This document shows positions 1-64,000 of a stretch of DNA of 64,000 bases, in pieces (position 1 is the stretch's first letter; each line of letters opens with the position of its first letter). The stretch comes from Pyrococcus sp. NA2 (GTDB lineage Archaea; Methanobacteriota_B; Thermococci; Thermococcales; Thermococcaceae). The notes under the pieces are model-generated. The model saw nothing but the letters and a program-made list of their open reading frames with translations, was not told the origin of the DNA and ran no database searches. The translations under genes were made by a program, and so were the position numbers. The stretch is taken from contig NC_015474.1 of assembly GCF_000211475.1 (NCBI RefSeq), forward strand, positions 930,001-994,000, given 5' to 3'.

Positions 1-714
1 TTGCCTGCCGATATAATGGGAACCGTCTACTACGACCAGAAGGATGGGTTCTGGAAGATAAAGAAGGGTCCAATCTTCGCCAACGTCGTGTTGGCTGATG
101 AGATAAATAGAGCCCAACCAAAGACCCAGTCGGCTCTACTGGAGGCGATGCAGGAGAGGCAGGTCACTATAGAAGGGAGAACTTTCCAATTAGAGAGGCC
201 TTTCATAGTCATAGCAACGAAGAATCCGCTCGAGGTCGAAGGCGTGTATAATCTGCCGGAAGCTCAAGTCGACAGGTTCATGATGACCATAAAGATAGGT
301 TATCCGGACAAGGATGAGGAGCTTGAGATGCTCAGGAAGAAGGACAGGAACGAGTTCAGGGAAGTTAGGAGCATCTTCTCCAAAGATGTAATAGTTAAGG
401 CTATTGAGCAGGTTAGAAGGGTTAGGACGAGCGATGAGGTTCTCCACTACCTGTACGAGATAGTGAACGAGACGAGGAAGGATGATAGGCTAATAGTCGG
501 AGCCTCGCCGAGAGCAAGTGAGCATCTCCTGTACGCAGCTAAGGCGAAGGCCTTCTTGGAGGGTAGGGATTATGTTATTCCTGATGACGTTAAAGCTTTA
601 GCCGTTCCAGTCCTGGCCCACAGGTTGCTGGTTAAGGCAGAGTACGAGGTTGAGGGTGTTAAAGGAGAGGACGTCGTCAGGGAGATCCTCGAGAGGGTAG
701 AGGTGCCGGTATGA
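1..714 (+). CDS. MoxR-family AAA+ ATPase, 3' part
   Basis: This is the C-terminal part of a MoxR AAA+ ATPase; the gene enters from the left edge, so the first in-frame TTG is not its real start and the Walker A loop lies outside the window. Visible are the Walker B segment (VVLADEINRAQPKTQSALLE, about residues 28-47), sensor 1 (VIATKNPLEVEG, about 70-81) and the sensor 2 region (VGASPRASEHLL, about 166-177). MoxR ATPases act as chaperones with DUF58/VWA-type partners. Here the next gene is a DUF58 gene, and its ATG overlaps this stop codon (ATGA), so the genes are probably co-transcribed. The family call is firm; the target complex is unknown. Confidence 0.93.
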   Translation: MPADIMGTVYYDQKDGFWKIKKGPIFANVVLADEINRAQPKTQSALLEAMQERQVTIEGRTFQLERPFIVIATKNPLEVEGVYNLPEAQVDRFMMTIKIGYPDKDEELEMLRKKDRNEFREVRSIFSKDVIVKAIEQVRRVRTSDEVLHYLYEIVNETRKDDRLIVGASPRASEHLLYAAKAKAFLEGRDYVIPDDVKALAVPVLAHRLLVKAEYEVEGVKGEDVVREILERVEVPV

Positions 715-1954
715 AGAGGGAAGACATCCTGTGGACTTTGATAGGCTTGAGCCTCCTCTACAGTTACTTGACCAATAATTTGAGCGGTGTTCTATTCGGG
801 GTTGTGCTGTTTGCCTATTTGGTTCAGGCCAGGAGGAGCTTCAATCCAGACTTCGACGTTAAAGTTGATATCCCTAAGAGGTTTGAGGAAGGCGTTACCG
901 GCGAGGTTATAGTTAGAGTCGTGAACAGGGGGAGCGAGGGCTTCTTGGAGGTTGAGGTTGAGGGAGAGGATGTTGGGGGGGATAAAAGGGGGTGTTTTTA
1001 AGGAAGGGAGAGAGCGTTGTAAAGGTAAAGGTTAAGCCAATTGCGAAGGGCGAGAGGGAGCTCAAGCTTAAGCTTAGGTTTGAGGATAGGGCCGGTTTGT
1101 ATTATGAAGAGGAGGAGAGAGAATTTAGGATTCAAGTTCTTCCCTCCGTGGATTCGATAAGGGAAGCAATGAAGGAGGAGAGGAGGGTTAGGCTAAAAGA
1201 AGCTTATAAGAAGGGAAGGATTGGAGTTGAGAGCTTGGAAATTTATGGGCTTAGGGAGTACTTGCCTGGAGATGACGTGAGGAGGATAGACTGGAAGGCA
1301 AGTACTAGGATAGGCAAGCTGATCGTTAAGGAGTTCTTGAGGGAGAGCGAAGGTGACGTTTACATAGTTCTAGATGCCTCAAGGGAGATGAGGAAGAGGA
1401 TTAGGAGGAGTAAGATAGACTATGCCTCAACTCTAGCCCTTTACTTGGCCACCCTCATAGTGAGGGAAGGCAGGAGGGTTGGGCTCATAATCTTCTGGGA
1501 CGAGGACTTCAAGGTGGTAAAGCCTGGAAGGGAGCTGGAGAAGATAAGGGAGGCGATAAGGTTCAGGCCCGTGAGGGGATTGATGAGCTTCAAGGGGGAA
1601 ATTAGTCTAAGGGTGAGGGGTTTCCTCAAGCTCTTCCCCAGGAAGAGGAGGAGCATCGCTGATGCTCTGCTAAGCTTAAGGGAGAGCTCTCACCTGATAC
1701 TAATTTCAGATTTAATGAGCAACACGCCGCTCCTCTACAGGGCCATAGCGATGGCCAAGAAGAAGCATAAGATAGTGATTTTATCTCCTAACCCCGTCCT
1801 TTTCTATTCTGGGGAGCTGGATGAGGAAACGTTAAGGTTCCTGTACAGGAAGTACAGGGAGAGGGAGAAGGTTATTAGGAGGTTCAATTCCCTAGTTCCA
1901 ACTCTCGACTTGGGGCCTTCCGATTATAGGGAAGTGCTGGAGGTGTTGGGATGA
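711..1954 (+). pseudogene. DUF58 protein, split by a -1 frameshift
   Basis: The N-terminal 96 codons (711-1001) hold two hydrophobic segments and a beta-rich stretch. The reading then passes to another frame (992-1954), which carries the DUF58 core: YGLREYLPGDDVRRIDWKAS, then a VWA-like fold (VYIVLDASREM). At 988-992 there are five G; a sixth would join the frames without loss as ...DKRGVFLRKGES..., and the frame entered has a stop (TAA at 983-985) just upstream. So this is one gene with a one-base deletion, or a homopolymer sequencing error. DUF58 proteins partner MoxR ATPases, which fits the overlapping upstream gene. A GTG at 992 could let the second part be translated alone. The combined product would be about 414 residues. 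Confidence 0.85.
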
Positions 1955-2307
1955 TCCTTTCGTTAGTACTTTTGGGTTTGTCCTACTTAGCGCTCAGGAA
2001 GAGCAGGGATGTTGGGTTATTAATTTACTTCTTCTACGGGATAGTGGTTGTTAGAGAGGTTGAGGTTGAGAGCTTAATATCCGTTAAGGGTTTGTTGGCG
2101 CTAGTATTGTTTGTCATTTCAGTATTAGTGCTGGGAAGGGAGCTTAAGCTTGAGTGGGTTGAGGTTGGACTTGTTTCGTTGGTATTTGCAATTTCTCTCC
2201 TTATACAGCATTTAACTCTGGTTGTTGTGGGTGTTATGGTTTTAAGCTCACCTTTGCTCCTTAAACCCGTGAAGAGGAGGGATTTCAGGATCGGTAAAAT
2301 TGTCTAA
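1951..2307 (+). CDS. Small polytopic membrane protein of the MoxR-DUF58 operon
   Basis: A 118-residue, very hydrophobic protein with about four predicted membrane segments (residues 2-15, 20-34, 45-61, 70-104) and a basic C-terminus (KPVKRRDFRIGKIV). Its ATG overlaps the stop codon of the DUF58 gene, so it is the third gene of the MoxR-DUF58 operon. Operons of this type often end with membrane proteins of unknown function. I recognise no domain and assign no function. The operon appears to end here, as a 54-base gap follows. Confidence 0.75.
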   Translation: MILSLVLLGLSYLALRKSRDVGLLIYFFYGIVVVREVEVESLISVKGLLALVLFVISVLVLGRELKLEWVEVGLVSLVFAISLLIQHLTLVVVGVMVLSSPLLLKPVKRRDFRIGKIV

Positions 2308-2361
2308 CTACTTTATCCAATCAAAAAAGCTTAAAGGTCAGGGGATGGTAATTAGCTCAGA

Positions 2362-3267
2362 ATGGAGGATTGGAGGGTGAAGACATTAATAATAATTCCA
2401 GCTTACAACGAGGAATTAACGATTGGCTCAGTTGTTGCTCTAGCTAAAAGATATGGGGATGTCCTGGTTGTAGATGATGGTAGTAAGGATAGGACATCAG
2501 AAATTGCCCGAGAGGTTGGGGCGCTCGTTATAAGGCACAACACCAATAAGGGAAAAGGGGAGGCCCTGAAAACTGGTTTTAAATATGCCTTGAACAATGG
2601 CTATGACGTTGTAGTTTGTTTGGATGCAGACGGCCAGCATAATCCGGAGGAGATTCCTCTTCTGCTAAAGCAAATATTAGAGGATAAGGCCGATTTAGTT
2701 ATTGGTTCGAGGTATTTGAATAATGCCCATAAAAACATTCCTCTGTATAGAAGGATTGGGCTCTGGGTTCTCAATACAATTACAGTTCTTGCATCAGGAG
2801 TTAAGATTACCGACTCACAAAGCGGATTTAGGGCTTTGAACAGAAAAGCTTTAGAAGAAAGCTTAGAGCTGAGTGCCAACGGATATCATATTGAGAGCGA
2901 GATGATTGCTCAGCTATCTGAAAAGGGGTTAAGGATTACGGAGGTTCCGATAAATGTTAGATATGATGTTCCAAATAGGCACAAGAAGAATCCGTTATCT
3001 CATGGGGTTGGAGTTTTGGCTAAAATAGTTGGATTGATTGGATACAGGAGACCACTATTGTTGTTCGGAGTTTTGAGCTTATTGTCGTTTATTATTGCGG
3101 GGATTTTAGGGTATCTAGCTTTTAAACCATATTATGAGGGCGGGAAAGTGTATCTAACTCAAGCCGTTGGAGCTGGAATATTCACTCTCATAGGTATTCA
3201 GTTGTTTATTGCTGGGCTAACTTTGAATGTGTTAAGTAAAATAGTTATTGCAAAAGAAAGGGGGTAA
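2362..3267 (+). CDS. Family 2 glycosyltransferase (dolichol-phosphate sugar synthase type)
   Basis: The N-terminal GT-A domain (about residues 8-215) shows the nucleotide-binding start IIPAYNEELTIGSVV, the VDDGSKDRT motif and the metal-binding CLDADGQHNPEEI (DxD). Two C-terminal membrane segments follow (about 228-252 and 266-293). This is the layout of polyprenyl-phosphate mannosyl/glucosyl transferases, which load a sugar onto a lipid carrier at the cytoplasmic membrane face. The length (301 residues) fits a complete enzyme. The start follows an AG-rich leader after the gap behind the DUF58 operon and opens the glycan locus. The donor sugar cannot be read from sequence. Confidence 0.88.
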   Translation: MEDWRVKTLIIIPAYNEELTIGSVVALAKRYGDVLVVDDGSKDRTSEIAREVGALVIRHNTNKGKGEALKTGFKYALNNGYDVVVCLDADGQHNPEEIPLLLKQILEDKADLVIGSRYLNNAHKNIPLYRRIGLWVLNTITVLASGVKITDSQSGFRALNRKALEESLELSANGYHIESEMIAQLSEKGLRITEVPINVRYDVPNRHKKNPLSHGVGVLAKIVGLIGYRRPLLLFGVLSLLSFIIAGILGYLAFKPYYEGGKVYLTQAVGAGIFTLIGIQLFIAGLTLNVLSKIVIAKERG

Positions 3268-3269
3268 AG

Positions 3270-3866
3270 GTGATGTTATCAACCTTGTATAATTTGGAAA
3301 ATTTTGAAGACGGGGCATTTTCTAGACTTAACTTGATAGGAAATAAGATTTTCAATGCAATGTTCAGGTTTTTCTATGGTGTCCCAGTTTATGACATGTT
3401 AACGGGATATAGGGCGTTAACTAGGGAACTATATAAGAGCGTTAACCTTGAAAAGCACGGCTTTGAAGTTGAAACCGAGCTGATGGTTGAGACTATAGCC
3501 AAGGGATTCAGGGTCGTCGAGGTTCCAATAAGCTATCGGAAGAGAAAAGGTAAGGCAAACCTTCATCCAATAAAAGACGGATGGAGGATAGGAAAAGCAA
3601 TAATAGAGCTTCTCGTTCGCTACAATCCGGCAAAGTACCTTTATCTCGTTGGCGCTCTTCTCTTAATTTTTGGTCTAATAACTGGAATTTACGTCGTTTA
3701 TGAGTGGTTTGGCGGTATTTCCCATGATTTGCTTGCTATAGTCACCGCTATCCTCGTACTTGGAGGTGTCCAATTTATTGCTGTAGGTTTTGTTATGAGC
3801 TACATGTTCAAGAGTATAAATGAGCTGAAGAGAGTTGTGAGAGAAACAGGGGGTGTGGATAAGTGA
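3270..3866 (+). pseudogene. N-terminally truncated GT2 glycosyltransferase
   Basis: This 198-codon frame matches only the C-terminal part of a lipid-carrier GT2 enzyme: the acceptor-side region (RLNLIGNKIFNAMFRFFYG, YDMLTGYRALTRELYKS, GFEVETELMVETIAKGF, VPISYRKRKGKANLHPIKDG) and two C-terminal membrane segments (about 117-140 and 150-177). The GT-A nucleotide-binding half with the VDDGS and DxD motifs, about 100 residues, is missing, and the upstream DNA belongs to another complete GT2 gene. It starts three bases after that gene behind an AAAGGTG site, so it may still be translated. It cannot be an active transferase on its own. I read it as a deletion remnant in a tandem GT2 pair. Confidence 0.72.
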
Positions 3867-5119
3867 AGATTTCTGTGCTTGGCCTTGGTTATATAGGCTT
3901 ACCAACGGCACTACTATTTGCTTCATCTGGACATGAAGTTGTTGGGGTCGACATCAATGAGAAGAAAGTAAGGTTGCTAAATGAGGGAAAGCTCCCATTT
4001 CAGGAACCGGGACTTGAAGAACTTTTTGAGAAGGCAAAGTCAAACTTCAGAGCAACGACGCAGGTTGAAGAGTCTGACGTGTTCTTAATAGCTGTTCCAA
4101 CACCCTTAGATAACCACACGAAGGCTGCGGATTTGAGGCATGTAAAATCAGCCGCTGAAATGATTTATCCTCACTTAAGGAAGGGCAATCTTGTTATCCT
4201 GGAATCTACGGTGCCTCCAGGAACCACGGAAAAGCTTCTTATCCCAATTCTAGAAAAGAGCGGATTAAATGCTGGAGAAGACTTTTACGTTGTACACTGT
4301 CCTGAAAGAGCAATTCCTGGAAGAACTATCTATGAAATGGTTCACAATGATAGGGTTATCGGGGGAATAACGCCCGAGTCAGCGGAATTTGCTAGAGACC
4401 TTTATAGATCCTTCGTGAAAGGGAACATTTATTTGACTGACCTAACGACTGCTGAGTTCGTAAAGCTCATTGAAAACACATATAGGGATGTAAACATTGC
4501 CTTAGTTAATGAACTCGCTAAGATAGCTGAGGAGTACGGAGTTAATATATGGGAAGCTATTGAACTCGCAAACAAACACCCGAGGGTGAACCTCCACAAG
4601 CCTGGCCCAGGAGTCGGTGGTCATTGCATTGCAATAGACCCCTGGTTCGTAATTCAAGGGAGCTCGAATGGAAGGTTGATATCTCTGGCAAGGTACATTA
4701 ATGATACAATGCCTAACTATGTGCTTAGAAAAGTTAAGGAGATGCTTCGCGGACTAAAGTTTCCAACGATAACTGTCTTAGGTGTTGCTTACAAGGGAAA
4801 TGTAGATGATGCTAGGGAGACTCCGGCCTTGAGGTTTATTCGCCTTGCGGAGAACGAGGGCTTTGAAGTGAAAGTGTACGATCCGTATGTTAAAGAATTT
4901 GACTATCCCCTGCTCGACCTTGAGGAAGCTGTTAAAGGTAGTGACTGTATTGTAGTAATAACTGACCATGATGTATTCAAGTTCCTGGATCCAGAAAAGA
5001 TTGGAAAGCTTATGAGAAATAGGTGCGTGTTCGATGCCAGAAACATACTCGATCACGAGAAGTGGAAAAGGGCAGGGTTTAAAGTGAAGGTGCTTGGAAA
5101 TGGCAAGGAGACGCTATGA
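3863..5119 (+). CDS. wecC: UDP-N-acetyl-D-mannosamine dehydrogenase (WecC type)
   Basis: A 418-residue nucleotide-sugar 6-dehydrogenase that oxidises UDP-ManNAc to UDP-ManNAcA with two NAD+. The Rossmann start is GLGYIGLPTALLFASSGHEV (residues 6-25). The three family domains are present: NAD-binding, a central helix region with KLIENTYRDVNIALVNELA, and a C-terminal UDP-binding domain beginning near VLGVAYKGNVDDARETPA. The catalytic cysteine is in PGPGVGGHCIAIDPWF. The HC-x-A-x-DPWF form, rather than the SCFPKD of UDP-glucose dehydrogenases, argues for a UDP-ManNAc substrate. Its GTG/ATG start region overlaps the preceding truncated GT2 frame. A separate UDP-glucose dehydrogenase lies at 37499-38782. 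Confidence 0.88.
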   Translation: MKISVLGLGYIGLPTALLFASSGHEVVGVDINEKKVRLLNEGKLPFQEPGLEELFEKAKSNFRATTQVEESDVFLIAVPTPLDNHTKAADLRHVKSAAEMIYPHLRKGNLVILESTVPPGTTEKLLIPILEKSGLNAGEDFYVVHCPERAIPGRTIYEMVHNDRVIGGITPESAEFARDLYRSFVKGNIYLTDLTTAEFVKLIENTYRDVNIALVNELAKIAEEYGVNIWEAIELANKHPRVNLHKPGPGVGGHCIAIDPWFVIQGSSNGRLISLARYINDTMPNYVLRKVKEMLRGLKFPTITVLGVAYKGNVDDARETPALRFIRLAENEGFEVKVYDPYVKEFDYPLLDLEEAVKGSDCIVVITDHDVFKFLDPEKIGKLMRNRCVFDARNILDHEKWKRAGFKVKVLGNGKETL

Positions 5120-6128
5120 CCTCTGGGTAGACATATCAAACACCCCCCAGGTTCACCTCGCTGGTGCAATAATACGTGAGCTTAGGGAGTACTCCATATA
5201 CGTGACGGGCTTCAACAGGGGCGAAACTGCAGAGCTGATGAGGCTCTACAATTTGAACGGAGAGGTCTTTGGCTCGGATAAATATCATCCTCTATTAAAA
5301 TCCCTATCCTTTGCCTCAAGGACGGTTAGGTTGCTGTACAAGGCACCATCTGCAAAGGTTTTGTTGAGCTTTGAAAATGCAATGCCAATTCCAGCAGGTA
5401 AGCTTAGAGGAATGAAAACAATACTGATGCTGGACAACGATCTCAAGTTCGTTGGCAAAAGGCCACTCTTCCAAAAAATAGAATCGAGGATAAAAAAGAT
5501 GGCAGACTACGTCTTGGTTCCCGAAGTTGCTAAGGATATTTTTGAGAGATACTTTGAAAACGTTGTTACTTACCCAGGATACAAGGAGCACATATACATA
5601 GCTGATTTCCAACCCGATCCGAGGTTTCCAAGGCGAATCCCCTTTGAGGAGTATGTAGTTTTGAGGCCAGAATCCCTGACATCATTGTATGTTTTACATA
5701 ATAAGTCAATTGTTCCTGAGTTGCTAAGGTTATTTGAAAAGGAAGACATAAATGTAGTTTATCTCCCGAGAAATGAGGAGGAGATGAAACTGGCTCAAGG
5801 ATTTAAGAATGTATACATCCCACCAAAGGCGTTGGATGGATTAAACTTGATCTACTACTCAAAAGCCACGCTTACAGGCTCCGGAACAATGGCTAGGGAG
5901 GCCGCGGTTATGGGAGTTCCCGCAGTCTCCTTTTTCCCTGGAGAGAGACTGCTTGCGGTGGATAGAGACCTTGTGGAGAAAGGAAAAGTGCTCCATTCGA
6001 GGGAGCCAGAGGAGATCGTGGAGTATGTCTTGAAGAACTGGGATAAAAAGCGGAAAGAAGATTTTGAAAAAGCAAAACAGGTAAAAAGACAGGCGATTCG
6101 TCAGATAACAGTTGCAATTGGGGGTTGA
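5100..6128 (+). CDS. DUF354 family protein (GT-B-like fold)
   Basis: This belongs to the archaeal DUF354 family, distantly related to UDP-GlcNAc 2-epimerases and GT-B glycosyltransferases. Typical family segments are YDLWVDISNTPQVHLAGAII (near the start) and the C-terminal GSGTMAREAAVMGVPAVSFF (about residues 256-276), which resembles the nucleotide-sugar site of GT-B enzymes. The frame extends to a TTG at 5094, but ATG 5100 is preferred; it overlaps the 3' end of the dehydrogenase gene in another frame. Next to a UDP-ManNAc dehydrogenase it could supply or transfer a HexNAc-type sugar. No enzymatic activity is established for the family that I can name with certainty. Confidence 0.8.
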   Translation: MARRRYDLWVDISNTPQVHLAGAIIRELREYSIYVTGFNRGETAELMRLYNLNGEVFGSDKYHPLLKSLSFASRTVRLLYKAPSAKVLLSFENAMPIPAGKLRGMKTILMLDNDLKFVGKRPLFQKIESRIKKMADYVLVPEVAKDIFERYFENVVTYPGYKEHIYIADFQPDPRFPRRIPFEEYVVLRPESLTSLYVLHNKSIVPELLRLFEKEDINVVYLPRNEEEMKLAQGFKNVYIPPKALDGLNLIYYSKATLTGSGTMAREAAVMGVPAVSFFPGERLLAVDRDLVEKGKVLHSREPEEIVEYVLKNWDKKRKEDFEKAKQVKRQAIRQITVAIGG

Positions 6129-6129
6129 T

Positions 6130-7359
6130 ATGGACACGCAAATGTTTTGGGATTCCCTTAATTCCCTGTACTCTTGGGTAAAGAGGGAGAGATACCTAGG
6201 CTGGGATCCTTACGATGGACTTAGCGGAAAAATCTCCAGAAAATTTGCAGATAAGAAATTGTTGAATATCGCTATAATCCAGTTAAACTTATATTCTCCA
6301 GTCAATCTCCGTCCACTCTTTGGAATTCGAAAAGGTCGCTCAAACAAAGCACTCGCACTGTTTTCAAGGGCATATCTTTATCTATACTCAATAACAGGCA
6401 GTGAAGAATTTAAAATTGAAGCTAAGACAATTCTAAATGCCTTGGAGGAGCAAAACATTAGTAACGACAATCGCAAATTTTCCTGTGCAAGTTATTATTT
6501 CGCTTATATTGCCCCCAAACACTATTTATCCAGCTCAGTGCCAGATATCATTTGCGTTACAGAGAGCATTAAGTCCTTTGTAACTGCTTATGAAGTTCTT
6601 GGAAAAAGAAAATACCTTAATCTCGCCCTTAGGGGAACAAACTTTTTAGTGAACGACCTTCTGGAGCTGTATAAAGATGTAGCCTATTTTAAGTACACTC
6701 CAGAAGAAAGAGGCAAGATTGTTTTCAATGTCTCTGCATTGGCTCTTGAGACTATTGCCTCTCTGTTAAAACATGCCTTCAATACAAGTCTTATTGAGAT
6801 TGGGGAAAACATTATAGAACTTTTATTAAAGCATCAAAGGAAGGACGGGGCTTGGCCGTATTCCCTTTATCTAGATTCTGGCATTTATTACTGGCAGATT
6901 GATTATCACCAAGGTTTCATACTAGATGGACTTGCCACATTCCTTCCATACATTCAGAATGAGGAGCTAAGAAAGATAACCTTAAAATCAATAGAATCTG
7001 GGGTGAGCTTTTATATGAACAGGCAGTTTTCTTCCGATGGATGGTCCTATTACAGGTATCCAATAAAGTATCCAATTGACATACATAACCAAGCCCAGGG
7101 GATAATAACCTTCTCTAAACTTTATAAAGCATTTAGTGACTTAAAATATCTGAATTTTGCTAAAAGAATAGCAGAATGGACTATTCGAAATATGCAAGAT
7201 TCAAGTGGATATTTTTATACTCACAAATGGCCTGGCTTTGTGAATAAAACCCCTTATATGAGATGGGCTCAGGCGTGGATGATGTTGGCATTAAGCGAGT
7301 TATTAGTGGCAGGGGGAGCTTTAAATGAAAATTCAAATTCCGTATGCATGGGGATTTAA
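6130..7359 (+). CDS. Predicted alpha/alpha-toroid protein of the glycan locus
   Basis: A soluble protein of about 409 residues, mostly helical, with repeated helical hairpins and conserved-looking aromatic clusters: DGAWPYSLYLDSGIYYWQID (near 230), DGWSYYRYPIKYPIDIHNQAQ (near 300) and GYFYTHKWPG (near 355). The pattern resembles six-hairpin glycosidases, polysaccharide lyases and terpenoid-cyclase-like toroids. It has no signal peptide, so it is probably cytoplasmic. I chose the ATG at 6130 (GGGG a few bases upstream) over an earlier TTG at 6112. The 3' end overlaps the next gene by 35 bases. It could modify or trim a glycan, but no catalytic residues can be fixed from one sequence. Confidence 0.6.
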   Translation: MDTQMFWDSLNSLYSWVKRERYLGWDPYDGLSGKISRKFADKKLLNIAIIQLNLYSPVNLRPLFGIRKGRSNKALALFSRAYLYLYSITGSEEFKIEAKTILNALEEQNISNDNRKFSCASYYFAYIAPKHYLSSSVPDIICVTESIKSFVTAYEVLGKRKYLNLALRGTNFLVNDLLELYKDVAYFKYTPEERGKIVFNVSALALETIASLLKHAFNTSLIEIGENIIELLLKHQRKDGAWPYSLYLDSGIYYWQIDYHQGFILDGLATFLPYIQNEELRKITLKSIESGVSFYMNRQFSSDGWSYYRYPIKYPIDIHNQAQGIITFSKLYKAFSDLKYLNFAKRIAEWTIRNMQDSSGYFYTHKWPGFVNKTPYMRWAQAWMMLALSELLVAGGALNENSNSVCMGI

Positions 7360-8734
7360 AATTTATAAAAGTAGTCCTCGTCCAATACGACGGCTAATAG
7401 ATATAGCCCTAAAGCCAATACCGCGCTCTGTTATGCTGGGCTCAGGGTTTCATGAAAAGTTAAAATTCCTACTTAAATCTGAAAAATGGGAATACAAAAA
7501 GCTCGTTGAATTTCAGGAAAGAGCTCTCAGAAAACTAATTGAGCATGCTTACAGGAACGTCCCATATTATCATCGAATTTTCAGAGAGAGGGGTCTATTG
7601 CCTTCAGACATAAGAAAAATCGAAGATCTCAACAAACTTCCTGTCTTAACTAAAGACGACATTAGAAGTAACTTTTCAGATTTAATAGCAGTGAATTATA
7701 AGGAGTTCAAACCGGGGCTTGCATATACCTCAGGCTCAACAGGGAAACCTCTTGAATTTTATCTAGATCAACAGAATAGAGAGTGGGAGTACGCGTCCCA
7801 GTGGAGGCAGGTTTTTTGGGGAGGAATTAGAAATGTCAACGTAAAGATTGCAACTTTTAGGGGGGATTTTGTATTTGAATACGGAAAGACAAATAAAGTT
7901 GCAAGATGGCACGGTCTTTATAAAGAATTGATCTTCAACACCTATTTACTAGATCCAGAACATATTAAGAGAATGGTGGAAATATTAAACAAGTTCAAGC
8001 CAGAACTTATTAAGGGATATCCTCACGCGTTATATATAATAGCTAAAAATATCGAAGAAATGGACCTCCAATTAAAATTCAAGCCTAGAGTAATACAGCC
8101 CAGTTCAGAACAGTTAACACTTTATATGAGAGAAGTTATTGAGCGTATTTTTGAACCAGAACATATTTTAGACTGGTATAGTCAGTCGGAATATGTAATA
8201 TCCATAGGTCAATGTGAGTTAGGCGAATACCACCAGACAATGGAGACCGGTATAATGAGCACTATTGAAGATGATTGGGGATTTGAGCGACTTGTTGGCA
8301 CCGGATTGTGGAATTATTCGATGCCATTTATAAATTATATGATCGGAGACATCATCAGAACGTCTAATGATATTCCAAAGTGCGGAAGAAATCTCACATT
8401 AGTTAGATCCTTAGAAGGGAGGGTAAATGATATTGTAATTACGCCTTCAGGAAAAGCTATCTCTGGTGTGGGATTTGATCATTATGTCAAGCATAGGATT
8501 ATTCACTATTTGAAGGTAATCCCAGATTACCTGCACTTTATACAAACAAAACTCGACGAGATGGTTGTAGAAATATACTCAAGTAATCCTATCCCCAAGG
8601 GAGATATTGATCTCTTGATTAGAGAATTAAAACTCCTCTTGGGAGATGAGATGAATATTAAAATAAAGTATCTAGATAAACTTCCGAAGTCTAAAAAATG
8701 GAGGATAGTGGAATCAAAGGTGAGCAAACTATGA
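7325..8734 (+). CDS. PaaK/CapK-like adenylate-forming enzyme
   Basis: A 469-residue member of the phenylacetate-CoA ligase (PaaK)/CapK branch of the ANL superfamily. The ATP-binding P-loop is YTSGSTGKPLEFYLDQQ (about residues 136-152). The N-terminal RKLIEHAYRNVPYYHRIFRERG and central PSSEQLTLYMREVIE are typical of CapK-type proteins in capsule and exopolysaccharide clusters. The family adenylates a carboxylate; the substrate in glycan loci is generally unknown. Its position between glycan genes and the 35-base overlap with the upstream gene place it in the same operon. The product is cytosolic, with no membrane segment seen. Confidence 0.8.
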   Translation: MKIQIPYAWGFKIYKSSPRPIRRLIDIALKPIPRSVMLGSGFHEKLKFLLKSEKWEYKKLVEFQERALRKLIEHAYRNVPYYHRIFRERGLLPSDIRKIEDLNKLPVLTKDDIRSNFSDLIAVNYKEFKPGLAYTSGSTGKPLEFYLDQQNREWEYASQWRQVFWGGIRNVNVKIATFRGDFVFEYGKTNKVARWHGLYKELIFNTYLLDPEHIKRMVEILNKFKPELIKGYPHALYIIAKNIEEMDLQLKFKPRVIQPSSEQLTLYMREVIERIFEPEHILDWYSQSEYVISIGQCELGEYHQTMETGIMSTIEDDWGFERLVGTGLWNYSMPFINYMIGDIIRTSNDIPKCGRNLTLVRSLEGRVNDIVITPSGKAISGVGFDHYVKHRIIHYLKVIPDYLHFIQTKLDEMVVEIYSSNPIPKGDIDLLIRELKLLLGDEMNIKIKYLDKLPKSKKWRIVESKVSKL

Positions 8735-9927
8735 GAGTGTTAATACTTGCCAATGACTTTCCAACAAAAAATAATGAGTATACAGGGTTAATCTTTGTAA
8801 AGGAACAAGTTAAAGAGCTGGCCAAATTGGTAGATGAGATAAATGTTATCGTGCCAATACCAAAGGGAATAGAGAAGTTTAGAGAACATCAGTATGGAAT
8901 TAAAAAAATTGAATATGAAAATTACAGAGTTGGGGATAACGTGAATGTGTACTTCGTCAAATACATAAATCCATTGTTCCCTCTAACTTTTTATAAATTC
9001 AAAAAAGAGTGGCTCTTTGTAGAGTATCGGGCTGTAGAAAAATTCATTCGTAGGAAGAATATTAAATTTGACATAATCCATGCTCACTACTCATGGCCGT
9101 GCGGGGCTTTAGGTGTAAAGTTAAAGAAGAAATATAAGGTGCCGTTAATTATTACTGAGCACACTCATATAACCCTCAAAAAAAGAATTGAAAATAAAGA
9201 ACAAATGCTAAAGTGGACATGGAATAACACAGATATCCTAATAAGCGTTAATAAACGGAATATTGAACTAATAAAGCAATTTGAGCCATCTCTTAGAGTC
9301 GTCTATATACCCAATGGTTATAACCCAGGAAGGTTGAAAATTATTCCTCAATTGGAAGCACGAGAATACCTAAATATACCAGAGAAACGGAAAGTATTAT
9401 TTAATTTGGCTAGATTGCTCCCTTATAAAGGCCATTCTTACCTAATAGATGCTATGAAGAGAGTAATAAAAGAGAGAGATGATGTTTATTGTTTCATTGG
9501 AGGAAGTGGGCCTTTAAAAGAAAAACTCCAACAGCAAATTGTCTCATTAGGATTGCAGAATTATGTAACCCTTCTTGGTTTTATTCCTGATGAGGAGCTA
9601 GCTTTATGGATGAATGCCGCCGATATATTTGTCCTTCCGAGTTTAAGCGAGGGTAACCCAACGGTGATGTTCGAAGCGCTAGGGGTGGGCCTGCCGTTTG
9701 TTGGAACTGCTGTGGGGGGAGTTCCGGAGATAATAACCTCCGAAGACTATGGTCTGCTCTGTCCCCCCGCCAATCCAGAGTGCCTCGCAGAGAAAATCTT
9801 AATAGCTCTCGATAAAGAGTGGGACAGAGAGAAGATAAGGAGGTACGCGGAGCAGTTTACGTGGGAGAATATAGCGATACAAACACTGGATGTATACAAC
9901 AAGGTCATTGAGGGGATGTTAACATGA
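8731..9927 (+). CDS. Family 4 glycosyltransferase (GT-B)
   Basis: A retaining GT-B glycosyltransferase of about 398 residues. The N-terminal domain has IIHAHYSWPCGALGVKLKKK (near residues 114-133). The C-terminal domain shows LFNLARLLPYKGHSYLIDAM, the loop DIFVLPSLSEGNPTVMFEAL with the E-x7-E-type region, and GLPFVGTAVGGVPEII. The ATG at 8731 overlaps the stop of the CapK-like gene (ATGA); an in-frame ATG at 8698 would be a 33-base longer alternative. It most likely adds a sugar to the growing lipid-linked glycan on the cytoplasmic side. Donor and acceptor are unknown. Confidence 0.87.
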   Translation: MRVLILANDFPTKNNEYTGLIFVKEQVKELAKLVDEINVIVPIPKGIEKFREHQYGIKKIEYENYRVGDNVNVYFVKYINPLFPLTFYKFKKEWLFVEYRAVEKFIRRKNIKFDIIHAHYSWPCGALGVKLKKKYKVPLIITEHTHITLKKRIENKEQMLKWTWNNTDILISVNKRNIELIKQFEPSLRVVYIPNGYNPGRLKIIPQLEAREYLNIPEKRKVLFNLARLLPYKGHSYLIDAMKRVIKERDDVYCFIGGSGPLKEKLQQQIVSLGLQNYVTLLGFIPDEELALWMNAADIFVLPSLSEGNPTVMFEALGVGLPFVGTAVGGVPEIITSEDYGLLCPPANPECLAEKILIALDKEWDREKIRRYAEQFTWENIAIQTLDVYNKVIEGMLT

Positions 9928-11084
9928 AAGTGGTTCTTGTAATGCCTTATTCAGATCCCCCCTCTTGGGGAGTTCAGAATGTTGCTTATAATTTAGTTCA
10001 AGGATTCATTAAACTATGCAAAGAACTTGAGCGAAAGGGCATTGAAATCACGATATTATCCAACGCTGGCATAACCCTAAAGCCCCAAGAGGAATTTTCT
10101 CAATGCTCCCAGCTAAGGATTGTATCTTACAAACAACTCCCGCCAATCACGTTTTTGGGGGATATTCAGCACATACTCTTGGCAAGGAGATACTTTCATA
10201 TCATGTTATCATCAGCAGATACAATTCACAGTCATGACGTCACATTCTCTTTACCAATTGCGAGAATGTTTAAAGACAAACTGATTATTCACAACTTCCA
10301 CGGCCTCCCTTGGAATGAAAAGAGATATCTAAACTCCAGATATCAACGATTTTCCTATAATATAATGACAATAAGGAACAAAAAACTTGCAGAGTTTAAA
10401 AATGTAAGATTTATTGCAATTTCTCATTTCGTCGCAGAGGATGTACAGCGCACTTTGGGAGTTCCAGATGAGCAAATTCACATAGTCTATGACCCAGTTT
10501 CAGAGGACTTCTTTAATATCGAGAAAATAGACATGTCTGGCATAATATTCTACCCAGCTCGCTTAATTCCAAGAAAAAATCATTTATCCTTGATCAAAGC
10601 CCTGGGTATCCTGAAGAAAGATGGGCTTTCTCACTTTACGCTTGCACTCACAGGAGTCGTAGAAGACAAAGAATACTTTAACAAAATCATGCAATTAGTT
10701 AGAAAATACGATTTGAACAACAATGTTATGTTCTTGGGAAAAATTTCCAAAGAAAAGCTCTTTGAGTATTATTCAAAAGCTTCCATTGTTGTGCTAACTT
10801 CTCTTGAGGAATCGTTTTCCCTCGCTGTTGCGGAAGCCATGGCAACAGGAACGCCTGTGGTGGCTTCCCCTGTGGGTGTTGTTCCAGAAGCAATAACACA
10901 TGGGAAAAACGGATTTGTTATAAACCCCCGTGATCCTCATGATATTGCAGAAAAACTCAGGATCGTACTTGAAGACGATAAAAAACGGAGATGTATGGGA
11001 AAGCGGGCAAAGAAGACGGCAGATAAGTGGAGAAGTGAGAATATTGCAAGAGATTTAATGAAGCTATGGGGTGGGTTTCAATGA
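9924..11084 (+). CDS. Family 4 glycosyltransferase (GT-B)
   Basis: A second GT4 enzyme (386 residues) overlapping the previous one by ATGA. The N-terminal domain begins MKVVLVMPYSDPPSWGVQNV, the pattern of a donor-side GT-B start. The C-terminal nucleotide-sugar site includes FYPARLIPRKNHLSLIKALG, VVLTSLEESFSLAVAEAMAT and GTPVVASPVGVVPEAITHGK with the conserved acidic pair of the family. No membrane segment is seen. Together with the preceding gene it suggests at least two different retaining linkages in the glycan. It is followed without a gap by a large membrane protein. Confidence 0.87.
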   Translation: MKVVLVMPYSDPPSWGVQNVAYNLVQGFIKLCKELERKGIEITILSNAGITLKPQEEFSQCSQLRIVSYKQLPPITFLGDIQHILLARRYFHIMLSSADTIHSHDVTFSLPIARMFKDKLIIHNFHGLPWNEKRYLNSRYQRFSYNIMTIRNKKLAEFKNVRFIAISHFVAEDVQRTLGVPDEQIHIVYDPVSEDFFNIEKIDMSGIIFYPARLIPRKNHLSLIKALGILKKDGLSHFTLALTGVVEDKEYFNKIMQLVRKYDLNNNVMFLGKISKEKLFEYYSKASIVVLTSLEESFSLAVAEAMATGTPVVASPVGVVPEAITHGKNGFVINPRDPHDIAEKLRIVLEDDKKRRCMGKRAKKTADKWRSENIARDLMKLWGGFQ

Positions 11085-12802
11085 AAAAAATTCACAAGTT
11101 CATGTTATTCCTTTTGATTATTGAGGTATTGATTATAATCCCAATCTTTGATCGCCTTTTGTATGGTCATAGTGATCCGTTTGTGTCTCATATTATTGTA
11201 TCTTCTTACGTTTTAAATAAAACTGGCGATTTGGAGAACACGGTATCATTCTTGGCCCAAACATTTCACAATATCAACGGGAAAACCTGGATATGGCAAA
11301 TTGCGACTGGATATTTACTCAAAGACTATATTGTGGGGGCATCTCTGTTATTATATACAACAGGAACTGTTTCTAACATCGATTATTTGATCCTCGGATA
11401 TTCGCCAATTATCTACTTTATCTATATGGGACTAATGAGCGCGATATCATTCAAAATGATCAAAAAGTCAGCATCACATGCAGCAGGGATTTATAATGTT
11501 GTTATAGTAACTGCAGTCATCTCTGGGGGATTAAGTTTTTTGACAAATTTTGTATTTACTAAATTAATAGGTTTTCAATACCATGCTGTAGCCCTAGTTA
11601 TGTATCTAGGATTCATCCTCCTATTTATGCGGTATCTTGAGCATCCAGAACAGAGAACTCGCATATTCGGCACAATGTTAATTCTGTATACTGCAGTAAC
11701 AATAACCCATTACAGGTTCCCCACACTAATTTTGGGCAATACTCTAATTTTTGGAGTTTTTATAACCTTTGTGGGATTGGTGTCTACAGGTATAGAACAT
11801 AAAAAAACAAGTAGGACTCTTTTCATAGTTTCTGGGCTACTTTTTATTGTTCTATATTTCCAACCATTCTATTGGAGTACACTAAAGCAAAAAGGAGAAA
11901 ATTATCTTGATATTTTACTCCTTGTTGAGTATCTCATAAACATTTTATCAGGACAACGCGAAGCTGGAGGGCCCACACTTGGGTATACGCCTATACTGAC
12001 AACTCTACAAAAATATGACATATACATGATGTTCACTTCATGGATCCTTCTCATTATATTGCTGGCAATATTTGTCATAAAATCATTTAAATTAGAAAAG
12101 TACGACCCCAGTTTATACTTACAACTACTATTTCTATGGAGCGTTGGCTCAACAGTCGTGTATAACTTTACATACTTCTTATACTATCAGGGATTAACAG
12201 GGTTGTCAATATACGAGCCGTGGATTCTTGTTATATCTTCTGTTCTAATCATAATAAGAGCTAGAAAAGATATCTATCCCAAATTGATAATATCTATAGC
12301 AAATATCGTCATTATAATTTTCTGTTTGACTTTAGTTACTAATAGCTCGTTAATATTGTACCAAGCTGTAGTATATCCCCCACATCCCGATCCCCCAAGA
12401 TATCAGACAGATACAGCCTTGCCATTTTTATGGAATATGGGGATGTCCACCCTCAATGGTGGTGGAATAGTTATCGGTTCGTCCTTTTCTGTATCGGCGG
12501 AAATATATGAACAAACTGCCAAGCATAACACACTTATGCTCCCCTATATAGGTTCCAGACGAATAGTAGATGAAGTACTGCAATACCGTGAAACCTCAGA
12601 CATGGATAGATTTTTAAGTAATCTCAAAAATCGCAATGATTTCTTAGTGATAACTAAATATGAGGAGAGAAAAGGACTTAGTAGTGATGTCTTTCGCCTA
12701 AAATCCTACCTCTTGTCAAATGAAGTCCAAAATGTAAAATTATCATTTGACTGGATTTATAACTCAGAGTTGGTTATAATACTTGACTCTAGAGGAAGAT
12801 GA
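11081..12802 (+). CDS. Polytopic membrane protein, candidate Wzy/GT-C-like
   Basis: A protein of about 573 residues with roughly 10-11 predicted membrane segments in the first 430 residues and an extracytoplasmic C-terminal tail of about 140 residues. Examples of membrane segments are FMLFLLIIEVLIIIPIF and VVIVTAVISGGLSFLTNFVF. The ATG at 11081 overlaps the stop of the GT4 gene; an ATG at 11066 is an alternative. In a locus with glycosyltransferases and a Wzx-type flippase, such a protein is a candidate oligosaccharide polymerase or a GT-C-type lipid-linked sugar transferase. I see no WWDYG (oligosaccharyltransferase) motif, so it is not AglB. Function is inferred from context only. Confidence 0.6.
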   Translation: MKKIHKFMLFLLIIEVLIIIPIFDRLLYGHSDPFVSHIIVSSYVLNKTGDLENTVSFLAQTFHNINGKTWIWQIATGYLLKDYIVGASLLLYTTGTVSNIDYLILGYSPIIYFIYMGLMSAISFKMIKKSASHAAGIYNVVIVTAVISGGLSFLTNFVFTKLIGFQYHAVALVMYLGFILLFMRYLEHPEQRTRIFGTMLILYTAVTITHYRFPTLILGNTLIFGVFITFVGLVSTGIEHKKTSRTLFIVSGLLFIVLYFQPFYWSTLKQKGENYLDILLLVEYLINILSGQREAGGPTLGYTPILTTLQKYDIYMMFTSWILLIILLAIFVIKSFKLEKYDPSLYLQLLFLWSVGSTVVYNFTYFLYYQGLTGLSIYEPWILVISSVLIIIRARKDIYPKLIISIANIVIIIFCLTLVTNSSLILYQAVVYPPHPDPPRYQTDTALPFLWNMGMSTLNGGGIVIGSSFSVSAEIYEQTAKHNTLMLPYIGSRRIVDEVLQYRETSDMDRFLSNLKNRNDFLVITKYEERKGLSSDVFRLKSYLLSNEVQNVKLSFDWIYNSELVIILDSRGR

Positions 12803-12871
12803 GAAACTTGCCTCTCCAAATCTTCCCAGTCAACTTTACAATAAAATAAAAAGAGACAGGGGGAATGTGGC

Positions 12872-14227
12872 ATGGAGTACCCAAATGTCATATTCATCGT
12901 AATTGATACCCTAAGAGAAGACTATTCCACGTCCCTGAAGGAGAACCTCAAAAAACTCGGTTTTGTCGAGTATAGTTGTACTATAGCCCCTGCATCGTGG
13001 ACAGTTCCAAGCCATGCGTCAATATTTACAGGACTATACCCAGCTCTACATAAGGCTCATGAAACAAAACACAAAAAAGGCTTTGGGATAAGACTAAAGT
13101 ATGACAACACTTTAAGTAAAATTCTTTCAAGTCTTGGCTATAATACTTATCTGTTTACAGCAAATCCATATATAAGACCAAGTTTAGGGTTTGGAGGGTT
13201 TGACTACTTCTATGAGATGGGGGGATGGTCACCCAGAATTCCTGTATTATCATATGACGACTTCGTGCTCCTTGAAAAACTAAAGCGCAAAGCGAATAAC
13301 AACACTATGCAATTAGTTAAAACTCTCTTGCTTAAACATCCTACCCTACTTATGAGAGGGGTTGTATCTAAGGTATTATCCCCCTTAAATCGCGTTTATG
13401 AAAAAGTAGTAGCTCACTTTATGGGGTGGCCATTAGACAAGGGAGCTAATCGTCTTATAAAACTTCTCAAAGGTTGTAAGTTCGACAAAAATTCTCCAAA
13501 TTTCATTTTTATAAACCTATTAGAGGTACATGAGCCCTATTTTTTAGGAGACAATGTAGAGGAGGTTCGTAAAAACCTTTTAACAAGACAACTTAATACC
13601 AAGTATGTCATAAAATGGAGACAAATGTATCCAAAAGAAGTAGAATATGTTTCCCAAAAAATTGTTGATATACTTGGAATCCTCAAGGAAAAAGGAATTT
13701 TTGATAATTCCCTTATTATAATCACAAGTGACCACGGTCAATTATTGGGTGAACATGGAAGAATTGGACATGGGACGTTTCTATACGATGAGCTCCTAAG
13801 AGTCCCTTTACTAATTAAATATCCTAAAGACTCACAAATCAAAGTTACAAAAAAAGCTGAAGAATACGTCAGCCTAGTATCTCTAAAGCCATTCATCCTA
13901 AATTTCATTGAGAACAAGATAAGTGATGACAGCATATTATATTCAAAGACCGTATTCGCTGAATCGTATGGAATTGGTGGGGTAACAGTTAATCCAAAGA
14001 CCGAAGAAGAAAAGAGGAATGTTAACGAGTTAGAAAAATACCGCATCGCAATCTATTACAAAAACTTCAAGGGAATCTTTAATATAACTGACTGGAAGTT
14101 TGAAGAGATAATCTCGTATAATCCCGAGATAGAGGTCACAGAAGACATCGTGAAACATATGAAGAAGGAAGTCGTGAAGTTCTTGAAAACCGTAACAGTA
14201 GCAAAAGTTCCAAAAATCAAAATCTAA
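12872..14227 (+). CDS. Sulfatase-fold protein (alkaline phosphatase superfamily)
   Basis: A 451-residue protein with the metal-binding start FIVIDTLREDY (D10 region), the nucleophile region APASWTVPSHASIFTGLYPA (about residues 48-67) and the second metal site TSDHGQLLGEHGRIGHG (about 286-302). In true sulfatases the nucleophile is a Cys/Ser matured to formylglycine (C/S-x-P-x-R). Here the aligned residue is Thr (TVPSH), so it more likely acts as a phosphodiesterase, phosphotransferase or an atypical sulfatase. No signal peptide or membrane anchor is visible, which suggests a cytoplasmic role. It ends tail to tail with the flippase gene, the stop codons overlapping. Confidence 0.8.
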   Translation: MEYPNVIFIVIDTLREDYSTSLKENLKKLGFVEYSCTIAPASWTVPSHASIFTGLYPALHKAHETKHKKGFGIRLKYDNTLSKILSSLGYNTYLFTANPYIRPSLGFGGFDYFYEMGGWSPRIPVLSYDDFVLLEKLKRKANNNTMQLVKTLLLKHPTLLMRGVVSKVLSPLNRVYEKVVAHFMGWPLDKGANRLIKLLKGCKFDKNSPNFIFINLLEVHEPYFLGDNVEEVRKNLLTRQLNTKYVIKWRQMYPKEVEYVSQKIVDILGILKEKGIFDNSLIIITSDHGQLLGEHGRIGHGTFLYDELLRVPLLIKYPKDSQIKVTKKAEEYVSLVSLKPFILNFIENKISDDSILYSKTVFAESYGIGGVTVNPKTEEEKRNVNELEKYRIAIYYKNFKGIFNITDWKFEEIISYNPEIEVTEDIVKHMKKEVVKFLKTVTVAKVPKIKI

Positions 14228-15753
14228 ACAAACCTCCTTAAAATTTTCTCTATTATTTTTACATCAAATCCCAACTTTTGTTCTATTGCTAAAAACAGCT
14301 CAACATCTTCTTTATCCACACTCTTACTTAAGAGTACTAAAAAGAAGTAAACTGCCAAGAACACAACCAAAACTGGAATCGCATACCATATATTCGGCAC
14401 TTTTAAGTGCAAACTCTCAATTATCCCCAATAAAACAAAACTAATGATCAAAGGTTTCACGTAGTTCCAGCTGAAAGGATGGATTTTAGTCCTTTGATAA
14501 AGCCAGAACGACCTAAACACATTGGCGACAAAATAAGAAACAGCAGTCGCCACAGCCGCTCCTACTATCCCGTACTTTGGTATTAAAAGAATGTTTAGTA
14601 CAACATTAGAAATAACTGCAAACGTATCCCCAATCATGTTAAGCTTTGGCTGCCCAATAACAACTAAGCTCAACCCATTCAATCCTAAAAATGTGTGAAA
14701 CATAAAACCCAAAGCTAAAATCTGAAGCGCTGAAGCCGCTGAAACATATTTTTCTCCAAAGAGGAAGTAGATCACAGCTTCAGGGAATAGAAACATCATA
14801 CTGAACAAGGGAAGAGTCAGTAAAAATGTCCATTTCGTTAATATTTGATAAGTTCTGCCCAGCTCCTTAAGCTTTCCCTGAGCATAGAGTCTTGATGCTA
14901 TCGGGACATATAAAACTGAAGTTGAAGCTAAAAAGATGGGAATAAGTCTTGCTAAAGGAGCGGCGGCATTGTATACCCCAACAATTTCTGAGCTTTTATA
15001 ATAACCTAACATTAATGTATCCGTCCACGTCATCAGGAAGTTTAGAACACCCGAGAACATAAGTGGGATGGAGAAAAGAACTAGCATCTTCCCAAGATTT
15101 AAATTTGGCGAGAGTCTAAATTGAAAAAGCCTAATTCTCCACACGCTAAAGGTCAAGGCTAAGAGTGTTAAACCCTGCGCAATGACGTAGGCAAGAAACA
15201 CATAAGTAAACGAGGAGTTCAAGAGTACCCCAATTAAAACAAGAACCAAAAATACAGTCGGATAAATTATATTCTGAAAATAAACCTGCTCCCTGACCCT
15301 TCCAAATCCATGAGAAATAGAAATTATCACAGTGGTTAACGCCCAAAAAGGTAGAGCAAAAACTACTATCTGCAGAGCATGAACCAGCCTCTCATCTTTG
15401 AAAACTTGAGAAATATTCCCTGCTTCTAAGAATAGAATTGCTGTCCAAATTAAACTGTTCACGGCAACAATCACTAAGGCCGTTGAAATTAAATCCCTAA
15501 CCCTTGAAGGTTCCCTCTCCCTATAAAACGCAACTTCTCTAGGAAGAGCATTCTGAAATCCAAGTGTAGCCACCACAAGAGCTATGTTCAAAACAGTCAG
15601 AGCTAAATTAAATACTCCATACTCACCAGTGGAAAAGTACCTCGCTATCACCGCCCTGCTCAAAAATCCGAAGAACATTGAAATAATCGTCCCGGCAAAA
15701 ACTATCCCTGTTCCCTTAGCAATCTTCTGTAGGGCTTTGCTTGCTTCACTCAT
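14224..15753 (-). CDS. Wzx-type oligosaccharide flippase (MOP superfamily)
   Basis: A protein of about 509 residues with 12-14 predicted membrane segments and the polysaccharide-biosynthesis flippase layout (FAGTIISMFFGFLSRAVIAR near the N-terminus, LNIALVVATLGFQNALPREV after it). The family moves lipid-linked oligosaccharides across the membrane. I chose ATG 15753, behind AAAGGTG with a 6-base spacer, over GTG 15762. It faces the rest of the glycan operon and converges with the sulfatase-fold gene. A degenerate copy of its first codons and ribosome-binding region lies at about 17271-17340 (see findings), so the 5' end of this gene was once duplicated. Confidence 0.9.
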   Translation of the reverse strand: MSEASKALQKIAKGTGIVFAGTIISMFFGFLSRAVIARYFSTGEYGVFNLALTVLNIALVVATLGFQNALPREVAFYREREPSRVRDLISTALVIVAVNSLIWTAILFLEAGNISQVFKDERLVHALQIVVFALPFWALTTVIISISHGFGRVREQVYFQNIIYPTVFLVLVLIGVLLNSSFTYVFLAYVIAQGLTLLALTFSVWRIRLFQFRLSPNLNLGKMLVLFSIPLMFSGVLNFLMTWTDTLMLGYYKSSEIVGVYNAAAPLARLIPIFLASTSVLYVPIASRLYAQGKLKELGRTYQILTKWTFLLTLPLFSMMFLFPEAVIYFLFGEKYVSAASALQILALGFMFHTFLGLNGLSLVVIGQPKLNMIGDTFAVISNVVLNILLIPKYGIVGAAVATAVSYFVANVFRSFWLYQRTKIHPFSWNYVKPLIISFVLLGIIESLHLKVPNIWYAIPVLVVFLAVYFFLVLLSKSVDKEDVELFLAIEQKLGFDVKIIEKILRRFV

Positions 15754-15793
15754 GGGCTTCACCTTTCCAATTCATGATACCTTTATGAGCCCT

Positions 15794-17137
15794 TTATGAT
15801 ACCTTTGAGCCCTTTAGCATATAGTAAGTACCCCTTCCCGTAACTCCGACTCTTTTTAAAATCCCTTTCTTGACAAGACTGTCCAGTTCTCTGGAAGCTG
15901 TCGGTTTTGATACTCCAAACAATCCCTGATACTCCTTATTGCTAATCCTCCCCTTCTTCTTTACATAGAGCACAGCTCTAATCTGCCTGTCATTTAAACC
16001 CAGCTTTCTCAGGTAATCTTCAGTATAAATATCCTTTCTCAAAAGAACCACAAATCCCCCAGCCTCCTCCCTAAACTCAGGCTCGGGTAAACCATTCTCC
16101 AGACAGAGACGAACTATCTTAAACGTTCCTGTTCCCCACCTCTCGATCAGTCCGGCATAGTAGAAAACCTGAGCAATCTTGGGGTTTCTCAGCTTGGAAG
16201 GATGTGTTTCCTTTTTTAAATCTTCAATAACAATTCCAGGAGGTAGTTCCCCAGGATTCCAGATCCAGATGGAGTCATCAAAAATCTTAATCTGCACGTT
16301 GCTCGGGTCAGTGTAGTCCCTGTGAATCAGGGCGTTTATTATGGCTTCCCTAAGGGCATCTAAGGGATAATCCCAGATTTCCTTTCTCCTCAGCTCCCCC
16401 TCAAACTCATACCTAACTCCAATATGGCTCATTATCACTTTCATGACTTCTTCAACTTGGGTAAAGAGATTTCCTCCAATCTCTTTGTCGTCTATGATTG
16501 TTATCGGATCCTTAAAGCGCCCTATTCTGACCTTAGCTTGGATATAATACCTCTGCGGCTCTTTTCCAAAGAGCAGTAGCGCAGCGTTGGTTATCTTCCC
16601 ATCTTCCAAAAGCCCCAGTTTATCGAGAATTGACTCAACGTCCTCGTTTTCATTGATGTATGGCAACCTATTTCTAGCCATATGAACGAACTTTCTGATA
16701 GTTTCCTCATCCAGATCTTCCAACGTTGCAGAAGATGGCAGAGAATCCCACGTGATCCCAGATTTCTGAAGGAAGAATCTCTGCAAATCCTCCCAGCCCA
16801 TCTCAACGGTCTGGGCTCCAACCCTTTTATAATATCTCCCCTTAAATGAAATTGGAACAGGTGATTTAGAAACGTCAATAATGACAACTTTCTTTCCACC
16901 AATCTCTTCAACTTTTATGGACGGATTTATTCTAAGATTGTGCCTTATTGATCTGGCTAAACTATCTAAGTCCCCAGAAAAGCCAAAAACCTTACCATCA
17001 TTGCTAACACCAAGGAGCAAAATCCCACCGTCAGTGTTAGCAAATGCTGACAGCGTCTTGTAAACAGAATCATTCAGCTTCCGCTTAAACTCAATGGTTT
17101 CACTCTCGCCTTTCTTAATCAGGTCTTTAACATCCAT
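15794..17137 (-). CDS. AlbA_2-domain (Schlafen-like) transcriptional regulator
   Basis: A 447-residue protein of the family annotated as ATP-dependent DNA-binding regulator or RecG-like. The N-terminal AlbA_2 domain is marked by ESETIEFKRKLNDSVYKTLS and FANTDGGILLLGVSNDGKV (residues 11-48). The central HATPase_c_4 part has DALREAIINALIHRDYTD and GLIERWGTGTFKIVRLC. The C-terminal winged helix (about 385-435) includes LNDRQIRAVLYVKKKGRISN and KPTASRELDSLVKKGIL. Its ATG follows GGTGATTAA. The gene lies between two imperfect copies of the flippase 5' end and behind two strong hairpins, which suggests it came in with a mobile segment. Confidence 0.85.
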   Translation of the reverse strand: MDVKDLIKKGESETIEFKRKLNDSVYKTLSAFANTDGGILLLGVSNDGKVFGFSGDLDSLARSIRHNLRINPSIKVEEIGGKKVVIIDVSKSPVPISFKGRYYKRVGAQTVEMGWEDLQRFFLQKSGITWDSLPSSATLEDLDEETIRKFVHMARNRLPYINENEDVESILDKLGLLEDGKITNAALLLFGKEPQRYYIQAKVRIGRFKDPITIIDDKEIGGNLFTQVEEVMKVIMSHIGVRYEFEGELRRKEIWDYPLDALREAIINALIHRDYTDPSNVQIKIFDDSIWIWNPGELPPGIVIEDLKKETHPSKLRNPKIAQVFYYAGLIERWGTGTFKIVRLCLENGLPEPEFREEAGGFVVLLRKDIYTEDYLRKLGLNDRQIRAVLYVKKKGRISNKEYQGLFGVSKPTASRELDSLVKKGILKRVGVTGRGTYYMLKGSKVS

Positions 17138-17196
17138 TTAATCACCAGATGTAAAAACGATCTGGGGAATTAATAGCTTTTTGGTTCTGGAGGTGT

Positions 17197-17252
17197 GGCG
17201 CGAAGCGCCGGGATAGAAAAATAAAACGGGGGTTTAAGGGGCGGAGCCCCTT
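17197..17252. repeat. Two tandem GC-rich hairpins
   Basis: Two perfect short stem-loops stand 26 bases apart upstream of the AlbA_2 gene. The first is GGCGC-GAA-GCGCC (17197-17209). The second is AAGGGGC-GGA-GCCCCTT (17236-17252). Both have purine triloops, and both are far more GC-rich than the surrounding AT-rich DNA. They could be transcript-end structures, ends of a mobile segment, or interspersed repeats. They are close to the edge of the duplicated flippase 5' segment. Confidence 0.55.
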
Positions 17253-17270
17253 TGCCTAAAACACCAATTT

Positions 17271-17340
17271 AGAGCTTGACTTGCTTCATCCATGGGTGTC
17301 ACCTTTCCAATTCATGAGACATTTATGGAGCCCTTTATTC
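17271..17340 (-). repeat. Degenerate copy of the flippase 5' end
   Basis: This segment matches 15731-15790 at about 80-85 percent over some 60 bases, in the same orientation. It includes an identical ACCTTTCCAATTCATGA core (the ribosome-binding and leader region) and the start codons. Read on the minus strand from 17293 it gives MDEASQAL, against MSEASKAL in the flippase, and then diverges. The two copies flank the AlbA_2 gene. This is directly visible; that the arrangement came from an insertion or duplication is inference. Confidence 0.7.
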
Positions 17341-17368
17341 CCTCAGTCAACCAAAATACAGATCTCTT

Positions 17369-17785
17369 CTACTCTTGGATTATCTCAACGTCTAAGTTCT
17401 GAAAATGTCTGTCAAACGTGTATATCTCTTTAATGTTGAGTTCTTTCATTTTGAGATAAGCTAGGGCGTCATTTACACTTATTCCTTTTTCTTTAGAAAA
17501 CAGAACTGCTTTCAAATATTCCTCCACAGATACGGGGAGAATTTTAACATTCTCAGCGAGGAGTAGGTTTTCTAAAAATCTTACCGCAGTTGTGAGATTT
17601 ACCTTTGTCTCCAAGATGTTTGCAATCTCACTTAAGTGTATCAATGTTGTCACAACTTTCTCTCCATTTTCAACCCTTAGAAGGATCTTTTTGGCTTTTT
17701 CTTTCTTGTTAAGAAGGTCCTTACTTGTATCCTTTTTTGGCTTTATCATCGCATAAAGAAAAACATTGCTGTCAATGAACCTCAT
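17369..17785 (-). CDS. vapC: VapC-type PIN-domain toxin
   Basis: A 138-residue PIN-domain ribonuclease with the expected acidic residues: FIDSNVFLYAM (Asp near residue 4), the central LIHLSEIANILE (Glu near 50), SVNDALAYLKM (Asp near 101) and IYTFDRHFQ (Asp near 121). VapC toxins cut tRNA or rRNA when freed from the antitoxin. Its ATG overlaps the stop codon of the upstream AbrB-type antitoxin (ATGA), the usual antitoxin-then-toxin order. It seems full length and is the only complete VapC I find in this window. Its RNA target cannot be predicted. Confidence 0.9.
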   Translation of the reverse strand: MRFIDSNVFLYAMIKPKKDTSKDLLNKKEKAKKILLRVENGEKVVTTLIHLSEIANILETKVNLTTAVRFLENLLLAENVKILPVSVEEYLKAVLFSKEKGISVNDALAYLKMKELNIKEIYTFDRHFQNLDVEIIQE

Positions 17786-18012
17786 TCATACTCCTCCGCA
17801 AGTTCTTTCAAAAGTTCTTTTTCAATGTCCTCCCCAATATCTTCCACCTCGATTATATCGAAGAACTCTGAAAGTTTTGGCCTTCTCCTTGGTAAAATCT
17901 CTATCTTATCCTCGAATTCAATTAGGATTACCTCATTACCCCACCTTTTCCGCCATTCTTTTGGTAAAACAATTCTTCCCTGACTATCAATCCGCTTAAC
18001 TTCCATGCTCAT
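17782..18012 (-). CDS. vapB: VapB antitoxin, AbrB/SpoVT family
   Basis: A 76-residue protein with an N-terminal swapped-hairpin AbrB domain (VKRIDSQGRIVLPKEWRKRW, then NEVILIEFEDKIEILPRRRP, residues 5-46) and an acidic C-terminal tail (DIIEVEDIGEDIEKELLKEL) that would wrap the toxin. It likely represses its own promoter, as AbrB-type VapBs do. The first ATG (18012) and a second at 18006 are both possible starts. An AT-rich stretch with TTATTAATA about 25-35 bases upstream is a plausible TATA region. It is co-transcribed with the overlapping VapC gene. Confidence 0.88.
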   Translation of the reverse strand: MSMEVKRIDSQGRIVLPKEWRKRWGNEVILIEFEDKIEILPRRRPKLSEFFDIIEVEDIGEDIEKELLKELAEEYE

Positions 18013-18215
18013 AATAATATCACCATGTTAGGATAATGCAACCATATTAATAAGAGTTATGGAAGCTAACTTGGTCCGTTCATAGGGTTTATGTTTAACC
18101 TATTCAGCCGTTAATGATTTCCTCAAGCTCTCAAAGCGTTTCTTCCCAAGCTTTCAGAGCGTCCATGTAATATGTGGATAGGTTCAAAGGGCAAAGCTCA
18201 GTTATCTAAAGACAT
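18013..18215. other. Gene-poor stretch between VapB and an rmlD remnant
   Basis: About 200 bases hold no intact gene. On the minus strand a fragment near 18110-18165 reads MDALKAWEETL, stop, ELEEIING, which looks like the decayed end of a small helical protein such as an antitoxin, but I cannot identify it. The right-hand part contains the TATA-like region of the vapB gene on the other side of the fragment. Confidence 0.4.
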
Positions 18216-18518
18216 CTAGAGATATCCTTTCTCCTTCAAATACTCTCCCAAAGTTTCTCTCCAATGTTTCATCTTCAGCAATTTTTCCAGCTTCTCATTC
18301 TTTAACGCTGAAAACTTCGGCCTCTTTGCCAACCTCTTAAGCTCACTTGAGTTTATAGGCTTCACTCTAACATCCCAGCCCAGAATCCCAAATATCGCCT
18401 TAGTGGATTCATACCAACTACAATATCCTTCATTCACCATGTGGTAGATGCCAAAGCTCGGTCTTAGCCTTAAAAGCTCCCCCAGAGCCCTCGCGATGTC
18501 CTTGGTATATTGCCTCAA
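18216..18518 (-). pseudogene. rmlD: dTDP-4-dehydrorhamnose reductase, C-terminal remnant
   Basis: The 100-codon frame matches only the C-terminal third of RmlD, the NAD(P)H-dependent reductase that makes dTDP-L-rhamnose. Diagnostic pieces are YHMVNEGYCSWYESTKAIFG (about 25-44), VKPINSSELKRLAKRPKFSA (about 52-71) and the end WRETLGEYLKEKGYL. The Rossmann domain and YxxxK catalytic site are missing. The match stops at about 18520, next to the end of a decayed vapC. A different RmlD C-terminal fragment lies at about 21270-21429 and an rmlC remnant at 19752-20133, so a rhamnose gene set has been broken up here. Confidence 0.8.
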
Positions 18519-18542
18519 TTACTGCATTCTCCTTTTGATTTA

Positions 18543-19017
18543 CTAGTTGATAATTTCATCCAGCTTTTCTTTGCTTTCAATTAGGATAATTCCTTCCCCC
18601 TACATGCCTCCCTAAAGTCACTGTCAAATGATATCAAATACTTAATTCCATAAAAACTTGCAGGTAGCTAAAATTATAGCATCGTTAGGCAGAATACCGT
18701 AAATATCCATTAATGTCACTGCATCTTCTCCAATAAGCACATTGTCTGGAAGATACAAAAACTTGCCGAGAACTGCATAAAGCGGGCTTTTATCAACGTT
18801 TTTAACGAGTTCCGGTTTGTGCTTCAAAGTGTAGCTTTTCTCACCAGTTTCATCCTTCAAATATCTTATTGAAACTTCAGTTAAAACAATTCCATTTATG
18901 AAATCTTACCAGCATTTTCTGCAATCTCTATATTATTTCTCTCGCGTTCTCATATCCATAAAAATAGTTCAGTATAACATTGCTGTCAATGAAGAACCTA
19001 AACCTCCCACTCGGCAT
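18543..19017 (-). pseudogene. Decayed VapC-type PIN-domain toxin
   Basis: From ATG 19017 the minus strand reads FRFFIDSNVILNYFYGYENA, then an in-frame stop. After a frame change come SIRYLKDETGEKS, the 72-codon stretch ending YGILPNDAIILATCKF (18642-18860), then LISFDSDFREACRG, and in yet another frame GIILIESKEKLDEIIN and stop. All PIN landmarks are present in order, but at least three frameshifts or stops interrupt them. Its start overlaps the end of a small antitoxin gene (18998-19195). It is a dead toxin whose antitoxin gene may be intact. Confidence 0.8.
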
Positions 19018-19195
19018 AAATATCAGCCTCAATCTCATTAACGCTTTTCCTTTTTCCCTTTAAAATCCCAAACGTACTCTTAAAATCAGCCTTTGAAAGC
19101 CTTTTCACAATTAACTTTGCCTCTTTCTCAAGGAAGGACTTAACAACATCCTCCATACCATCTGGAACATTAAGTGTGATCACAACTTTGCCCAC
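18998..19195 (-). CDS. Small antitoxin of a broken VapBC-type pair
   Basis: A protein of about 65 residues (GKVVITLNVPDGMEDVVKSF, then a basic helix KLIVKRLSKADF, then an acidic tail ending YAEWEV). I chose GTG 19195, seven bases behind GGAGGTG; a GTG at 19204 overlaps that site. The gene overlaps the start of a PIN-domain pseudogene in the normal antitoxin-toxin order. The fold is not certain from sequence; the amphipathic helix after a short strand is typical of small VapB-like antitoxins. With its toxin dead, it is an orphan antitoxin. Confidence 0.65.
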   Translation of the reverse strand: MGKVVITLNVPDGMEDVVKSFLEKEAKLIVKRLSKADFKSTFGILKGKRKSVNEIEADIYAEWEV

Positions 19196-19204
19196 ATTTT
19201 TCAC

Positions 19205-19472
19205 CTCCCGTACCTCCCGTATCTTTTGATAATAGCTTAATAATAGCTAAGAACTAAAAGATTACGCAAAATAAGTTATATTTTTATCCCCATAAAATCA
19301 TAGAATTCCAGTAATTTGCGCAAATTCTTTCCCTTAAACTTCTCATGAAGCTTCTAACACTGTACTCAATCATAACCTCCCTCTCGATGAATATATTCCA
19401 ACGGTCTTTTGAGCTTGATGTTTGTACCCATACCCTCACCATAAAAAGATTATGTGAGTCCCTGGTCATATT
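19205..19472. other. Stretch with unidentified coding remnant
   Basis: No convincing gene. Downstream (minus strand) of the RHH-type antitoxin at 19473-19697, where its toxin should be, there is no PIN motif. One minus-strand frame ends FHEKFKGKNLRKLLEFYDFMGIKI-like (about 19280-19350; first part shifted), which looks protein-like but matches nothing I recognise. I read it as the decayed remains of an unidentified gene. Confidence 0.35.
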
Positions 19473-19697
19473 TCATTTATTACTGTCACGATACTCTCTC
19501 ACGTACTTTCTCGCAGTCCCCCTTTCGGTTTTTGGTAAGTTTGAAAGCATCAAGTCAATTTCCTCCAAGGCCTTCTTTTTCCTGTATTCCCTAACTTTGG
19601 CTTCAATAAATTTCCTAATTTCCTCACTCCAATTAATGTCAACATCTTTCATCTTCTTCTTAAGCTCACGAGGAATCCTAAAGCTGACAACTTCCAT
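19473..19697 (-). CDS. Predicted VapB-type antitoxin (RHH-like)
   Basis: About 74 residues starting EVVSFRIPRELKKKMKDVDI, then NWSEEIRKFIEAKVREYRKK, and a C-terminal tail LPKTERGTARKYVREYRDSNK-like end. The short strand followed by two helices fits a ribbon-helix-helix antitoxin. It closely resembles the antitoxin at 23774-23980 (NWSEEIREFIKRKIKEYKKR), so the two are paralogues. ATG 19697 has GGGTG six bases upstream. No toxin gene can be seen behind it, so it is an orphan or its partner has decayed. Confidence 0.68.
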   Translation of the reverse strand: MEVVSFRIPRELKKKMKDVDINWSEEIRKFIEAKVREYRKKKALEEIDLMLSNLPKTERGTARKYVREYRDSNK

Positions 19698-19751
19698 ATA
19701 CGACACCCGAATACACTATCGTATCACAGATGTATAAACATTTTGAGTCAC

Positions 19752-20133
19752 CTAAAACAGCTCATTTTTCTCAATTAACTCCCTCAAAGTTGGCCATCCC
19801 TTATCTTTCCCCGAGAGTATTTGAGTGTTTATGGCTATCTTATATTTACCTCAGGGTCATTCCATATCAACCCCCTTCATAATCGGGAGCATAAACGTTA
19901 TTCCTTATAAACGACTTCAGCAACATCACTTAGCACAAGGAAGCCGTGGGCGAAGCTCCTCGATATGTAGAGTTGCTGAGTGGTTATCCTGAATAAAATC
20001 CCCCTTTATTCCAGCTTTTTCGAAGCTAGGCTTCCTGTAAGTCTGCATGAAGAGGCTCCTCTCGTCTTCAAAGACCTTGGGCTTTATTAATATTACATTC
20101 TGGGATTCCCAACCTTTTGAACTCGAATGGCAT
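19752..20133 (-). pseudogene. rmlC: dTDP-4-dehydrorhamnose 3,5-epimerase, decayed
   Basis: From ATG 20133 the minus strand reads MPFEFKRLGIP. After frame changes it gives KPKVFEDERSLFMQTYRKPS, FEKAGIKGDFIQDNHS, then LYISRSFAHGFLVLSDVAEV, VYAPDYEGG, WNDPEV, and KDKGWPTLRELIEKNELF before stop. These are RmlC segments in order. The part between QDNHS and LYISR, which should hold the GVLRGLHFQ catalytic stretch, is deleted, and several frameshifts occur. RmlC epimerises dTDP-4-keto-6-deoxyglucose at C3 and C5 in rhamnose synthesis. With the rmlD fragments it marks loss of dTDP-rhamnose synthesis at this place. Confidence 0.8.
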
Positions 20134-20195
20134 TGCTACAACCTTGGCTTCTAATTGGTGGATTATGAAACTTTTCAAGATATCATCATGCATCA

Positions 20196-20596
20196 CTATC
20201 TTCGAAGAGCTTGAGCAGGGAGCAACCTTCCTATATAGGTTTTATCAAAATCGGAATCAAAGCTTACAATCTTAAGATTATATTTTCTGGCCAAGGTGTA
20301 TTGGTATGCATCGTCAAAGTCCAGATTGAATCTCTCCGCTGCATTAATAACGCTTCCAAAGTCAAAAGGAGACAGCCGCAAAAGTGTCACTCCTCCTTCC
20401 AAAAGGACATCTTCCACAAAATCTGAAAAGACGGTATATTTTTTCTGTCTGAACAAAATTATTCCAATAGAATAAAGAGAAAAGTCTGAAATTTGTAAAT
20501 GTTCTGTTGGCGTTTTTGTCAAAAACTCTTCTGCCTCACTTGCTTTTTCTTGGTTAAGAAAATCTCAAGGAACACATTGGTATCAACTAGATACAT
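20196..20596 (-). pseudogene. VapC-type PIN toxin with one frameshift
   Basis: ATG 20596 opens MYLVDTNVFLEIF, the PIN start with its first Asp. After about 14 codons the reading must shift by one base to continue as NQEKASEAEEFLTKTPTEHL and then through the 108-codon frame (20196-20522), which has the later PIN landmarks FNLDFDDAYQYTLARKYNLK and IVSFDSDFDKT. A one-base insertion near 20550-20560 would restore a protein of about 133 residues. It starts directly behind the stop of the antitoxin gene at 20597, the usual pair layout. It may be a recent inactivation or a sequencing error. Confidence 0.8.
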
Positions 20597-20800
20597 CTAC
20601 CCCCACCATTCAAGAGCTTTATGTTGAAGTTCTACAGAAGAGTACTTATCTCTTAATTCTTCTAAGGCTCCTTTCCATGTAAGTTTGAGCTGTCCTCGCT
20701 TTTTCTTCGCTTTCTTTTCTAACAAAAATTCTATATAGTCTATAACTTCTCTCTTGAGATCATCAGGTAACTTTTGGAAAAGTTCATACGCATTTTCCAT
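20597..20800 (-). CDS. VapB-type antitoxin (DUF2281-like)
   Basis: About 67 residues: MENAYELFQKLPDDLKREVI, DYIEFLLEKKAKKKRG, then a tail ending ELQHKALEWWG. This resembles the DUF2281 class of small antitoxins, with an N-terminal helical hairpin and a toxin-binding tail. ATG 20800 has AAGGG at good distance; ATG 20806 is possible. The stop codon directly abuts the start codon of the frameshifted PIN toxin at 20596. With the toxin frame broken, the antitoxin may still be expressed. Confidence 0.72.
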   Translation of the reverse strand: MENAYELFQKLPDDLKREVIDYIEFLLEKKAKKKRGQLKLTWKGALEELRDKYSSVELQHKALEWWG

Positions 20801-20963
20801 TGTCATCCCTTACTAAATAATGTACCTGCAATGTTTTAACCTTATCCCCTCACCTTATGACGCTATTGCAATTAACGCATCATTGGGTAGGGTTTGTGCT
20901 TTTTCATAACTTCCCTCCATTCACTAACCTCCTGATAGTCAGGTAAGATTGCAATACCGTTCT

Positions 20964-21020
20964 GGTTGTCTGCTACAAGTGGCATGGATGGAACTTTTGC
21001 ATGACTCGTAGCGGACAACC
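20964..21020 (-). repeat. 57-bp stem-loop, tnpB-associated, copy 1
   Basis: The arms GGTTGTCTGCTAC (20964-20976) and GTAGCGGACAACC (21008-21020) pair at 12 of 13 positions around a 31-base loop. The element sits directly 3' of a TnpB remnant on the minus strand. The reverse complement is clearly related to 48382-48438, including a loop core CCATCCATGCCACT(T/C)GTAGC. In IS200/IS605-type elements such a structure marks the right end and the 3' part of the guide RNA. Confidence 0.65.
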
Positions 21021-21042
21021 TTTCGGGGAGAAGGGTAACTCC

Positions 21043-21275
21043 TCACATCTTCAAGATTCTGTGCCCATTCGGGCTTAGTTTCCTCCCACATATTGGGCAC
21101 AGAGTGGAAGTGTAGGCAGGATTTACAAAGACAACCCTAATCCCCCTTAGTTTAGCCTTGTATTCAATGATGGACTGGAGTTTCCTAAAACCCTCCTGTG
21201 CAGACGGCCATTCAACTCGGCAGAATACTTTATTGAGCCCCTAACCTCACTCAAATCCTCTAGGGTTGACCTTAA
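21043..21275 (-). pseudogene. tnpB: TnpB (IS200/IS605-type) C-terminal remnant
   Basis: Two minus-strand frames together give the end of a TnpB RNA-guided nuclease: EVRGSIKYSAELNGRLH, then FRKLQSIIEYKAKLRGIRVV, FVNPAYTSTLCPICGRKLSP and NGHRILKM, stop. LCPICG is the first half of the TnpB zinc finger; the second CxxC is lost. The N-terminal 70 percent is absent and the frame changes once. The remnant abuts an rmlD fragment on the other strand at about 21270, so an insertion into a rhamnose gene is plausible. A stem-loop lies just downstream. Confidence 0.8.
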
Positions 21276-21429
21276 GCCTATAAAGTCCTCTGAATATCCA
21301 ACGAAGGCCAGGAGGCCAAAGTTCTCAGCCTTAAGCATTGAGAAGATAAAGAGGTATGGGATTAAAATGAGGCACTGGAAGAATGCTTTGAGGGCATACC
21401 TAATTGAAAAGGGGTATATAAAACATTAG
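21270..21429 (+). pseudogene. rmlD: Second dTDP-4-dehydrorhamnose reductase C-terminal remnant
   Basis: The plus strand reads RVDLKPIKSSEYPTKARRPK, FSALSIEKIKRYGIKMRHWK, NALRAYLIEKGYIKH and stop. This is the RmlD C-terminus (compare VKPINSSELKRLAKRPKFSA in the other fragment). It is a different copy from the one at 18216-18518 and lies on the opposite strand. No reductase sequence is visible upstream; the TnpB remnant begins there instead. Confidence 0.75.
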
Positions 21430-21875
21430 GGCTCAAGTTTAGCTATTTAATCAGGGAATTATAATCCTGGGATGTGCTCCATGGCACGTCTACTTGTTAT
21501 AGGCTCCCTGTTGTTGGTACCTTTTCAGTTTCATCCGTTCCAATCACTGTCAACCTAAGGACATTTATAGCAACTTTGTCATTAATGATAAAATTGCTTC
21601 CAATTTGTTTTGTTGGGTCTCTCCTTGATAAGTGAGCGTAATATCTAAAATGCAAGGACGTTCGCTCCCTATTGTGAGTATCATATTTCGGTTCGGGAAA
21701 ATTTCAAATCCTAAGAGCCTTAAAGGTGTGCTCCAGCAAGAACCTGAAAATAGGTTTAAATTGTAAGACAAGGATCTAATAATAGTGGATGCGAGGTAGA
21801 TTAAAAGTAAATTAAAATTGACTGTGGTGACGATATTTCCTCAACCCTCTAAGAGGAGAACAAAGGTGAGAGAAT
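21430..21875. other. Gene-free stretch
   Basis: About 445 bases between the rmlD fragment and the DUF2283 remnant. Short frames on the minus strand (for example 21565-21771) have no family features and unusual composition. I see no tRNA, CRISPR repeat or clear stem-loop. AAAGGTGAG at about 21864 is the ribosome-binding site of the next gene. Confidence 0.4.
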
Positions 21876-22234
21876 ATGAAAGAGAAAGTTAAGTTTAAGC
21901 CTGTGGATTATGATCCCATAGTTGATTCACTTTTCGTAAGGGTACCTGAAAGGTTGGAGACGATGTAATCCTAGACTTTGGTCGTCTTTCAGATAAGAAC
22001 AAAGTTGATGTCATCGGCTTTGAGATACTCGAAGCATCCAAAAAGTTTGGGTTGGACAAACATTTGCTCAGGAATATTAAGAAACTCCACGCGGAGATCA
22101 AGATTAGTGAGGACAAGATTGAAATTATGATCTCGATAGTTGTAGTGCAAAGAAAGAGGGAACGGGAGCGCTCAAGAATATTGGAAATGGCAAACGTTGG
22201 TCTTCCCATTGCCGTTACTTCAATCAGTGTCTAG
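21876..22234 (+). pseudogene. DUF2283-family protein with one frameshift
   Basis: ATG 21876 follows AAAGGTGAG and opens MKEKVKFKPVDYDPIVDSLF, VRVPE. The frame then stops, but the next frame continues as GDDVILDFGRLSDKNKVDVI, GFEILEASKKFGLDKHLLRN and onward to NVGLPIAVTSISV. The joint near 21945-21955 needs one added base. DUF2283 proteins begin with this metal-independent beta pattern (Y.p..D.l.v) and are of unknown function; they often sit in accessory regions beside toxin-antitoxin genes. The full product would be about 119 residues. Confidence 0.7.
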
Positions 22235-22248
22235 GTCTAGTTTTACGT

Positions 22249-22320
22249 TTTTGCTTCTCTACGTTTCTTGGCAGAATCTCTATCCTATCCCAGAGCCCCA
22301 TCAGAATCACTTTTCTAACT
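22249..22320 (-). pseudogene. AbrB/VapB-type antitoxin remnant
   Basis: The minus strand reads EVRKVILMGLWDRIEILPRN and then VEKQKRKT. This resembles the AbrB core of the intact VapB at 17782-18012 (NEVILIEFEDKIEILPRRRP). Only about 25 codons are left, without start or toxin. The match is short, so confidence is limited. Confidence 0.4.
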
Positions 22321-22347
22321 TCCTACCCTTCTATCCGCAATGCATAT

Positions 22348-22385
22348 AAGTATCGGCACCGATACTTAGTATCGGGGGCGATACC
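22348..22385 (+). promoter_or_regulatory. Double palindrome at the promoter of archaeal ATPase A
   Basis: Two inverted repeats fill the space between a TATA-like CATATAAG (22344-22350) and the TTG start of the ATPase at 22386. The first is AAGTATCGG-CA-CCGATACTT (22348-22367, perfect). The second is GTATCG-GGGG-CGATAC (22369-22384, perfect). Both share the half-site GTATCG. The same 38-base layout recurs at 25586-25623 with half-site GTAACG. The first repeat lies where a repressor would block the TATA box or start site; the second would also be in the mRNA leader and its G-run may serve as ribosome-binding site. Confidence 0.75.
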
Positions 22386-23432
22386 TTGCTCTTCGATCCA
22401 AGACCTAAGGAGAGGAGGGAAGACTTATTTGATAGGGAGAGGGAACTAACTGAACTCATTACATCAATATCAAAATACCCGATAACCTTACTCCTTGGAA
22501 TAAGGAGGACTGGAAAATCTTCCATTATCAAGGTTTCGCTAAATGAGAGTGATGTAATTGGAATTTATGTTGACGTTAGAAAGGCAATGAGAGGTGGTAG
22601 AGTTTCCGAGGAAAGGCTTAAACTCCAACTCTTAGGGAGCATTAGGAGGTTAAAGATAAAAGAGCCGGGATTCAAACTTGAAGTTGTCCCCTTAGACTTG
22701 ACCGACATATTCGACCTGTTCAACTCCTACGGGAAGAAAAGGAAGAAGACTGTAGTTTTGGTGTTTGATGAGGCGCAGTACTTTAGATTCTATGGGCCTA
22801 GAGGTGGTAAGGATTTCCTGTTGGCGGTTGCGTACTCTTACGACAACCATGAATGGGTGAGATTCCTCTTTTCCGGCTCTGAGGTTGGCTTACTCCATGA
22901 CTTCCTGGGGTTTGAGGATTCTAAGGCTCCACTCTTTGGTAGGATATACAACGAAATAACTTTGGAGCCCTTCCCCAGGGATCTCTCCATTGAATTTTTA
23001 AGGGAGGGCTTCAGGGAGGTTGGCCTCAATGTTCCCGAGGACGATATAGAGGGGGCTGTCGATGAGCTCGACGGCATTCCCGGGTGGCTGGTTGAATACG
23101 GTTACCACTATATGCACACGAGAAGCCATAAGAAGGCCCTAGAGAGAACGCTTCAAAACGCACTATCCTTGATAATGTCGGAGCTCTCTGAGCTTGAGAA
23201 GAGGAGTGAAAGGTACATAACGATCTTAAAGGCGATATCCCTGGGGATTAATAGGTGGTCCAGGATAAAGGAATACGTTGAAGCTAGAGATGGCCCAATA
23301 ACTAACGCAAGACTATCAGCTCTACTCAGGAACCTTGAGAAGATGAGCTGGATAAGATCAGAGCTCAAAAACGGGAAAAAGGTATATAAAATAGTTGATC
23401 CGGTCGTTGAGAGAATTATTAGGGGTCTATAG
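22386..23432 (+). CDS. Archaeal ATPase (PF01637-type), copy A
   Basis: A 348-residue P-loop ATPase of the archaeal family. It opens FDPRPKERREDLFDREREL, the family's typical N-terminus. Walker A is LLGIRRTGKSS (residues 37-46), Walker B is VLVFDEAQYF (124-133), and sensor SGSEVGLLHDFLG follows (near 163). The C-terminal winged helix (about 265-345) includes ILKAISLGINRWSRIKEYVE and NLEKMSWIRSELKNGKKVYK. TTG 22386 is the only start that keeps the conserved N-terminus, directly behind a double palindrome. Family members are numerous in Thermococcales genomes; their function is unknown. Its C-terminal half is closely matched by the truncated copy at 27064-27585. Confidence 0.88.
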   Translation: MLFDPRPKERREDLFDRERELTELITSISKYPITLLLGIRRTGKSSIIKVSLNESDVIGIYVDVRKAMRGGRVSEERLKLQLLGSIRRLKIKEPGFKLEVVPLDLTDIFDLFNSYGKKRKKTVVLVFDEAQYFRFYGPRGGKDFLLAVAYSYDNHEWVRFLFSGSEVGLLHDFLGFEDSKAPLFGRIYNEITLEPFPRDLSIEFLREGFREVGLNVPEDDIEGAVDELDGIPGWLVEYGYHYMHTRSHKKALERTLQNALSLIMSELSELEKRSERYITILKAISLGINRWSRIKEYVEARDGPITNARLSALLRNLEKMSWIRSELKNGKKVYKIVDPVVERIIRGL

Positions 23433-23456
23433 TTTAAACGAGATGTCCCTGCTCGT

Positions 23457-23776
23457 TTATATGTACACTATTTCAACTCCAATTTCTCTTGCAACATCTC
23501 CTTGTCTTTTATCGCTCGTAATCAGTAAATTTCTGGCCTGTGCCAAAAACAAGCTATCATAAATGGAAGCAATTTCCAAAGCTTCTTGCAGATATTTCTC
23601 CCTGGCTCCAGTATTATGACTTCCTCCTTCACGAGCTTTACCATCTGCTTGTACTTTTTCATGTACTTCCATATCACATTTGTCGTTTCAATGACTAACA
23701 TGTGGTTCTAAGTAGGGGATTACTTTTTCCCAGCCTTCTTCTTTTAATAAAAAACTTTGAAAAAGCTAAAGAGTCA
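23457..23776 (-). pseudogene. Decayed VapC-type toxin
   Basis: Behind the antitoxin at 23774 the minus strand reads VIIDSLAFSKF, the start of a PIN domain. After frame changes come EEGWEKVIPYLEPH, VIETTNVIWKYMKKYKQMVK, LVKEEVIILEPG and finally EALEIASIYDSLFLAQARNL, LITSDKRQGDVAREIGVEIV. The order matches VapC (VIDSS start, NVIWK, S.YDSLFLA.A, L.TSDKRQ), but at least three frame changes break it. It is a dead toxin of an antitoxin-toxin pair. Confidence 0.78.
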
Positions 23777-23980
23777 ATGATTACCACGATCCTCCCTTAC
23801 TAACTTTTGTGCTGTTCCTCTTGGTGCCTCGGGCAATGCTTGGATGTAAGCTATAACCTCCTGAAGTGCCTTTCTCTTTTTATATTCTTTAATCTTCCTT
23901 TTTATGAATTCTCTAATTTCCTCACTCCAGTTATCGTGCTTAATTTCTGGCGGAACACGAATACTAATAACATCTCCCAT
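23774..23980 (-). CDS. VapB-type antitoxin of a broken pair (RHH-like)
   Basis: About 68 residues: GDVISIRVPPEIKHDNWSEE, IREFIKRKIKEYKKRKALQE, then a tail with LPEAPRGTAQKLVREDRGNH. ATG 23980 follows GGTGAATTAC. Strand-helix-helix order suggests a ribbon-helix-helix DNA-binding antitoxin. It is a paralogue of 19473-19697: both share the NWSEEIR core and the RGTA..(V/Y)RE tail. Its PIN toxin directly downstream is decayed, so this is an orphan antitoxin. Confidence 0.7.
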   Translation of the reverse strand: MGDVISIRVPPEIKHDNWSEEIREFIKRKIKEYKKRKALQEVIAYIQALPEAPRGTAQKLVREDRGNH

Positions 23981-24187
23981 GTAATTCACCTGCAGGTATA
24001 TTTGTAATACAATTTTTATATACCCAATTCCAACATTTAAGGCCACTGAGTTCTGAAGGAACAGATAAATCATTAATAATTCGGCGAGAGTGAATATAAT
24101 GTGCCTGCCTTGGAGTGTTCGGAGATTCTAGCCCTTAGGCCTACAATGCTTAAATATGATACATGTATTCAATGGATTAGTGAGACC

Positions 24188-24424
24188 ATGGTTAAGACAA
24201 TCACAATTTCTGATGATGTTTACAATGACCTCTTACGAATAAAGGGCAAGAAATCATTTAGTGAACTTCTTAGGGAACTCTTGAGGGAGAAAAAAGGGAA
24301 TTTAGTGGTTCTTAAACACATTTACGGTATCTTAAATGAGGAAGAATATCGCGAAACCAGGAAAAGGCTAAAAGAGCTAGAAGGAGAGTTTGAGAAATCG
24401 GAGCAGTTCTTGACACAAGTGTGA
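24188..24424 (+). CDS. VapB-type antitoxin of a broken pair (DUF217-like)
   Basis: A 78-residue protein: [40 protein letters not shown], then an acidic helical tail [14 protein letters not shown]. This is the pattern of the DUF217/RHH VapB family common in hyperthermophilic archaea. ATG 24188 is preferred; an earlier TTG/ATG in the frame has no family sequence. The stop at 24424 overlaps the start of a decayed VapC on the same strand. Confidence 0.78.
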
Positions 24425-24666
24425 TAATCGAAATAGCTCGTGGGAACAGAGAAATTCTTGAAAAAGCCTTGGGCCTTGATAACATCTCTTCAATCACAAA
24501 GTTTGAGATACTTACTGGCTAAATTCACTTATAGAGCTCCCCTCTGATAGGAGATCTGCGGGAATAGCAACCTACCTTTACAAAAAACTCAAAGACTCTC
24601 TTTATTGGAGCCACAGCTATGGTAAATGATCTTCCTTTAGCCACACTAGATTTGAAGCTCCTTTAA
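24406..24666 (+). pseudogene. Decayed VapC-type PIN toxin
   Basis: The reading starts [38 protein letters not shown] and then meets a stop. After frame changes it goes on as SAGIATYLYKKLKDS, and LIGATAMVNDLPLATLDLKL. These are the PIN landmarks DTSVIIE, FE(I/L)L and DxLIGATA...LATLD in order, with the middle shortened. There is no start codon in frame in front of VLDTS. It follows the antitoxin at 24188-24424 in normal order and is inactive. Confidence 0.8.
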
Positions 24667-24672
24667 TTTCTC

Positions 24673-25071
24673 CTATGGGTTAATCATCCAGTATCTTTTC
24701 TTTTTTAGGCCTTTCTTTTTGAGCTCTTCAAACTTTTTCTTTGCTATTTTGTAAAACCCACTGTCATAGAGAACTTTTCCCTCGGTTATGGCATCTAGGG
24801 CTGAGGGAGAAAGATTCTCTAAAGCTTTTAGAAACTCTTCTCTAGTGTATGCAATGATATCCACAGGTAAAAGCTCCTCGTTTAACATGTAAAGCTCCCG
24901 AGTTCTCTCCAGCGGATTTCCCTTTATATTATCGGATATTATCACAAGATCGAAATCACTCGCCAAGTTGTAGTCTCCCCTAGCATAGGAACCAAAGAGG
25001 ATTACGGTGGCATCCCCTTCTAAATATGCCACTATCCTATCGATGAACCTTTTAAGTTTTTCCAAGCTCAT
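24673..25071 (-). CDS. mntA: MNT-type nucleotidyltransferase of a HEPN/MNT pair
   Basis: A 132-residue minimal nucleotidyltransferase. The catalytic segment is VILFGSYARGDYNLASDFDL (residues 23-42), with the GSxARG motif, the paired Asp residues (SDFDLVII) and a third acidic residue in LLPVDIIAYT (about 68-77). MNT enzymes neutralise partner HEPN ribonucleases by adding AMP residues. The gene overlaps the upstream HEPN gene by 20 bases on the same strand, the standard order. Both seem intact, unlike most toxin genes in this region. Confidence 0.88.
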   Translation of the reverse strand: MSLEKLKRFIDRIVAYLEGDATVILFGSYARGDYNLASDFDLVIISDNIKGNPLERTRELYMLNEELLPVDIIAYTREEFLKALENLSPSALDAITEGKVLYDSGFYKIAKKKFEELKKKGLKKKRYWMINP

Positions 25072-25465
25072 TTTTTAAGGCCTCGACAAACTTAATTATC
25101 GCCTCAGCATATGAAATTAACTCCTTGGCTACTTCCTCGGAATAATACTCAAATGGTGCTCCCTCGGGATATGCATCTGGATATCTTGGTGCTATATAGT
25201 TCCTATCGAGCTCCATTGCGTAGTATAGGAGCTTTTTTGGAACGTTGAATCCCATTCCTTTTAGTTCTCGCAGTAGCCTTGTTATGGAGTGACCTACTGG
25301 GGCAAGGCCTAATCCTCGTAGAACCGCCTTAACAGCTAATTCTGCCGCCTGTTGGGACTTAAAACTGGCCCATTCATAATATCCTTCCTTTAAGTCTGAA
25401 TAAGCGGATTTCAGAGTTCTCTTGGCCTCTTTAATCCACCGCTCATATTCACTATCCTTGAACAT
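25052..25465 (-). CDS. hepT: HEPN-domain protein, toxin of the HEPN/MNT pair
   Basis: A 137-residue, all-helical HEPN protein: YERWIKEAKRTLKSAYSDLK, YYEWASFKSQQAAELAVKAV, APVGHSITRLLRELKGMG and DRNYIAPRYPDAYPEGAPFE. The QQAAE helix and the RNYxxxRYPD motif are typical for HEPN proteins paired with MNT nucleotidyltransferases. The HEPN RNase site is probably made of the Arg and His residues near 100-110 and 57-66, but I cannot fix them without an alignment. It is the first gene of the pair and is probably transcribed from an AT-rich promoter at about 25480-25510. Confidence 0.85.
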   Translation of the reverse strand: MFKDSEYERWIKEAKRTLKSAYSDLKEGYYEWASFKSQQAAELAVKAVLRGLGLAPVGHSITRLLRELKGMGFNVPKKLLYYAMELDRNYIAPRYPDAYPEGAPFEYYSEEVAKELISYAEAIIKFVEALKNELGKT

Positions 25466-25585
25466 AACCCTTACCGATAGGCAAATTTAACTAAAAATAA
25501 TTAAACATTTTGTTTATATTCCTCATTGCTTGTGTATATATTTTGTGTGGTTCTCGGATTAAGTACAAATGTCGACATAACCCTT

Positions 25586-25623
25586 AAGTAATGGTACCGT
25601 TACCTAGTAACGGGGGCGTTACC
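25586..25623 (+). promoter_or_regulatory. Double palindrome left from archaeal ATPase B promoter
   Basis: This 38-base block aligns without gaps to 22348-22385 (31 of 38 identical). The first inverted repeat is GTAATGG-TA-CCGTTAC (25588-25603, one mismatch). The second is GTAACG-GGGG-CGTTAC (25607-25622, perfect). Where the half-site changes from GTATCG to GTAACG, the opposite arm changes too (CGATAC to CGTTAC), in both repeats. The gene behind it has been lost to a TnpB element, and the ATPase C-terminus reappears at 27064. Confidence 0.72.
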
Positions 25624-25729
25624 TTTTTCTTTTGAGAGCTTCGCCTTTTAGGATGAGGATGATGTAATTCTGAATTAGCCCTTAAAAGCAATACTCTTTT
25701 AAATCATAATGACAATACTATACTCTGAA

Positions 25730-27060
25730 ATGAAGCGTTCAGTAACTGTAAAACTCCAGCCGAGTAAAGAACAAGAGAAAATTCTCTTCGAGTTAGCTGA
25801 CGCTGGGGCTAAAGTCTGGAATCGAGTGAACTACTTGCGGAGGCAGGAATTCTTTGAGGGCAAACTAGTTGACTTTAACAGGACGGAGAAGATTGTTTAC
25901 GAAGAATTCAAGCAAGAAATCGGTTCTGCAACTGTTCAACAGATAGCCAGGAAGAATGCTGAGGCTTGGAGGAGTTTCTTCACTAACATTGGCAAGAGGA
26001 AGCGGGGGAATTGCCCAAGTGGTTCAAGCCAAGACCCCCAAACTACTTGAAGGATGGTGGGAATAGAAAACCACTAATCATCCTCAGGAATGACCAATAT
26101 AAGATTGAGGATAACAAATTAATTCTGAAAGGTCTTGGCAAGTTCAAACGCTTGGAAATTCAATTCAAGGGGAGAATACACTTGAAAGGCAGGCAGGGGA
26201 GGTTAGAAATAACTTACGATGAAGTTAAGCGAAAATGGTACGCCCACATTTCATTTACTGTAGAAGAAAAATTAACCAGAAAAGGTTGGGTTAAAATCCC
26301 AAGACAACCCTTGGGCAACCTTTCAGCAGGAATAGACTTGGGTGTAAACAATTTAATGGCCGTTTACGTTGAGAACGGGGAAAGCTTCCTCGTGAATGGG
26401 AGGCCCTTAAAGAGCATTGGATTTTACTTTCAGAAGAAAGTAGCTGACTATCAGTCTAAACTCAACAAGTCGGGGGCTAAAACGAGTAGAAAACTCAGAA
26501 AACTGTACGAGAGGGCTAAGCTTCAAGCAAGGCACTATATTAACACTGCAGTAAGGCAAACTGTCGAGAGGCTTTACCATCTTGGAGTTTCAAGAATTAT
26601 CGTGGGCTATCCCAAAGGCATTAGCAGGAATTCTAACAAGGGTAAAAAGCAGAATTTCTTGCTTTCTCACATTTGGCGGTTCAATTACGTTATTAAACGT
26701 TTTATTGAAGTTGCTGAGGAGCATGGTATTCTCGTCGAGGTTGTTGATGAGGCTTTCACGTCTAAGCTTTGCCCCGTTTGCGGGAGGCCCCATGAAGGGG
26801 CTCGCTTTACTCGAGGATTATTTAAGTGTCCCGCAACGGGGCTCATCTTCAACGCGGACTTAGTTGGTGCCTTTAACATCTTGAAGAAGGTGGTAAAAAC
26901 AATAACCCCGAACTTGGGTGGTCTTTACGCCCAGGGGAGGGGTAATGGGCCTGAGACCGGGCCCTCGGGCGGAACCGAAACCGGTGACGGGAGTAGGTGG
27001 ATGAGAGCCCGTAAACCTCCCCGCCCGTTGAAACCCCGCCCTTCAAGGCGGGGAGGAGGT
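25730..27060 (+). pseudogene. tnpB: TnpB nuclease with a -1 frameshift, fused to ATPase remnant
   Basis: The N-terminal part (25730-26050) reads MKRSVTVKLQPSKEQEKILF. At GCGGGGGAA (about 26007-26013) one more G would continue it as GELPKWFKPRPPNYLKDGGN. The rest has the RuvC-like residues (SAGIDLGVNNLMAVYV; VVDEAFTSKLCPVCG; NADLVGAFNIL) and a zinc-finger region CPVCG...FKCPATG in which the fourth cysteine is not present. The frame has no stop at the expected end and runs through the right-end stem-loop into the ATPase C-terminus. TnpB is an RNA-guided DNA nuclease; this copy needs the frameshift repaired to be active. Confidence 0.82.
27034..27053 (+). repeat. Right-end stem-loop of the tnpB element
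   Basis: A perfect 7-bp stem CCCCGCC/GGCGGGG closes a CTTCAA loop. It lies at the 3' end of the tnpB reading frame, where the right end of the element and the 3' end of the guide RNA are expected. The DNA directly after it, from about 27054 or 27061, would be the guide sequence. Confidence 0.65.
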
Positions 27061-27063
27061 CAG

Positions 27064-27585
27064 GAGGAGATAACCGTTAAGCCATTTTCAAGGGAACTAT
27101 CCAAGGAATTCTTAAGGAGGGGATTCGAAGAGGTGGGAATGGAAGTTGAAGAGGAGTTAATAGAGAGGGCAGTAGAACTTTTGGATGGAATTCCAGGTTG
27201 GCTCGTGGAGTTTGGCTATAACTATTTGGAAACGAAGAGCTTTGAGAGGGCAATGGAAAACGTGATTCTAAAGGCCGAGAGATTCCTGGAAGGTGAGCTG
27301 AGAGAGCTCGAGAGGAGAAGCGGGAGGTACCTTCTGATATTGAAGGCGATAGCGATGGGTTTCGACAGGTGGGAGCTTATTAAGGATTACGTGGAAGTGC
27401 GGAGCGGAAAGATAGCAAATTCAAGGCTGGCAAACCTCCTCAGGAATCTGGAGAAGATGGGCTGGATAAGGAAGGACAACACAACAAAAAGATACGAGAT
27501 AATTGATCCAATTGTGATGAGGGTATTAAGGAACGTCAAGGCACGCAAGGAAGAGATAGGCAGGAATCATCAGTGGTTCACTTGA
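27064..27585 (+). pseudogene. Archaeal ATPase (PF01637-type) copy B, C-terminal third
   Basis: From ITVKPFSRELSKEFLRRGFE on, this matches the C-terminal half of ATPase A (ITLEPFPRDLSIEFLREGFR there), through LDGIPGWLVEFGYNYL, ILKAIAMGFDRWELIKDYVE and NLEKMGWIRK to IIDPIVMRVLRN. The P-loop domain is absent. It is read in frame with the upstream tnpB, so a chimeric product is possible on paper. The end overlaps the C-terminus of the convergent ATPase C gene by 60 bases. Its former promoter is probably 25586-25623. Confidence 0.82.
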
Positions 27586-28836
27586 AAAGTCATCCTTCGA
27601 TAGCGTTATGACCTCTTTTATCTTCCCAACTCTCAGTTTTGACGGCTTGGCATTTTCCCTCCATTTAACCTCGAAGCCAATTCCTTCCCTTGTTACGACG
27701 TCTATCTCCCTTCCATCCCTCCAATAGCCAACTTCATATCTCCTGGCTAAATGGGAAGCAACAACGCTTTCAACGATCTTATCCTCGCTGGGTTCCTCAA
27801 TCAGGCACCAGCGCGAGAAGAGATGGTATAGGAATGGATCGACGAAGTGGATCTTTTTCTCCCTCTTGAAGTTGGGTTCAAGTGTGTTTGGGTCGAAGTT
27901 ATAAAGAACCTTCACGATGAAGCTCTTTTCAAGGAATTCGATGTAGCTGAACACAGTCTTATGAGAGCCAATATCGACTTCCTTTGCGATCGTGTTCCAC
28001 CCTACTGGAGTCGGAACCCTCTTTAAAATGGTCTTTATCACTCTCTTTGCAATATCCTCACTCCTTCCGAGTCTTATCAAGTCTCCCCTGATCCAGGAGA
28101 GATAAGTGTCGTACGTTTCCTCGCTTACCTTTCCCCCCTCAAGGATATCCTTGACGGCCCTCGGGAATCCACCGCTTTTTAAATATAAAATAAAGAGGTC
28201 ATAGAGCTCCTCCCTCCACGGGCGTAGCTTTGAGCATTCCTTAACTTCGCTGATTCTTTTAATCCTGGGAAGTTTAGAGTAAATGTCTGGCCTCGCAACT
28301 TTCACGAATTCCCTGAAGCTCAGAGGGTTCATAACGATGTCTTTTCCTTTACCTCTTCTCCCAGGAAAAGTCTCAACTTCACCTTTGAGGTACATACTCA
28401 AGGAGCCTGTTAGAATTAAAACGTCCTTCTTGAATTTCCCCATGTCGATGTAGAGCTTTATCGCCCTGAACCACTCCTTTGGAAACGTTATCTCGTCCAG
28501 TAAGAAGTATGAACTTTCAATCCCCTCATTCTTCCTGAACTCCATGTATTCGTCCAAAACTTTCATGAGCTCCTTGTAGTTGCTTAAATAATCGCATCTA
28601 ACATAAAATATCGCCTTAGGGTTAATACCTTCATCCAGGGGCCTCTTTATGATTAGCTTCAATAGCGTTGTTTTTCCAACTTGTCTTGGGCCGAATATGA
28701 AGTTCAAGGAGAATTGCTCAAGTGAAACCCTCTCGATTATATTTGGAATCCACTTAACTTTGCTCTCCTTCCATTTTCTATAGTCCTCATCCTCCCCTAT
28801 GAACACTATCCTTCTACCATGGATTAAACTGTTCAA
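27526..28836 (-). CDS. AAA ATPase with DUF4143-type C-terminus, copy C
   Basis: A 436-residue P-loop ATPase. Walker A is FIFGPRQVGKTTLLK (residues 46-60), Walker B is SYFLLDEITFPKEW (about 109-122), and LILTGSLSMYL is sensor 1. A winged helix follows (IAKEVDIGSHKTVFSYIEFL), then a nuclease-like end with GREIDVVTREGIGFEVKWRE, the D...ExK pattern of PD-(D/E)XK folds. TTG 28836 is the only possible start after an in-frame stop. The promoter holds two palindromes around a TATA box (28841-28895). Function unknown; such ATPases are often suspected of mobile or defence roles. Confidence 0.85.
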   Translation of the reverse strand: MNSLIHGRRIVFIGEDEDYRKWKESKVKWIPNIIERVSLEQFSLNFIFGPRQVGKTTLLKLIIKRPLDEGINPKAIFYVRCDYLSNYKELMKVLDEYMEFRKNEGIESSYFLLDEITFPKEWFRAIKLYIDMGKFKKDVLILTGSLSMYLKGEVETFPGRRGKGKDIVMNPLSFREFVKVARPDIYSKLPRIKRISEVKECSKLRPWREELYDLFILYLKSGGFPRAVKDILEGGKVSEETYDTYLSWIRGDLIRLGRSEDIAKRVIKTILKRVPTPVGWNTIAKEVDIGSHKTVFSYIEFLEKSFIVKVLYNFDPNTLEPNFKREKKIHFVDPFLYHLFSRWCLIEEPSEDKIVESVVASHLARRYEVGYWRDGREIDVVTREGIGFEVKWRENAKPSKLRVGKIKEVITLSKDDFSSEPLMIPAYLFLACLDVP

Positions 28837-28840
28837 TCAT

Positions 28841-28895
28841 GTTGGTATTTGCATTACCAACGATTTAAAAATATCTTGGTAATGTCATTACCAAG
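28841..28895 (-). promoter_or_regulatory. Two palindromes flanking the TATA box of ATPase C
   Basis: On the minus strand the order is: palindrome TTGGTAATG-A-CATTACCAA (28876-28894, perfect; extended by one more pair to 28875-28895), then a TATA-like ATATTTTTAAA (about 28864-28874), then GTTGGTA-N7-TACCAAC (28841-28861), then the TTG start at 28836. Both palindromes share the half-site TTGGTA. Placing one on each side of the TATA box is the layout of a strong autorepressor or two-site operator. The half-site differs from those of ATPases A, B and D. Confidence 0.72.
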
Positions 28896-29087
28896 GTTAT
28901 ACTTGAGATGCGTTGGGGCTTTTATGAATGAGACAATAACCCAGGAGGAGATATCGATGTTCTGATAGTTGGTGCAATCATCAAGAGAGTAATATCTATG
29001 ATTGCACTTGCAAGCGGATTCTCATATCACTGATATTCTCTCTGGGGAGCTTACCTAGTCAAACACATACATGAAAGCATCACACCA
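28896..29087. other. Gap between ATPase C and ATPase D
   Basis: About 190 bases without a gene. A plus-strand fragment near 28950-28975 reads GGDIDVLIVGA, which recalls the second half of a nucleotidyltransferase motif, but no GS motif precedes it and the frame is short. I do not call a gene. Confidence 0.35.
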
Positions 29088-30428
29088 TTAAATCATCTCG
29101 CTCTCGAAATCCTTTAGATCCCATAGGAAGAAGCCCTCACCTTTGATGCTCTCCTTGTTCTCGATCTTCTTCGCTATCAACCCATAACATTTCTTCCACT
29201 TTTCCATTCCGATTAACTCACCTTTGCGCTCAAGGTCTTTTAAAATTCTCCTCGCTTCTTTCTCGCTGAGCTCCTTCCACTTAACCTCAACAAGCAAGGC
29301 CTTTCTCTCCTCACCCTTAAGGGCAACGATGTCGATTTCCTCCCCTTTGTGCCACCACCTTCCGATCTTGCTGGGCTTAATGACCCTCGTTAAGAACTCC
29401 CTTGAGACCTTTTCAAATGTCCTTCCGAGGTAAGCGTTAAAATTCTTCCGGAAATCCTCGATTGCGGGCTCGGGGTTAAGGGACTCTATCTCCTCATAGT
29501 GAGGGCTCACGAAACGGTGGTAAAATCTGAAGTACTCATCCTCAATCACGTAGATCCCTCTCTTGCCCTTTCTCTCAGTTATTGGGACTTCCCGCTTTAT
29601 GATACCAAGATTCGAGAGGACTCTAAGGTAGGAGGGCAGATCCTTTGGCTCTATCCTAGTGTACTGGGCAATTTCGTTGAGTCTTGTTTTCCCAAGGGCT
29701 ATTGCCTCGATTATCTGCATGTACCTGCTCGGATTCCTTAGCTCCTCCAGAAGGAGGAGCCTTGCTTCGTTGAATAGGAATGCACTCGGGTCAAAGAAGT
29801 TGGCTATTATCTCTTCATCGCTTCCAGTTCTGAAGAACTCCATGTACTTGGGAATCCCCCACGTGACGCCATAGATCCTTAGAAGCCTTTCAAAGTCCTT
29901 TCCAAACCATTCGACCATGTCGAAGAAGCGGAAAGGTTGAACCTTTAGAATCCCACTCGCCCTCCCGTAGAGGGGACTCTTGTAGCTGAGCACCTCGCGT
30001 TCCATCATTCCAACGCTTGAGCCGCAGAGGATGAGTGTAACATCAGAATCATCAAGGATTATATCCACTATCTCCTGGAATTCAGATACTATCCCTTTAT
30101 CGGCCTCTATTAAGTATGGAAATTCGTCAAGTATGACGATTAATTTTCCCTGTTCTCTTAGAAACTTGAATGCATCCCTGAAGCTTTCGAATCTTACAGG
30201 TGCATTTATAAAGGAGCTTATTTCCTGGGAGAACCTCTCTATGTCCTTTTCATACCCTCTCTGGGAACAGAGGAAATATATGCCCCTTTTATTCTCCAAA
30301 AATTTCCTTAAGAGGGCTGTTTTGCCAACTCTTCTCCTCCCATACACGACAAAAAGCCTATAACCTTCTCTCCATGCTCTCTCTAGAACTTCGAGCTCCC
30401 TATTTCTGTTCACAAATTTTCGAATCAT
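29088..30428 (-). CDS. Archaeal ATPase with DUF234 C-terminus, copy D
   Basis: About 446 residues. Walker A is VVYGRRRVGKTALL (residues 28-41), Walker B LIVILDEFPYLIE (96-108), and LILCGSSVGMMEREV is sensor 1. The winged helix (about 245-290) is followed by the DUF234 region with KGEEIDIVALKG and LLVEVKWKEL, a PD-(D/E)XK-like D...ExK pattern. ATG 30428 is favoured: the TATA-like TTTAAATA lies about 28 bases upstream, so the message is nearly leaderless; GTG 30443 is an alternative inside the palindrome. Function is unknown. It is the third intact P-loop ATPase of this cluster. Confidence 0.87.
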   Translation of the reverse strand: MIRKFVNRNRELEVLERAWREGYRLFVVYGRRRVGKTALLRKFLENKRGIYFLCSQRGYEKDIERFSQEISSFINAPVRFESFRDAFKFLREQGKLIVILDEFPYLIEADKGIVSEFQEIVDIILDDSDVTLILCGSSVGMMEREVLSYKSPLYGRASGILKVQPFRFFDMVEWFGKDFERLLRIYGVTWGIPKYMEFFRTGSDEEIIANFFDPSAFLFNEARLLLLEELRNPSRYMQIIEAIALGKTRLNEIAQYTRIEPKDLPSYLRVLSNLGIIKREVPITERKGKRGIYVIEDEYFRFYHRFVSPHYEEIESLNPEPAIEDFRKNFNAYLGRTFEKVSREFLTRVIKPSKIGRWWHKGEEIDIVALKGEERKALLVEVKWKELSEKEARRILKDLERKGELIGMEKWKKCYGLIAKKIENKESIKGEGFFLWDLKDFESEMI

Positions 30429-30451
30429 GATTATAATAAACACGATTCGAA
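30419..30451 (-). promoter_or_regulatory. Palindrome between TATA box and start of ATPase D
   Basis: TTCGAATCATG (30419-30429) and CACGATTCGAA (30441-30451) form an inverted repeat with 10 of 11 pairs and an AT-rich centre. It covers the start codon and abuts the TATA-like TTTAAATA. Its half-site CGAATC differs from those of ATPases A, B and C, but its place at the promoter is the same. Confidence 0.62.
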
Positions 30452-30454
30452 TAT

Positions 30455-31399
30455 TTAAATGTTGAGTTCCAAATGCTTCTCAATAACTTCAAGAGCTTCT
30501 TCAGTCTTGTCCCTATCACAGATGCAACCCAAGACTTCCCTTTTCCCGCCAGCGTTGAGGCCAAGAGACCGGAGCTCCCTTATAATCCCTCTCATATCGA
30601 CCTTATCGGCCATGCTTGTGGAGATGCGGAAGTAAACCTGCGCCATCCCATGAAAGTTCCTGTTAACGACGATTGCGCCTCTATATCCTTTCTCCCACAC
30701 CAGCTTTCTTGCAACCTTTGAAATGATGTTGAACGAGCTTTCAAATTCAACGAAGGCAAATCCTTTCCTCTCCTGAACTTCCGAAAGGGCGTCTTCGATG
30801 GCTCTCCTTATGGCTTCGACTTTCTTAATCCATGGTTCATAGTTCAGCAACTCCTTAGTTTCGTTCTCAAGGAGGATTGAAACTGCCTTTTCAACGTCTT
30901 CTCTATCCATGGTTATGTAGTTAGAATCTATGAGCTCGACGAGTCTGAGGGCTTCCTCCTTAGAAATGTTGTCCTTAGAGAGTAGTTCATTAACCCTCTC
31001 AATTTTGAAGACTCCTTCACCCAGATCCCCGACAGCTCCTAGAGCGGTCCATGCGTTCCAGAAGCTGAAGTATTCCGAAACCACGAAAGAGGTAGAAGGA
31101 GCTCTCCTACCAACTAAAACGGGATTTATCTGTCTTACAAAAGGATTTGTAATTCTTGGTTGCTCATGGTGATCGATGAAAATAGTAGGCACCTTGATCT
31201 TTTCGGCTTCACTTGGAACATTGAAGTCGAGTATGTACACCCTCTCCGCATTCTTAATTTCGTTCCAAATCCTATCATCAAAACGAAACTCTCCAATAGG
31301 TGCAGTCATGTTTTTATAATCCTTAAGGTTAAGAGCTTTAATCAAGAGGGCCGCCGATGTTATGCCATCGGTGTCCCAGTGATGGATTATCAGCTCCAT
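30455..31399 (-). CDS. DHH-family phosphoesterase
   Basis: A 314-residue DHH phosphoesterase of the RecJ/NrnA type. Metal-binding motifs are IIHHWDTDGITSAALLIKAL (residues 4-23) and IFIDHHEQPRI (DHH, about 73-83); the C-terminal DHHA1-like part ends with GLNAGGKREVLGCIC. Family members hydrolyse short oligonucleotides or 3'-phosphoadenosine 5'-phosphate (pAp). It lies seven bases behind ATP sulfurylase, so removal of pAp after sulfo transfer from PAPS is an attractive role, but this is inference from context. It is the last gene of the sulfate-activation operon. Confidence 0.85.
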   Translation of the reverse strand: MELIIHHWDTDGITSAALLIKALNLKDYKNMTAPIGEFRFDDRIWNEIKNAERVYILDFNVPSEAEKIKVPTIFIDHHEQPRITNPFVRQINPVLVGRRAPSTSFVVSEYFSFWNAWTALGAVGDLGEGVFKIERVNELLSKDNISKEEALRLVELIDSNYITMDREDVEKAVSILLENETKELLNYEPWIKKVEAIRRAIEDALSEVQERKGFAFVEFESSFNIISKVARKLVWEKGYRGAIVVNRNFHGMAQVYFRISTSMADKVDMRGIIRELRSLGLNAGGKREVLGCICDRDKTEEALEVIEKHLELNI

Positions 31400-31405
31400 T
31401 GGAGA

Positions 31406-32545
31406 TCACTCGACAAAGGGGTTCTCGAAGCTCCTTATGACCTCGTAAACTTCAGGCCTCATCATGTATTCCGGTGGCTTCTCGCCGTTCATTATCATCT
31501 TCCTGAGCTTTGTTCCGCTTATCCTTATGTGGAATTCCTCACCGTGAGGGCATATCTTCTCGTTAACCATCCCTCCGCACTTCTTACAGTAGAAGGCTTC
31601 CCTTATGAACATCGGTGTTATTCCCAGGTCTGGGAACTCATCGAAGAGATCCCAGGCCTCATAGGGTCCATAATAATTGCCAACTCCGGCATGATCCCTT
31701 CCAACTATAAAGTGCGTGGCCCCGAAGTTCTTCCTCATTATTGCATGGTGTATGGCCTCCCTTGGCCCGGCATAGCGCATCTCATAACGAACGGTTGCCA
31801 AAACGGCGACGTCCTTTGGGTAATAGTGCTCAAAAAGTACTTCATATGCCTTTATTATTACCTCATCCTTGTAATCTCCCTTCTTTTTCCTTCCAAGTAC
31901 TGGGTTTATGAAAAGGCCATCCACGAACGTTAGAGCCGCCTTTTGAACGTATTCATGTCCTAAATGTGGAACGTTCCTCGTTTGAAAAGCAACTATGGTC
32001 TTCCATCCCCTCTCCTTGAACAGTACCCTCGTCTCTATAGGTCTCAGCGTGTACTTCTCGAATGGATTTGGAAGCTCGTTTAACAACTCTATCTCTCCTC
32101 CAACTAGATACTCGCCCATTGAATAAACCTTGGCAACCCCGGGATGATTTGGATCATCGGTTTTGAAGACCTTTATTGCAAATTCCTTCTTATCGTACTT
32201 GTATATATCTTCAACGTGCATTCTAGCTATTGGAGTGTTCTCATAATAGAGGAGAATTGCATCCCCCTCCTCAAATTCAGGATTCTCAACGTCTAGCACA
32301 ATCGGAATTGTCCAGGGAGTATCGTCACTTAGCCTCATATGGTCAAGAACGCTCTCAAAGTCCTCCCTTGTTAGGAAGCCCTTGAGCGGTGAATAGACAC
32401 CATGAGCTATGTTCTCAATGTCTATCGCTCTCCCGTGGTCTATCTGAACTCTTGGGTACTCATGTTGCTCACTTAATATCCTCTCCCTGGTTCTTGGTGC
32501 TGCTATCCTCCTTATGAGCTTGCCTCCGTGTGGCTTTGAAACCAT
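31406..32545 (-). CDS. sat: Sulfate adenylyltransferase (ATP sulfurylase)
   Basis: An ATP sulfurylase of about 379 residues making APS and pyrophosphate from sulfate and ATP. The nucleotide-binding signature is VAFQTRNVPHLGHEYVQKAA (near residue 190), and FIVGRDHAGVGNYYGP (near 280) is the second family motif. The C-terminal CKKCGGMVNEKICPH is a zinc-binding segment, followed by ISGTKLR. ATG 32545 is preceded by AGGTG with six bases between; earlier GTG/ATG codons overlap that site. No APS kinase domain is fused; the kinase is separate at 33592. No APS or PAPS reductase is visible, which points to sulfo transfer. Confidence 0.95.
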   Translation of the reverse strand: MVSKPHGGKLIRRIAAPRTRERILSEQHEYPRVQIDHGRAIDIENIAHGVYSPLKGFLTREDFESVLDHMRLSDDTPWTIPIVLDVENPEFEEGDAILLYYENTPIARMHVEDIYKYDKKEFAIKVFKTDDPNHPGVAKVYSMGEYLVGGEIELLNELPNPFEKYTLRPIETRVLFKERGWKTIVAFQTRNVPHLGHEYVQKAALTFVDGLFINPVLGRKKKGDYKDEVIIKAYEVLFEHYYPKDVAVLATVRYEMRYAGPREAIHHAIMRKNFGATHFIVGRDHAGVGNYYGPYEAWDLFDEFPDLGITPMFIREAFYCKKCGGMVNEKICPHGEEFHIRISGTKLRKMIMNGEKPPEYMMRPEVYEVIRSFENPFVE

Positions 32546-32569
32546 GTGCATCACCTAAAAAAGAAAAGA

Positions 32570-32797
32570 TCAATCTAGGTATCCAAGAGCCCTTAGCCTC
32601 TCCTTAACTTTCTCCTCCTCCTCTTCTGTGAATACCTCTTCTTCCTCTTCTTCCTCCAAGCTCGCAAGTACCTCTCTCAAAACGTAAGTAACATATTCTG
32701 ATACTGAGGTAAAGCCGGTCCCTTCTATCCTCTCTTTTATCTTATCGTAGAGTGGCTTTGGAATTGATATTGTCACGTAGTTCTTTTCCTCTTCCAT
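32570..32797 (-). CDS. Ribbon-helix-helix protein of the sulfate-activation operon
   Basis: A small protein of about 75 residues. The N-terminal ribbon-helix-helix part reads KNYVTISIPKPLYDKIKERI, then GFTSVSEYVTYVLREVL; a long acidic stretch (LEEEEEEEVFTEEEEEKVKE) and a short end RLRALGYLD follow. ATG 32797 is behind GGAGGTG. It lies between the permease and ATP sulfurylase genes and is likely a local regulator of the operon, by analogy with other RHH repressors. The polyacidic tail is unusual for a DNA-binding protein and may mediate partner binding or self-inhibition. Confidence 0.78.
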   Translation of the reverse strand: MEEEKNYVTISIPKPLYDKIKERIEGTGFTSVSEYVTYVLREVLASLEEEEEEEVFTEEEEEKVKERLRALGYLD

Positions 32798-32848
32798 ATT
32801 TCTCACCTCCTTTAACTAACTAGACCGAGCTGTTATAAGGGTTTCTCC

Positions 32849-33580
32849 TCACGTGAGAATTATTATCACGCCAATAATGAGGATCACGAGGTTTATAATT
32901 CTCCTTAGCTTCTTCCTTTCAATGGCATTGTTGAGGTGCGTGCCCAGGTAAACTCCTGGAACGGTTCCAATTATTAGAGCAAAAGCAAGATTGTAGTTAA
33001 TCAACCTTAAGGCCAGATAGTTAAGGAAACTCAGGGAGGAAATCGCTAATCCGTAAAATATTGCTACGCCGACTACCTCCCTCGGATCGAGCTTCATAAC
33101 ATTCATCAGAACGAAGCTTACTATCACCCCAGCCCCGACTGAGGTAAACTGAATTGTTAAACCCACGATAAAGCCAAGCAGGTATAAATACATGGGCCTA
33201 TTCTTAACTGGCAGGTTAATCTCCAGATTTAATAGGCTCAAAGCTGATGTAATGATTAGTATTATCCCGAGGAAGATCGTGAGATATTCGTTTACAATAT
33301 CCCTGGGGATTCTCCTTAAAACAAAAGAGCCAATCAATATTGCTGGAATTCCACCACTCAGAAGCTTTAAAACTATGTCAAGCCTTAAGTTGCCCTTCTT
33401 ATAATGAAATATTCCTCCTACGATCCTTGTAACCGTTGAATAGAGTAGATCAGTTCCTACAGCAATCGTTGGTTCTACTCCCAGCAGAATAAGTGAAGGC
33501 GTCATCAATGCTCCTCCGCCAACTCCTGTGAGGCCAACCAGAAACCCCACTAATAACCCAAGAAATATAAAAAGGATCAT
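32849..33580 (-). CDS. TauE/SafE-type sulfur-anion permease
   Basis: A membrane protein of about 243 residues with seven to eight predicted segments. It begins ILFIFLGLLVGFLVGLTGVG and continues GGGALMTPSLILLGVEPTIA, the TauE/SafE signature (glycine-rich first helix pair). A second half-repeat contains GLTIQFTSVGAGVIVSFVLM. Family members transport sulfite, sulfate-like or sulfonate anions. ATG 33580 follows GGTGG; a GTG at 33589 is an alternative. Its place between APS kinase and ATP sulfurylase genes suggests sulfate uptake, but export cannot be excluded. Confidence 0.85.
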   Translation of the reverse strand: MILFIFLGLLVGFLVGLTGVGGGALMTPSLILLGVEPTIAVGTDLLYSTVTRIVGGIFHYKKGNLRLDIVLKLLSGGIPAILIGSFVLRRIPRDIVNEYLTIFLGIILIITSALSLLNLEINLPVKNRPMYLYLLGFIVGLTIQFTSVGAGVIVSFVLMNVMKLDPREVVGVAIFYGLAISSLSFLNYLALRLINYNLAFALIIGTVPGVYLGTHLNNAIERKKLRRIINLVILIIGVIIILT

Positions 33581-33591
33581 AGCGTCCACCG

Positions 33592-34128
33592 TTAGGGCAG
33601 GTATCCCAATTCCTTGGCCTTCTTTATCACTAGCTCGGCCTCTTCCTCGGGCGTCATCTTCGAACTGTCCACCTTTACATCTGGATTTTCAGGCTCTTCA
33701 TAAACTCCGTCAAACCCCGTTAGCCCTTTTATTTCTCCCCTAAGGGCCTTTGCATAAAGTCCCTTTGGGTCCCTCTTTATCCTGACCTCCAGTGGAGCAT
33801 AGACGTACACCTCTATGAACCTTCCAATCTCTTTCCTGGCGTACTCCCTTATCCTCTTGTATGGTGAGATCAAGGATACTATAGCTATCACACCATTCCT
33901 CGTCAGTAATTTTGCCATGTAGATGACAATTCTGTTATGCATCTCCCTTGCTTCCTTTGAAAAGCCAAGGTTCGGGTAAAGAGTTTTCCTAATTGTGTCC
34001 CCGTCCAATATCTCGACGCGGTAGCCCATTTCCCTTAGCTTCTTGGCGAGCTTTACTGCGAGAGTGGTTTTTCCAGCTCCACTTGGCCCCGTTAGCCATA
34101 TGGTGAATCCAACGTCTAGGTGTTTCAT
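33592..34128 (-). CDS. cysC: Adenylylsulfate kinase (APS kinase)
   Basis: A 178-residue APS kinase that phosphorylates APS to PAPS. Walker A is IWLTGPSGAGKTTLAVKLAK (residues 10-29); the APS-site motif is ILDGDTIRKTLYPNLGFSKE (about 40-59), followed by IAIVSLISPYKRIREYARK. The C-terminal part has the lid-like FIEVYVYAPLEVRIKRDPKG and KGLTGFDGVYEEPENPDV. It follows the AP-fold gene by ten bases. With ATP sulfurylase at 31406 it gives a complete PAPS-forming route. Confidence 0.94.
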   Translation of the reverse strand: MKHLDVGFTIWLTGPSGAGKTTLAVKLAKKLREMGYRVEILDGDTIRKTLYPNLGFSKEAREMHNRIVIYMAKLLTRNGVIAIVSLISPYKRIREYARKEIGRFIEVYVYAPLEVRIKRDPKGLYAKALRGEIKGLTGFDGVYEEPENPDVKVDSSKMTPEEEAELVIKKAKELGYLP

Positions 34129-34138
34129 CTCTCATCCC

Positions 34139-35554
34139 CTAGAGGATACTCTTTCCGTGCATCTCATTTAATGGCTCCTTAATCCCGAACAGGGTTAAGA
34201 TGGTTGGTGCAAAGTCATAAATGCTCAGGCTTATAGCCTTACTCTCCTCAAATCCAGGTAAATACATGGAGAACACTCCATACTCTGAGTGGTTGGCATC
34301 ATCTGGCCCGGTATCGTTCTCCGGGAGGTAGTTCGTTGGATGGCCAATGGTTCCAGCTGCGCGCCAGTTGAGGTTGTCAATGTACACCATCAGATCGGGC
34401 TTGCTACCCCTTGCAACTGGATATATCTCTTCTGGATAGAACACTTTAGTTTCCCATCTCTCTCCGTTGGGCCCTCTTATGCTTTTTATAGCTTCAGCAA
34501 CCTCATCTCTAACTTTGTCGAACTTTGAGAGTGGTATCTTCCCTTGCCTCTCTCTTCCCTTGACGTTCAGGAACACCCTGGAGTAATACCCTCCCCAGGC
34601 CCAGGCGATCGTCTCACTCCAATCAACGTCAACGTGTTCGAGCCTCTTTATCTTACCATCGTGAAGAACCTTTGGATCCTTGACCTTAAGCAAACCTTCT
34701 TCAGCCAACCATTGATTAATTGCAAAGTTTCCGTGCATTGCTTTAATGCCATGGTCAGAGACTATGAATATAGCAGTTTCCTCTAGGTCTATGAGCTTTA
34801 GTGTTCTTCCTATCTCTTTGTCAAGGAGCTTGTAGTACTCTGGAATGACCTTCTCGTACTTGTTTCCTTTCCCTGGATAAAGATGGTGATTCTCGTCAAA
34901 GTAGCGCCAGAATGCATGGTGAACCCTGTCGAGGCCTATCTCAACGAAGTGGAAGTAGTCCCACTTCTTCTCCTGGAGGAGGTATCTTATCACTTCAAAC
35001 CTCTTCTTCGTCATCTCCCATATTCCTTCCTTTACCTCATCTTTAGCCTCTTTCCTGAAGGGAACGTCGAAGATGTACTCCCCAACTAGACGCTCAATTT
35101 CTCCTTTGAGCTCCTTTGGATATGTGTAGTCTACGAAGGCATCTGGAGTTATGAAACAGCTCACCAGATAGCCCTTTATGGGCTTTGGGGGATAAGTGGG
35201 AGGAACTCCAACTATTATTGAGTTCCTCCCTTTTTGACCAAGATAGTCCCAGATTGTAGGCTCTTTGACCTTCTTACTGTGGGCTATCCAGTATTCAGTG
35301 TAGCTGTATCCGCTTCTGTGCCTGAAACCATAGAGGCCAAGCTCTCCAGGGGTTTTTCCAGTTACCATAACCATCCACATTGGAATTGTTATCGCTGGAA
35401 TACCTGTTTTCATTGGTCCGTAAACTGACTTCTCGAGAAGCTTTTTAATGTGGGGTAAATCGTCTATGAACTTGTTGAAAAGAAGTTCGGGGGGAGCGGA
35501 GTCTAGGCCTATAACGAAGACTTTTTTTGGATTTTTAGTTTTTTCATTGGCCAT
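34139..35554 (-). CDS. Alkaline-phosphatase-fold phosphodiesterase, first gene of the PAPS operon
   Basis: A 471-residue type I phosphodiesterase/nucleotide pyrophosphatase-like protein. The first metal site is VFVIGLDSAPPELLFNKFID (residues 13-32), the nucleophile region GIPAITIPMWMVMVTGKTPG (Thr, about 52-71), and the second metal site IVSDHGIKAMHGNFAINQWL (about 259-278), with a further HPTNY/HSEYG region near the end. No signal peptide is seen, so it is probably cytosolic. It starts behind GGGTGATTTAA and a TATA box at about 35603-35613. In this operon it may act on PAPS, pAp or a sulfated/phosphorylated sugar. Confidence 0.8.
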   Translation of the reverse strand: MANEKTKNPKKVFVIGLDSAPPELLFNKFIDDLPHIKKLLEKSVYGPMKTGIPAITIPMWMVMVTGKTPGELGLYGFRHRSGYSYTEYWIAHSKKVKEPTIWDYLGQKGRNSIIVGVPPTYPPKPIKGYLVSCFITPDAFVDYTYPKELKGEIERLVGEYIFDVPFRKEAKDEVKEGIWEMTKKRFEVIRYLLQEKKWDYFHFVEIGLDRVHHAFWRYFDENHHLYPGKGNKYEKVIPEYYKLLDKEIGRTLKLIDLEETAIFIVSDHGIKAMHGNFAINQWLAEEGLLKVKDPKVLHDGKIKRLEHVDVDWSETIAWAWGGYYSRVFLNVKGRERQGKIPLSKFDKVRDEVAEAIKSIRGPNGERWETKVFYPEEIYPVARGSKPDLMVYIDNLNWRAAGTIGHPTNYLPENDTGPDDANHSEYGVFSMYLPGFEESKAISLSIYDFAPTILTLFGIKEPLNEMHGKSIL

Positions 35555-35599
35555 TTAAATCACCCTAGTTTTATTCTCACCAACAGGGCTGAAATGCTT

Positions 35600-35616
35600 T
35601 TTCTTTATAATTTTTT
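35600..35616 (-). promoter_or_regulatory. BRE/TATA box of the sulfate-activation operon
   Basis: On the minus strand AAAAAATTATAAAGAAAA is a good Thermococcales BRE-TATA element about 50-60 bases before ATG 35554. Transcription would start near 35580 and leave a leader of about 25 bases with the GGGTGA ribosome-binding site. No other strong promoter is visible inside the six-gene operon down to 30455. Confidence 0.5.
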
Positions 35617-35725
35617 GCTACACTGTTTTAACTCATGGAATTTAAATGCTAAATTAGAACCAAGGTCGATGAACTGATGCTTATTAGAAGAATTATTAAC
35701 AACTTAACACAAAAAAACTAAAATG

Positions 35726-36631
35726 TCAAGACTTATTATATAGTAGGATTCTTTTAATGTATTCTAGGGAACGTGAATTGAGTGCAAGTTCGGCTAGTTT
35801 CTTGTAACTTTCTATGTTAAAGGGGGAAATTGCTATTGACTGGACTACGTACTTGAGTCCTTTTTCTATATTACCACCTAAAATAAGAAGTAATCCCATT
35901 TGGCTTAAGTGAATACTTAATATTTTTTGATTATTGACAATATCTTTATGTTTATTCACAAACATTTCTCGTCCGGGAATGTACTTATTAAGGTTAAATG
36001 ATATCTGATGCCCGTGAACGTAATATTTTGCAACTATTTCATTAACATAATCAAAATAATAATAGCGAGCTATTCTAACCCACATGTCCCAATCTTGAGA
36101 ACTAGGTAAGTTTGGATCAAAAAGGCCTGCTTTCTTGAAGCACTCTCTTCTAATGAGAACTGTTGGACTTCCTATGAAATTTTCTTTTAGGAGTTCGCCA
36201 TATACATTTCCCCTAAACCTTGGAAGCCTTTTTCCAATTATCTTCTCGTTTTGTTGGGAAACATAATAGAAGCCTCCATATACAATCCCAAATTTCTTCT
36301 CAAGTTCATTGAATTTCTTAACTTGAACTTCTAGCTTCCGCGGAAGCCATTCGTCATCATCGTCAAGTAAGGCTATGAACTTACCTCGAGCTTTTTTGAT
36401 GCCAATATTCCTGGCTGTAGGAGCCCCAGAATTCTTCTCAAGTCGAATATATCTAATGCGGCTATCCTTAATGCTTTCAATTATTTTAGGTGTATTATCA
36501 GAGGAAGCATCGTCAACAACTATTATCTCAAAGTCCTCAAATGTCTGATTTAATACACTAATTATGGCTCTCTTTAGTAGCTTCGCTCTGTTGTGGGTTG
36601 GTATTATAACGGATACTGTAGGTCTACTCAT
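35726..36631 (-). CDS. Family 2 glycosyltransferase
   Basis: A 301-residue GT-A enzyme. It begins TVSVIIPTHNRAKLLKRAII and has EIIVVDDASSDNTPKIIESI, the conserved ARNIGIKKARGKFIALLDDD (DxD site, about 73-92) and SPTVLIRRECFKKAGLFDPN with LPSSQDWDMWVRIA (about 155-190). No membrane segment follows, so it is a soluble or peripheral enzyme. Its ATG overlaps the end of the GalU gene by 8 bases, placing it last in the Ugd-GalU-GT2 operon. The acceptor is unknown. Confidence 0.87.
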   Translation of the reverse strand: MSRPTVSVIIPTHNRAKLLKRAIISVLNQTFEDFEIIVVDDASSDNTPKIIESIKDSRIRYIRLEKNSGAPTARNIGIKKARGKFIALLDDDDEWLPRKLEVQVKKFNELEKKFGIVYGGFYYVSQQNEKIIGKRLPRFRGNVYGELLKENFIGSPTVLIRRECFKKAGLFDPNLPSSQDWDMWVRIARYYYFDYVNEIVAKYYVHGHQISFNLNKYIPGREMFVNKHKDIVNNQKILSIHLSQMGLLLILGGNIEKGLKYVVQSIAISPFNIESYKKLAELALNSRSLEYIKRILLYNKS

Positions 36632-37508
36632 CTTGAACCTCCTGAAGAATGTTTTTTATTAATAAGATAACTCCTTCCCTTAGATCATCTCGAAGTAAAC
36701 TGAGTTCGATGTTCGCTTTGATAAAGCCAATGCGTGTTCCGATATCATATCTTCTCCCCGAAATTACTCTTGCAAGCATCTCATATTCGTTTAACATTGC
36801 TCTTAATGCATCCGTGAGCTGAATCTCCCCTCCTTTTCCTGGGGGAGTTTCTTTAAGGAAATCAAAGATTTCAGGAATTAGTACGTATCTTCCTATTATT
36901 GCCATGTTGCTTGGTGCTTCGTCTGGGGATGGTTTCTCTACCATATCTGTTATCGTGTAAAGCTGTTCATCGATTTTTCGTCCATTTATTATCCCGTATC
37001 TGCTGACTAGCTCCCATGGTACTTTCTCAACACCGATTACAGACGTATTCTTTCGCTCTGCAACTTCCATTAGTTGTTTGATTGCTGGTTTTTTGCTGAT
37101 TATGATGTCGTCTCCTAGTAGGACTGCGAAGGGTTCTCCGTTTACGTGTTTTTCCGCGTGTAGTATTGCATCTCCCAATCCGAGGGGTTTTTTCTGCCTC
37201 ACGTAGTAAATGTCCACCATCTCTCCAATCTCTTCCACCTGCTTCAGTTCCTCGAACTTGCCCCTCTCTCTAAGGTAGTATTCTAACTCAAAACTCCTGT
37301 CAAAATAATCCTCAATCGCTCTCTTTCCCTTTCCAGTGATAATCAAGATGTCCTCGATTCCGGCTTTAATGGCCTCCTCAACAACATAGTGAATGGCCGG
37401 CCTGTCAACTATTGGTAGCATTTCCTTTGGCATCGACTTGGTTATCGGAAGCATTCTTGTTCCCAAGCCAGCGGCTGGAATCACCGCCTTCCTAACTTTC
37501 ACCAGCAC
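36624..37508 (-). CDS. galU: UTP-glucose-1-phosphate uridylyltransferase
   Basis: A 294-residue GalU-type enzyme making UDP-glucose. Diagnostic motifs are VIPAAGLGTRMLPITKSMPK (residues 9-28), the substrate segment EMLPIVDRPAIHYVVEEAI, FAVLLGDDIII (about 130-140) and the Lys/Glu segment DMVEKPSPDEAPSNMAIIGR (about 188-207). It overlaps the UDP-glucose dehydrogenase gene upstream by 10 bases and the GT2 gene downstream, so UDP-Glc is made and oxidised by adjacent operon products. The family call is strong. Confidence 0.92.
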   Translation of the reverse strand: MLVKVRKAVIPAAGLGTRMLPITKSMPKEMLPIVDRPAIHYVVEEAIKAGIEDILIITGKGKRAIEDYFDRSFELEYYLRERGKFEELKQVEEIGEMVDIYYVRQKKPLGLGDAILHAEKHVNGEPFAVLLGDDIIISKKPAIKQLMEVAERKNTSVIGVEKVPWELVSRYGIINGRKIDEQLYTITDMVEKPSPDEAPSNMAIIGRYVLIPEIFDFLKETPPGKGGEIQLTDALRAMLNEYEMLARVISGRRYDIGTRIGFIKANIELSLLRDDLREGVILLIKNILQEVQDE

Positions 37509-38782
37509 ACCCCCTCATAAATTCTTGCAGTCCTCTCAGCGGCCTTAACCCTCCTACCGTCGATCACTATCTTCCCAGAGTAATCCAACCCCTCAAAGTC
37601 AGGCCATTCCGTGACTATGAGGATGATTTCAGTCGATTTCAACACGTCCTCTGGGGAGGTTGCGTATTCTATAGCTCCGCCAACGTCTGGGTAGAAACGC
37701 TTGAAGTTTTCCATCGCCTTAGGATCGTAAGCTATTACGGAGGCGCCCTCCTCTAAGAGTTTTTTGATAATTATGTAAGCCCTAGTTTCGCGGACGTCAT
37801 CTGTGTTTGGCTTGAATGCTAATCCTAGAACTCCAATTTTTCTGCCTTTTAATTCTGGAACGTGTTTTTTCAGGAGTTCGATCATTTTTAATGGTTGTCT
37901 CTCATTGACTTCTATGACGGCTTTTAGTATTAGTGGATTCTCTCCGATTTCTTCGGCTTTTTTGATTAGTGCTTTTACGTCTTTTGGAAAGCATGAGCCT
38001 CCGAAGCCTATTCCGCTTTTGAAGAAGTAGGGGCTTATCCTGTGGTCTAAGCCCACGCCTTCAAAGACTTTCCATGAGTCGATGCCGAGCTTTTTGCAGA
38101 TGTTTCCTATTTCGTTGGCGAAGCTTATTTTTGTCGCGAGGAAGGCGTTTGAGGCGTATTTTATCATCTCTGCGGTTTTTATATCAACAATGAGTTTTGG
38201 GGCGTTTATTGGTTCGTAGAGTTCTTCTAGGATTTTCTTAGTTTTCTCATCCTGAACGCCGAGTACTATTCTGTCTGGGTTTAGGAAGTCATTCAATGCT
38301 ACTCCTTCCCTTAGAAATTCGGGATTCATTGCTAGGCCAAAATCCTTGAAGGCTTTCTTTCCTGAATATTTTTCTAGTATTGGCTTTACGACTTCTTCGG
38401 TAGTTCCTGGGAGGACTGTGCTCTTGACTACAACTACGTGGTAGTCTTCTTTCTCTCTTAATGCCTCTCCAATGGATTTTGCTGCCTGCTTTACATAGGT
38501 TAAGTCTATTGAGCCGTCTGGCTTGGAGGGGGTTCCGACGGTTATGAACGTTATGTCAGAGTTTAAAATTGCCCATCGGTAATCATTGGTTGCATGGTAC
38601 CTTCCCTTGAACTTTTGCATGAGTTCTTCTAGGCCCTCCTCGTAAATTGGAGGTTGTGCATTATTTATCATCTTTATCTTTCTCTCGTCAATGTCTACGA
38701 AAATGACTTTGTTTCCCAACTTGACAAAGCCAATTCCGGTAACAAGACCGACATAACCAGAACCGATGATAGAGGCTCTCAT
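37499..38782 (-). CDS. ugd: UDP-glucose 6-dehydrogenase
   Basis: About 427 residues, oxidising UDP-glucose to UDP-glucuronate with two NAD+. The Rossmann start is MRASIIGSGYVGLVTGIGFV. The central helix has VDIKTAEMIKYASNAFLATK, the catalytic cysteine is in GIGFGGSCFPKDVKALI (about 248-264), and GVLGLAFKPNTDDVRETRAY opens the UDP-binding domain. The SCFPKD form separates it from the WecC-type enzyme at 3863. ATG 38782 is chosen over a TTG at 38794. The divergent GT2 gene starts at 38854, so 38783-38853 must hold both promoters. Confidence 0.93.
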   Translation of the reverse strand: MRASIIGSGYVGLVTGIGFVKLGNKVIFVDIDERKIKMINNAQPPIYEEGLEELMQKFKGRYHATNDYRWAILNSDITFITVGTPSKPDGSIDLTYVKQAAKSIGEALREKEDYHVVVVKSTVLPGTTEEVVKPILEKYSGKKAFKDFGLAMNPEFLREGVALNDFLNPDRIVLGVQDEKTKKILEELYEPINAPKLIVDIKTAEMIKYASNAFLATKISFANEIGNICKKLGIDSWKVFEGVGLDHRISPYFFKSGIGFGGSCFPKDVKALIKKAEEIGENPLILKAVIEVNERQPLKMIELLKKHVPELKGRKIGVLGLAFKPNTDDVRETRAYIIIKKLLEEGASVIAYDPKAMENFKRFYPDVGGAIEYATSPEDVLKSTEIILIVTEWPDFEGLDYSGKIVIDGRRVKAAERTARIYEGVCW

Positions 38783-38853
38783 TCCTCTTCCCAAATAAAA
38801 TACTGTTGCGTGAGTCTTATAAACTTCATGTGTGTATTTCTATTTGATTATGT

Positions 38854-39762
38854 ATGCGAAGTATAAAGAGTAATAATTATATTTTAGTCACTCCAGCCAA
38901 GAATGAGGAAAAAACCTTGCCTCTCCTTGCTAAGAGCATAGTGAATCAAAGTATCCGTCCAAAGCTCTGGGTTATTGTTGATGATAATAGTACTGATAGG
39001 ACTTCCGAAATAGTTAAAAGTTTGTCATCTAATCATGAGTGGATTTTTGGATATAAATTAAAGGATCAGTTTTTTAAGTATGATCCTACATTTAGATATT
39101 CTATTGTAGTTAGAGAGGGGTTTAAAGTTGTCCGAAAGCTTGCCCATGAGAGAAGAATTCCATATGGTTTCATTGGATTGGTGGATTCTGACTTTGTATT
39201 AGAGAGAAGATTTTTTGAAAAAATTTTGATTGAATTCAAAAAGGATCAGAAGCTTGGAATCGCAAGTGGTGGAGTGTATCTACTGAGAGGAAAGAATCTA
39301 AAATGGGAGCGCACAAATCCTAATTTTGCAAGGGGTAGTCCTCGTGTCTTTAGACGTGAGTGTTTTAATGATATTGGAGGATATAAAGAGTTCTATGCCC
39401 CAGATGTTCTTTCAAATTATATGGCTAGGATAAAAGGCTGGAAAGTGAGACAGATTACAAACGCCATTGCTGTTCAATTAAGACCTACTCAGGGGAGATA
39501 TGGATATTACCAAGCTTCAATTAAACGAGGCTACGTAAATTATTACCTTGGAACTCCTACCTTATCTGTTTTAATTTGGATACTATACTTAGGTATGGGG
39601 GATAGCTTTGTTAAGGCTGCTGGATTTTTGAAAGGATATCTTGAAAAAGTGGAAAAAAAAGAAAATAAACTTGCCAATCGGTGGGTAGTAGAATTCGTAA
39701 AAAGAGATATGAACATAGTGAACAATATCAAAAAAATGCTTCAAATAGCTAAGATTAAATAG
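38854..39762 (+). CDS. Family 2 glycosyltransferase
   Basis: A 302-residue GT-A enzyme: ILVTPAKNEEKTLPLLAKSI, LWVIVDDNSTDRTSEIVKSL (about residues 33-52), and a DxD-like FIGLVDSDFVLERRFFEKIL (about 108-127). The segment FARGSPRVFRRECFNDIGGY matches the acceptor side of the family. A hydrophobic stretch near 230-245 may anchor it loosely. It reads divergently from ugd and ends tail to tail with the AP-fold gene at 39763, with no spacer. Its composition is more AT-rich than the core genes. Confidence 0.82.
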   Translation: MRSIKSNNYILVTPAKNEEKTLPLLAKSIVNQSIRPKLWVIVDDNSTDRTSEIVKSLSSNHEWIFGYKLKDQFFKYDPTFRYSIVVREGFKVVRKLAHERRIPYGFIGLVDSDFVLERRFFEKILIEFKKDQKLGIASGGVYLLRGKNLKWERTNPNFARGSPRVFRRECFNDIGGYKEFYAPDVLSNYMARIKGWKVRQITNAIAVQLRPTQGRYGYYQASIKRGYVNYYLGTPTLSVLIWILYLGMGDSFVKAAGFLKGYLEKVEKKENKLANRWVVEFVKRDMNIVNNIKKMLQIAKIK

Positions 39763-40629
39763 CTAAAATTTAATCTTTGGGGATTTGCTAACAACTAATT
39801 TAAATAAATCCTGAGGTTTCTTGATAAGTTCACCAGTGTTACTGCTAAAGAAGCCATGATCGGAATGATCGCCTCCCCTAGGATCGTCAGGAATTGGCTC
39901 CATTCCATGGTCGGAGATAATGTAGAGCACATCTTTTTCATTAAGCCTCTCTGAGATTTTTTTAACAAATTTATTTAAATTAAAGTAAATATCCATAAGT
40001 TTTAATTTTTTCTTTATCAAAAAGTGAGATATCTCATCAAGGAATGGAGTATACCAGAATATCAACTCATAATCCCCATTAAGTGCTTTGAATAGAGCTT
40101 TCTTATCATGTTTATATGTTTTCATTGCGTATTCTACAAGAGGTTTCAGGTTCCCCCTAATGGCTTCAGTCATCGCTGCCTTTATTTCAGGTGTTGAGAC
40201 ATTTCTTCCATAGGAAGGAACACCGTTAGTCCAAGTCTTATCAAAGTAATCAAAGATAGTTTTGTATTTTTTTGTTTTAAGGAGATAATCATAAGTCTTT
40301 TCAAATGGATTTGGAGCTATGATGTCTCCAATTCTCTTTCGTATTGACAGGGGAAGAATTTTGGCTCCAAGCCTTACATACCAAGGTGGCTTAACTTTTG
40401 ATATATTGCTTTCTTTTGCTATCATCTTCTCTCTCTTTATAAATGGTTCTTCAATCTCAGGTATTTTTCTTCCGGTGAGCATTGCAGCCCATATTGGTGG
40501 TGTTACTATCACTTTAAAACCGGAAAGGTCAGTTTTTGAATGTGCGGTCTGTTTAATGTGCTGTAGGTTCCATTCTTCCACTAGATTATATTCCAGTCCA
40601 TCTATTCCCAATATAATGATTCTTCTCAT
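39763..40629 (-). CDS. Alkaline-phosphatase-fold phosphodiesterase (short form)
   Basis: A 288-residue protein with the metal-site start IIILGIDGLEYNLVEEWNLQ, nucleophile region VIVTPPIWAAMLTGRKIPEI (about residues 39-58) and second metal site YIISDHGMEPIPDDPRGGDH (about 235-254) plus SDHGFF. It is shorter than the related gene at 34139, lacking an inserted domain. It stands between two glycosyltransferase genes and overlaps nothing: its ATG is next to the end of the GT2 at 40630. A role in cutting a sugar-phosphate or nucleotide sugar is possible. Confidence 0.75.
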   Translation of the reverse strand: MRRIIILGIDGLEYNLVEEWNLQHIKQTAHSKTDLSGFKVIVTPPIWAAMLTGRKIPEIEEPFIKREKMIAKESNISKVKPPWYVRLGAKILPLSIRKRIGDIIAPNPFEKTYDYLLKTKKYKTIFDYFDKTWTNGVPSYGRNVSTPEIKAAMTEAIRGNLKPLVEYAMKTYKHDKKALFKALNGDYELIFWYTPFLDEISHFLIKKKLKLMDIYFNLNKFVKKISERLNEKDVLYIISDHGMEPIPDDPRGGDHSDHGFFSSNTGELIKKPQDLFKLVVSKSPKIKF

Positions 40630-41637
40630 TTAACTCACCTTCTCCCACCAGAAGTTTATATCCCCCTTCTTAATCCTGTTTCGATTTGAAAGAGCAAGCC
40701 ACATGGCTTCAATCATGTAAATTAGTTTGAGAGCTTTCTCCTTCTTGAAGCCGGAAGTTACAAAGAGTATGGAGTGGAGCAAGATATCTCCGATCCTGCC
40801 AAGAATGTAAATGGTCTTATTTTTAGTGTTCTGCTCGAAGAGCTTGTAGAAGAGGTAAAGGTGGTAAACCTGCTTCATGGTTTCGAATTGCTTTGAAGGT
40901 AATCTTCCTCCAGGGGCTTCTTTGTGTATTAATTTGGCGTGAGGAGTCTGGTAAAGCGAACCCGGAAAGAGCTTATGAACCCGGTATGAAAAGTCTTTGT
41001 CTTCACCTGTGGCGTACCTTTTGAGACGTTCATCAAATTCAAGGATTTCAAAGACTTTTCTCCGATAAGACATGTTTGTTCCACTGAAGCTTTCACGCTT
41101 TATAACTCTAGTAAGTTTGTATGGAAGAATCTCGAATAAGGAGGGAAGTTGTTTATGACCATTGACTTCATAGTAACCACGGTGGAGGAGCCACCAGAGA
41201 AACTTCAGAAAACTAAACCTAATAAGTGGATTGTTTGGATTTATCCTGTTAGTTATAAAACCCTGAACACCCATGGCGTTTGGATATTCTTCATATACTT
41301 TAATGAGGTTCTCTATGTAATCTCTCTCAAGAATAACATCATCATCAAGAAAAAGAAGTATCTCTCCCTTTCCTAGTTTTGCTCCTGTGTTTCTAGCATG
41401 GGGTAAACTAGCATTGGGAAGGGTGATATGCTTTACTACTATTCCAACACTTCGCATTTTATTAAATATGTTCTCAAATTCACTTTTTACGCTCTCCCAT
41501 GAATCATTAGAGCTTGAGTTTATGATAATCACTTCCATAGGTTTAACTGTCTGCCTAATTATAGACTCGAGGCACTCTTTAAGTTCCTTGGGACGTTTGT
41601 ATAGAGTAGAAATTATTATTGATATCCTCATATTCAT
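40630..41637 (-). CDS. Family 2 glycosyltransferase
   Basis: A GT-A enzyme of about 335 residues: ISIIISTLYKRPKELKECLE, VIIINSSSNDSWESVKSEFE, and the donor-binding ARNTGAKLGKGEILLFLDDD (about 83-102). The later FSGTNMSYRRKVFEILEFDE and ATGEDKDFSYRVHKLFPGSL are typical for rhamnosyl/galactosyl-type GT2 enzymes. ATG 41637 is preferred; a TATA-like TTATAAAAA lies about 30 bases upstream, which fits a short leader. The rest of the frame to 41658 lacks family sequence. Confidence 0.84.
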   Translation of the reverse strand: MNMRISIIISTLYKRPKELKECLESIIRQTVKPMEVIIINSSSNDSWESVKSEFENIFNKMRSVGIVVKHITLPNASLPHARNTGAKLGKGEILLFLDDDVILERDYIENLIKVYEEYPNAMGVQGFITNRINPNNPLIRFSFLKFLWWLLHRGYYEVNGHKQLPSLFEILPYKLTRVIKRESFSGTNMSYRRKVFEILEFDERLKRYATGEDKDFSYRVHKLFPGSLYQTPHAKLIHKEAPGGRLPSKQFETMKQVYHLYLFYKLFEQNTKNKTIYILGRIGDILLHSILFVTSGFKKEKALKLIYMIEAMWLALSNRNRIKKGDINFWWEKVS

Positions 41638-41658
41638 TCTTGTTGTTATTATAAACAC

Positions 41659-41899
41659 AGTTTTTATAAGTAACTATGGGGATAGAAATCCAATGAAGTT
41701 ACTTTCATTTTTGTTTCTAAAACCAAATTATATCATAGAGACTAATAACTGCGTGCCTACACGATTTTAAAATCAAGGACACCATAGTGATTTCTGGAAC
41801 CTACGTTCTGGCTCTATATGGCTTATGGAGTCTCTTGAGTCCCTTCCAGGATATAAATCAGTTTTTAAGTCGTTTAATATCTCGTGATATCCTGAGTTT
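41659..41899. other. AT-rich stretch with possible beginning of a decayed sulfatase gene
   Basis: No intact gene. It contains the promoter of the minus-strand GT2 (TTATAAAAA near 41665). On the plus strand, frames around 41787-41899 lead toward the sulfatase remnant that follows but show no clear family motif. Confidence 0.35.
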
Positions 41900-42486
41900 A
41901 AAGCTCCTTGTGAGGTTCGTAAGAGCAAACACAATGCTTCCATGGATAATAAACATGTTTAATTTGCGAGCTATCTAAACCTAACGAGAAAGAGCTATAG
42001 ACGATCGCACTGCTTAGGAGCGGTACAAAAAACGATAAAGCAACCAAGTATCCTGAGATGTGACTTAATCAGCTGTTTTCAGTTCTCTAAAGGACAAGGG
42101 AATATTTGACAAGCTTTCATCATGTTAAGTGATCACGGTGAACTCGTTGGAGAGCATGGGAAGATACCCCATGGAACGTTCCTCTATGATAAACTCCTTA
42201 GAGCCTCCTCTAATGATAAAGTATTCTCGTTATGGGATGTAAATGTAGAAAAAGATGTGTGGGCTATGTAAGCCTGACTTCCTCGGCATCCTTTCTAATA
42301 GGGCTTCTGAAGGGCCAGGTTAATTCGGATGAGAATTTATGCTCAGAAATAGTTTTCGCTAAATCGTACAATGTGTCGAATTCCTCTGATATTTCTTTGC
42401 TTTCTGAGTTTAAAAAAGTTCGCCATTCTGAACTTAATAGATATCGTAATAGGGATGATATTTTAATACTAATGTTTGGAAATTAA
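41900..42486 (+). pseudogene. Decayed sulfatase-fold gene
   Basis: Fragments in changing plus-strand frames match the C-terminal half of the sulfatase-fold protein at 12872: INMFNLR (compare INLLEVHEPY), KGIFDKL, LSDHGELVGEHGKIPHGTFL with YDKLLR (compare TSDHGQLLGEHGRIGHGTFL), then FLIGLLKGQVNSDENLCSEI and VFAKSYNVSNSS (compare VFAESYGIGG). Several stops and frame changes separate them and no N-terminal catalytic part is visible. It is an inactive relative of the intact gene. Confidence 0.75.
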
Positions 42487-42517
42487 GGACATAATATTAT
42501 TACAATTTACGATCCGA

Positions 42518-42533
42518 ACTAATATATATTAGT
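42518..42533. repeat. Perfect 16-bp palindrome ACTAATATATATTAGT
   Basis: It lies between the ends of the sulfatase remnant (plus) and of the nucleotidyltransferase gene (minus). An 8-bp perfect AT-rich stem could help termination, but in an AT-rich gap a chance palindrome is also possible. Confidence 0.35.
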
Positions 42534-42544
42534 ACAAATATTGT

Positions 42545-43528
42545 TTATTCTCCCCTCTGTATCTTTGCATGTCCTCCAACCAGGCTCTTCCTAAGCTCGA
42601 GGTTCCTTATCTCGCACTTCTCATCTATTATCGACCTCCATATCGTCGAGTTCCTTATAACTGTCCTCGGAAATATTATGGAATCGCTTATGTCGGAGTT
42701 CTCTATCACGCACTCCTCGCCGATGTAGGCGTAGGGCCCTATTATCGACCTTCCCAGTATCTTAGTCCCCCTCTTGATCACAACTGGAGGGATTATCTTC
42801 GCGTAGGGGCTTATCTGTATCTCCTCTATATGGCTCTCCTTCAGGAGCGTCTTCATCGCCTCGAGGTAACTATCGGCAGATCCTATATCGTACCAGTAGT
42901 CATCGAACCTGTAAGCTACTATCTCCTCCCCCCTTTTGAGTAGCCACTGGAGGAAGTAGCCTGGAGAATCCTTATTTCCCTCTTTCAGGTAATCATCGAG
43001 GAGATCCATGACCCTCTTAGGGAAGAGGTAAACTCCAGTGCTTATTAGTGTAGTCTTCGGCTTGGCTGGCTTCTCCTCGAAGTCCACAACTTTATTCCCC
43101 TCCAGGACGACTACGCCGTACCTCTTCGCCAGCTCAAAATCCCCAACATCGTAAACCGCTATGAGCGTCTTCCCATTGTATCTCTCAACGAAATCCCTCA
43201 ACGAGAAGGAGAACACGTTGTCTCCGGCTATTACCAGGTAATCGTCCTCCCCAAGGACTTCATAGGCGTTCTTCAAGGCCGCTATGGTTCCGAGCTTCTC
43301 CTCTTCATGAACAGTATCTTCAACTATGAGCTCAACCTCAAACCCCTTGAACTTATCTGCGAAGTATCTGTTAGTTGAGATGTACACATCAACGTCGAGC
43401 TCCTTAACCTTCTCAAGTATGTACTCGAGTATCGTCTTGTTCCCAAGGGGTAACAACGCCTTTGGGTTGTCCTTGGTTATCGGCCAGAGCCTCGTCGCGT
43501 AACCACCGGCCATTATTAGGGCTTTCAT
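42545..43528 (-). CDS. Sugar-1-phosphate nucleotidyltransferase
   Basis: About 327 residues. The pyrophosphorylase start is MKALIMAGGYATRLWPITKD, followed by NPKALLPLGNKTILEYILEK; YLVIAGDNVFSF (about 102-113) is the metal site and VVDFEEKPAKPKTTLISTGV the sugar-binding segment. A C-terminal left-handed beta-helix part contains hexapeptides such as IIGPYAYIGEECVIENSDIS. The enzyme makes an NDP-sugar (glucose-1-P thymidylyl or mannose-1-P guanylyl type); the substrate cannot be decided. ATG 43528 is chosen because the longer frame runs into the divergent epimerase gene starting at 43581. Confidence 0.88.
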   Translation of the reverse strand: MKALIMAGGYATRLWPITKDNPKALLPLGNKTILEYILEKVKELDVDVYISTNRYFADKFKGFEVELIVEDTVHEEEKLGTIAALKNAYEVLGEDDYLVIAGDNVFSFSLRDFVERYNGKTLIAVYDVGDFELAKRYGVVVLEGNKVVDFEEKPAKPKTTLISTGVYLFPKRVMDLLDDYLKEGNKDSPGYFLQWLLKRGEEIVAYRFDDYWYDIGSADSYLEAMKTLLKESHIEEIQISPYAKIIPPVVIKRGTKILGRSIIGPYAYIGEECVIENSDISDSIIFPRTVIRNSTIWRSIIDEKCEIRNLELRKSLVGGHAKIQRGE

Positions 43529-43580
43529 GAGAGCACCTAACCTTTTAAGGTTTAAATCTTTATTCCCTGGGGGTTGAAAG

Positions 43581-44525
43581 ATGAGGGCTCTTGTCACTGG
43601 TGGAGCTGGGTTCATAGGTTCTCACCTGGTGGACAAACTCATGGAGGACAACTGGAGGGTTAGGGTTCTCGATGACCTGAGTGCAGGTAGAATTGAGAAC
43701 ATTGAACAATGGTTGGACAATGATAGATTCGAGTTCATTAGGGGGGACATGAGAGATATAAACATAATTAGGGATTCCGTTGAGGGTGTTGACGTTGTTT
43801 TTCACCTAGCCGCCAATCCAGAGGTCAGGATAAGCTCCCAAAAGCCCAGCCTACTCTACGAGACTAATGTCTTCATAACGTACAATCTTCTTGAGGCAAT
43901 CAAAGACTCTAACGTGAAGTTCCTCATCTTTACCTCATCATCAACCGTCTACGGCGAGGCAAGCGTCATTCCAACGCCAGAGGATTACGCCCCTTTGAAG
44001 CCGATAAGTGTCTATGGCGGGGCTAAGCTGGCAGCTGAAGCTTTGATAAGTGGGTATTCACACATATTTAACTTTAGATCCCTAATCATAAGGCTCGCCA
44101 ACATAATAGGCTCTAGGTCAACCCATGGGGTCATCTACGACTTCATAAACAAGCTCAGGAGAAATCCAAGGGAGCTAGAGATACTTGGGGATGGAACGCA
44201 GAGGAAGAGCTATCTCCACGTCAGCGACACGATTGAGGGAATAATGCATATATTCGAGCACTTCAGGAGGGGAAGCGAGGTTGTTGACTTCTATAACCTT
44301 GGCAACGAGGACTGGATAACGGTTAGGAGGATAGCGGAAATTGTGAGCGAAGAAATGGGATTAAATCCGGTCTTTAAGTTCACGGGAGGAGTCGATGGAG
44401 GGAGGGGTTGGAAGGGTGATGTGAAGTTCATGTTGCTGAGCATAGAGAAGGCGAAGAGGACTGGATGGAGGCCGAGGTTGAGCAGTGAAGAGGCCGTGAG
44501 GAGAACGGTCAGGGAGTTGCTCTGA
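43581..44525 (+). CDS. NAD-dependent sugar epimerase (GalE-like)
   Basis: A 314-residue extended short-chain dehydrogenase. The NAD site is RALVTGGAGFIGSHLVDKLM (residues 2-21), then VFHLAANPEVRISSQKPSLL, TSSSTVYGEASVIPTPEDYA and the catalytic Y-x3-K in KPISVYGGAKLAAEALISGY (about 137-156). It is of the archaeal UDP-glucose 4-epimerase type and would supply UDP-galactose or a related sugar. It is divergent from the nucleotidyltransferase gene with a 52-base shared promoter region and abuts the GT4 gene downstream (TGA directly followed by ATG). Confidence 0.88.
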   Translation: MRALVTGGAGFIGSHLVDKLMEDNWRVRVLDDLSAGRIENIEQWLDNDRFEFIRGDMRDINIIRDSVEGVDVVFHLAANPEVRISSQKPSLLYETNVFITYNLLEAIKDSNVKFLIFTSSSTVYGEASVIPTPEDYAPLKPISVYGGAKLAAEALISGYSHIFNFRSLIIRLANIIGSRSTHGVIYDFINKLRRNPRELEILGDGTQRKSYLHVSDTIEGIMHIFEHFRRGSEVVDFYNLGNEDWITVRRIAEIVSEEMGLNPVFKFTGGVDGGRGWKGDVKFMLLSIEKAKRTGWRPRLSSEEAVRRTVRELL

Positions 44526-45533
44526 ATGAAGGTGTTGATGATAGGGCACTACCCTCCCCACAGGGGCGGCGTGGCTAGGCACGTTAAGGCCCTAGTTGAG
44601 TGTCTAGCTGAGCATGAGGTTCACGTCATAACCTACGGAACCGTCAAAGGTAGGGAAGAGGGGGTTAGCTACGTTAGGGTTCCAAACGTTTTTGGGCTAA
44701 GGGGAATCTCGTTCACGCTGCTCGCCTCTAGGTTGGCGGTTAAGCTCCACAGGAAGTTTAACTTCGACCTAATTCACGCCCACTACGTGGGGACCACGAG
44801 CTACGCTGGAGTTCTAGCGAAGGAGAGGACTGGTCTCCCCCTTGTGATTACGGCCCATGGTAGCGATCTCAACTTCCTCTCTAAGCTCCCGCTCGGCAAC
44901 TACTACGTGAGGGAATCCCTGAAGAAAGCCGACCTGGTCATAGCTGTCAGCCACGACTTGGCAAAGAAAGCAATGAAATTGGGGGCAAATAAGGTTAAGG
45001 TGATCCCGAACTTCGTAACGATGAAGGGAGAATCGAGGAGGAATGTAATAGCGTTCATAGGCAGGGTCTCAAGTTACAAGGGCGTTGACGACTTCGTTAG
45101 GTTAGCGGAGTTCTTCCCTGAGGAAAGATTTATCGTCGTTGGGGAAGGCCCAATACTTGAAAAGTTAAGAGGCGAAGCCCCAGGAAATGTCTCTTTCCTG
45201 GGCTACAGGAGGAGCGAGGAAGTGCTTAGGGAAGCTAAGGTCTTGGTATTACCTTCTAGGAGGGAAGGGTTTGGATTGGTAATCTTAGAGGCTAATTCCT
45301 TCGGCGTTCCGGCCCTTGGGAGAAAAGTTGGAGGAATAACGGAGCTGATAAGGGAGGGCAAGAATGGTTACCTATTCACGAACTTGGAGGAAGCCGTTGA
45401 ACACTTGAGGAAGCTCTTGATTCCAAAGGTTAATCTTAAGAAGGGCTTTATTGGGAAGAGGGTGGTTGAGCTCTACGATAGGGAGAGGATATGTAGGGAG
45501 ATCGTGAAGGCCTACGAGGAGGTGGTGTCATGA
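44526..45533 (+). CDS. Family 4 glycosyltransferase
   Basis: A 335-residue GT-B enzyme: LMIGHYPPHRGGVARHVKAL (residues 4-23), DLIHAHYVGTTSYAGVLAKE, LVITAHGSDLNFLSKLPLGN, and in the C-terminal domain IGRVSSYKGVDDFVRLAEF, VLVLPSRREGFGLVILEANS (the E-x7-E site) and GVPALGRKVGGITELIREGK. It is compact for the family. It is translationally linked to the epimerase gene upstream and overlaps the Sua5 gene downstream by four bases (ATGA). Confidence 0.88.
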   Translation: MKVLMIGHYPPHRGGVARHVKALVECLAEHEVHVITYGTVKGREEGVSYVRVPNVFGLRGISFTLLASRLAVKLHRKFNFDLIHAHYVGTTSYAGVLAKERTGLPLVITAHGSDLNFLSKLPLGNYYVRESLKKADLVIAVSHDLAKKAMKLGANKVKVIPNFVTMKGESRRNVIAFIGRVSSYKGVDDFVRLAEFFPEERFIVVGEGPILEKLRGEAPGNVSFLGYRRSEEVLREAKVLVLPSRREGFGLVILEANSFGVPALGRKVGGITELIREGKNGYLFTNLEEAVEHLRKLLIPKVNLKKGFIGKRVVELYDRERICREIVKAYEEVVS

Positions 45534-46552
45534 CGATAATAATAAACATGCGAGATGGCATCGATGAGAGAAAGCTAAGGATTGCGGCGAGGCTCATAAG
45601 GGAGGGGAAGCTCGTTGCCTTTCCAACTGAGACAGTGTATGGCCTTGGGGCCGATGCCCTGAATGAGAGCGCCGTTAGGAGGATATTCGAAGCCAAGGGG
45701 AGGCCAGCTGATAATCCATTGATAGTCCACATATCATCTTTCTCTCAAGTTCATGAGCTTGCCAGGGAGGTTCCTGAGGAAGCTAAGATGCTTGCAAGGG
45801 AGTTCTGGCCCGGACCATTGGCGATAGTCCTGCCCAAGTCCGAGATCGTCCCAAAGGTAACAACTGGAGGGTTGGATACTGTTGCCATAAGGATGCCTGC
45901 TAATAAGATAGCCCTCAAGCTGATAGAGCTCAGCGGTAGGCCCATAGCTGCGCCGTCCGCAAACATAAGCGGTAAGCCGAGTCCAACTTCAGCTGAGCAC
46001 GTTGCCGAGGATTTTTATGGAAAGATTGAGTGCATAGTCGATGGGGGGGAGACGAAGATTGGCGTTGAATCGACGGTCATAGACCTAACCGAGTGGCCTC
46101 CCGTTCTGCTCAGACCTGGGGGGTTGCCCCTGGAGGAGATAGAGAGGGTGATCGGTGAAGTTAGAGTGCATCCAGCGGTTTACGGGAAGAAGGTTGATGT
46201 TGCTAAAGCCCCTGGAATGAAGTACAGGCACTACGCTCCAAACGCTGAAGTCATAGTGGTTGAAGGTTCCAGGGAGAAGGTGGGGGCGAAGATTAGGGAG
46301 CTCGTCGAGGAGTTCAAATCCAAGGGATTAAAGGTGGGAGTCATTGGGTCAGCTGACTATGGTGCTGACGAGTTCTTCTTCCTGGGGAGGAGCGTTGAGG
46401 AAGTTGCCAGGAATCTTTTCAAGGCTTTAAGGTACATGGACAGGGCTGGGGTTGATATCGTCATAGCTGAGGGTGTTGAAGAGAAAGGTTTAGGATTAGC
46501 CGTCATGAACAGGCTCAGGAAGGCCTCTGGGTATAGGATCGTGAAGGCATGA
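45530..46552 (+). CDS. sua5: Threonylcarbamoyl-AMP synthase (Sua5)
   Basis: A 340-residue Sua5 enzyme that forms threonylcarbamoyl-AMP for the tRNA t6A37 modification. The YrdC-like domain (about residues 1-205) shows AARLIREGKLVAFPTETVYG, LGADALNESAVRRIFEAKGR, PADNPLIVHI and PIAAPSANISGKPSPTSAEH; VGVESTVIDLTEWPPVLLRP follows. The C-terminal Sua5 domain (about 230-340) includes APGMKYRHYAPNAEVIVVEG. The KEOPS kinase Bud32, also part of t6A synthesis, is in this window at 55914-56600. Its ATG overlaps the end of the GT4 gene. Confidence 0.94.
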   Translation: MTIIINMRDGIDERKLRIAARLIREGKLVAFPTETVYGLGADALNESAVRRIFEAKGRPADNPLIVHISSFSQVHELAREVPEEAKMLAREFWPGPLAIVLPKSEIVPKVTTGGLDTVAIRMPANKIALKLIELSGRPIAAPSANISGKPSPTSAEHVAEDFYGKIECIVDGGETKIGVESTVIDLTEWPPVLLRPGGLPLEEIERVIGEVRVHPAVYGKKVDVAKAPGMKYRHYAPNAEVIVVEGSREKVGAKIRELVEEFKSKGLKVGVIGSADYGADEFFFLGRSVEEVARNLFKALRYMDRAGVDIVIAEGVEEKGLGLAVMNRLRKASGYRIVKA

Positions 46553-46632
46553 CCTCTTTATCTATTTACACAAAAAAGTTAAATCCGCAACCGTTTTAAG
46601 TGTGCTATTGACTTAGGGTTTGGTAAGGAGCC

Positions 46633-47652
46633 ATGCCAAGTTACATCGTTGTCGGTGGTCAATGGGGGGATGAGGGTAAGGGTTCAATAATAGCCTATCT
46701 CGCCCTTCACGATGAACCCGAGATTATAGCCAGAGGTGGCGTGGGAACGAACGCTGGGCATAGCGTCTTCATAAACGGGAAGAAGTATGCAGTTAGGCAG
46801 ATTCCAACAGGTTTTATGCAGAGGAAGGCCAGGCTTCTCGTTGGAGCTGGAGTTCTCGTTGATCCTGAGGTTTTCTTCCATGAGCTTGAGCACCTGAAGG
46901 AATTCGACGTGGCCAAGAGGGTTGGAATAGACTACCGCTGTGCGATAATAGAGGAGAAGCACAAGGAACTCGATAGAACTAACGGTTACCTCCACGGAAA
47001 GATAGGGACCACGGGAAGTGGCTGTGGCCCCGCAAATGCCGATAGGGTTATGAGGAGGGCTAAGCAGGCTAAGGACATTAAGGAGCTTGAGCCTTACCTA
47101 ACGGATGTTGCCGAGGAGATAAACGATGCCCTTGACGAAGGTGCTTTAGTTTTAGTTGAGGGAACCCAGGGATTCGGCCTTAGCCTCTACTACGGAACCT
47201 ATCCTTACGTTACATCCAAGGACGTTACGGCCTCTTCAGTTGCCGCGGACGTCGGGATAGGGCCAACCAGGGTTGATGAGGTGATAGTAGTTTTCAAGAG
47301 CTTCCCAACTAGGGTTGGAGCTGGCCCCTTCCCAACGGAGATGCCCATGGAAGAGGCCGATAGGCTAGGCCTCGTTGAGTACGGAACTGTGACGGGGAGA
47401 AGGAGGAGGGTTGGCTGGTTCGACTTCGAGATGGCAAGGTACAGCGCGAGAATAAACGGTGCAACGATGCTGGCTATAACGATGCTCGATAAGTACGACA
47501 AGGAGGCCTTCGGAGTTACCGACTATGACAAGTTGCCAAGAAAAGCAAAGGAGTTCATAGAGGAGATAGAGGAGAGGGTAGGAGTACCTGTTGGCCTCAT
47601 AAAGACTGGGCCCGAGCTGGAGCACATAATAGACCTGAGAGAAAACATTTAG
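46633..47652 (+). CDS. purA: Adenylosuccinate synthetase
   Basis: A 339-residue PurA of the short archaeal type (bacterial enzymes have about 430). It joins IMP and aspartate with GTP hydrolysis in AMP synthesis. The P-loop is [20 protein letters not shown] (residues 5-24), with the catalytic Asp and the [17 protein letters not shown] segment next; [20 protein letters not shown] and [20 protein letters not shown] follow. It stands alone, with an 80-base leader region containing AAAAAAGTTAAA as a possible TATA element and GGTAAGGAG near the start. Confidence 0.95.
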
Positions 47653-47699
47653 GCTCTCACGCTCCAAACTTCCTTTTTAGATGCTTCAGCTTCGAACGA

Positions 47700-47876
47700 T
47701 CAATCGAAGTCCCAAATGGTTCTCCCCTTGTAGAACAGCATCACGTAGCCGCAGTTTTCACAAATCACTATCTTAACTTTGTGGGCAGTAAATCCCCACT
47801 TACTGTCCAGCTTTCCCTCCTCTACCCTGAAGCTTGTTCCGCCGCACAGAGGGCACTTGAGGTGTCTTCTCTCCAT
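47700..47876 (-). CDS. Small zinc-ribbon protein
   Basis: A 58-residue protein with two CxxC pairs: LKCPLCGGTSFRVEEGKLDS and IVICENCGYVMLFYKGRTIW. The four cysteines and the GY-V-L end are those of a treble-clef/zinc-ribbon nucleic-acid-binding or transcription-type module. The start ATG 47876 (a second ATG is 47879) follows GGTGATC; upstream codons in the same frame lack conservation features. Function is not known. It converges with purA, 47 bases apart. Confidence 0.75.
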   Translation of the reverse strand: MERRHLKCPLCGGTSFRVEEGKLDSKWGFTAHKVKIVICENCGYVMLFYKGRTIWDFD

Positions 47877-47879
47877 CAT

Positions 47880-48340
47880 GATCACCGGTTTAATTTGATT
47901 AGGATATGTATAAAGGTTTCGCATGGATAAAGATTTTTGAGTTACCTTCTCTCTTGGAGTGGGATGCAGTAATTGGTAATCTAAGACTTTGGAGGCCTTT
48001 GAGAGGCTACTCGAAAACAACCCGATGAGACAAGGGTTTGTGTGTTCCCTCCGCCTTTGGGAGGATAATGCTGTTAAGTGTCCTTTAAGACAACTTTCGA
48101 GAGGTTTGAAACTCGTGAGAGGTGATAACCCCGAGCTTGCCGAGTTTAACGGCTTAAGATAACCCTCAGGCTGAACCTAATGAAGCCCATAAACCTCCTT
48201 GCTGGAGCCCCTGCCCTTAAGAGCTGTTTTGTAGATGGCAGCAAGCGGAACGTTTGAGTTCTTTTGTTTTCTGTAATTTTTACATGGTTTTGTGGGACAC
48301 TTTTAGTAGTGTTCTCCGGTATGTGGGAGTTTTAAGTCCG
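47880..48340. other. Stretch with decayed sequence, probably tnpB-related
   Basis: About 460 bases without an intact gene. The plus strand has pieces that read protein-like, for example VCSLRLWEDNAVKCPL near 48038-48085, which might be a worn TnpB zinc-finger region, but no motif is complete. Just downstream, a clear TnpB C-terminal tail and stem-loop follow (48341-48438). Confidence 0.4.
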
Positions 48341-48397
48341 AATGCCTTCCGAAAGCCAGTCAATGAAGATGGAGGCTGGGAGGTTATCCACTACTAG
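48341..48397 (+). pseudogene. tnpB: TnpB C-terminal tail remnant
   Basis: The plus strand reads NAFRKPVNEDGGWEVIHY and stop (48395-48397). This is the tail expected at the end of Thermococcales TnpB proteins (P-NEDGG-EVIH pattern), overlapping the right-end stem-loop. The main body of the gene is not recognisable upstream. Confidence 0.5.
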
Positions 48398-48438
48398 GGG
48401 TGCAAAAATTCCATCCATGCCACTCGTAGCGGATAACC
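48382..48438 (+). repeat. 57-bp stem-loop, tnpB-associated, copy 2
   Basis: Arms GGTTATCCACTAC (48382-48394) and GTAGCGGATAACC (48426-48438) pair at 12 of 13 positions around a 31-base loop. It is related to the reverse complement of 20964-21020. The difference A/G in one arm (GTTATCC versus GTTGTCY) is matched in the other arm (GGATAAC versus GGACAAC), so pairing is conserved. It overlaps the tnpB stop codon, as a right-end/guide-RNA structure would. Confidence 0.65.
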
Positions 48439-48452
48439 AGAACAGAAGAATG

Positions 48453-49247
48453 TCAGTCCGACAGAAACTCCATGATTTTCCTTTTCACAGTCTCCTTTTT
48501 CAACTTCGCGATATCCTCCAGCGAGAATTTTTCCTCGAGCTTTAAAATAAACTTATAGCCAAGATAGTAACCCAAAAATTGCTTTCCAAAGAGCTGATAC
48601 CATGAGCCGAAGAATGGATTCAAAGCTTCTCCTTCTTTGACTCTCCTTAAGAACTCCTCCTTAATACTCTTTTCATGTTCTTCGCACCACTCGAACCATC
48701 CTTCCTCCTCAAAGTGCCAGGGTCTGCCGGTAATTAAATCTTCAATACGCTGAGCAAATCCTTCCGTGTAGAGCCACATGATATTGTCCTCTTCCAGCTT
48801 CTCTATGTTTTCTCCTCTTAGAAGCCAGTGAATCAAGTGGCCAAACTCATGAGCTATTAGGCCCTCAAGCTTGTCGTACCATTTAAGCTCTGCAATTGCC
48901 TCAAGTCCAAAAAGAATTGAGGGATTTCCCATAAATTCGGTTACCCATCCAGCTCCATTCTCAAGTCCCACATAGATCACGATATTGTAATCTTTGACGT
49001 CAAAGAACATTTTGATTTTCCTCTCTATCTTTGGAAGGGCTTTCAAGAGATTTTCATGGGCAAGTTTGAGTTCGTCGGTACTTCTTTTAGTTATGAGGTT
49101 TAGGTATTCTAACCAGTTCATTTTGTACCTCTCATAATCCCACTTAATTTTCTCAAAGAGTTCTGGATACTCCTGGATGTATCTTAACCAACTTTCTTTA
49201 GTACCATCCCAATGCCTGAGGAAAGTCGCAAATGTGTCAATCAGCAT
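48453..49247 (-). CDS. Predicted zinc metallopeptidase (HEFGH type)
   Basis: About 264 residues. The motif LEGLIAHEFGHLIHWLLRGE (near residue 135) is the HExxH zinc site, and the third ligand is likely a Glu in WLYTEGFAQRIEDLITGRPW (near 165), as in gluzincin-like DUF2268-type proteins. No signal peptide is present, so it is probably cytosolic. ATG 49247 with GAGGGG upstream is preferred over ATG 49271, which lies inside the neighbouring hydrolase frame. The substrate is unknown. It lies directly behind a broken alpha/beta hydrolase. Confidence 0.75.
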   Translation of the reverse strand: MLIDTFATFLRHWDGTKESWLRYIQEYPELFEKIKWDYERYKMNWLEYLNLITKRSTDELKLAHENLLKALPKIERKIKMFFDVKDYNIVIYVGLENGAGWVTEFMGNPSILFGLEAIAELKWYDKLEGLIAHEFGHLIHWLLRGENIEKLEEDNIMWLYTEGFAQRIEDLITGRPWHFEEEGWFEWCEEHEKSIKEEFLRRVKEGEALNPFFGSWYQLFGKQFLGYYLGYKFILKLEEKFSLEDIAKLKKETVKRKIMEFLSD

Positions 49248-50030
49248 TGGAATTTCCCCTCTGTTCTCCATGCTCTATCAGCCATTCAATTGTAGTTCTT
49301 TCGAATTTCTCTCCCCATTCGGGATCATCGAATATTTCGTGGTAAGCTCCTGGGAACTCAACAAGTTCCTTGTCTTCGACCTTTAATTTTTCGTAAAACC
49401 TTTTTGCACCCTTCGGCGGCGTTATAACATCTTCACTTCCCACTAAGATCAGAATCGGAACCTTTATCCTGTCAGCCTTTTTGTAAGCTTCCTCCATGTT
49501 CTTGAATATGCTAAATCCTAGCCTAGCTGATACCCTGTCGTGAACAAGAGGATCCTCTATATACATTTTCACTCGTTCTGGATTCCTTGAGAGTAGCTTT
49601 GGATCTATTCCATTGGATAACGTTAGTGACGGAAGTTAATCTGCCAAGTATCTTCGCAATGATAACCATAAATCCTGGTGTCTTTGGACTCTTTGCTAGA
49701 GCTGGGGAGGACGCTATTACGCCTTTAACTTTGTGCGTACCTGATAACGGTCAATCCGCCCAAGCTATGTCCGAAAAGGAAAGGCTTCTCCCCTATCTCC
49801 GAAATTATTTCATTTATTATCTCAAGGGCTTCCTCAATGCTGGTGTGTCCCCTCTTTCCTCTGCTCTTTCCATGTCCAGGCCAGTCAAAGCCAATGACGC
49901 AGAATCCATTCTTGACCAGTTTCTCGATGAACTTCTCGTATCTACCAATGTGCTCACCAAGCCCGTGAATGAGGACAATGTAGCCTCTTTCGGGATTCCC
50001 TATCCTTATCCTGTACACCCCTTCTTTCAT
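49237..50030 (-). pseudogene. Alpha/beta hydrolase (monoacylglycerol lipase-like), frameshifted
   Basis: The N-terminal frame (49725-50030) has GYIVLIHGLGEHIGRYEKFI, GFDWPGHGKSRGKRGHTSIE and the nucleophile elbow FLFGHSLGGLTVIRYA. A second frame continues as THKVKGVIASSPALAKSPKT, and a third as LSNGIDPKLLSRNPERVK into the C-terminal frame (49237-49572) with VPILILVGSEDVITPPKGAK (Asp) and FPGAYHEIFDDPEWGEKF (His). All triad residues exist, but two frame changes (near 49729 and 49625) separate them. The family is lysophospholipase/monoacylglycerol lipase. It is either decayed or affected by two sequence errors. Confidence 0.82.
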
Positions 50031-50088
50031 ACTTTGAAGTTTCGATTAATTCCTTAAAAACATGGGTGAAAATATAGAGGGGGTTAAC

Positions 50089-50847
50089 ATGATAGCTGAG
50101 GTGATAACGATAGGGGATGAGCTGATCACTGGAAATACCGTTGACAGCAACTCGGCGTTCATAGCGAGCAAGTTGACCGAGAGGGGCTATCTTGTTAAGA
50201 GAATAACCACGGTTGGGGATGACGTTGAGGAGATAAAGGAGGTTATCCTAGAGGCCCTGAGCAGGAAGCCGGAGGTAATAATAATTTCGGGAGGTTTAGG
50301 TCCAACCCACGACGATGTAACAATGTTGGCAGTTTCTAAGGCTCTGAACAGGGAGTTGAAGCTATGCAATGAATGCCTTGAGAGGATAAAAGAATTCTAC
50401 AGGAATCTATACGAGAAGGGGCTTATTGATGATCCCGAGATAAACGAGGCAAGGAGGAAGATGGCCTACCTACCTGAAGGTGCCACACCTCTTAGGAACA
50501 CAGAGGGAGCGGCTCCAGGAGCTTACATAGAATACGAGGGAATAAAGATATTCGTCCTCCCCGGGATGCCCAGGGAGATGAAGGCCATGCTTGAGAATGA
50601 GGTCTTGCCTAGACTTACCAATAAGAAGTTCGTTCAGAAGAAGTACTTGGCCGAGATAACTGATGAGAGCAAGCTAGCTCCAATTTTAAGTGAGGCAATA
50701 GAAAAGTTTAACGTTAGAATCCATTCTTCCCCAAAGGGCTTTGGAAAGTACATAGGAATAATAATATTCGCAGAGAACGAGGATTTAATAGGTGAGGTAG
50801 TGGAATTCATGAAAGCTAGGGGAATAAACTTCAAGGAAGGTTGGTAA
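50089..50847 (+). CDS. MoaB/CinA-type molybdopterin-binding-fold protein
   Basis: A 252-residue protein with the MoCF-binding (CinA N-terminal) domain: AEVITIGDELITGNTVDSNS (residues 3-22), AFIASKLTERGYLVKRITTV, and IIISGGLGPTHDDVTMLAVS (about 67-86). The later GAAPGAYIEYEGIKIFVLPG and MPREMKAMLENEVLPRL are CinA-like; the amidohydrolase domain of bacterial CinA is missing. Such proteins are annotated as nicotinamide-nucleotide amidase-related or competence-damage protein; the archaeal role is not certain. ATG 50089 follows GAGGGGG, better than ATG 50062. Confidence 0.85.
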   Translation: MIAEVITIGDELITGNTVDSNSAFIASKLTERGYLVKRITTVGDDVEEIKEVILEALSRKPEVIIISGGLGPTHDDVTMLAVSKALNRELKLCNECLERIKEFYRNLYEKGLIDDPEINEARRKMAYLPEGATPLRNTEGAAPGAYIEYEGIKIFVLPGMPREMKAMLENEVLPRLTNKKFVQKKYLAEITDESKLAPILSEAIEKFNVRIHSSPKGFGKYIGIIIFAENEDLIGEVVEFMKARGINFKEGW

Positions 50848-50848
50848 A

Positions 50849-51679
50849 ATGCTCCCGGAGCGCGTGATTGAAATAATACATGAGATGAAGGCCGAGAGGA
50901 TAAGAGGGGCCAGCTGGTTAGCCAAGAGGGGTGCGGAAGCCTTTCTGGCTTTGGCTGAGGAGTTGGATGAGGCCTTGCTTGAAGATGCCATAAGGGAATT
51001 GAGGAGGGAGATAATCAACGTTAACCCTTCAATGGCCTCCCTTTACAACTTGGCTAGATTCATACCAGTAACTAACAAGCGAGAACTCGTCAGGATGAGG
51101 GCCCTTGAATTCCTCAGAAGGATTGAGGAGTCGAAGAGAGAACTGGCAAACGTTGGAGCCCAGCTTATAGAGGAGAGAGATGTAATAATAACCCACTCCT
51201 TCTCCTCAGCTGTTCTCGAGATATTCAGGATGGCAAAGGAGAGAAGGAAGTCGTTTAAGGTCATATTAACCGAGAGTTCTCCGGATTACGAGGGGATTCA
51301 CTTGGCTAAAGAGCTTGAGGAGCTCTCAATAGACTTTGAGATAATAACGGATGCCCAGCTCGGCCTCTTCTGCAGGAAGGCCACCTTGGCTATAGTCGGG
51401 GCTGATATGGTGACGAAGGATGGGAGTGTTGTAAACAAGGCTGGAACGTATCTGTTGGCTTTGGCATGTCACGAAAATGACGTCCCCTTCTACGTTGCAG
51501 CCGAAACCTACAAGTTCCACCCAACTTTAAGGGCCAATGAAGTTACCCTCATGGAGAGGGACTTTGAGAGGGGCAACTTCAGGGTTAGGAATGTCCTCTT
51601 CGATGTAACCCCCTGGAAGTTCATAAGGGGAATAATAACGGAGCTCGGGATAGTCATACCACCGAGGGATATTCAATGA
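50849..51679 (+). CDS. eIF2B alpha/beta/delta-family protein
   Basis: A 276-residue member of the eIF2B/MtnA/ribose-1,5-bisphosphate isomerase superfamily. Features are IRGASWLAKRGAEAFLALAE (residues 18-37), ITHSFSSAVLEIFRMAKERR, ILTESSPDYEGIHLAKELEE, and the family core LAIVGADMVTKDGSVVNKAG (about 181-200) with FYVAAETYKFHP. Archaeal members include putative aIF2B subunits and sugar-phosphate isomerases; it is shorter than the R15P isomerases I know of, so I favour the aIF2B-like subfamily. It lies one base behind the CinA-like gene and overlaps the MutS-like gene by four bases. Confidence 0.83.
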   Translation: MLPERVIEIIHEMKAERIRGASWLAKRGAEAFLALAEELDEALLEDAIRELRREIINVNPSMASLYNLARFIPVTNKRELVRMRALEFLRRIEESKRELANVGAQLIEERDVIITHSFSSAVLEIFRMAKERRKSFKVILTESSPDYEGIHLAKELEELSIDFEIITDAQLGLFCRKATLAIVGADMVTKDGSVVNKAGTYLLALACHENDVPFYVAAETYKFHPTLRANEVTLMERDFERGNFRVRNVLFDVTPWKFIRGIITELGIVIPPRDIQ

Positions 51680-53355
51680 GGCTTAGGGGAGATGCGAGGG
51701 ACATCTACAGGGCCATAAGGAGGAGGATAGAGGGCGAGATCAAGGTTGAGAGGGCCAAGGAGTTCCTCAAAAATATAGAACCTACCAGTGACAAGGGGGA
51801 AATTCTTAGGAGACAGGAATACTTTAAGAGGGCCTTTTCCTCCGTGGATGAGAAGCTTGAAGAGGTTATAATGAAGGTTAGGCCAATAAGGTTCAGGAGG
51901 GAATTCTTGACGGACAGGGTTCTCATAGTTAGTGAGGAAGAAGTTGAGGAGGCCGAGAAGCTTGGCTTATGCCTAGTCTCCACGGAACCCGTTGAAGGCT
52001 ATGACTTAGTTCTAAGTACAATAGGTTATGGGATTGACGTAGAGCTGAAACCTCATGATATAGCTCCAGAGCTCTACGTTAAGCCTTTATGGGAGAACAG
52101 GGATGTGCTTAAGGCTTTAGCGACCCTCTTCCCTGGAGGGGTCTCGGGAAAAATCCTGGAGAGCTTAGCTGAGCTTGAAGATGTCTTCAAGAGGCTTGAG
52201 GCTATTGAAAAGCTCGAGGAGAGGATAAGAGAGGAAGAGGCAAGATTAAACAGGAGGATAGAGGAGAGGCTTGAGAAGTTCAAGCTAACCCTCAGCGGGA
52301 GGGAGTTGGTGGAATTCATAAAATCCCTTAAGTCTGGGGATATTGATTTGATTCTTTCAAAATTCTCGACGCTTAACGATGAGATACTCGAGGAGATAAG
52401 GAAGAGCGAGGAAAGGATATCGAAGGAGATTGGAGTTGATCTGGAAATATTTCCGAGGGAGTATCCGGTTGAGGTTCCTCCAGAGGTCATAGAGAGGTTG
52501 AGGGAAACTATAGAGAGGGAGGTAAAGCTGGAGCTCTACCTCAAATCGAGGGAAGTCTTAGCTGAGATCCTCCCGTACTTACCAAGGCTTAAGGAGGAGA
52601 TAGAGAAGGCCTATGAGCTTGAGTTCATAATAGCCCTCAAGAGGTTCTCGAAGAATTTTACCTTCCCAAGGATTGAGGAAGGTGGCATAGGATTCGTTGA
52701 AGGTAGAAACATCTTCATAGATAACCCACAGCCAATTAGCTACTTTGTTGGGAGAGCCAAGGGGCCCTTTAAGGGAGTTAAGGAGACGAACGTTGTTATC
52801 TTAACTGGAGCAAACAGCGGTGGAAAGACCTCCTTGTTGGAGTTAATGCTTCAGATAGTTATTCTTGCTCACATGGGCCTTCCAGTTCCAGCTAGAGAAG
52901 CTTGGGTTGAGGTGCTTGACGAGGTATTCTTCTTTAAGAGGAAGAGGACGAACTACACGGCCGGAGCCTTTGAAACCTCCTTAAAATCCATGGTGAAATC
53001 CTTAAAAGGGAAGGGGAGGAAGCTTCTCTTGATAGATGAGTTCGAGGTCATAACTGAACCTGGGGCTGCAGTTAAGATACTCGCGGAGCTCCTCAGGATA
53101 GGCCTCTCGAAGGGCTTCTACATCGTCGTTGTATCCCACTTGGGTGAAGACCTGATGAAGGAGCTTCCGGAGGCTAGAGTCGATGGAATAGAGGCAAAGG
53201 GTTTGGACGAGAGTCTTAACTTGATAGTTGACAGGCAGCCCAAGTTCGGTGTCGTTGGGAAGAGCACTCCCGAGCTCATCCTCGAGAGGCTTGCGAGGAA
53301 GGGAAGAGGCGAAGAGAGGGAGATTTTGATGAAGGTGTTAAGGAGGCTTAAATGA
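51676..53355 (+). CDS. MutS-family ATPase (archaeal MutS2/MutS5-like)
   Basis: A 559-residue protein with a coiled-coil/clamp-like middle (about residues 165-290, rich in Glu/Arg/Lys) and a C-terminal MutS ATPase domain. Walker A is VVILTGANSGGKTSLLELML (about 374-393), Walker B KLLLIDEFEVITEPGAAVKI, and FYIVVVSHLGEDLMKELP is the sensor histidine region. The mismatch-binding N-terminal domain of MutS1 and the Smr nuclease end of MutS2 are both missing. Its DNA role is not defined; recombination control is possible by analogy. It overlaps the upstream gene (ATGA). Confidence 0.85.
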   Translation: MRLRGDARDIYRAIRRRIEGEIKVERAKEFLKNIEPTSDKGEILRRQEYFKRAFSSVDEKLEEVIMKVRPIRFRREFLTDRVLIVSEEEVEEAEKLGLCLVSTEPVEGYDLVLSTIGYGIDVELKPHDIAPELYVKPLWENRDVLKALATLFPGGVSGKILESLAELEDVFKRLEAIEKLEERIREEEARLNRRIEERLEKFKLTLSGRELVEFIKSLKSGDIDLILSKFSTLNDEILEEIRKSEERISKEIGVDLEIFPREYPVEVPPEVIERLRETIEREVKLELYLKSREVLAEILPYLPRLKEEIEKAYELEFIIALKRFSKNFTFPRIEEGGIGFVEGRNIFIDNPQPISYFVGRAKGPFKGVKETNVVILTGANSGGKTSLLELMLQIVILAHMGLPVPAREAWVEVLDEVFFFKRKRTNYTAGAFETSLKSMVKSLKGKGRKLLLIDEFEVITEPGAAVKILAELLRIGLSKGFYIVVVSHLGEDLMKELPEARVDGIEAKGLDESLNLIVDRQPKFGVVGKSTPELILERLARKGRGEEREILMKVLRRLK

Positions 53356-53419
53356 TACATATGTACCTACACAAAATGTATTAATAAAACATAGTCAGAG
53401 ACAAAAATGGTTAAAATAA

Positions 53420-54739
<1,320 letters not shown>

Positions 54740-54740
54740 A

Positions 54741-54766
54741 ATTTTTATTGCAATTAATTATTTTTT
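54741..54766 (+). terminator. T-rich terminator behind the chemotaxis receptor
   Basis: ATTTTTATT and then TTATTTTTTG follow the stop codon within 30 bases. Runs of five or more T on the coding strand are the usual archaeal termination signal. Confidence 0.45.
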
Positions 54767-54767
54767 G

Positions 54768-55012
54768 TAGTATAAATTGTTCTGTTTTGATATAAAATAT
54801 CGTTTCTTAATAATTGAATCGAAATATATCGTTAGGCTTTTAAATATTAAATATATCATAATATTATACCAGTTGAAAGAATTGTGCAAAGAAAGTACCT
54901 GATTACCGACAAAGGGGAAGTCGCAACAAGTGAGCTTGCATATGCATATGTAGTACATGAAGTCATCCCCAAATGTAGGATAGTCTCGAAATCCAATTAA
55001 GGGTGGTAGAAT
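54768..55012. other. Intergenic stretch with a coding remnant
   Basis: The plus strand from about 54866 to 55000 is open and reads VERIVQRKYLITDKGEVATS, ELAYAYVVHEVIPKCRIVSK and stop. It has no ATG; a GTG at 54884 could start a 38-residue peptide. It looks like the C-terminal end of a lost gene, which I cannot name. The first 100 bases are very AT-rich. GGGTGG before 55013 is the site for the next gene. Confidence 0.4.
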
Positions 55013-55921
55013 ATGAAAAAAACTTTTTTGATCTCTGGAATTTTGTTGCTAATATTTTTAATCATTATCATGTTTTATGTAAAACCAACGACAACGTCAC
55101 AACCCATTATTGAAAACAATCAAACATCTCCTGTAAAGGATAACTCTACCAATGTTTACCGATTACTTCCAAGCTATGTTGGTTATGCTTACGTCTATCC
55201 AAATGAGCCAATACAGCTAACGTTCTATTGGTGCTATCCTGGGAATTTCAACAGTTCGACAAATGTTGTTCTCTCCCTTGCTAGGTTTCATCAAATTTAC
55301 AATTATGAAAAGTTAAAAAACATAAATAGAACATTTTTAGGTTATATTCCATTGACCATAACTATGAACTTTAGCAAACCTAACTACCAGTATAGCTATG
55401 GAGTTTATGCGAAGGCAATATTATGGGTTGGGGAAAATATAGCAAATGAGAGCTCAGTCTTTGTTGATATTTCCATTCAGGTGGCCAATATTACGCCAGA
55501 AGATGTTCCACTTGAGTTTGGTCATTATAGTTCAAGTTATGTGTCTTTCACAAAGGAGAATGAAATAATCGCCTATGCAGTAGAAATTAGAAATCCTACA
55601 GGGCACAGGGTCGAAATTTTAAATGTCTCATACCCAAGACTTGTAGTTGTTCCCAGCTATAATATCTCAATTTTAAAATTTGGAATTCTAAATGCGAGTG
55701 ACGTCTCTAGAGTCCCCCTAACGCCTCCAAAGAATCTCAGTGTAGTACTTCCACCCCATGGAACTGGCGTTCTCGTTACCTACATTCAGGTTGGCAAAGA
55801 TGTTCAAGGCCTCTACTTTAAGCCAAGAATAACCCTGCGTATTGAAAATAAGGAGATTATGATCCCTGGCCCCCCGTTTTCATATGTTAGAATTACAGAA
55901 CCTTGCCCTGGGGCTAACTGA
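55013..55921 (+). CDS. Membrane-anchored secreted protein, unknown function
   Basis: A 302-residue protein with a single N-terminal membrane segment (FLISGILLLIFLIIIMFYVK, residues 4-23) and a Thr/Asn-rich linker, then an extracellular beta-rich domain. It has at least ten N-x-S/T sites (for example NQT, NST, NSS, NRT, NFS, NES, NIT, NVS, NIS, NAS, NLS), so it could be an N-glycosylated surface protein. No known domain is recognised. Its AT content is higher than that of its neighbours. The end overlaps the end of the convergent Bud32 gene by eight bases. Confidence 0.7.
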   Translation: MKKTFLISGILLLIFLIIIMFYVKPTTTSQPIIENNQTSPVKDNSTNVYRLLPSYVGYAYVYPNEPIQLTFYWCYPGNFNSSTNVVLSLARFHQIYNYEKLKNINRTFLGYIPLTITMNFSKPNYQYSYGVYAKAILWVGENIANESSVFVDISIQVANITPEDVPLEFGHYSSSYVSFTKENEIIAYAVEIRNPTGHRVEILNVSYPRLVVVPSYNISILKFGILNASDVSRVPLTPPKNLSVVLPPHGTGVLVTYIQVGKDVQGLYFKPRITLRIENKEIMIPGPPFSYVRITEPCPGAN

Positions 55922-56600
55922 TCCATCTTCTTTCTCTGTATCTTCCCCTAAGCTCTATCTCCCTGATCTTATCCTCAATGTCTTTCCTTACTTCAGATCC
56001 CCTAATTTCCTCGTAACCCCTAAGCACTTCCATGAATCCCCTTTCAAACCACCTATAGTGCGTGCTCTCCATCGCCCTCTTCAGTAGGTGAAGATCCACT
56101 CCCTGGGCCTCCAGTGAATCATCGAACTCTGCTAGTCCAAAGTCTATGAAGTAAACGTTGCCTCCCCTCATAATCATGTTTGAAGTTGTGAGATCACCGT
56201 GAACTATTCCTGCCTCATGGAGTTTTCCAACTTCCCTCCCAACTTCCCTACATATTCTGAGTCTTTCCTCCATTGGCAGTCTCTCCAGCAATTCCTTCAA
56301 CCTTTCACCTTCTATGTACTCCATGACTATTATCATCCTCTTCGTGTCCACTTCAAATACATATGGAACGTGAACGCCAAACTGCTTTGCCCTGTGCAGT
56401 ATTCTGGCTTCCCTTATCGTTCTCTCCTTTCTCAGCTTCAAATCTATCTCAGGTATCCTGTACCTCTTCTGAATTCTCTCCTTGACGATGACCTTTATTG
56501 GGTAATCAAAATAGAGCTCGGAAAATTCAGCAATGTATATCTTGGCCTCGGCTCCCTGCTTTATGAGCCTCACGTTTACCCCCTTAGTTATAGGCTCCAA
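55914..56600 (-). CDS. bud32: KEOPS complex kinase/ATPase Bud32
   Basis: A 228-residue atypical small kinase, a subunit of KEOPS, needed for tRNA t6A37 formation with Kae1 and with the TC-AMP made by Sua5 (45530). Motifs are AEAKIYIAEFSELYFDYPIK (N-lobe), IPEIDLKLRKERTIREARIL, the catalytic loop GIVHGDLTTSNMIMRGGNVY (about residues 131-150) and the metal-binding YFIDFGLAEFDD (DFG-like). The C-terminus has the basic KIREIELRGRYRERRW tail. It is not fused to Kae1, as in other Thermococcales. Its upstream neighbour is divergent. Confidence 0.93.
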   Translation of the reverse strand: MEPITKGVNVRLIKQGAEAKIYIAEFSELYFDYPIKVIVKERIQKRYRIPEIDLKLRKERTIREARILHRAKQFGVHVPYVFEVDTKRMIIVMEYIEGERLKELLERLPMEERLRICREVGREVGKLHEAGIVHGDLTTSNMIMRGGNVYFIDFGLAEFDDSLEAQGVDLHLLKRAMESTHYRWFERGFMEVLRGYEEIRGSEVRKDIEDKIREIELRGRYRERRWIS

Positions 56601-56635
56601 AACCCTTATATCCCTTTACAACAGAATTTATCTGG

Positions 56636-56806
56636 ATGAAAATGATGAGGGCTCAGACCGCGATCGAGTATCTCTTCATGCTTGCAGCTGTGCTAATCCT
56701 AGTGGCGATAGTGTTTAAGGTAGTTCTAGATACAATGAGAACCCTCAGCGATTCTGTTAGTGAGTATTCTAAGGTAGTTAGGGAGAAGCTCCTAGAGAAT
56801 CTTTGA
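56636..56806 (+). CDS. Class III signal peptide protein (type IV pilin-like)
   Basis: A 56-residue protein: a short basic leader (MKMMRA) directly before QTAIEYLFMLAAVLILVAIV and a helical tail (DTMRTLSDSVSEYSKVVREK). The Q-T/S-x-x-E-Y start of the hydrophobic helix is the archaeal class III signal peptide, cut by an EppA-type prepilin peptidase between the leader and Gln. In-frame ATGs at 56636, 56642 and 56645 are all possible starts. The next gene, 12 bases downstream, is a prepilin-peptidase-like protein, so the two form a pair. The small size suggests a minor pilin or filament adaptor. Confidence 0.85.
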   Translation: MKMMRAQTAIEYLFMLAAVLILVAIVFKVVLDTMRTLSDSVSEYSKVVREKLLENL

Positions 56807-56818
56807 GGAGGTGGTTGA

Positions 56819-57997
56819 GTGCTACCCCTAATATTGGGTGCCATAGTGGGTATTCTAACTTCCTATACCGACATTAGGACGAGTTACATCTATGAGGAGC
56901 ACTTCTTTCCAACGATCTCCTTGATATCCAAGTGGTGGTGCAAGAGGAGGGGTTGCGTCTATGAAACAAAGGGCCCTTACGTGCCTCTAGTTGAGGTAGG
57001 CATTCTCTACAACATCATCCTTGGCATTAAACATGGAAACACCCTTGAAGCGGTCTCCCCGCTCATTGGTCTGGCTTTTGGCTTTCTTCTGGGCTACTTC
57101 CTCTACTATACTGGGGGATGGGCAAGTGGAGATGTAATAATCCTGGCCTCTTACTCAGCTTTACTTCCCTTTGCCCCCTCAACTGCAAAGTATCCCGCTC
57201 CTTACTCTGTTATTCTTCCTCTAAACTCCATCACAATCTTGGTGACCTCTGTACTCTTGATATTCCCCCTCCTCATCGTGTATTCCATAGCTGGGTTGAT
57301 AATTAAGGGGAAGGGGAGGAAAATAGTTGAGATCCTTTGGAGTGGCATAAGGAACGTTATTGAGCTGACCCTCTGGGTAAATGCCTCCATAGTTCTACTT
57401 GCAATTCTCAGGATTCACGTGCACATTCCAAGGGTTCTTGGTTTATTGTTGACGTTCATTTTAATCTTGATCTTTGGAAAGCTTAAATTGCTAGGCGATG
57501 TCCTGGGAGTGGCACTCTTGGGATACGGGATTTATCTAGTGGGCCTTGATTATATCTACCTATTTGCAAAGCTTTTCCTGATGGTTTATGCATTCAAGGT
57601 TCTATGGTCCTCTGTGAAGCTCTTAAGGAAAGAGGTTCTTGTTGAGGAGAGATCCGTTGAGGAACTCAATCCCGGAGACGTCCTCGGCGAGAGGATAATC
57701 ATGAGGGATGAAGAGATAGTCAGGGACAGATCAGACTTCTTCGAGAAGTTAGCCAAACTCCTCAAGGGGCAGAAAATTGAGAGTATCGAAGGGGAGGAGA
57801 TAGCTGGCTTTAGCGTTGAAGGATTAACTGAAGAACAAATAGCTAAGCTTAAAGAGCTAGTTAAGGAGGGTAAGCTGGAGGACAAGTTCCTAGTTAGAAA
57901 AGCAATGCCCTTCGCTCCAGCCCTCTTCCTGGGGTTCCTGGTTAGCTATTATTTCGGTGACATACTCTGGTGGTTGATCTTAGGATTTTTAAGATGA
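56819..57997 (+). CDS. Prepilin peptidase-like membrane protein (A24 family)
   Basis: A 392-residue membrane protein with eight to nine predicted segments. The aspartates expected in the A24 family are in LTSYTDIRTSYIYEEHF (Asp near residue 18) and in GGWASGDVIILASY (Asp near 106; the family GxGD is here AxGD). A cytoplasmic domain (about 265-365) carries SVEELNPGDVLGERIIMRDE and VEGLTEEQIAKLKELVKEGK, an extension not found in minimal preflagellin peptidases. GTG 56819 follows GGAGGTGG. It lies behind a class III signal peptide protein, its likely substrate. Confidence 0.82.
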   Translation: MLPLILGAIVGILTSYTDIRTSYIYEEHFFPTISLISKWWCKRRGCVYETKGPYVPLVEVGILYNIILGIKHGNTLEAVSPLIGLAFGFLLGYFLYYTGGWASGDVIILASYSALLPFAPSTAKYPAPYSVILPLNSITILVTSVLLIFPLLIVYSIAGLIIKGKGRKIVEILWSGIRNVIELTLWVNASIVLLAILRIHVHIPRVLGLLLTFILILIFGKLKLLGDVLGVALLGYGIYLVGLDYIYLFAKLFLMVYAFKVLWSSVKLLRKEVLVEERSVEELNPGDVLGERIIMRDEEIVRDRSDFFEKLAKLLKGQKIESIEGEEIAGFSVEGLTEEQIAKLKELVKEGKLEDKFLVRKAMPFAPALFLGFLVSYYFGDILWWLILGFLR

Positions 57998-58016
57998 AAC
58001 TTAGACCTTTGAAGTG

Positions 58017-58367
58017 ATGAAGATCTACAGGCTCTACCTGAGGGACGAGTACCTGGAGATGATCAAGAGCGGGAAGAAGAGAATTGAGGTTAGGGTTGCC
58101 TATCCTCAATTTAAGGGGATGAAGAGGGGTGACAAGATAATATTCAATGACTCCATTCCAGCGGAGGTAATCGAGGTAAAGCACTACGAAACCTTCAGGC
58201 AGGTGTTGAGGGAGGAGCCAATCGATAAGATATTCCCGGATGAGCCGAGCTTTGAGAGGGCCCTGAGAAGGTTTCACAACATGTATCCTAAGTGGAAGGA
58301 GAACCGTTATGGCGTTATAGCGATAAAGTTCAGGTTGCTTGGGAGGGATAGGAATGAAGAACCTTAA
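58017..58367 (+). CDS. ASCH-domain protein (PUA-like)
   Basis: A 116-residue ASCH protein: [40 protein letters not shown] and [20 protein letters not shown], ending [13 protein letters not shown]. The ASCH fold is related to PUA and binds RNA; some members act on N4-acetylcytidine. The basic GKKRIEVR stretch is the usual conserved core (K..E.R). ATG 58017 is favoured over GTG 58014. A second ASCH gene overlaps its end (ATG 58354), so the two are likely co-transcribed. Confidence 0.82.
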
Positions 58368-58926
58368 GTTCGATGGGAAGTACAAGGACGACATAATCTC
58401 TGGAAGGAAGAGGGCCACGATAAGGCTCGGAAGGAAGGTCAACCTAAAGCCTGGAGAGAACGTCTTGGTTCACGCCGGAGGTTACGTCCTGGGTAAGGCC
58501 AGGATAACGAATGTTGTGACAAAGAAGGTTTCGGAGCTAACTGATGAGGATGCAAGGAAGGATGGATTCAGAAACAGGGAGGAGCTCCTAGAGGCGCTGA
58601 GGCAACACTACAAGTTCGTGAGGCCAGACTCTCCGGCAACGATAGTTGAGTTTGAGATGATAGAATTGCTCGACAAACCGATTCTCTCTGCTGACTTTCC
58701 ATATGAGGGGAACAATCCAATAGAGATAGCCGAACTCGCTTTGAAGCATCTCGACAACTTGAGCTTTGAGGAGGTTGCCCTACTTAAGCTCTTCTTAAAG
58801 GAAGGTAGTTTAAGGAAAGCTGCAATGAAACTTGGTGGCCTAAACAAGAGGTACAAGATAAGGGAAGTTCTCAGGAGGGCTTACGAGGAGCTTAAGAGGA
58901 GAGGGATAATGAAGCCTAGGATTTGA
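58354..58926 (+). CDS. ASCH-domain protein with C-terminal helical extension
   Basis: About 190 residues. The ASCH part is [40 protein letters not shown] and [20 protein letters not shown] (residues 1-105); TRATIR-like core RKRATIRLG is the signature. The C-terminal part [40 protein letters not shown] is a helix-turn-helix-like extension. The start ATG 58354 lies in the 3' end of the first ASCH gene; a TTG at 58339 is not needed. The 3' end overlaps the convergent Bax1 gene by 11 bases. Role unknown, probably RNA-related. Confidence 0.82.
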
Positions 58927-60055
58927 GCTTCTCCTTGAGCTTTGCAATGACCTCCTTGTAAGGTATCTTCCCCTTTCTCATAAGGATTATCTCCTTCCCA
59001 GGAATTCTGGAGGCCTTCTCGGCAAATAATTCATCGTTGACTATCAGGAGAATTGGCACGTTTGCCTGGGCTATCTTCTCGAGCTTCCTCTCTAAGTACT
59101 CCCTGGTCCAAAAGCCAACTATCTCAACGTACACCTCTTTACCCCCTTTCCTCACGAGGAAATCTGGTATGTAAGCGTACTTTCCGACCTTTATTATCCC
59201 TGGCTCGTAGATGACATCAACCTCAAGTATCCTTCTCACCTTCGATGCGAACTCCCTCTCGAGTGAAGAGGAATACTCGATCTCCTCCTCGAGCTCTGGT
59301 AGCTTAACCTCGTCCTCACTTGACAGCTCAAAGATGTATATCCTCTTGTTGTCTCCCAGTATTTCGGCCCTCATCCACCAGCTCTCGGCCTTAACTATTT
59401 CGGGAATTAGCTTTGCGATTGAGGTTCCATATTTCCTGGTAAGCTTTAAGAGGGTAGCAGGTCCCGTAACCTCGATGTTGTCCTCATAAATCTCGTACAT
59501 TAATCCAAGGAGCTTTATTGCCCTGAATATCCTCTTGAAATTTGATGAAACTCTGAATGTTAGCCTGACGGCATTAAACATTAAGGTTTGTATCAGCGAG
59601 AGGTTGTACCTTCTTACGAGCTCCTCGGGTTCAATTTCTGGGACTTCCTCTATCACCCTTTCCTCCTCCCTATCGGCGAACATAGCCCTCTCTATTTCAT
59701 CAACGCTAACTCCGAAGTGCTCTGCAGCTTCTTTAATCACCTTTATCCTCTCGAACTCGTTGGTTACGTAGCCCCTCTCGAAGAGAAACCTCCTAACCTC
59801 CAGGGGATTTAAGCTGGTTGGTATTCCTAGCTTGACCTCCCTTTCGATTATCTTTGCGAACCCTCGAACCTTTTTGTAGGTTTCAGCACTCTCCATGTGC
59901 CTTAATTTCTCCTGGAGATCACCATAGCTCTGTCCAATGCTAGATTTAAACGCTATGATAACAGCTCTCGCGAGCTTCAGATGTTCATCCCCGGCGAAGT
60001 TCAAGTGTATCCTCCCACCGCTCCTCCTTGCATCTAGGAGCTCTCTTGGAAGCAT
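58916..60055 (-). CDS. bax1: Bax1-type nuclease (DUF790)
   Basis: A 379-residue DUF790 protein, in archaea called Bax1, a structure-specific endonuclease that acts with the XPB helicase. It starts MLPRELLDARRSGGRIHLNF. The C-terminal PD-(D/E)XK-like part has VGKYAYIPDFLVRKGGKEVY with VEIVGFWTREYLERKLEKIA (PDF...E.VGFW, about residues 294-333). The middle is helical (DUF790 core). It is divergent from the XPB gene (33 bases between the annotated starts), the arrangement in which the pair regularly occurs. A role in nucleotide-excision-type repair or bubble DNA cleavage is inferred from described homologues. Confidence 0.9.
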   Translation of the reverse strand: MLPRELLDARRSGGRIHLNFAGDEHLKLARAVIIAFKSSIGQSYGDLQEKLRHMESAETYKKVRGFAKIIEREVKLGIPTSLNPLEVRRFLFERGYVTNEFERIKVIKEAAEHFGVSVDEIERAMFADREEERVIEEVPEIEPEELVRRYNLSLIQTLMFNAVRLTFRVSSNFKRIFRAIKLLGLMYEIYEDNIEVTGPATLLKLTRKYGTSIAKLIPEIVKAESWWMRAEILGDNKRIYIFELSSEDEVKLPELEEEIEYSSSLEREFASKVRRILEVDVIYEPGIIKVGKYAYIPDFLVRKGGKEVYVEIVGFWTREYLERKLEKIAQANVPILLIVNDELFAEKASRIPGKEIILMRKGKIPYKEVIAKLKEKLKS

Positions 60056-60094
60056 GAGGGAAGTTTTAAAACCATCCTTAATAACCTTGTGAAG

Positions 60095-61444
60095 ATGAGG
60101 CTCTACTACGACAGGGGAACGATAAAGATCGTTGGAAGGTCATACGTCCCTCACGCGAGATGGGATGAGAGGTGTAACTGTTACAGGGCTTTAGCTTACA
60201 AGTACAGGGACATAATTGAGTTCTTAAAAGAGGAAGGAGTGGAGTTTGAGGATCACGTCCTCGATAACGTAATTCCATCTCCACTCTATGAGGAAATCGA
60301 GTTCGAGTTGAGGGATTATCAGAGGGAAGCCGTTAAGAAGTGGATGAAGACCAAGAGGGGGATCATAGTTCTTCCAACTGGGGCTGGGAAAACGATAATA
60401 GCTCTTGAGATAATTAGAAGACTCTCCGTTTCAACTCTAGTTGTTGTTCCCACGCTTGCATTGCTTGAACAGTGGAAGGAAAGATTAGCCATATTCGGGG
60501 AGGTTGGAGAATTCTCGGGAAAGAAGAAAGAGTTGAAGGCTATAACGGTCACAACATATGATTCAGCTTACATAAACGCTGAAATCCTTGGGGATAAGTT
60601 CATGCTGATCGTCTTTGACGAGTGTCACCACCTTCCTGCGGAAGCTTATAGGAATATAGCTCAGATGAGCATTGCTCCGTATAGACTTGGGCTCACTGCT
60701 TTCCCGGAGAGGGCCGATAACCTGCATGAGCTACTTCCAGATTTAATCGGGCCTGTAGTTTATAAGAAGGGACCCAGCGAGTTAATAGGGACGTATCTCG
60801 CCCCGTACGAAATAGTCAGGATAAGAATTCCGCTTAGCAAGGAGGAGAGGGAGGAATACAAGAGATATTATGGAATCTTCAAAAGGTACCTCGAGGAAAC
60901 TGGGCTTGAGATAAAGAGCTTGGAGGACTTTCAGAGGATAGTCATGAAAACTGGACTTGACAACAGGGCCTTCAAGGCCTTAAGAGCCTTGGAAATGTCG
61001 AGAAAAATTGCACTTGGCTCCAGGGGAAAGATAGAAGAGTTGAGGAGGATACTTGAGAGGCACAGAGGGGAGAAGATAATAATATTCACGAGGTACAACG
61101 ATCTAGTTTACGAAATATCCAGGAGATTTTTGATACCAGCTATAACCCATAAGACGGACAAGAAGGAGAGGAACGAGATACTCAAGAAGTTCAGGGCTGG
61201 AAAGTATAGGGCAGTTGTTAGCAGTCAGGTTCTCGATGAAGGGATAGACGTTCCTGATGCAAGCGTCGGGGTGATTATAAGCGGAACTGGTTCTCCAAGA
61301 GAGCTGGTTCAAAGGCTAGGAAGAATACTCAGACCGGCCCCAGGGAAGGAAAAGGCGATACTCTACGAACTGATAACCTCCGGAACCTCAGAGGTTAAAA
61401 TAGCTAGTAGAAGAATGGATGGCCTGAAGAAGCTCAGTCAATGA
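60095..61444 (+). CDS. xpb: XPB/Rad25-type DNA helicase
   Basis: About 449 residues. The N-terminal DRD-like part (MRLYYDRGTIKIVGRSYVPH) precedes ELRDYQREAVKKWMKTKRGI, Walker A IIVLPTGAGKTIIALEII (motif I), motif II IVFDECHHLPAEAYRNIA, then the second RecA domain with KIIIFTRYNDLVYEISRRFL, SSQVLDEGIDVPDASVGVII and RELVQRLGRILRPAPG (motif VI). An FPERADN segment stands where eukaryotic XPB has RED. The divergent neighbour is its nuclease partner Bax1. ATG 60095 is preferred over GTG 60089. The end overlaps the convergent JAMM gene by 11 bases. Confidence 0.93.
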   Translation: MRLYYDRGTIKIVGRSYVPHARWDERCNCYRALAYKYRDIIEFLKEEGVEFEDHVLDNVIPSPLYEEIEFELRDYQREAVKKWMKTKRGIIVLPTGAGKTIIALEIIRRLSVSTLVVVPTLALLEQWKERLAIFGEVGEFSGKKKELKAITVTTYDSAYINAEILGDKFMLIVFDECHHLPAEAYRNIAQMSIAPYRLGLTAFPERADNLHELLPDLIGPVVYKKGPSELIGTYLAPYEIVRIRIPLSKEEREEYKRYYGIFKRYLEETGLEIKSLEDFQRIVMKTGLDNRAFKALRALEMSRKIALGSRGKIEELRRILERHRGEKIIIFTRYNDLVYEISRRFLIPAITHKTDKKERNEILKKFRAGKYRAVVSSQVLDEGIDVPDASVGVIISGTGSPRELVQRLGRILRPAPGKEKAILYELITSGTSEVKIASRRMDGLKKLSQ

Positions 61445-61802
61445 TTTCAATCTCAACTTCCTCTCCACTACTGTTGAACGCCTTCACGCTTTTCTCAACG
61501 TAGGGGAAGGCAACTATTATGTGGACTCCTCCGAACTTCGAGAAGAACGTTAAGTCACCCTCTGAAGGATAAGGATTTGGGGATGGATGGGAATGGAAGG
61601 TTCCCTTCACGCTCTCATCATGAGGAAGAAGGGTTATGTCAAAGTACACTGAAGTCGGGCCAAAGTATCCCCTTGGAGCAAGTAAAACCTCCTCAAATAT
61701 TCCATTCTTCTCTCTTAGAAAGCCAGCTACTTCATTTGGATGAAATGAGCGAGCAAGCTCAAGTAGAAGCTCCAGGAGCTCTCTTCTAATCTTTACCTTC
61801 AT
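61434..61802 (-). CDS. JAMM/MPN+ metalloprotease
   Basis: A protein of about 122 residues with a complete JAMM motif: the Glu in RSFHPNEVAGFLREKNGIFE (about residues 18-37) and KGTFHSHPSPNPYPSEGDLT (HxHP-x6-SxxD, about 68-87). Stand-alone archaeal JAMM proteins can remove ubiquitin-like SAMP/Urm1-type modifiers. ATG 61802 is taken, since the longer frame begins with a TTG two codons earlier. It is divergent from the Lon gene (43 bases), so the two proteolysis genes share a promoter region. Confidence 0.88.
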   Translation of the reverse strand: MKVKIRRELLELLLELARSFHPNEVAGFLREKNGIFEEVLLAPRGYFGPTSVYFDITLLPHDESVKGTFHSHPSPNPYPSEGDLTFFSKFGGVHIIVAFPYVEKSVKAFNSSGEEVEIEIID

Positions 61803-61845
61803 GTGCAATAAAAGGAAGTCAAGGTTTATAAGAATGTAATTAGGA

Positions 61846-63816
61846 ATGTCAAGTGGCGAGAGGATTATGGGCGAGGAGAGAATGGATCTGGGGATAGAAT
61901 TTGAGACGACTGAGGAAATCCCCGTCCCCGAGAGATTAATAGATCAGGTTATAGGTCAAGATCATGCTGTTGAGGTTATAAAAACTGCCGCAAAGCAGAG
62001 AAGGCATGTTCTATTAATTGGCGAGCCTGGAACGGGTAAGTCAATGCTTGGTCAAGCGATGGCCGAGTTGCTACCAACTGAAGACCTAGAAGATATCCTC
62101 GTCTTTCCGAATCCCGAAGATGAGAACATGCCCAGGATAAGAACTGTTCCAGCGGGCCAGGGAAGGAAGATAGTTGAGGAGTACAGAAGGAAGGCTAAGG
62201 AACAGGAGAGCGTTAGATTTTATCTCCTCTTCTTTGTGTTCTTCATAGTTGCAATGGCCGTCTTCCTGAGCCATGGAGATCCGAACACCTTGCTACTCGG
62301 AGTCTTCGTGATACTAGTGGCCCTGATGGTTACCGCCAATATGAGGTTCAAGACACAGGCAATGGTTCCAAAGCTACTCGTGGACAACTCGGGAAGGAAG
62401 AAGGCTCCCTTCGTTGATGCAACTGGGGCCCACGCTGGAGCCTTGCTCGGTGACGTTAGACATGACCCCTTCCAGAGCGGTGGATTGGGAACTCCGGCAC
62501 ACTTAAGGGTTGAGCCTGGAATGATACACCGCGCGCACAAGGGAGTTCTCTTCATAGATGAGATAGCTACCCTAAGCCTGAAGATGCAACAGAGTCTTCT
62601 CACCGCTATGCAGGAGAAGAAGTTCCCAATAACTGGACAGAGCGAACTCTCAAGTGGAGCGATGGTCAGAACTGAGCCAGTTCCATGTGACTTCATCTTA
62701 GTAGCTGCTGGAAACCTTGACACCGTTGAGAAGATGCACCCAGCCCTCAGGTCTAGAATAAGGGGTTATGGTTACGAGGTCTACATGAGAACCACCATGC
62801 CTGATACGCCAGAGAACAGAAGGAAGCTCGTTCAGTTCGTGGCCCAGGAAGTTAAGAAGGATGGAAGAATACCTCACTTCACGAGGGATGCCGTTGAGGA
62901 AATAGTTAGGGAAGCTCAGAGGAGGGCTGGAAGAAAGGGGCACCTAACGCTGAGGCTCAGGGATCTTGGTGGCGTTGTTAGAGCGGCTGGAGACATAGCT
63001 GTGAGGAAGGGTAAGAAGTACGTAACGAGGGAGGATGTTCTGGAGGCATTGAAGCTTGCAAAGCCTCTCGAAAAGCAGCTTGCAGACTGGTACATTGAGA
63101 GGAAGAAGGAGTATCAGGTAATTAGGGTTGAAGGTGGAGAGATAGGAAGGGTCAATGGCCTAGCTTTAATTGGCGGTGAGAGCGGTATAGTCCTCCCGAT
63201 AGAGGCGATAGTTGCTCCGGCTGCAAGTAAGGAGGAGGGCAAGATTATAGTTACAGGAAAACTCGGAGAGATTGCGAGAGAGGCTGTCCAGAATGTCTCG
63301 GCGATTATAAAAAGATACAAGGGTGAGGATATAAGTAAGTATGATATACACGTCCAGTTCCTCCAAACTTACGAAGGTGTCGAGGGGGATTCGGCAAGCA
63401 TAAGCGTTGCTACAGCCGTTATCTCAGCTCTAGAGGAGATTCCAGTTAGACAGGACGTAGCAATGACGGGCTCTTTAAGCGTTCGTGGTGAGGTCTTACC
63501 AGTTGGAGGTGTAACGCCAAAGATAGAGGCCGCAATTGAGGCTGGAATAAAGAAGGTCATAATTCCAAAAGCAAATGAGAAGGACGTCTTCTTGAGCCCA
63601 GATAAGAGGGAGAAGATAGAGATAATACCAGTCGAGAGGATTGACGAGGTTCTTGAAATAGCCCTAGTTGAGAGCGAGAAGAAGATGGAGCTTATAGAGA
63701 AGATAAGGTCAAGTCTCCCTCTCTTCGGGGTGAAGGAGAATGTTGGTGGCGAAACCGTGCACGAGCATGGGGGGAGTGCTCGTCCAGCTCTACCAGTGGA
63801 AGAAAGTAAAGCTTGA
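61846..63816 (+). CDS. lon: Membrane-bound ATP-dependent protease LonB
   Basis: A 656-residue archaeal LonB. The AAA+ domain has Walker [21 protein letters not shown] (about 54-73), an inserted membrane hairpin ([17 protein letters not shown] and [18 protein letters not shown], about 126-165), Walker [21 protein letters not shown] and sensor 1 [10 protein letters not shown]. The protease domain has the catalytic Ser516 in [15 protein letters not shown] and Lys559 in [16 protein letters not shown], 43 residues apart as in E. coli Lon. It degrades misfolded proteins at the membrane. No intein interrupts it, unlike lon genes known from some Pyrococcus species. Confidence 0.96.
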
Positions 63817-64000
63817 CATAAATGAGCTTGCCAAGAAAATGAAGGAGTCCGGATATAAGGTTAAGACGATTATCCCTGGAATAATGCTGATAGCGGAAGT
63901 TGAAGGTTATGAGGTTAGTGTCTATCCAAGCACAAAGATAATAATAAAGGAGTTAAGGGACGAAAAGAAGGCGGAGGAGATAGCAAGGAGGATCTATGAA
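63767..64000 (+). CDS. Small protein, TBP-domain-like, cut by window end
   Basis: The first 78 codons are open to the window edge: [60 protein letters not shown] and [18 protein letters not shown]. The strand-rich part followed by a helix resembles one half of a TATA-binding-protein fold (EV-Y-V-S-V-Y-P-S-K pattern), but this is only a visual match. ATG 63767 lies inside the 3' end of lon, overlapping by 50 bases; GTG 63776 is an alternative. It is probably co-transcribed with lon. Confidence 0.65.

Follow-up and report, generated by a model that had tools for sequence, protein, structure and literature searches.

What controls a gene whose TATA box is enclosed by two palindromes of nearly the same sequence? 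This question is raised by the promoter of ATPase C, a gene on the minus strand of the window, as we call the whole 64,000-nucleotide stretch of Pyrococcus sp. NA2 DNA analyzed here. Based on sequence comparison, we consider it probable that the ATPase-nuclease encoded by this gene represses its own promoter through a near-identical operator pair, with each lineage of the family carrying an operator of its own.

Promoter architecture and coding sequence of ATPase C

Read in the direction of the gene on the minus strand, the promoter consists of CC-TTGGTAATGACATTACCAA-G-ATATTTTTAAAT-C-GTTGGTAATGCAAATACCAAC-ATG-A-TTG (Table 1). A preliminary description of this DNA placed palindromes on either side of a TATA-like stretch, and the sequence confirms them: the distal palindrome has perfect 9-bp arms around one central base, the proximal palindrome has perfect 7-bp arms (GTTGGTA/TACCAAC), and the TATA-like stretch sits between their centers, which are 34 bp apart. 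Since both palindromes begin with TTGGTAATG, they are two copies of one 19-bp site. The paired-palindrome score of the promoter is 15/16, a value equalled by 1 of 2000 dinucleotide shuffles.

The same description had the second palindrome lying between the TATA box and a TTG start. Its position holds but the start does not, as orthologues use the ATG at 28840-28838 and the TTG at 28836 is simply the first start in the frame still open in Pyrococcus sp. NA2. The frame of the ancestral ATG differs from that of the remaining gene: codon 9 has changed from TGG to TAG, and a net 2 nt are deleted after it. The conserved NPWW motif is absent from the TTG-started ORF. The break (window 28814-28840) may represent early decay or a sequencing error; because the ancestral frame is broken, the local copy of ATPase C may be decaying. 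The remainder of the gene is intact, including the Walker and nuclease-like residues.

ATPase C had been described as a DUF4143-type ATPase with a PD-(D/E)XK-like end. The Pfam scores agree, with PF13173 (AAA_14) at 89.6 bits against a cut-off of 27 and PF13635 (DUF4143) at 52.7 bits against 28.1. Both domains stand in the order that defines the AAA_14-DUF4143 family, the catalytic-type residues are intact, and Walker B D114-E115 is invariant in the ATPase C alignment. A sequence search returned no solved structure for ATPase C. In its AlphaFold2 model (pLDDT 89.4, pTM 0.89), a winged helix-turn-helix (wHTH) domain is predicted between the ATPase and the nuclease-like domain, with pLDDT of about 90 or more over residues 258-331. 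As would suit an autorepressor, ATPase C has operator-like sites over its own core promoter elements together with this predicted domain.

Table 1 Features of the ATPase C locus, in window coordinates.
Feature	Position	Strand	Sequence or content	Basis
Candidate distal operator (palindrome 1)	28876-28894	-	TTGGTAATGACATTACCAA; BRE side of TATA	Sequence and orthologue conservation
Candidate proximal operator (palindrome 2)	28841-28861	-	GTTGGTAATGCAAATACCAAC; about -20 to the expected transcription start	Sequence and orthologue conservation
TATA box region	28863-28874	-	ATATTTTTAAAT; orthologues keep AATATTTTTAAA	
Ancestral ATG start	28838-28840	-	Orthologues begin ATG ATT GAA CAG TTT AAT CCA TGG TGG	
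TAG stop in ancestral frame	28814-28816	-	TGG to TAG, codon 9	Alignment with five orthologues
ATPase C ORF as called	27526-28836	-	TTG start, 436 aa; AAA_14 and DUF4143 (PD-(D/E)XK-like)	Pfam; predicted wHTH; PADLOC PDC-S01
Walker A	28666-28692	-	GPRQVGKTT, residues 49-57, invariant	Alignment A1
Predicted winged HTH	27844-28065	-	Residues 258-331 (H260-273, H280-287, H292-304, E308-314, E321-331)	AlphaFold2
HTH helices 2-3	27925-27999	-	Residues 280-304, best predictor of operator similarity	Whole-protein scans
Nuclease-like motif	27664-27708	-	E377-I-D379 ... E389-V-K391, invariant	Alignments A1, A2

The palindrome pair follows the gene

We compared ATPase C with 11 orthologous loci (L011-L021) from several genera, whose proteins are 66-81% identical to it; two of these (L016 and L017) are near-identical and L021 is a fragment. 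All but L018 carry the 54-bp cassette with the same spacing; at L018 the distal site shows decay in its outer arm. The preliminary description had proposed this comparison of homologous promoters and would have counted missing palindromes against its reading; the palindromes are kept. Over 11 sequences, those of the window gene and of ten orthologous loci, each 10-nt block from -60 up to and including the start codon has a mean pairwise identity of 0.55-0.95; between -160 and -60, all blocks are at the chance level of 0.23-0.29. Because identity falls to chance upstream of -60, the cassette is a property of the gene and not of its neighborhood.

The half-site had also been called private, and the motif searches bear this out. 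In the 1,861,320-bp genome of Pyrococcus sp. NA2, the two promoter copies are the sole matches to TTGGTAATNNNATTACCAA at up to 2 mismatches, and at 3 mismatches the motif is as frequent as its reversed control (16 versus 17 per strand). We then extended the search to 94 Thermococcaceae genomes, allowing up to 1 mismatch. The ATPase C promoter has a match in each of the 12 genomes that contain the gene's 5' part, and the remaining matches are promoter relics (G002, G003, G016, G023) or one site common to three genomes (G027, G033, G035), which in G027 lies inside coding sequence; the reversed control motif matched in one genome. As for the relics, G016 and G023 lack the gene but retain a 68-bp promoter piece with 85-88% identity to the promoter of L012, G003 retains the promoter and the first ~52 codons, and G002 retains the upstream palindrome. 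A short operator-like cassette of this kind travels with such genes and can outlast them as a relic.

The relics from which the gene has been lost occupy L316 1431-1498, L317 1590-1657, L318 1367-1583 and L319 1431-1561. In two of them both palindromes and the TATA box persist while the coding sequence is gone.

A host-wide regulon for this motif is rejected, as no promoter other than that of ATPase C and its relics carries it in the Pyrococcus sp. NA2 genome or among the 94 genomes. This bears on the explanation that competes best with self-repression, namely that a separate, unlinked transcription factor controls ATPase C through the palindromes. Small wHTH regulators of the Lrp, TrmB and MarR kinds are generally known to bind many archaeal operators near TATA boxes (TrmB is reviewed in PMC4158304). 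On the other hand, since the motif is found at no other promoter, such a regulator would have a single target, and its own gene would lack a site. The site also differs between lineages, each of which would need a new dedicated regulator, and just some 54 bp of upstream DNA moves with the gene between unrelated neighborhoods. We therefore regard an unlinked regulator as unlikely.

The layout recurs with different half-sites across the archaeal family

Judged by promoter sequence, the order palindrome, TATA, palindrome, start recurs in the archaeal AAA_14/DUF4143 family across many phyla, with other half-sites. The half-sites are TTGGTAAT in clade C, TTGATACT in clade T and TGAGAACT in clade G, and sister clades present TGAGAACTnnnAGTTCTCA, TTGATACTnnAGTATCAA, TGTGAAAGnnnnCTTTCACA and TTTGCAsT types in the same layout, which is found as well in distant relatives recorded as Culexmicrobium, Hydrothermarchaeum, Methanodesulfokora, Sulfolobaceae, Nitrososphaerales, Methanococcoides, Micrarchaeota and Diapherotrites. 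A paired score of at least 14 is reached by 34% of 86 non-redundant family promoters, compared with 3.0% of shuffles and 1.7% of 121 control promoters (family versus control, Mann-Whitney p 1e-20, a value that ignores shared ancestry). The center-to-center spacing has its mode at 34.0 bp (36 of 82 promoters).

Operator extraction was automated and is accordingly noisy. With sites chosen by palindrome score alone, but among 99 promoters preselected for good pairs, operator identity is 0.75 within one promoter versus 0.49 between promoters whose proteins share less than 45% identity (p 3e-31, again ignoring ancestry). A TATA-like stretch lies between the centers in 90 of the 99; as promoters with such a stretch earned a bonus during selection, this count is not independent. 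The TTGCCGAA group and some members of about 490 aa fit the operator-pair model poorly. No virus-borne relatives were found among viral contigs.

The suggestion that the promoter design is shared across ATPase subgroups is right in a loose sense only: the layout is general in the DUF4143 family over archaeal phyla, but not in the MCM_C-type ATPases of the same genome (L048-L050 and L052, including window gene 22386), whose private palindromes lie downstream of TATA. In the window, the MCM_C-type ATPase_2 gene at 22386-23432 has the paired palindromes TAAGTATCGGCACCGATACTTA and then TATCGGGGGCGATA ahead of its start.

Bacterial DUF4143 genes (L084, L093, L126, L110, L117) have palindromes around -35/-10, or from -10 to the ribosome-binding site, each gene with a half-site of its own. 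The L084 promoter reads GCCCAAAATTGGGC-TTTACATT-GCCCAAGTTTGGGC-TGTATAAT, one of a few striking cases among 36 mostly bacterial DUF4143 loci. The bacterial promoters (n=34) have a mean score of 11.94, with 18% at 14 or more, figures that are not comparable with the archaeal ones because the bacterial test used a wider spacing range. Single bacterial promoters with palindromes around -35/-10 are a hint that the rule may reach bacteria.

Operator similarity and the predicted wHTH domain

To ask which part of the protein follows the operator, we related operator similarity to protein similarity in windows along the whole protein, conditioned on whole-protein identity. The leading windows are residues 280-294, 290-304 and 285-299 (partial r 0.55, 0.49 and 0.47), and the same three lead again in a larger set (n=99; 0.34, 0.26 and 0.25). 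They coincide with helices 2-3 of the HTH in the structure, which was predicted afterwards. By domain, the partial r with operator similarity is 0.38 for the wHTH, 0.00 for the ATPase and 0.03 for the nuclease region.

With one representative per clade, the HTH signal is clear in sets of 27 and 34 clades, where each draw had 0-7 of 200 permutations reaching it. At 19 clades or fewer the covariation falls short of significance (an earlier, smaller set retained it at 18 clades but lost it at 11), so shared ancestry may account for part of the signal. We regard this covariation as supportive of recognition by the protein's own wHTH domain, not as decisive.

The domain comparison also concerns a second alternative, in which the PD-(D/E)XK-like domain would cleave or recombine DNA at the palindromes, so that the gene would be a mobile unit of the homing kind and regulation would be secondary. 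The family is indeed patchily distributed with many paralogues, gene-less promoter relics exist, and the nuclease-like residues E377, D379, E389 and K391 are invariant, all of which would suit such a unit. Against it, the sites are exclusively 5' of the gene and flank TATA at a nearly fixed spacing, no matching copy is found 3' of the gene in its own genome, the 94 genomes contain no solo site beyond the promoter relics and the one coding site, and the nuclease region is unassociated with operator sequence. We hold a homing-like unit to be improbable.

Promoter geometry and a proposed model of self-repression

In Thermococcus, transcription starts ~23 bp downstream of the TATA box (PMC4247193) or ~27 bp from the TATA center (PMC5316973). 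From these distances, the transcription start of ATPase C is expected at ~28840-28846. Neither palindrome would therefore be transcribed to any extent, and the mRNA would be leaderless or nearly so. The preliminary description took the upstream copy to lie probably outside the transcript and favored a DNA operator over an RNA structure; the TATA-to-start spacing favors this too, and extends it to both copies.

The inverted repeats are perfect and could form hairpins, and they might in principle act in RNA as part of a 5' leader. The distal repeat, however, is upstream of TATA, the expected mRNA contains neither repeat, and the two repeats resemble each other in sequence beyond self-complementarity; we consider this reading very improbable and reject it on promoter geometry. 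Chance palindromes in AT-rich promoter DNA have a negligible probability, for although 14% of shuffles reach 13/16, the ATPase C score is that of 1 shuffle in 2000, the layout recurs across phyla, and the conservation in orthologues refutes chance.

For self-repression by ATPase C we propose the following mechanism. Dimers of its own winged-HTH domain would bind both palindromes. Occupancy of the distal site would block the BRE side of TATA, and hence the entry of TBP-TFB, and occupancy of the proximal site would cover the DNA from TATA to the transcription start, where RNA polymerase enters. With both sites filled, about three helical turns apart, the promoter would be shut, giving negative autoregulation. 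The lineage-specific operator would be read by the lineage's own recognition helix, leaving paralogues of one cell free of cross-regulation. Engagement of the ATPase-nuclease, with invading DNA or an altered nucleotide state as examples of a trigger, would release the protein and so induce the gene.

A more general proposal, which we put forward as possible but doubtful, is that ATPase-nucleases of the PDC-S01 type (the PADLOC class matched by ATPase C, see below) are self-addressed sensors, one protein acting as effector, repressor and detector. Such a protein would idle on its private operator pair until engagement (invading DNA, DNA damage, nucleotide state) freed it, so that activation and induction would be one event, and operator diversity would insulate parallel copies.

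If archaeal PDC-S01 proteins do repress themselves via private operators, the first direct assay would be one of sequence-specific DNA binding. Their promoters would then provide a built-in reporter of what activates these proteins, as well as a large natural data set for the wHTH recognition code, and would explain how a genome maintains several related ATPase-nucleases without cross-talk.

Genomic neighborhood of ATPase C

Other ATPase genes lie close by. A long inverted repeat, TTCGAATCGTG-N11-CATGATTCGAA, spans the start region of the next one, at 29088-30443 (DUF234 type, PADLOC PDC-S27). At 26011-27585, an OrfB/IS605-type transposase ORF continues in-frame into the C-terminal end of an MCM_C-type ATPase; an insertion seems to have truncated this ATPase gene, which adjoins ATPase C. 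Close to the ATPases, at 24673-25465, there is a nucleotidyltransferase and HEPN pair, a make-up described for toxin-antitoxin modules and for the candidate PDC-M05.

Relation to known systems

ATPase C matches seven PADLOC models of PDC-S01, a large family of candidate virus-defence genes (best E 3.4e-37), and nine further family members that we tested match PDC-S01 as well, two of them from loci recorded as bacterial. We know of no described trigger or regulation of PDC-S01. The available portion of its source (PMC12988326) presents PDC-S01 as a candidate single-gene defence in which an ATPase is joined to a PD-(D/E)XK member, counts it as the fourth commonest defence among prokaryotes, and notes that most PADLOC candidates of this sort await validation; the description in that portion mentions the ATPase and the PD-(D/E)XK member but not a wHTH or promoter elements. 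We found no earlier report on the promoters of DUF4143, DUF234 or archaeal ATPases in a literature search that covered few subscription papers and preprints, which is not proof of novelty.

The best Foldseek matches of the ATPase C model in the PDB are Cdc6/Orc1 and NLR ATPases (2qby, 1w5t, NRC resistosomes; E 1e-7 to 1e-6). Like the model, these initiators (Cdc6/Orc1) and NLR-type STAND NTPases place a winged helix after the ATPase, but their full-length TM-scores with the model are low (0.2-0.4) and, to our knowledge, they have neither a C-terminal PD-(D/E)XK-like domain nor private promoter operators.

Autorepressing archaeal regulators of the Lrp, TrmB and MarR types share with ATPase C the palindromes over the core promoter and the wHTH, which in ATPase C is predicted. 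Those proteins are dedicated small regulators, whereas in ATPase C the wHTH is inside an ATPase-nuclease and the operator is lineage-specific. Autoregulated toxin-antitoxin and restriction-modification systems, as well as defence repressors such as RptR, the last as given in the available part of its report (PMC12255303), resemble the proposed arrangement in that a repressor acting on the effector's own promoter limits the synthesis of a potentially harmful effector. In these systems a separate antitoxin, controller or repressor binds the DNA, while in ATPase C effector and repressor appear to be one polypeptide.
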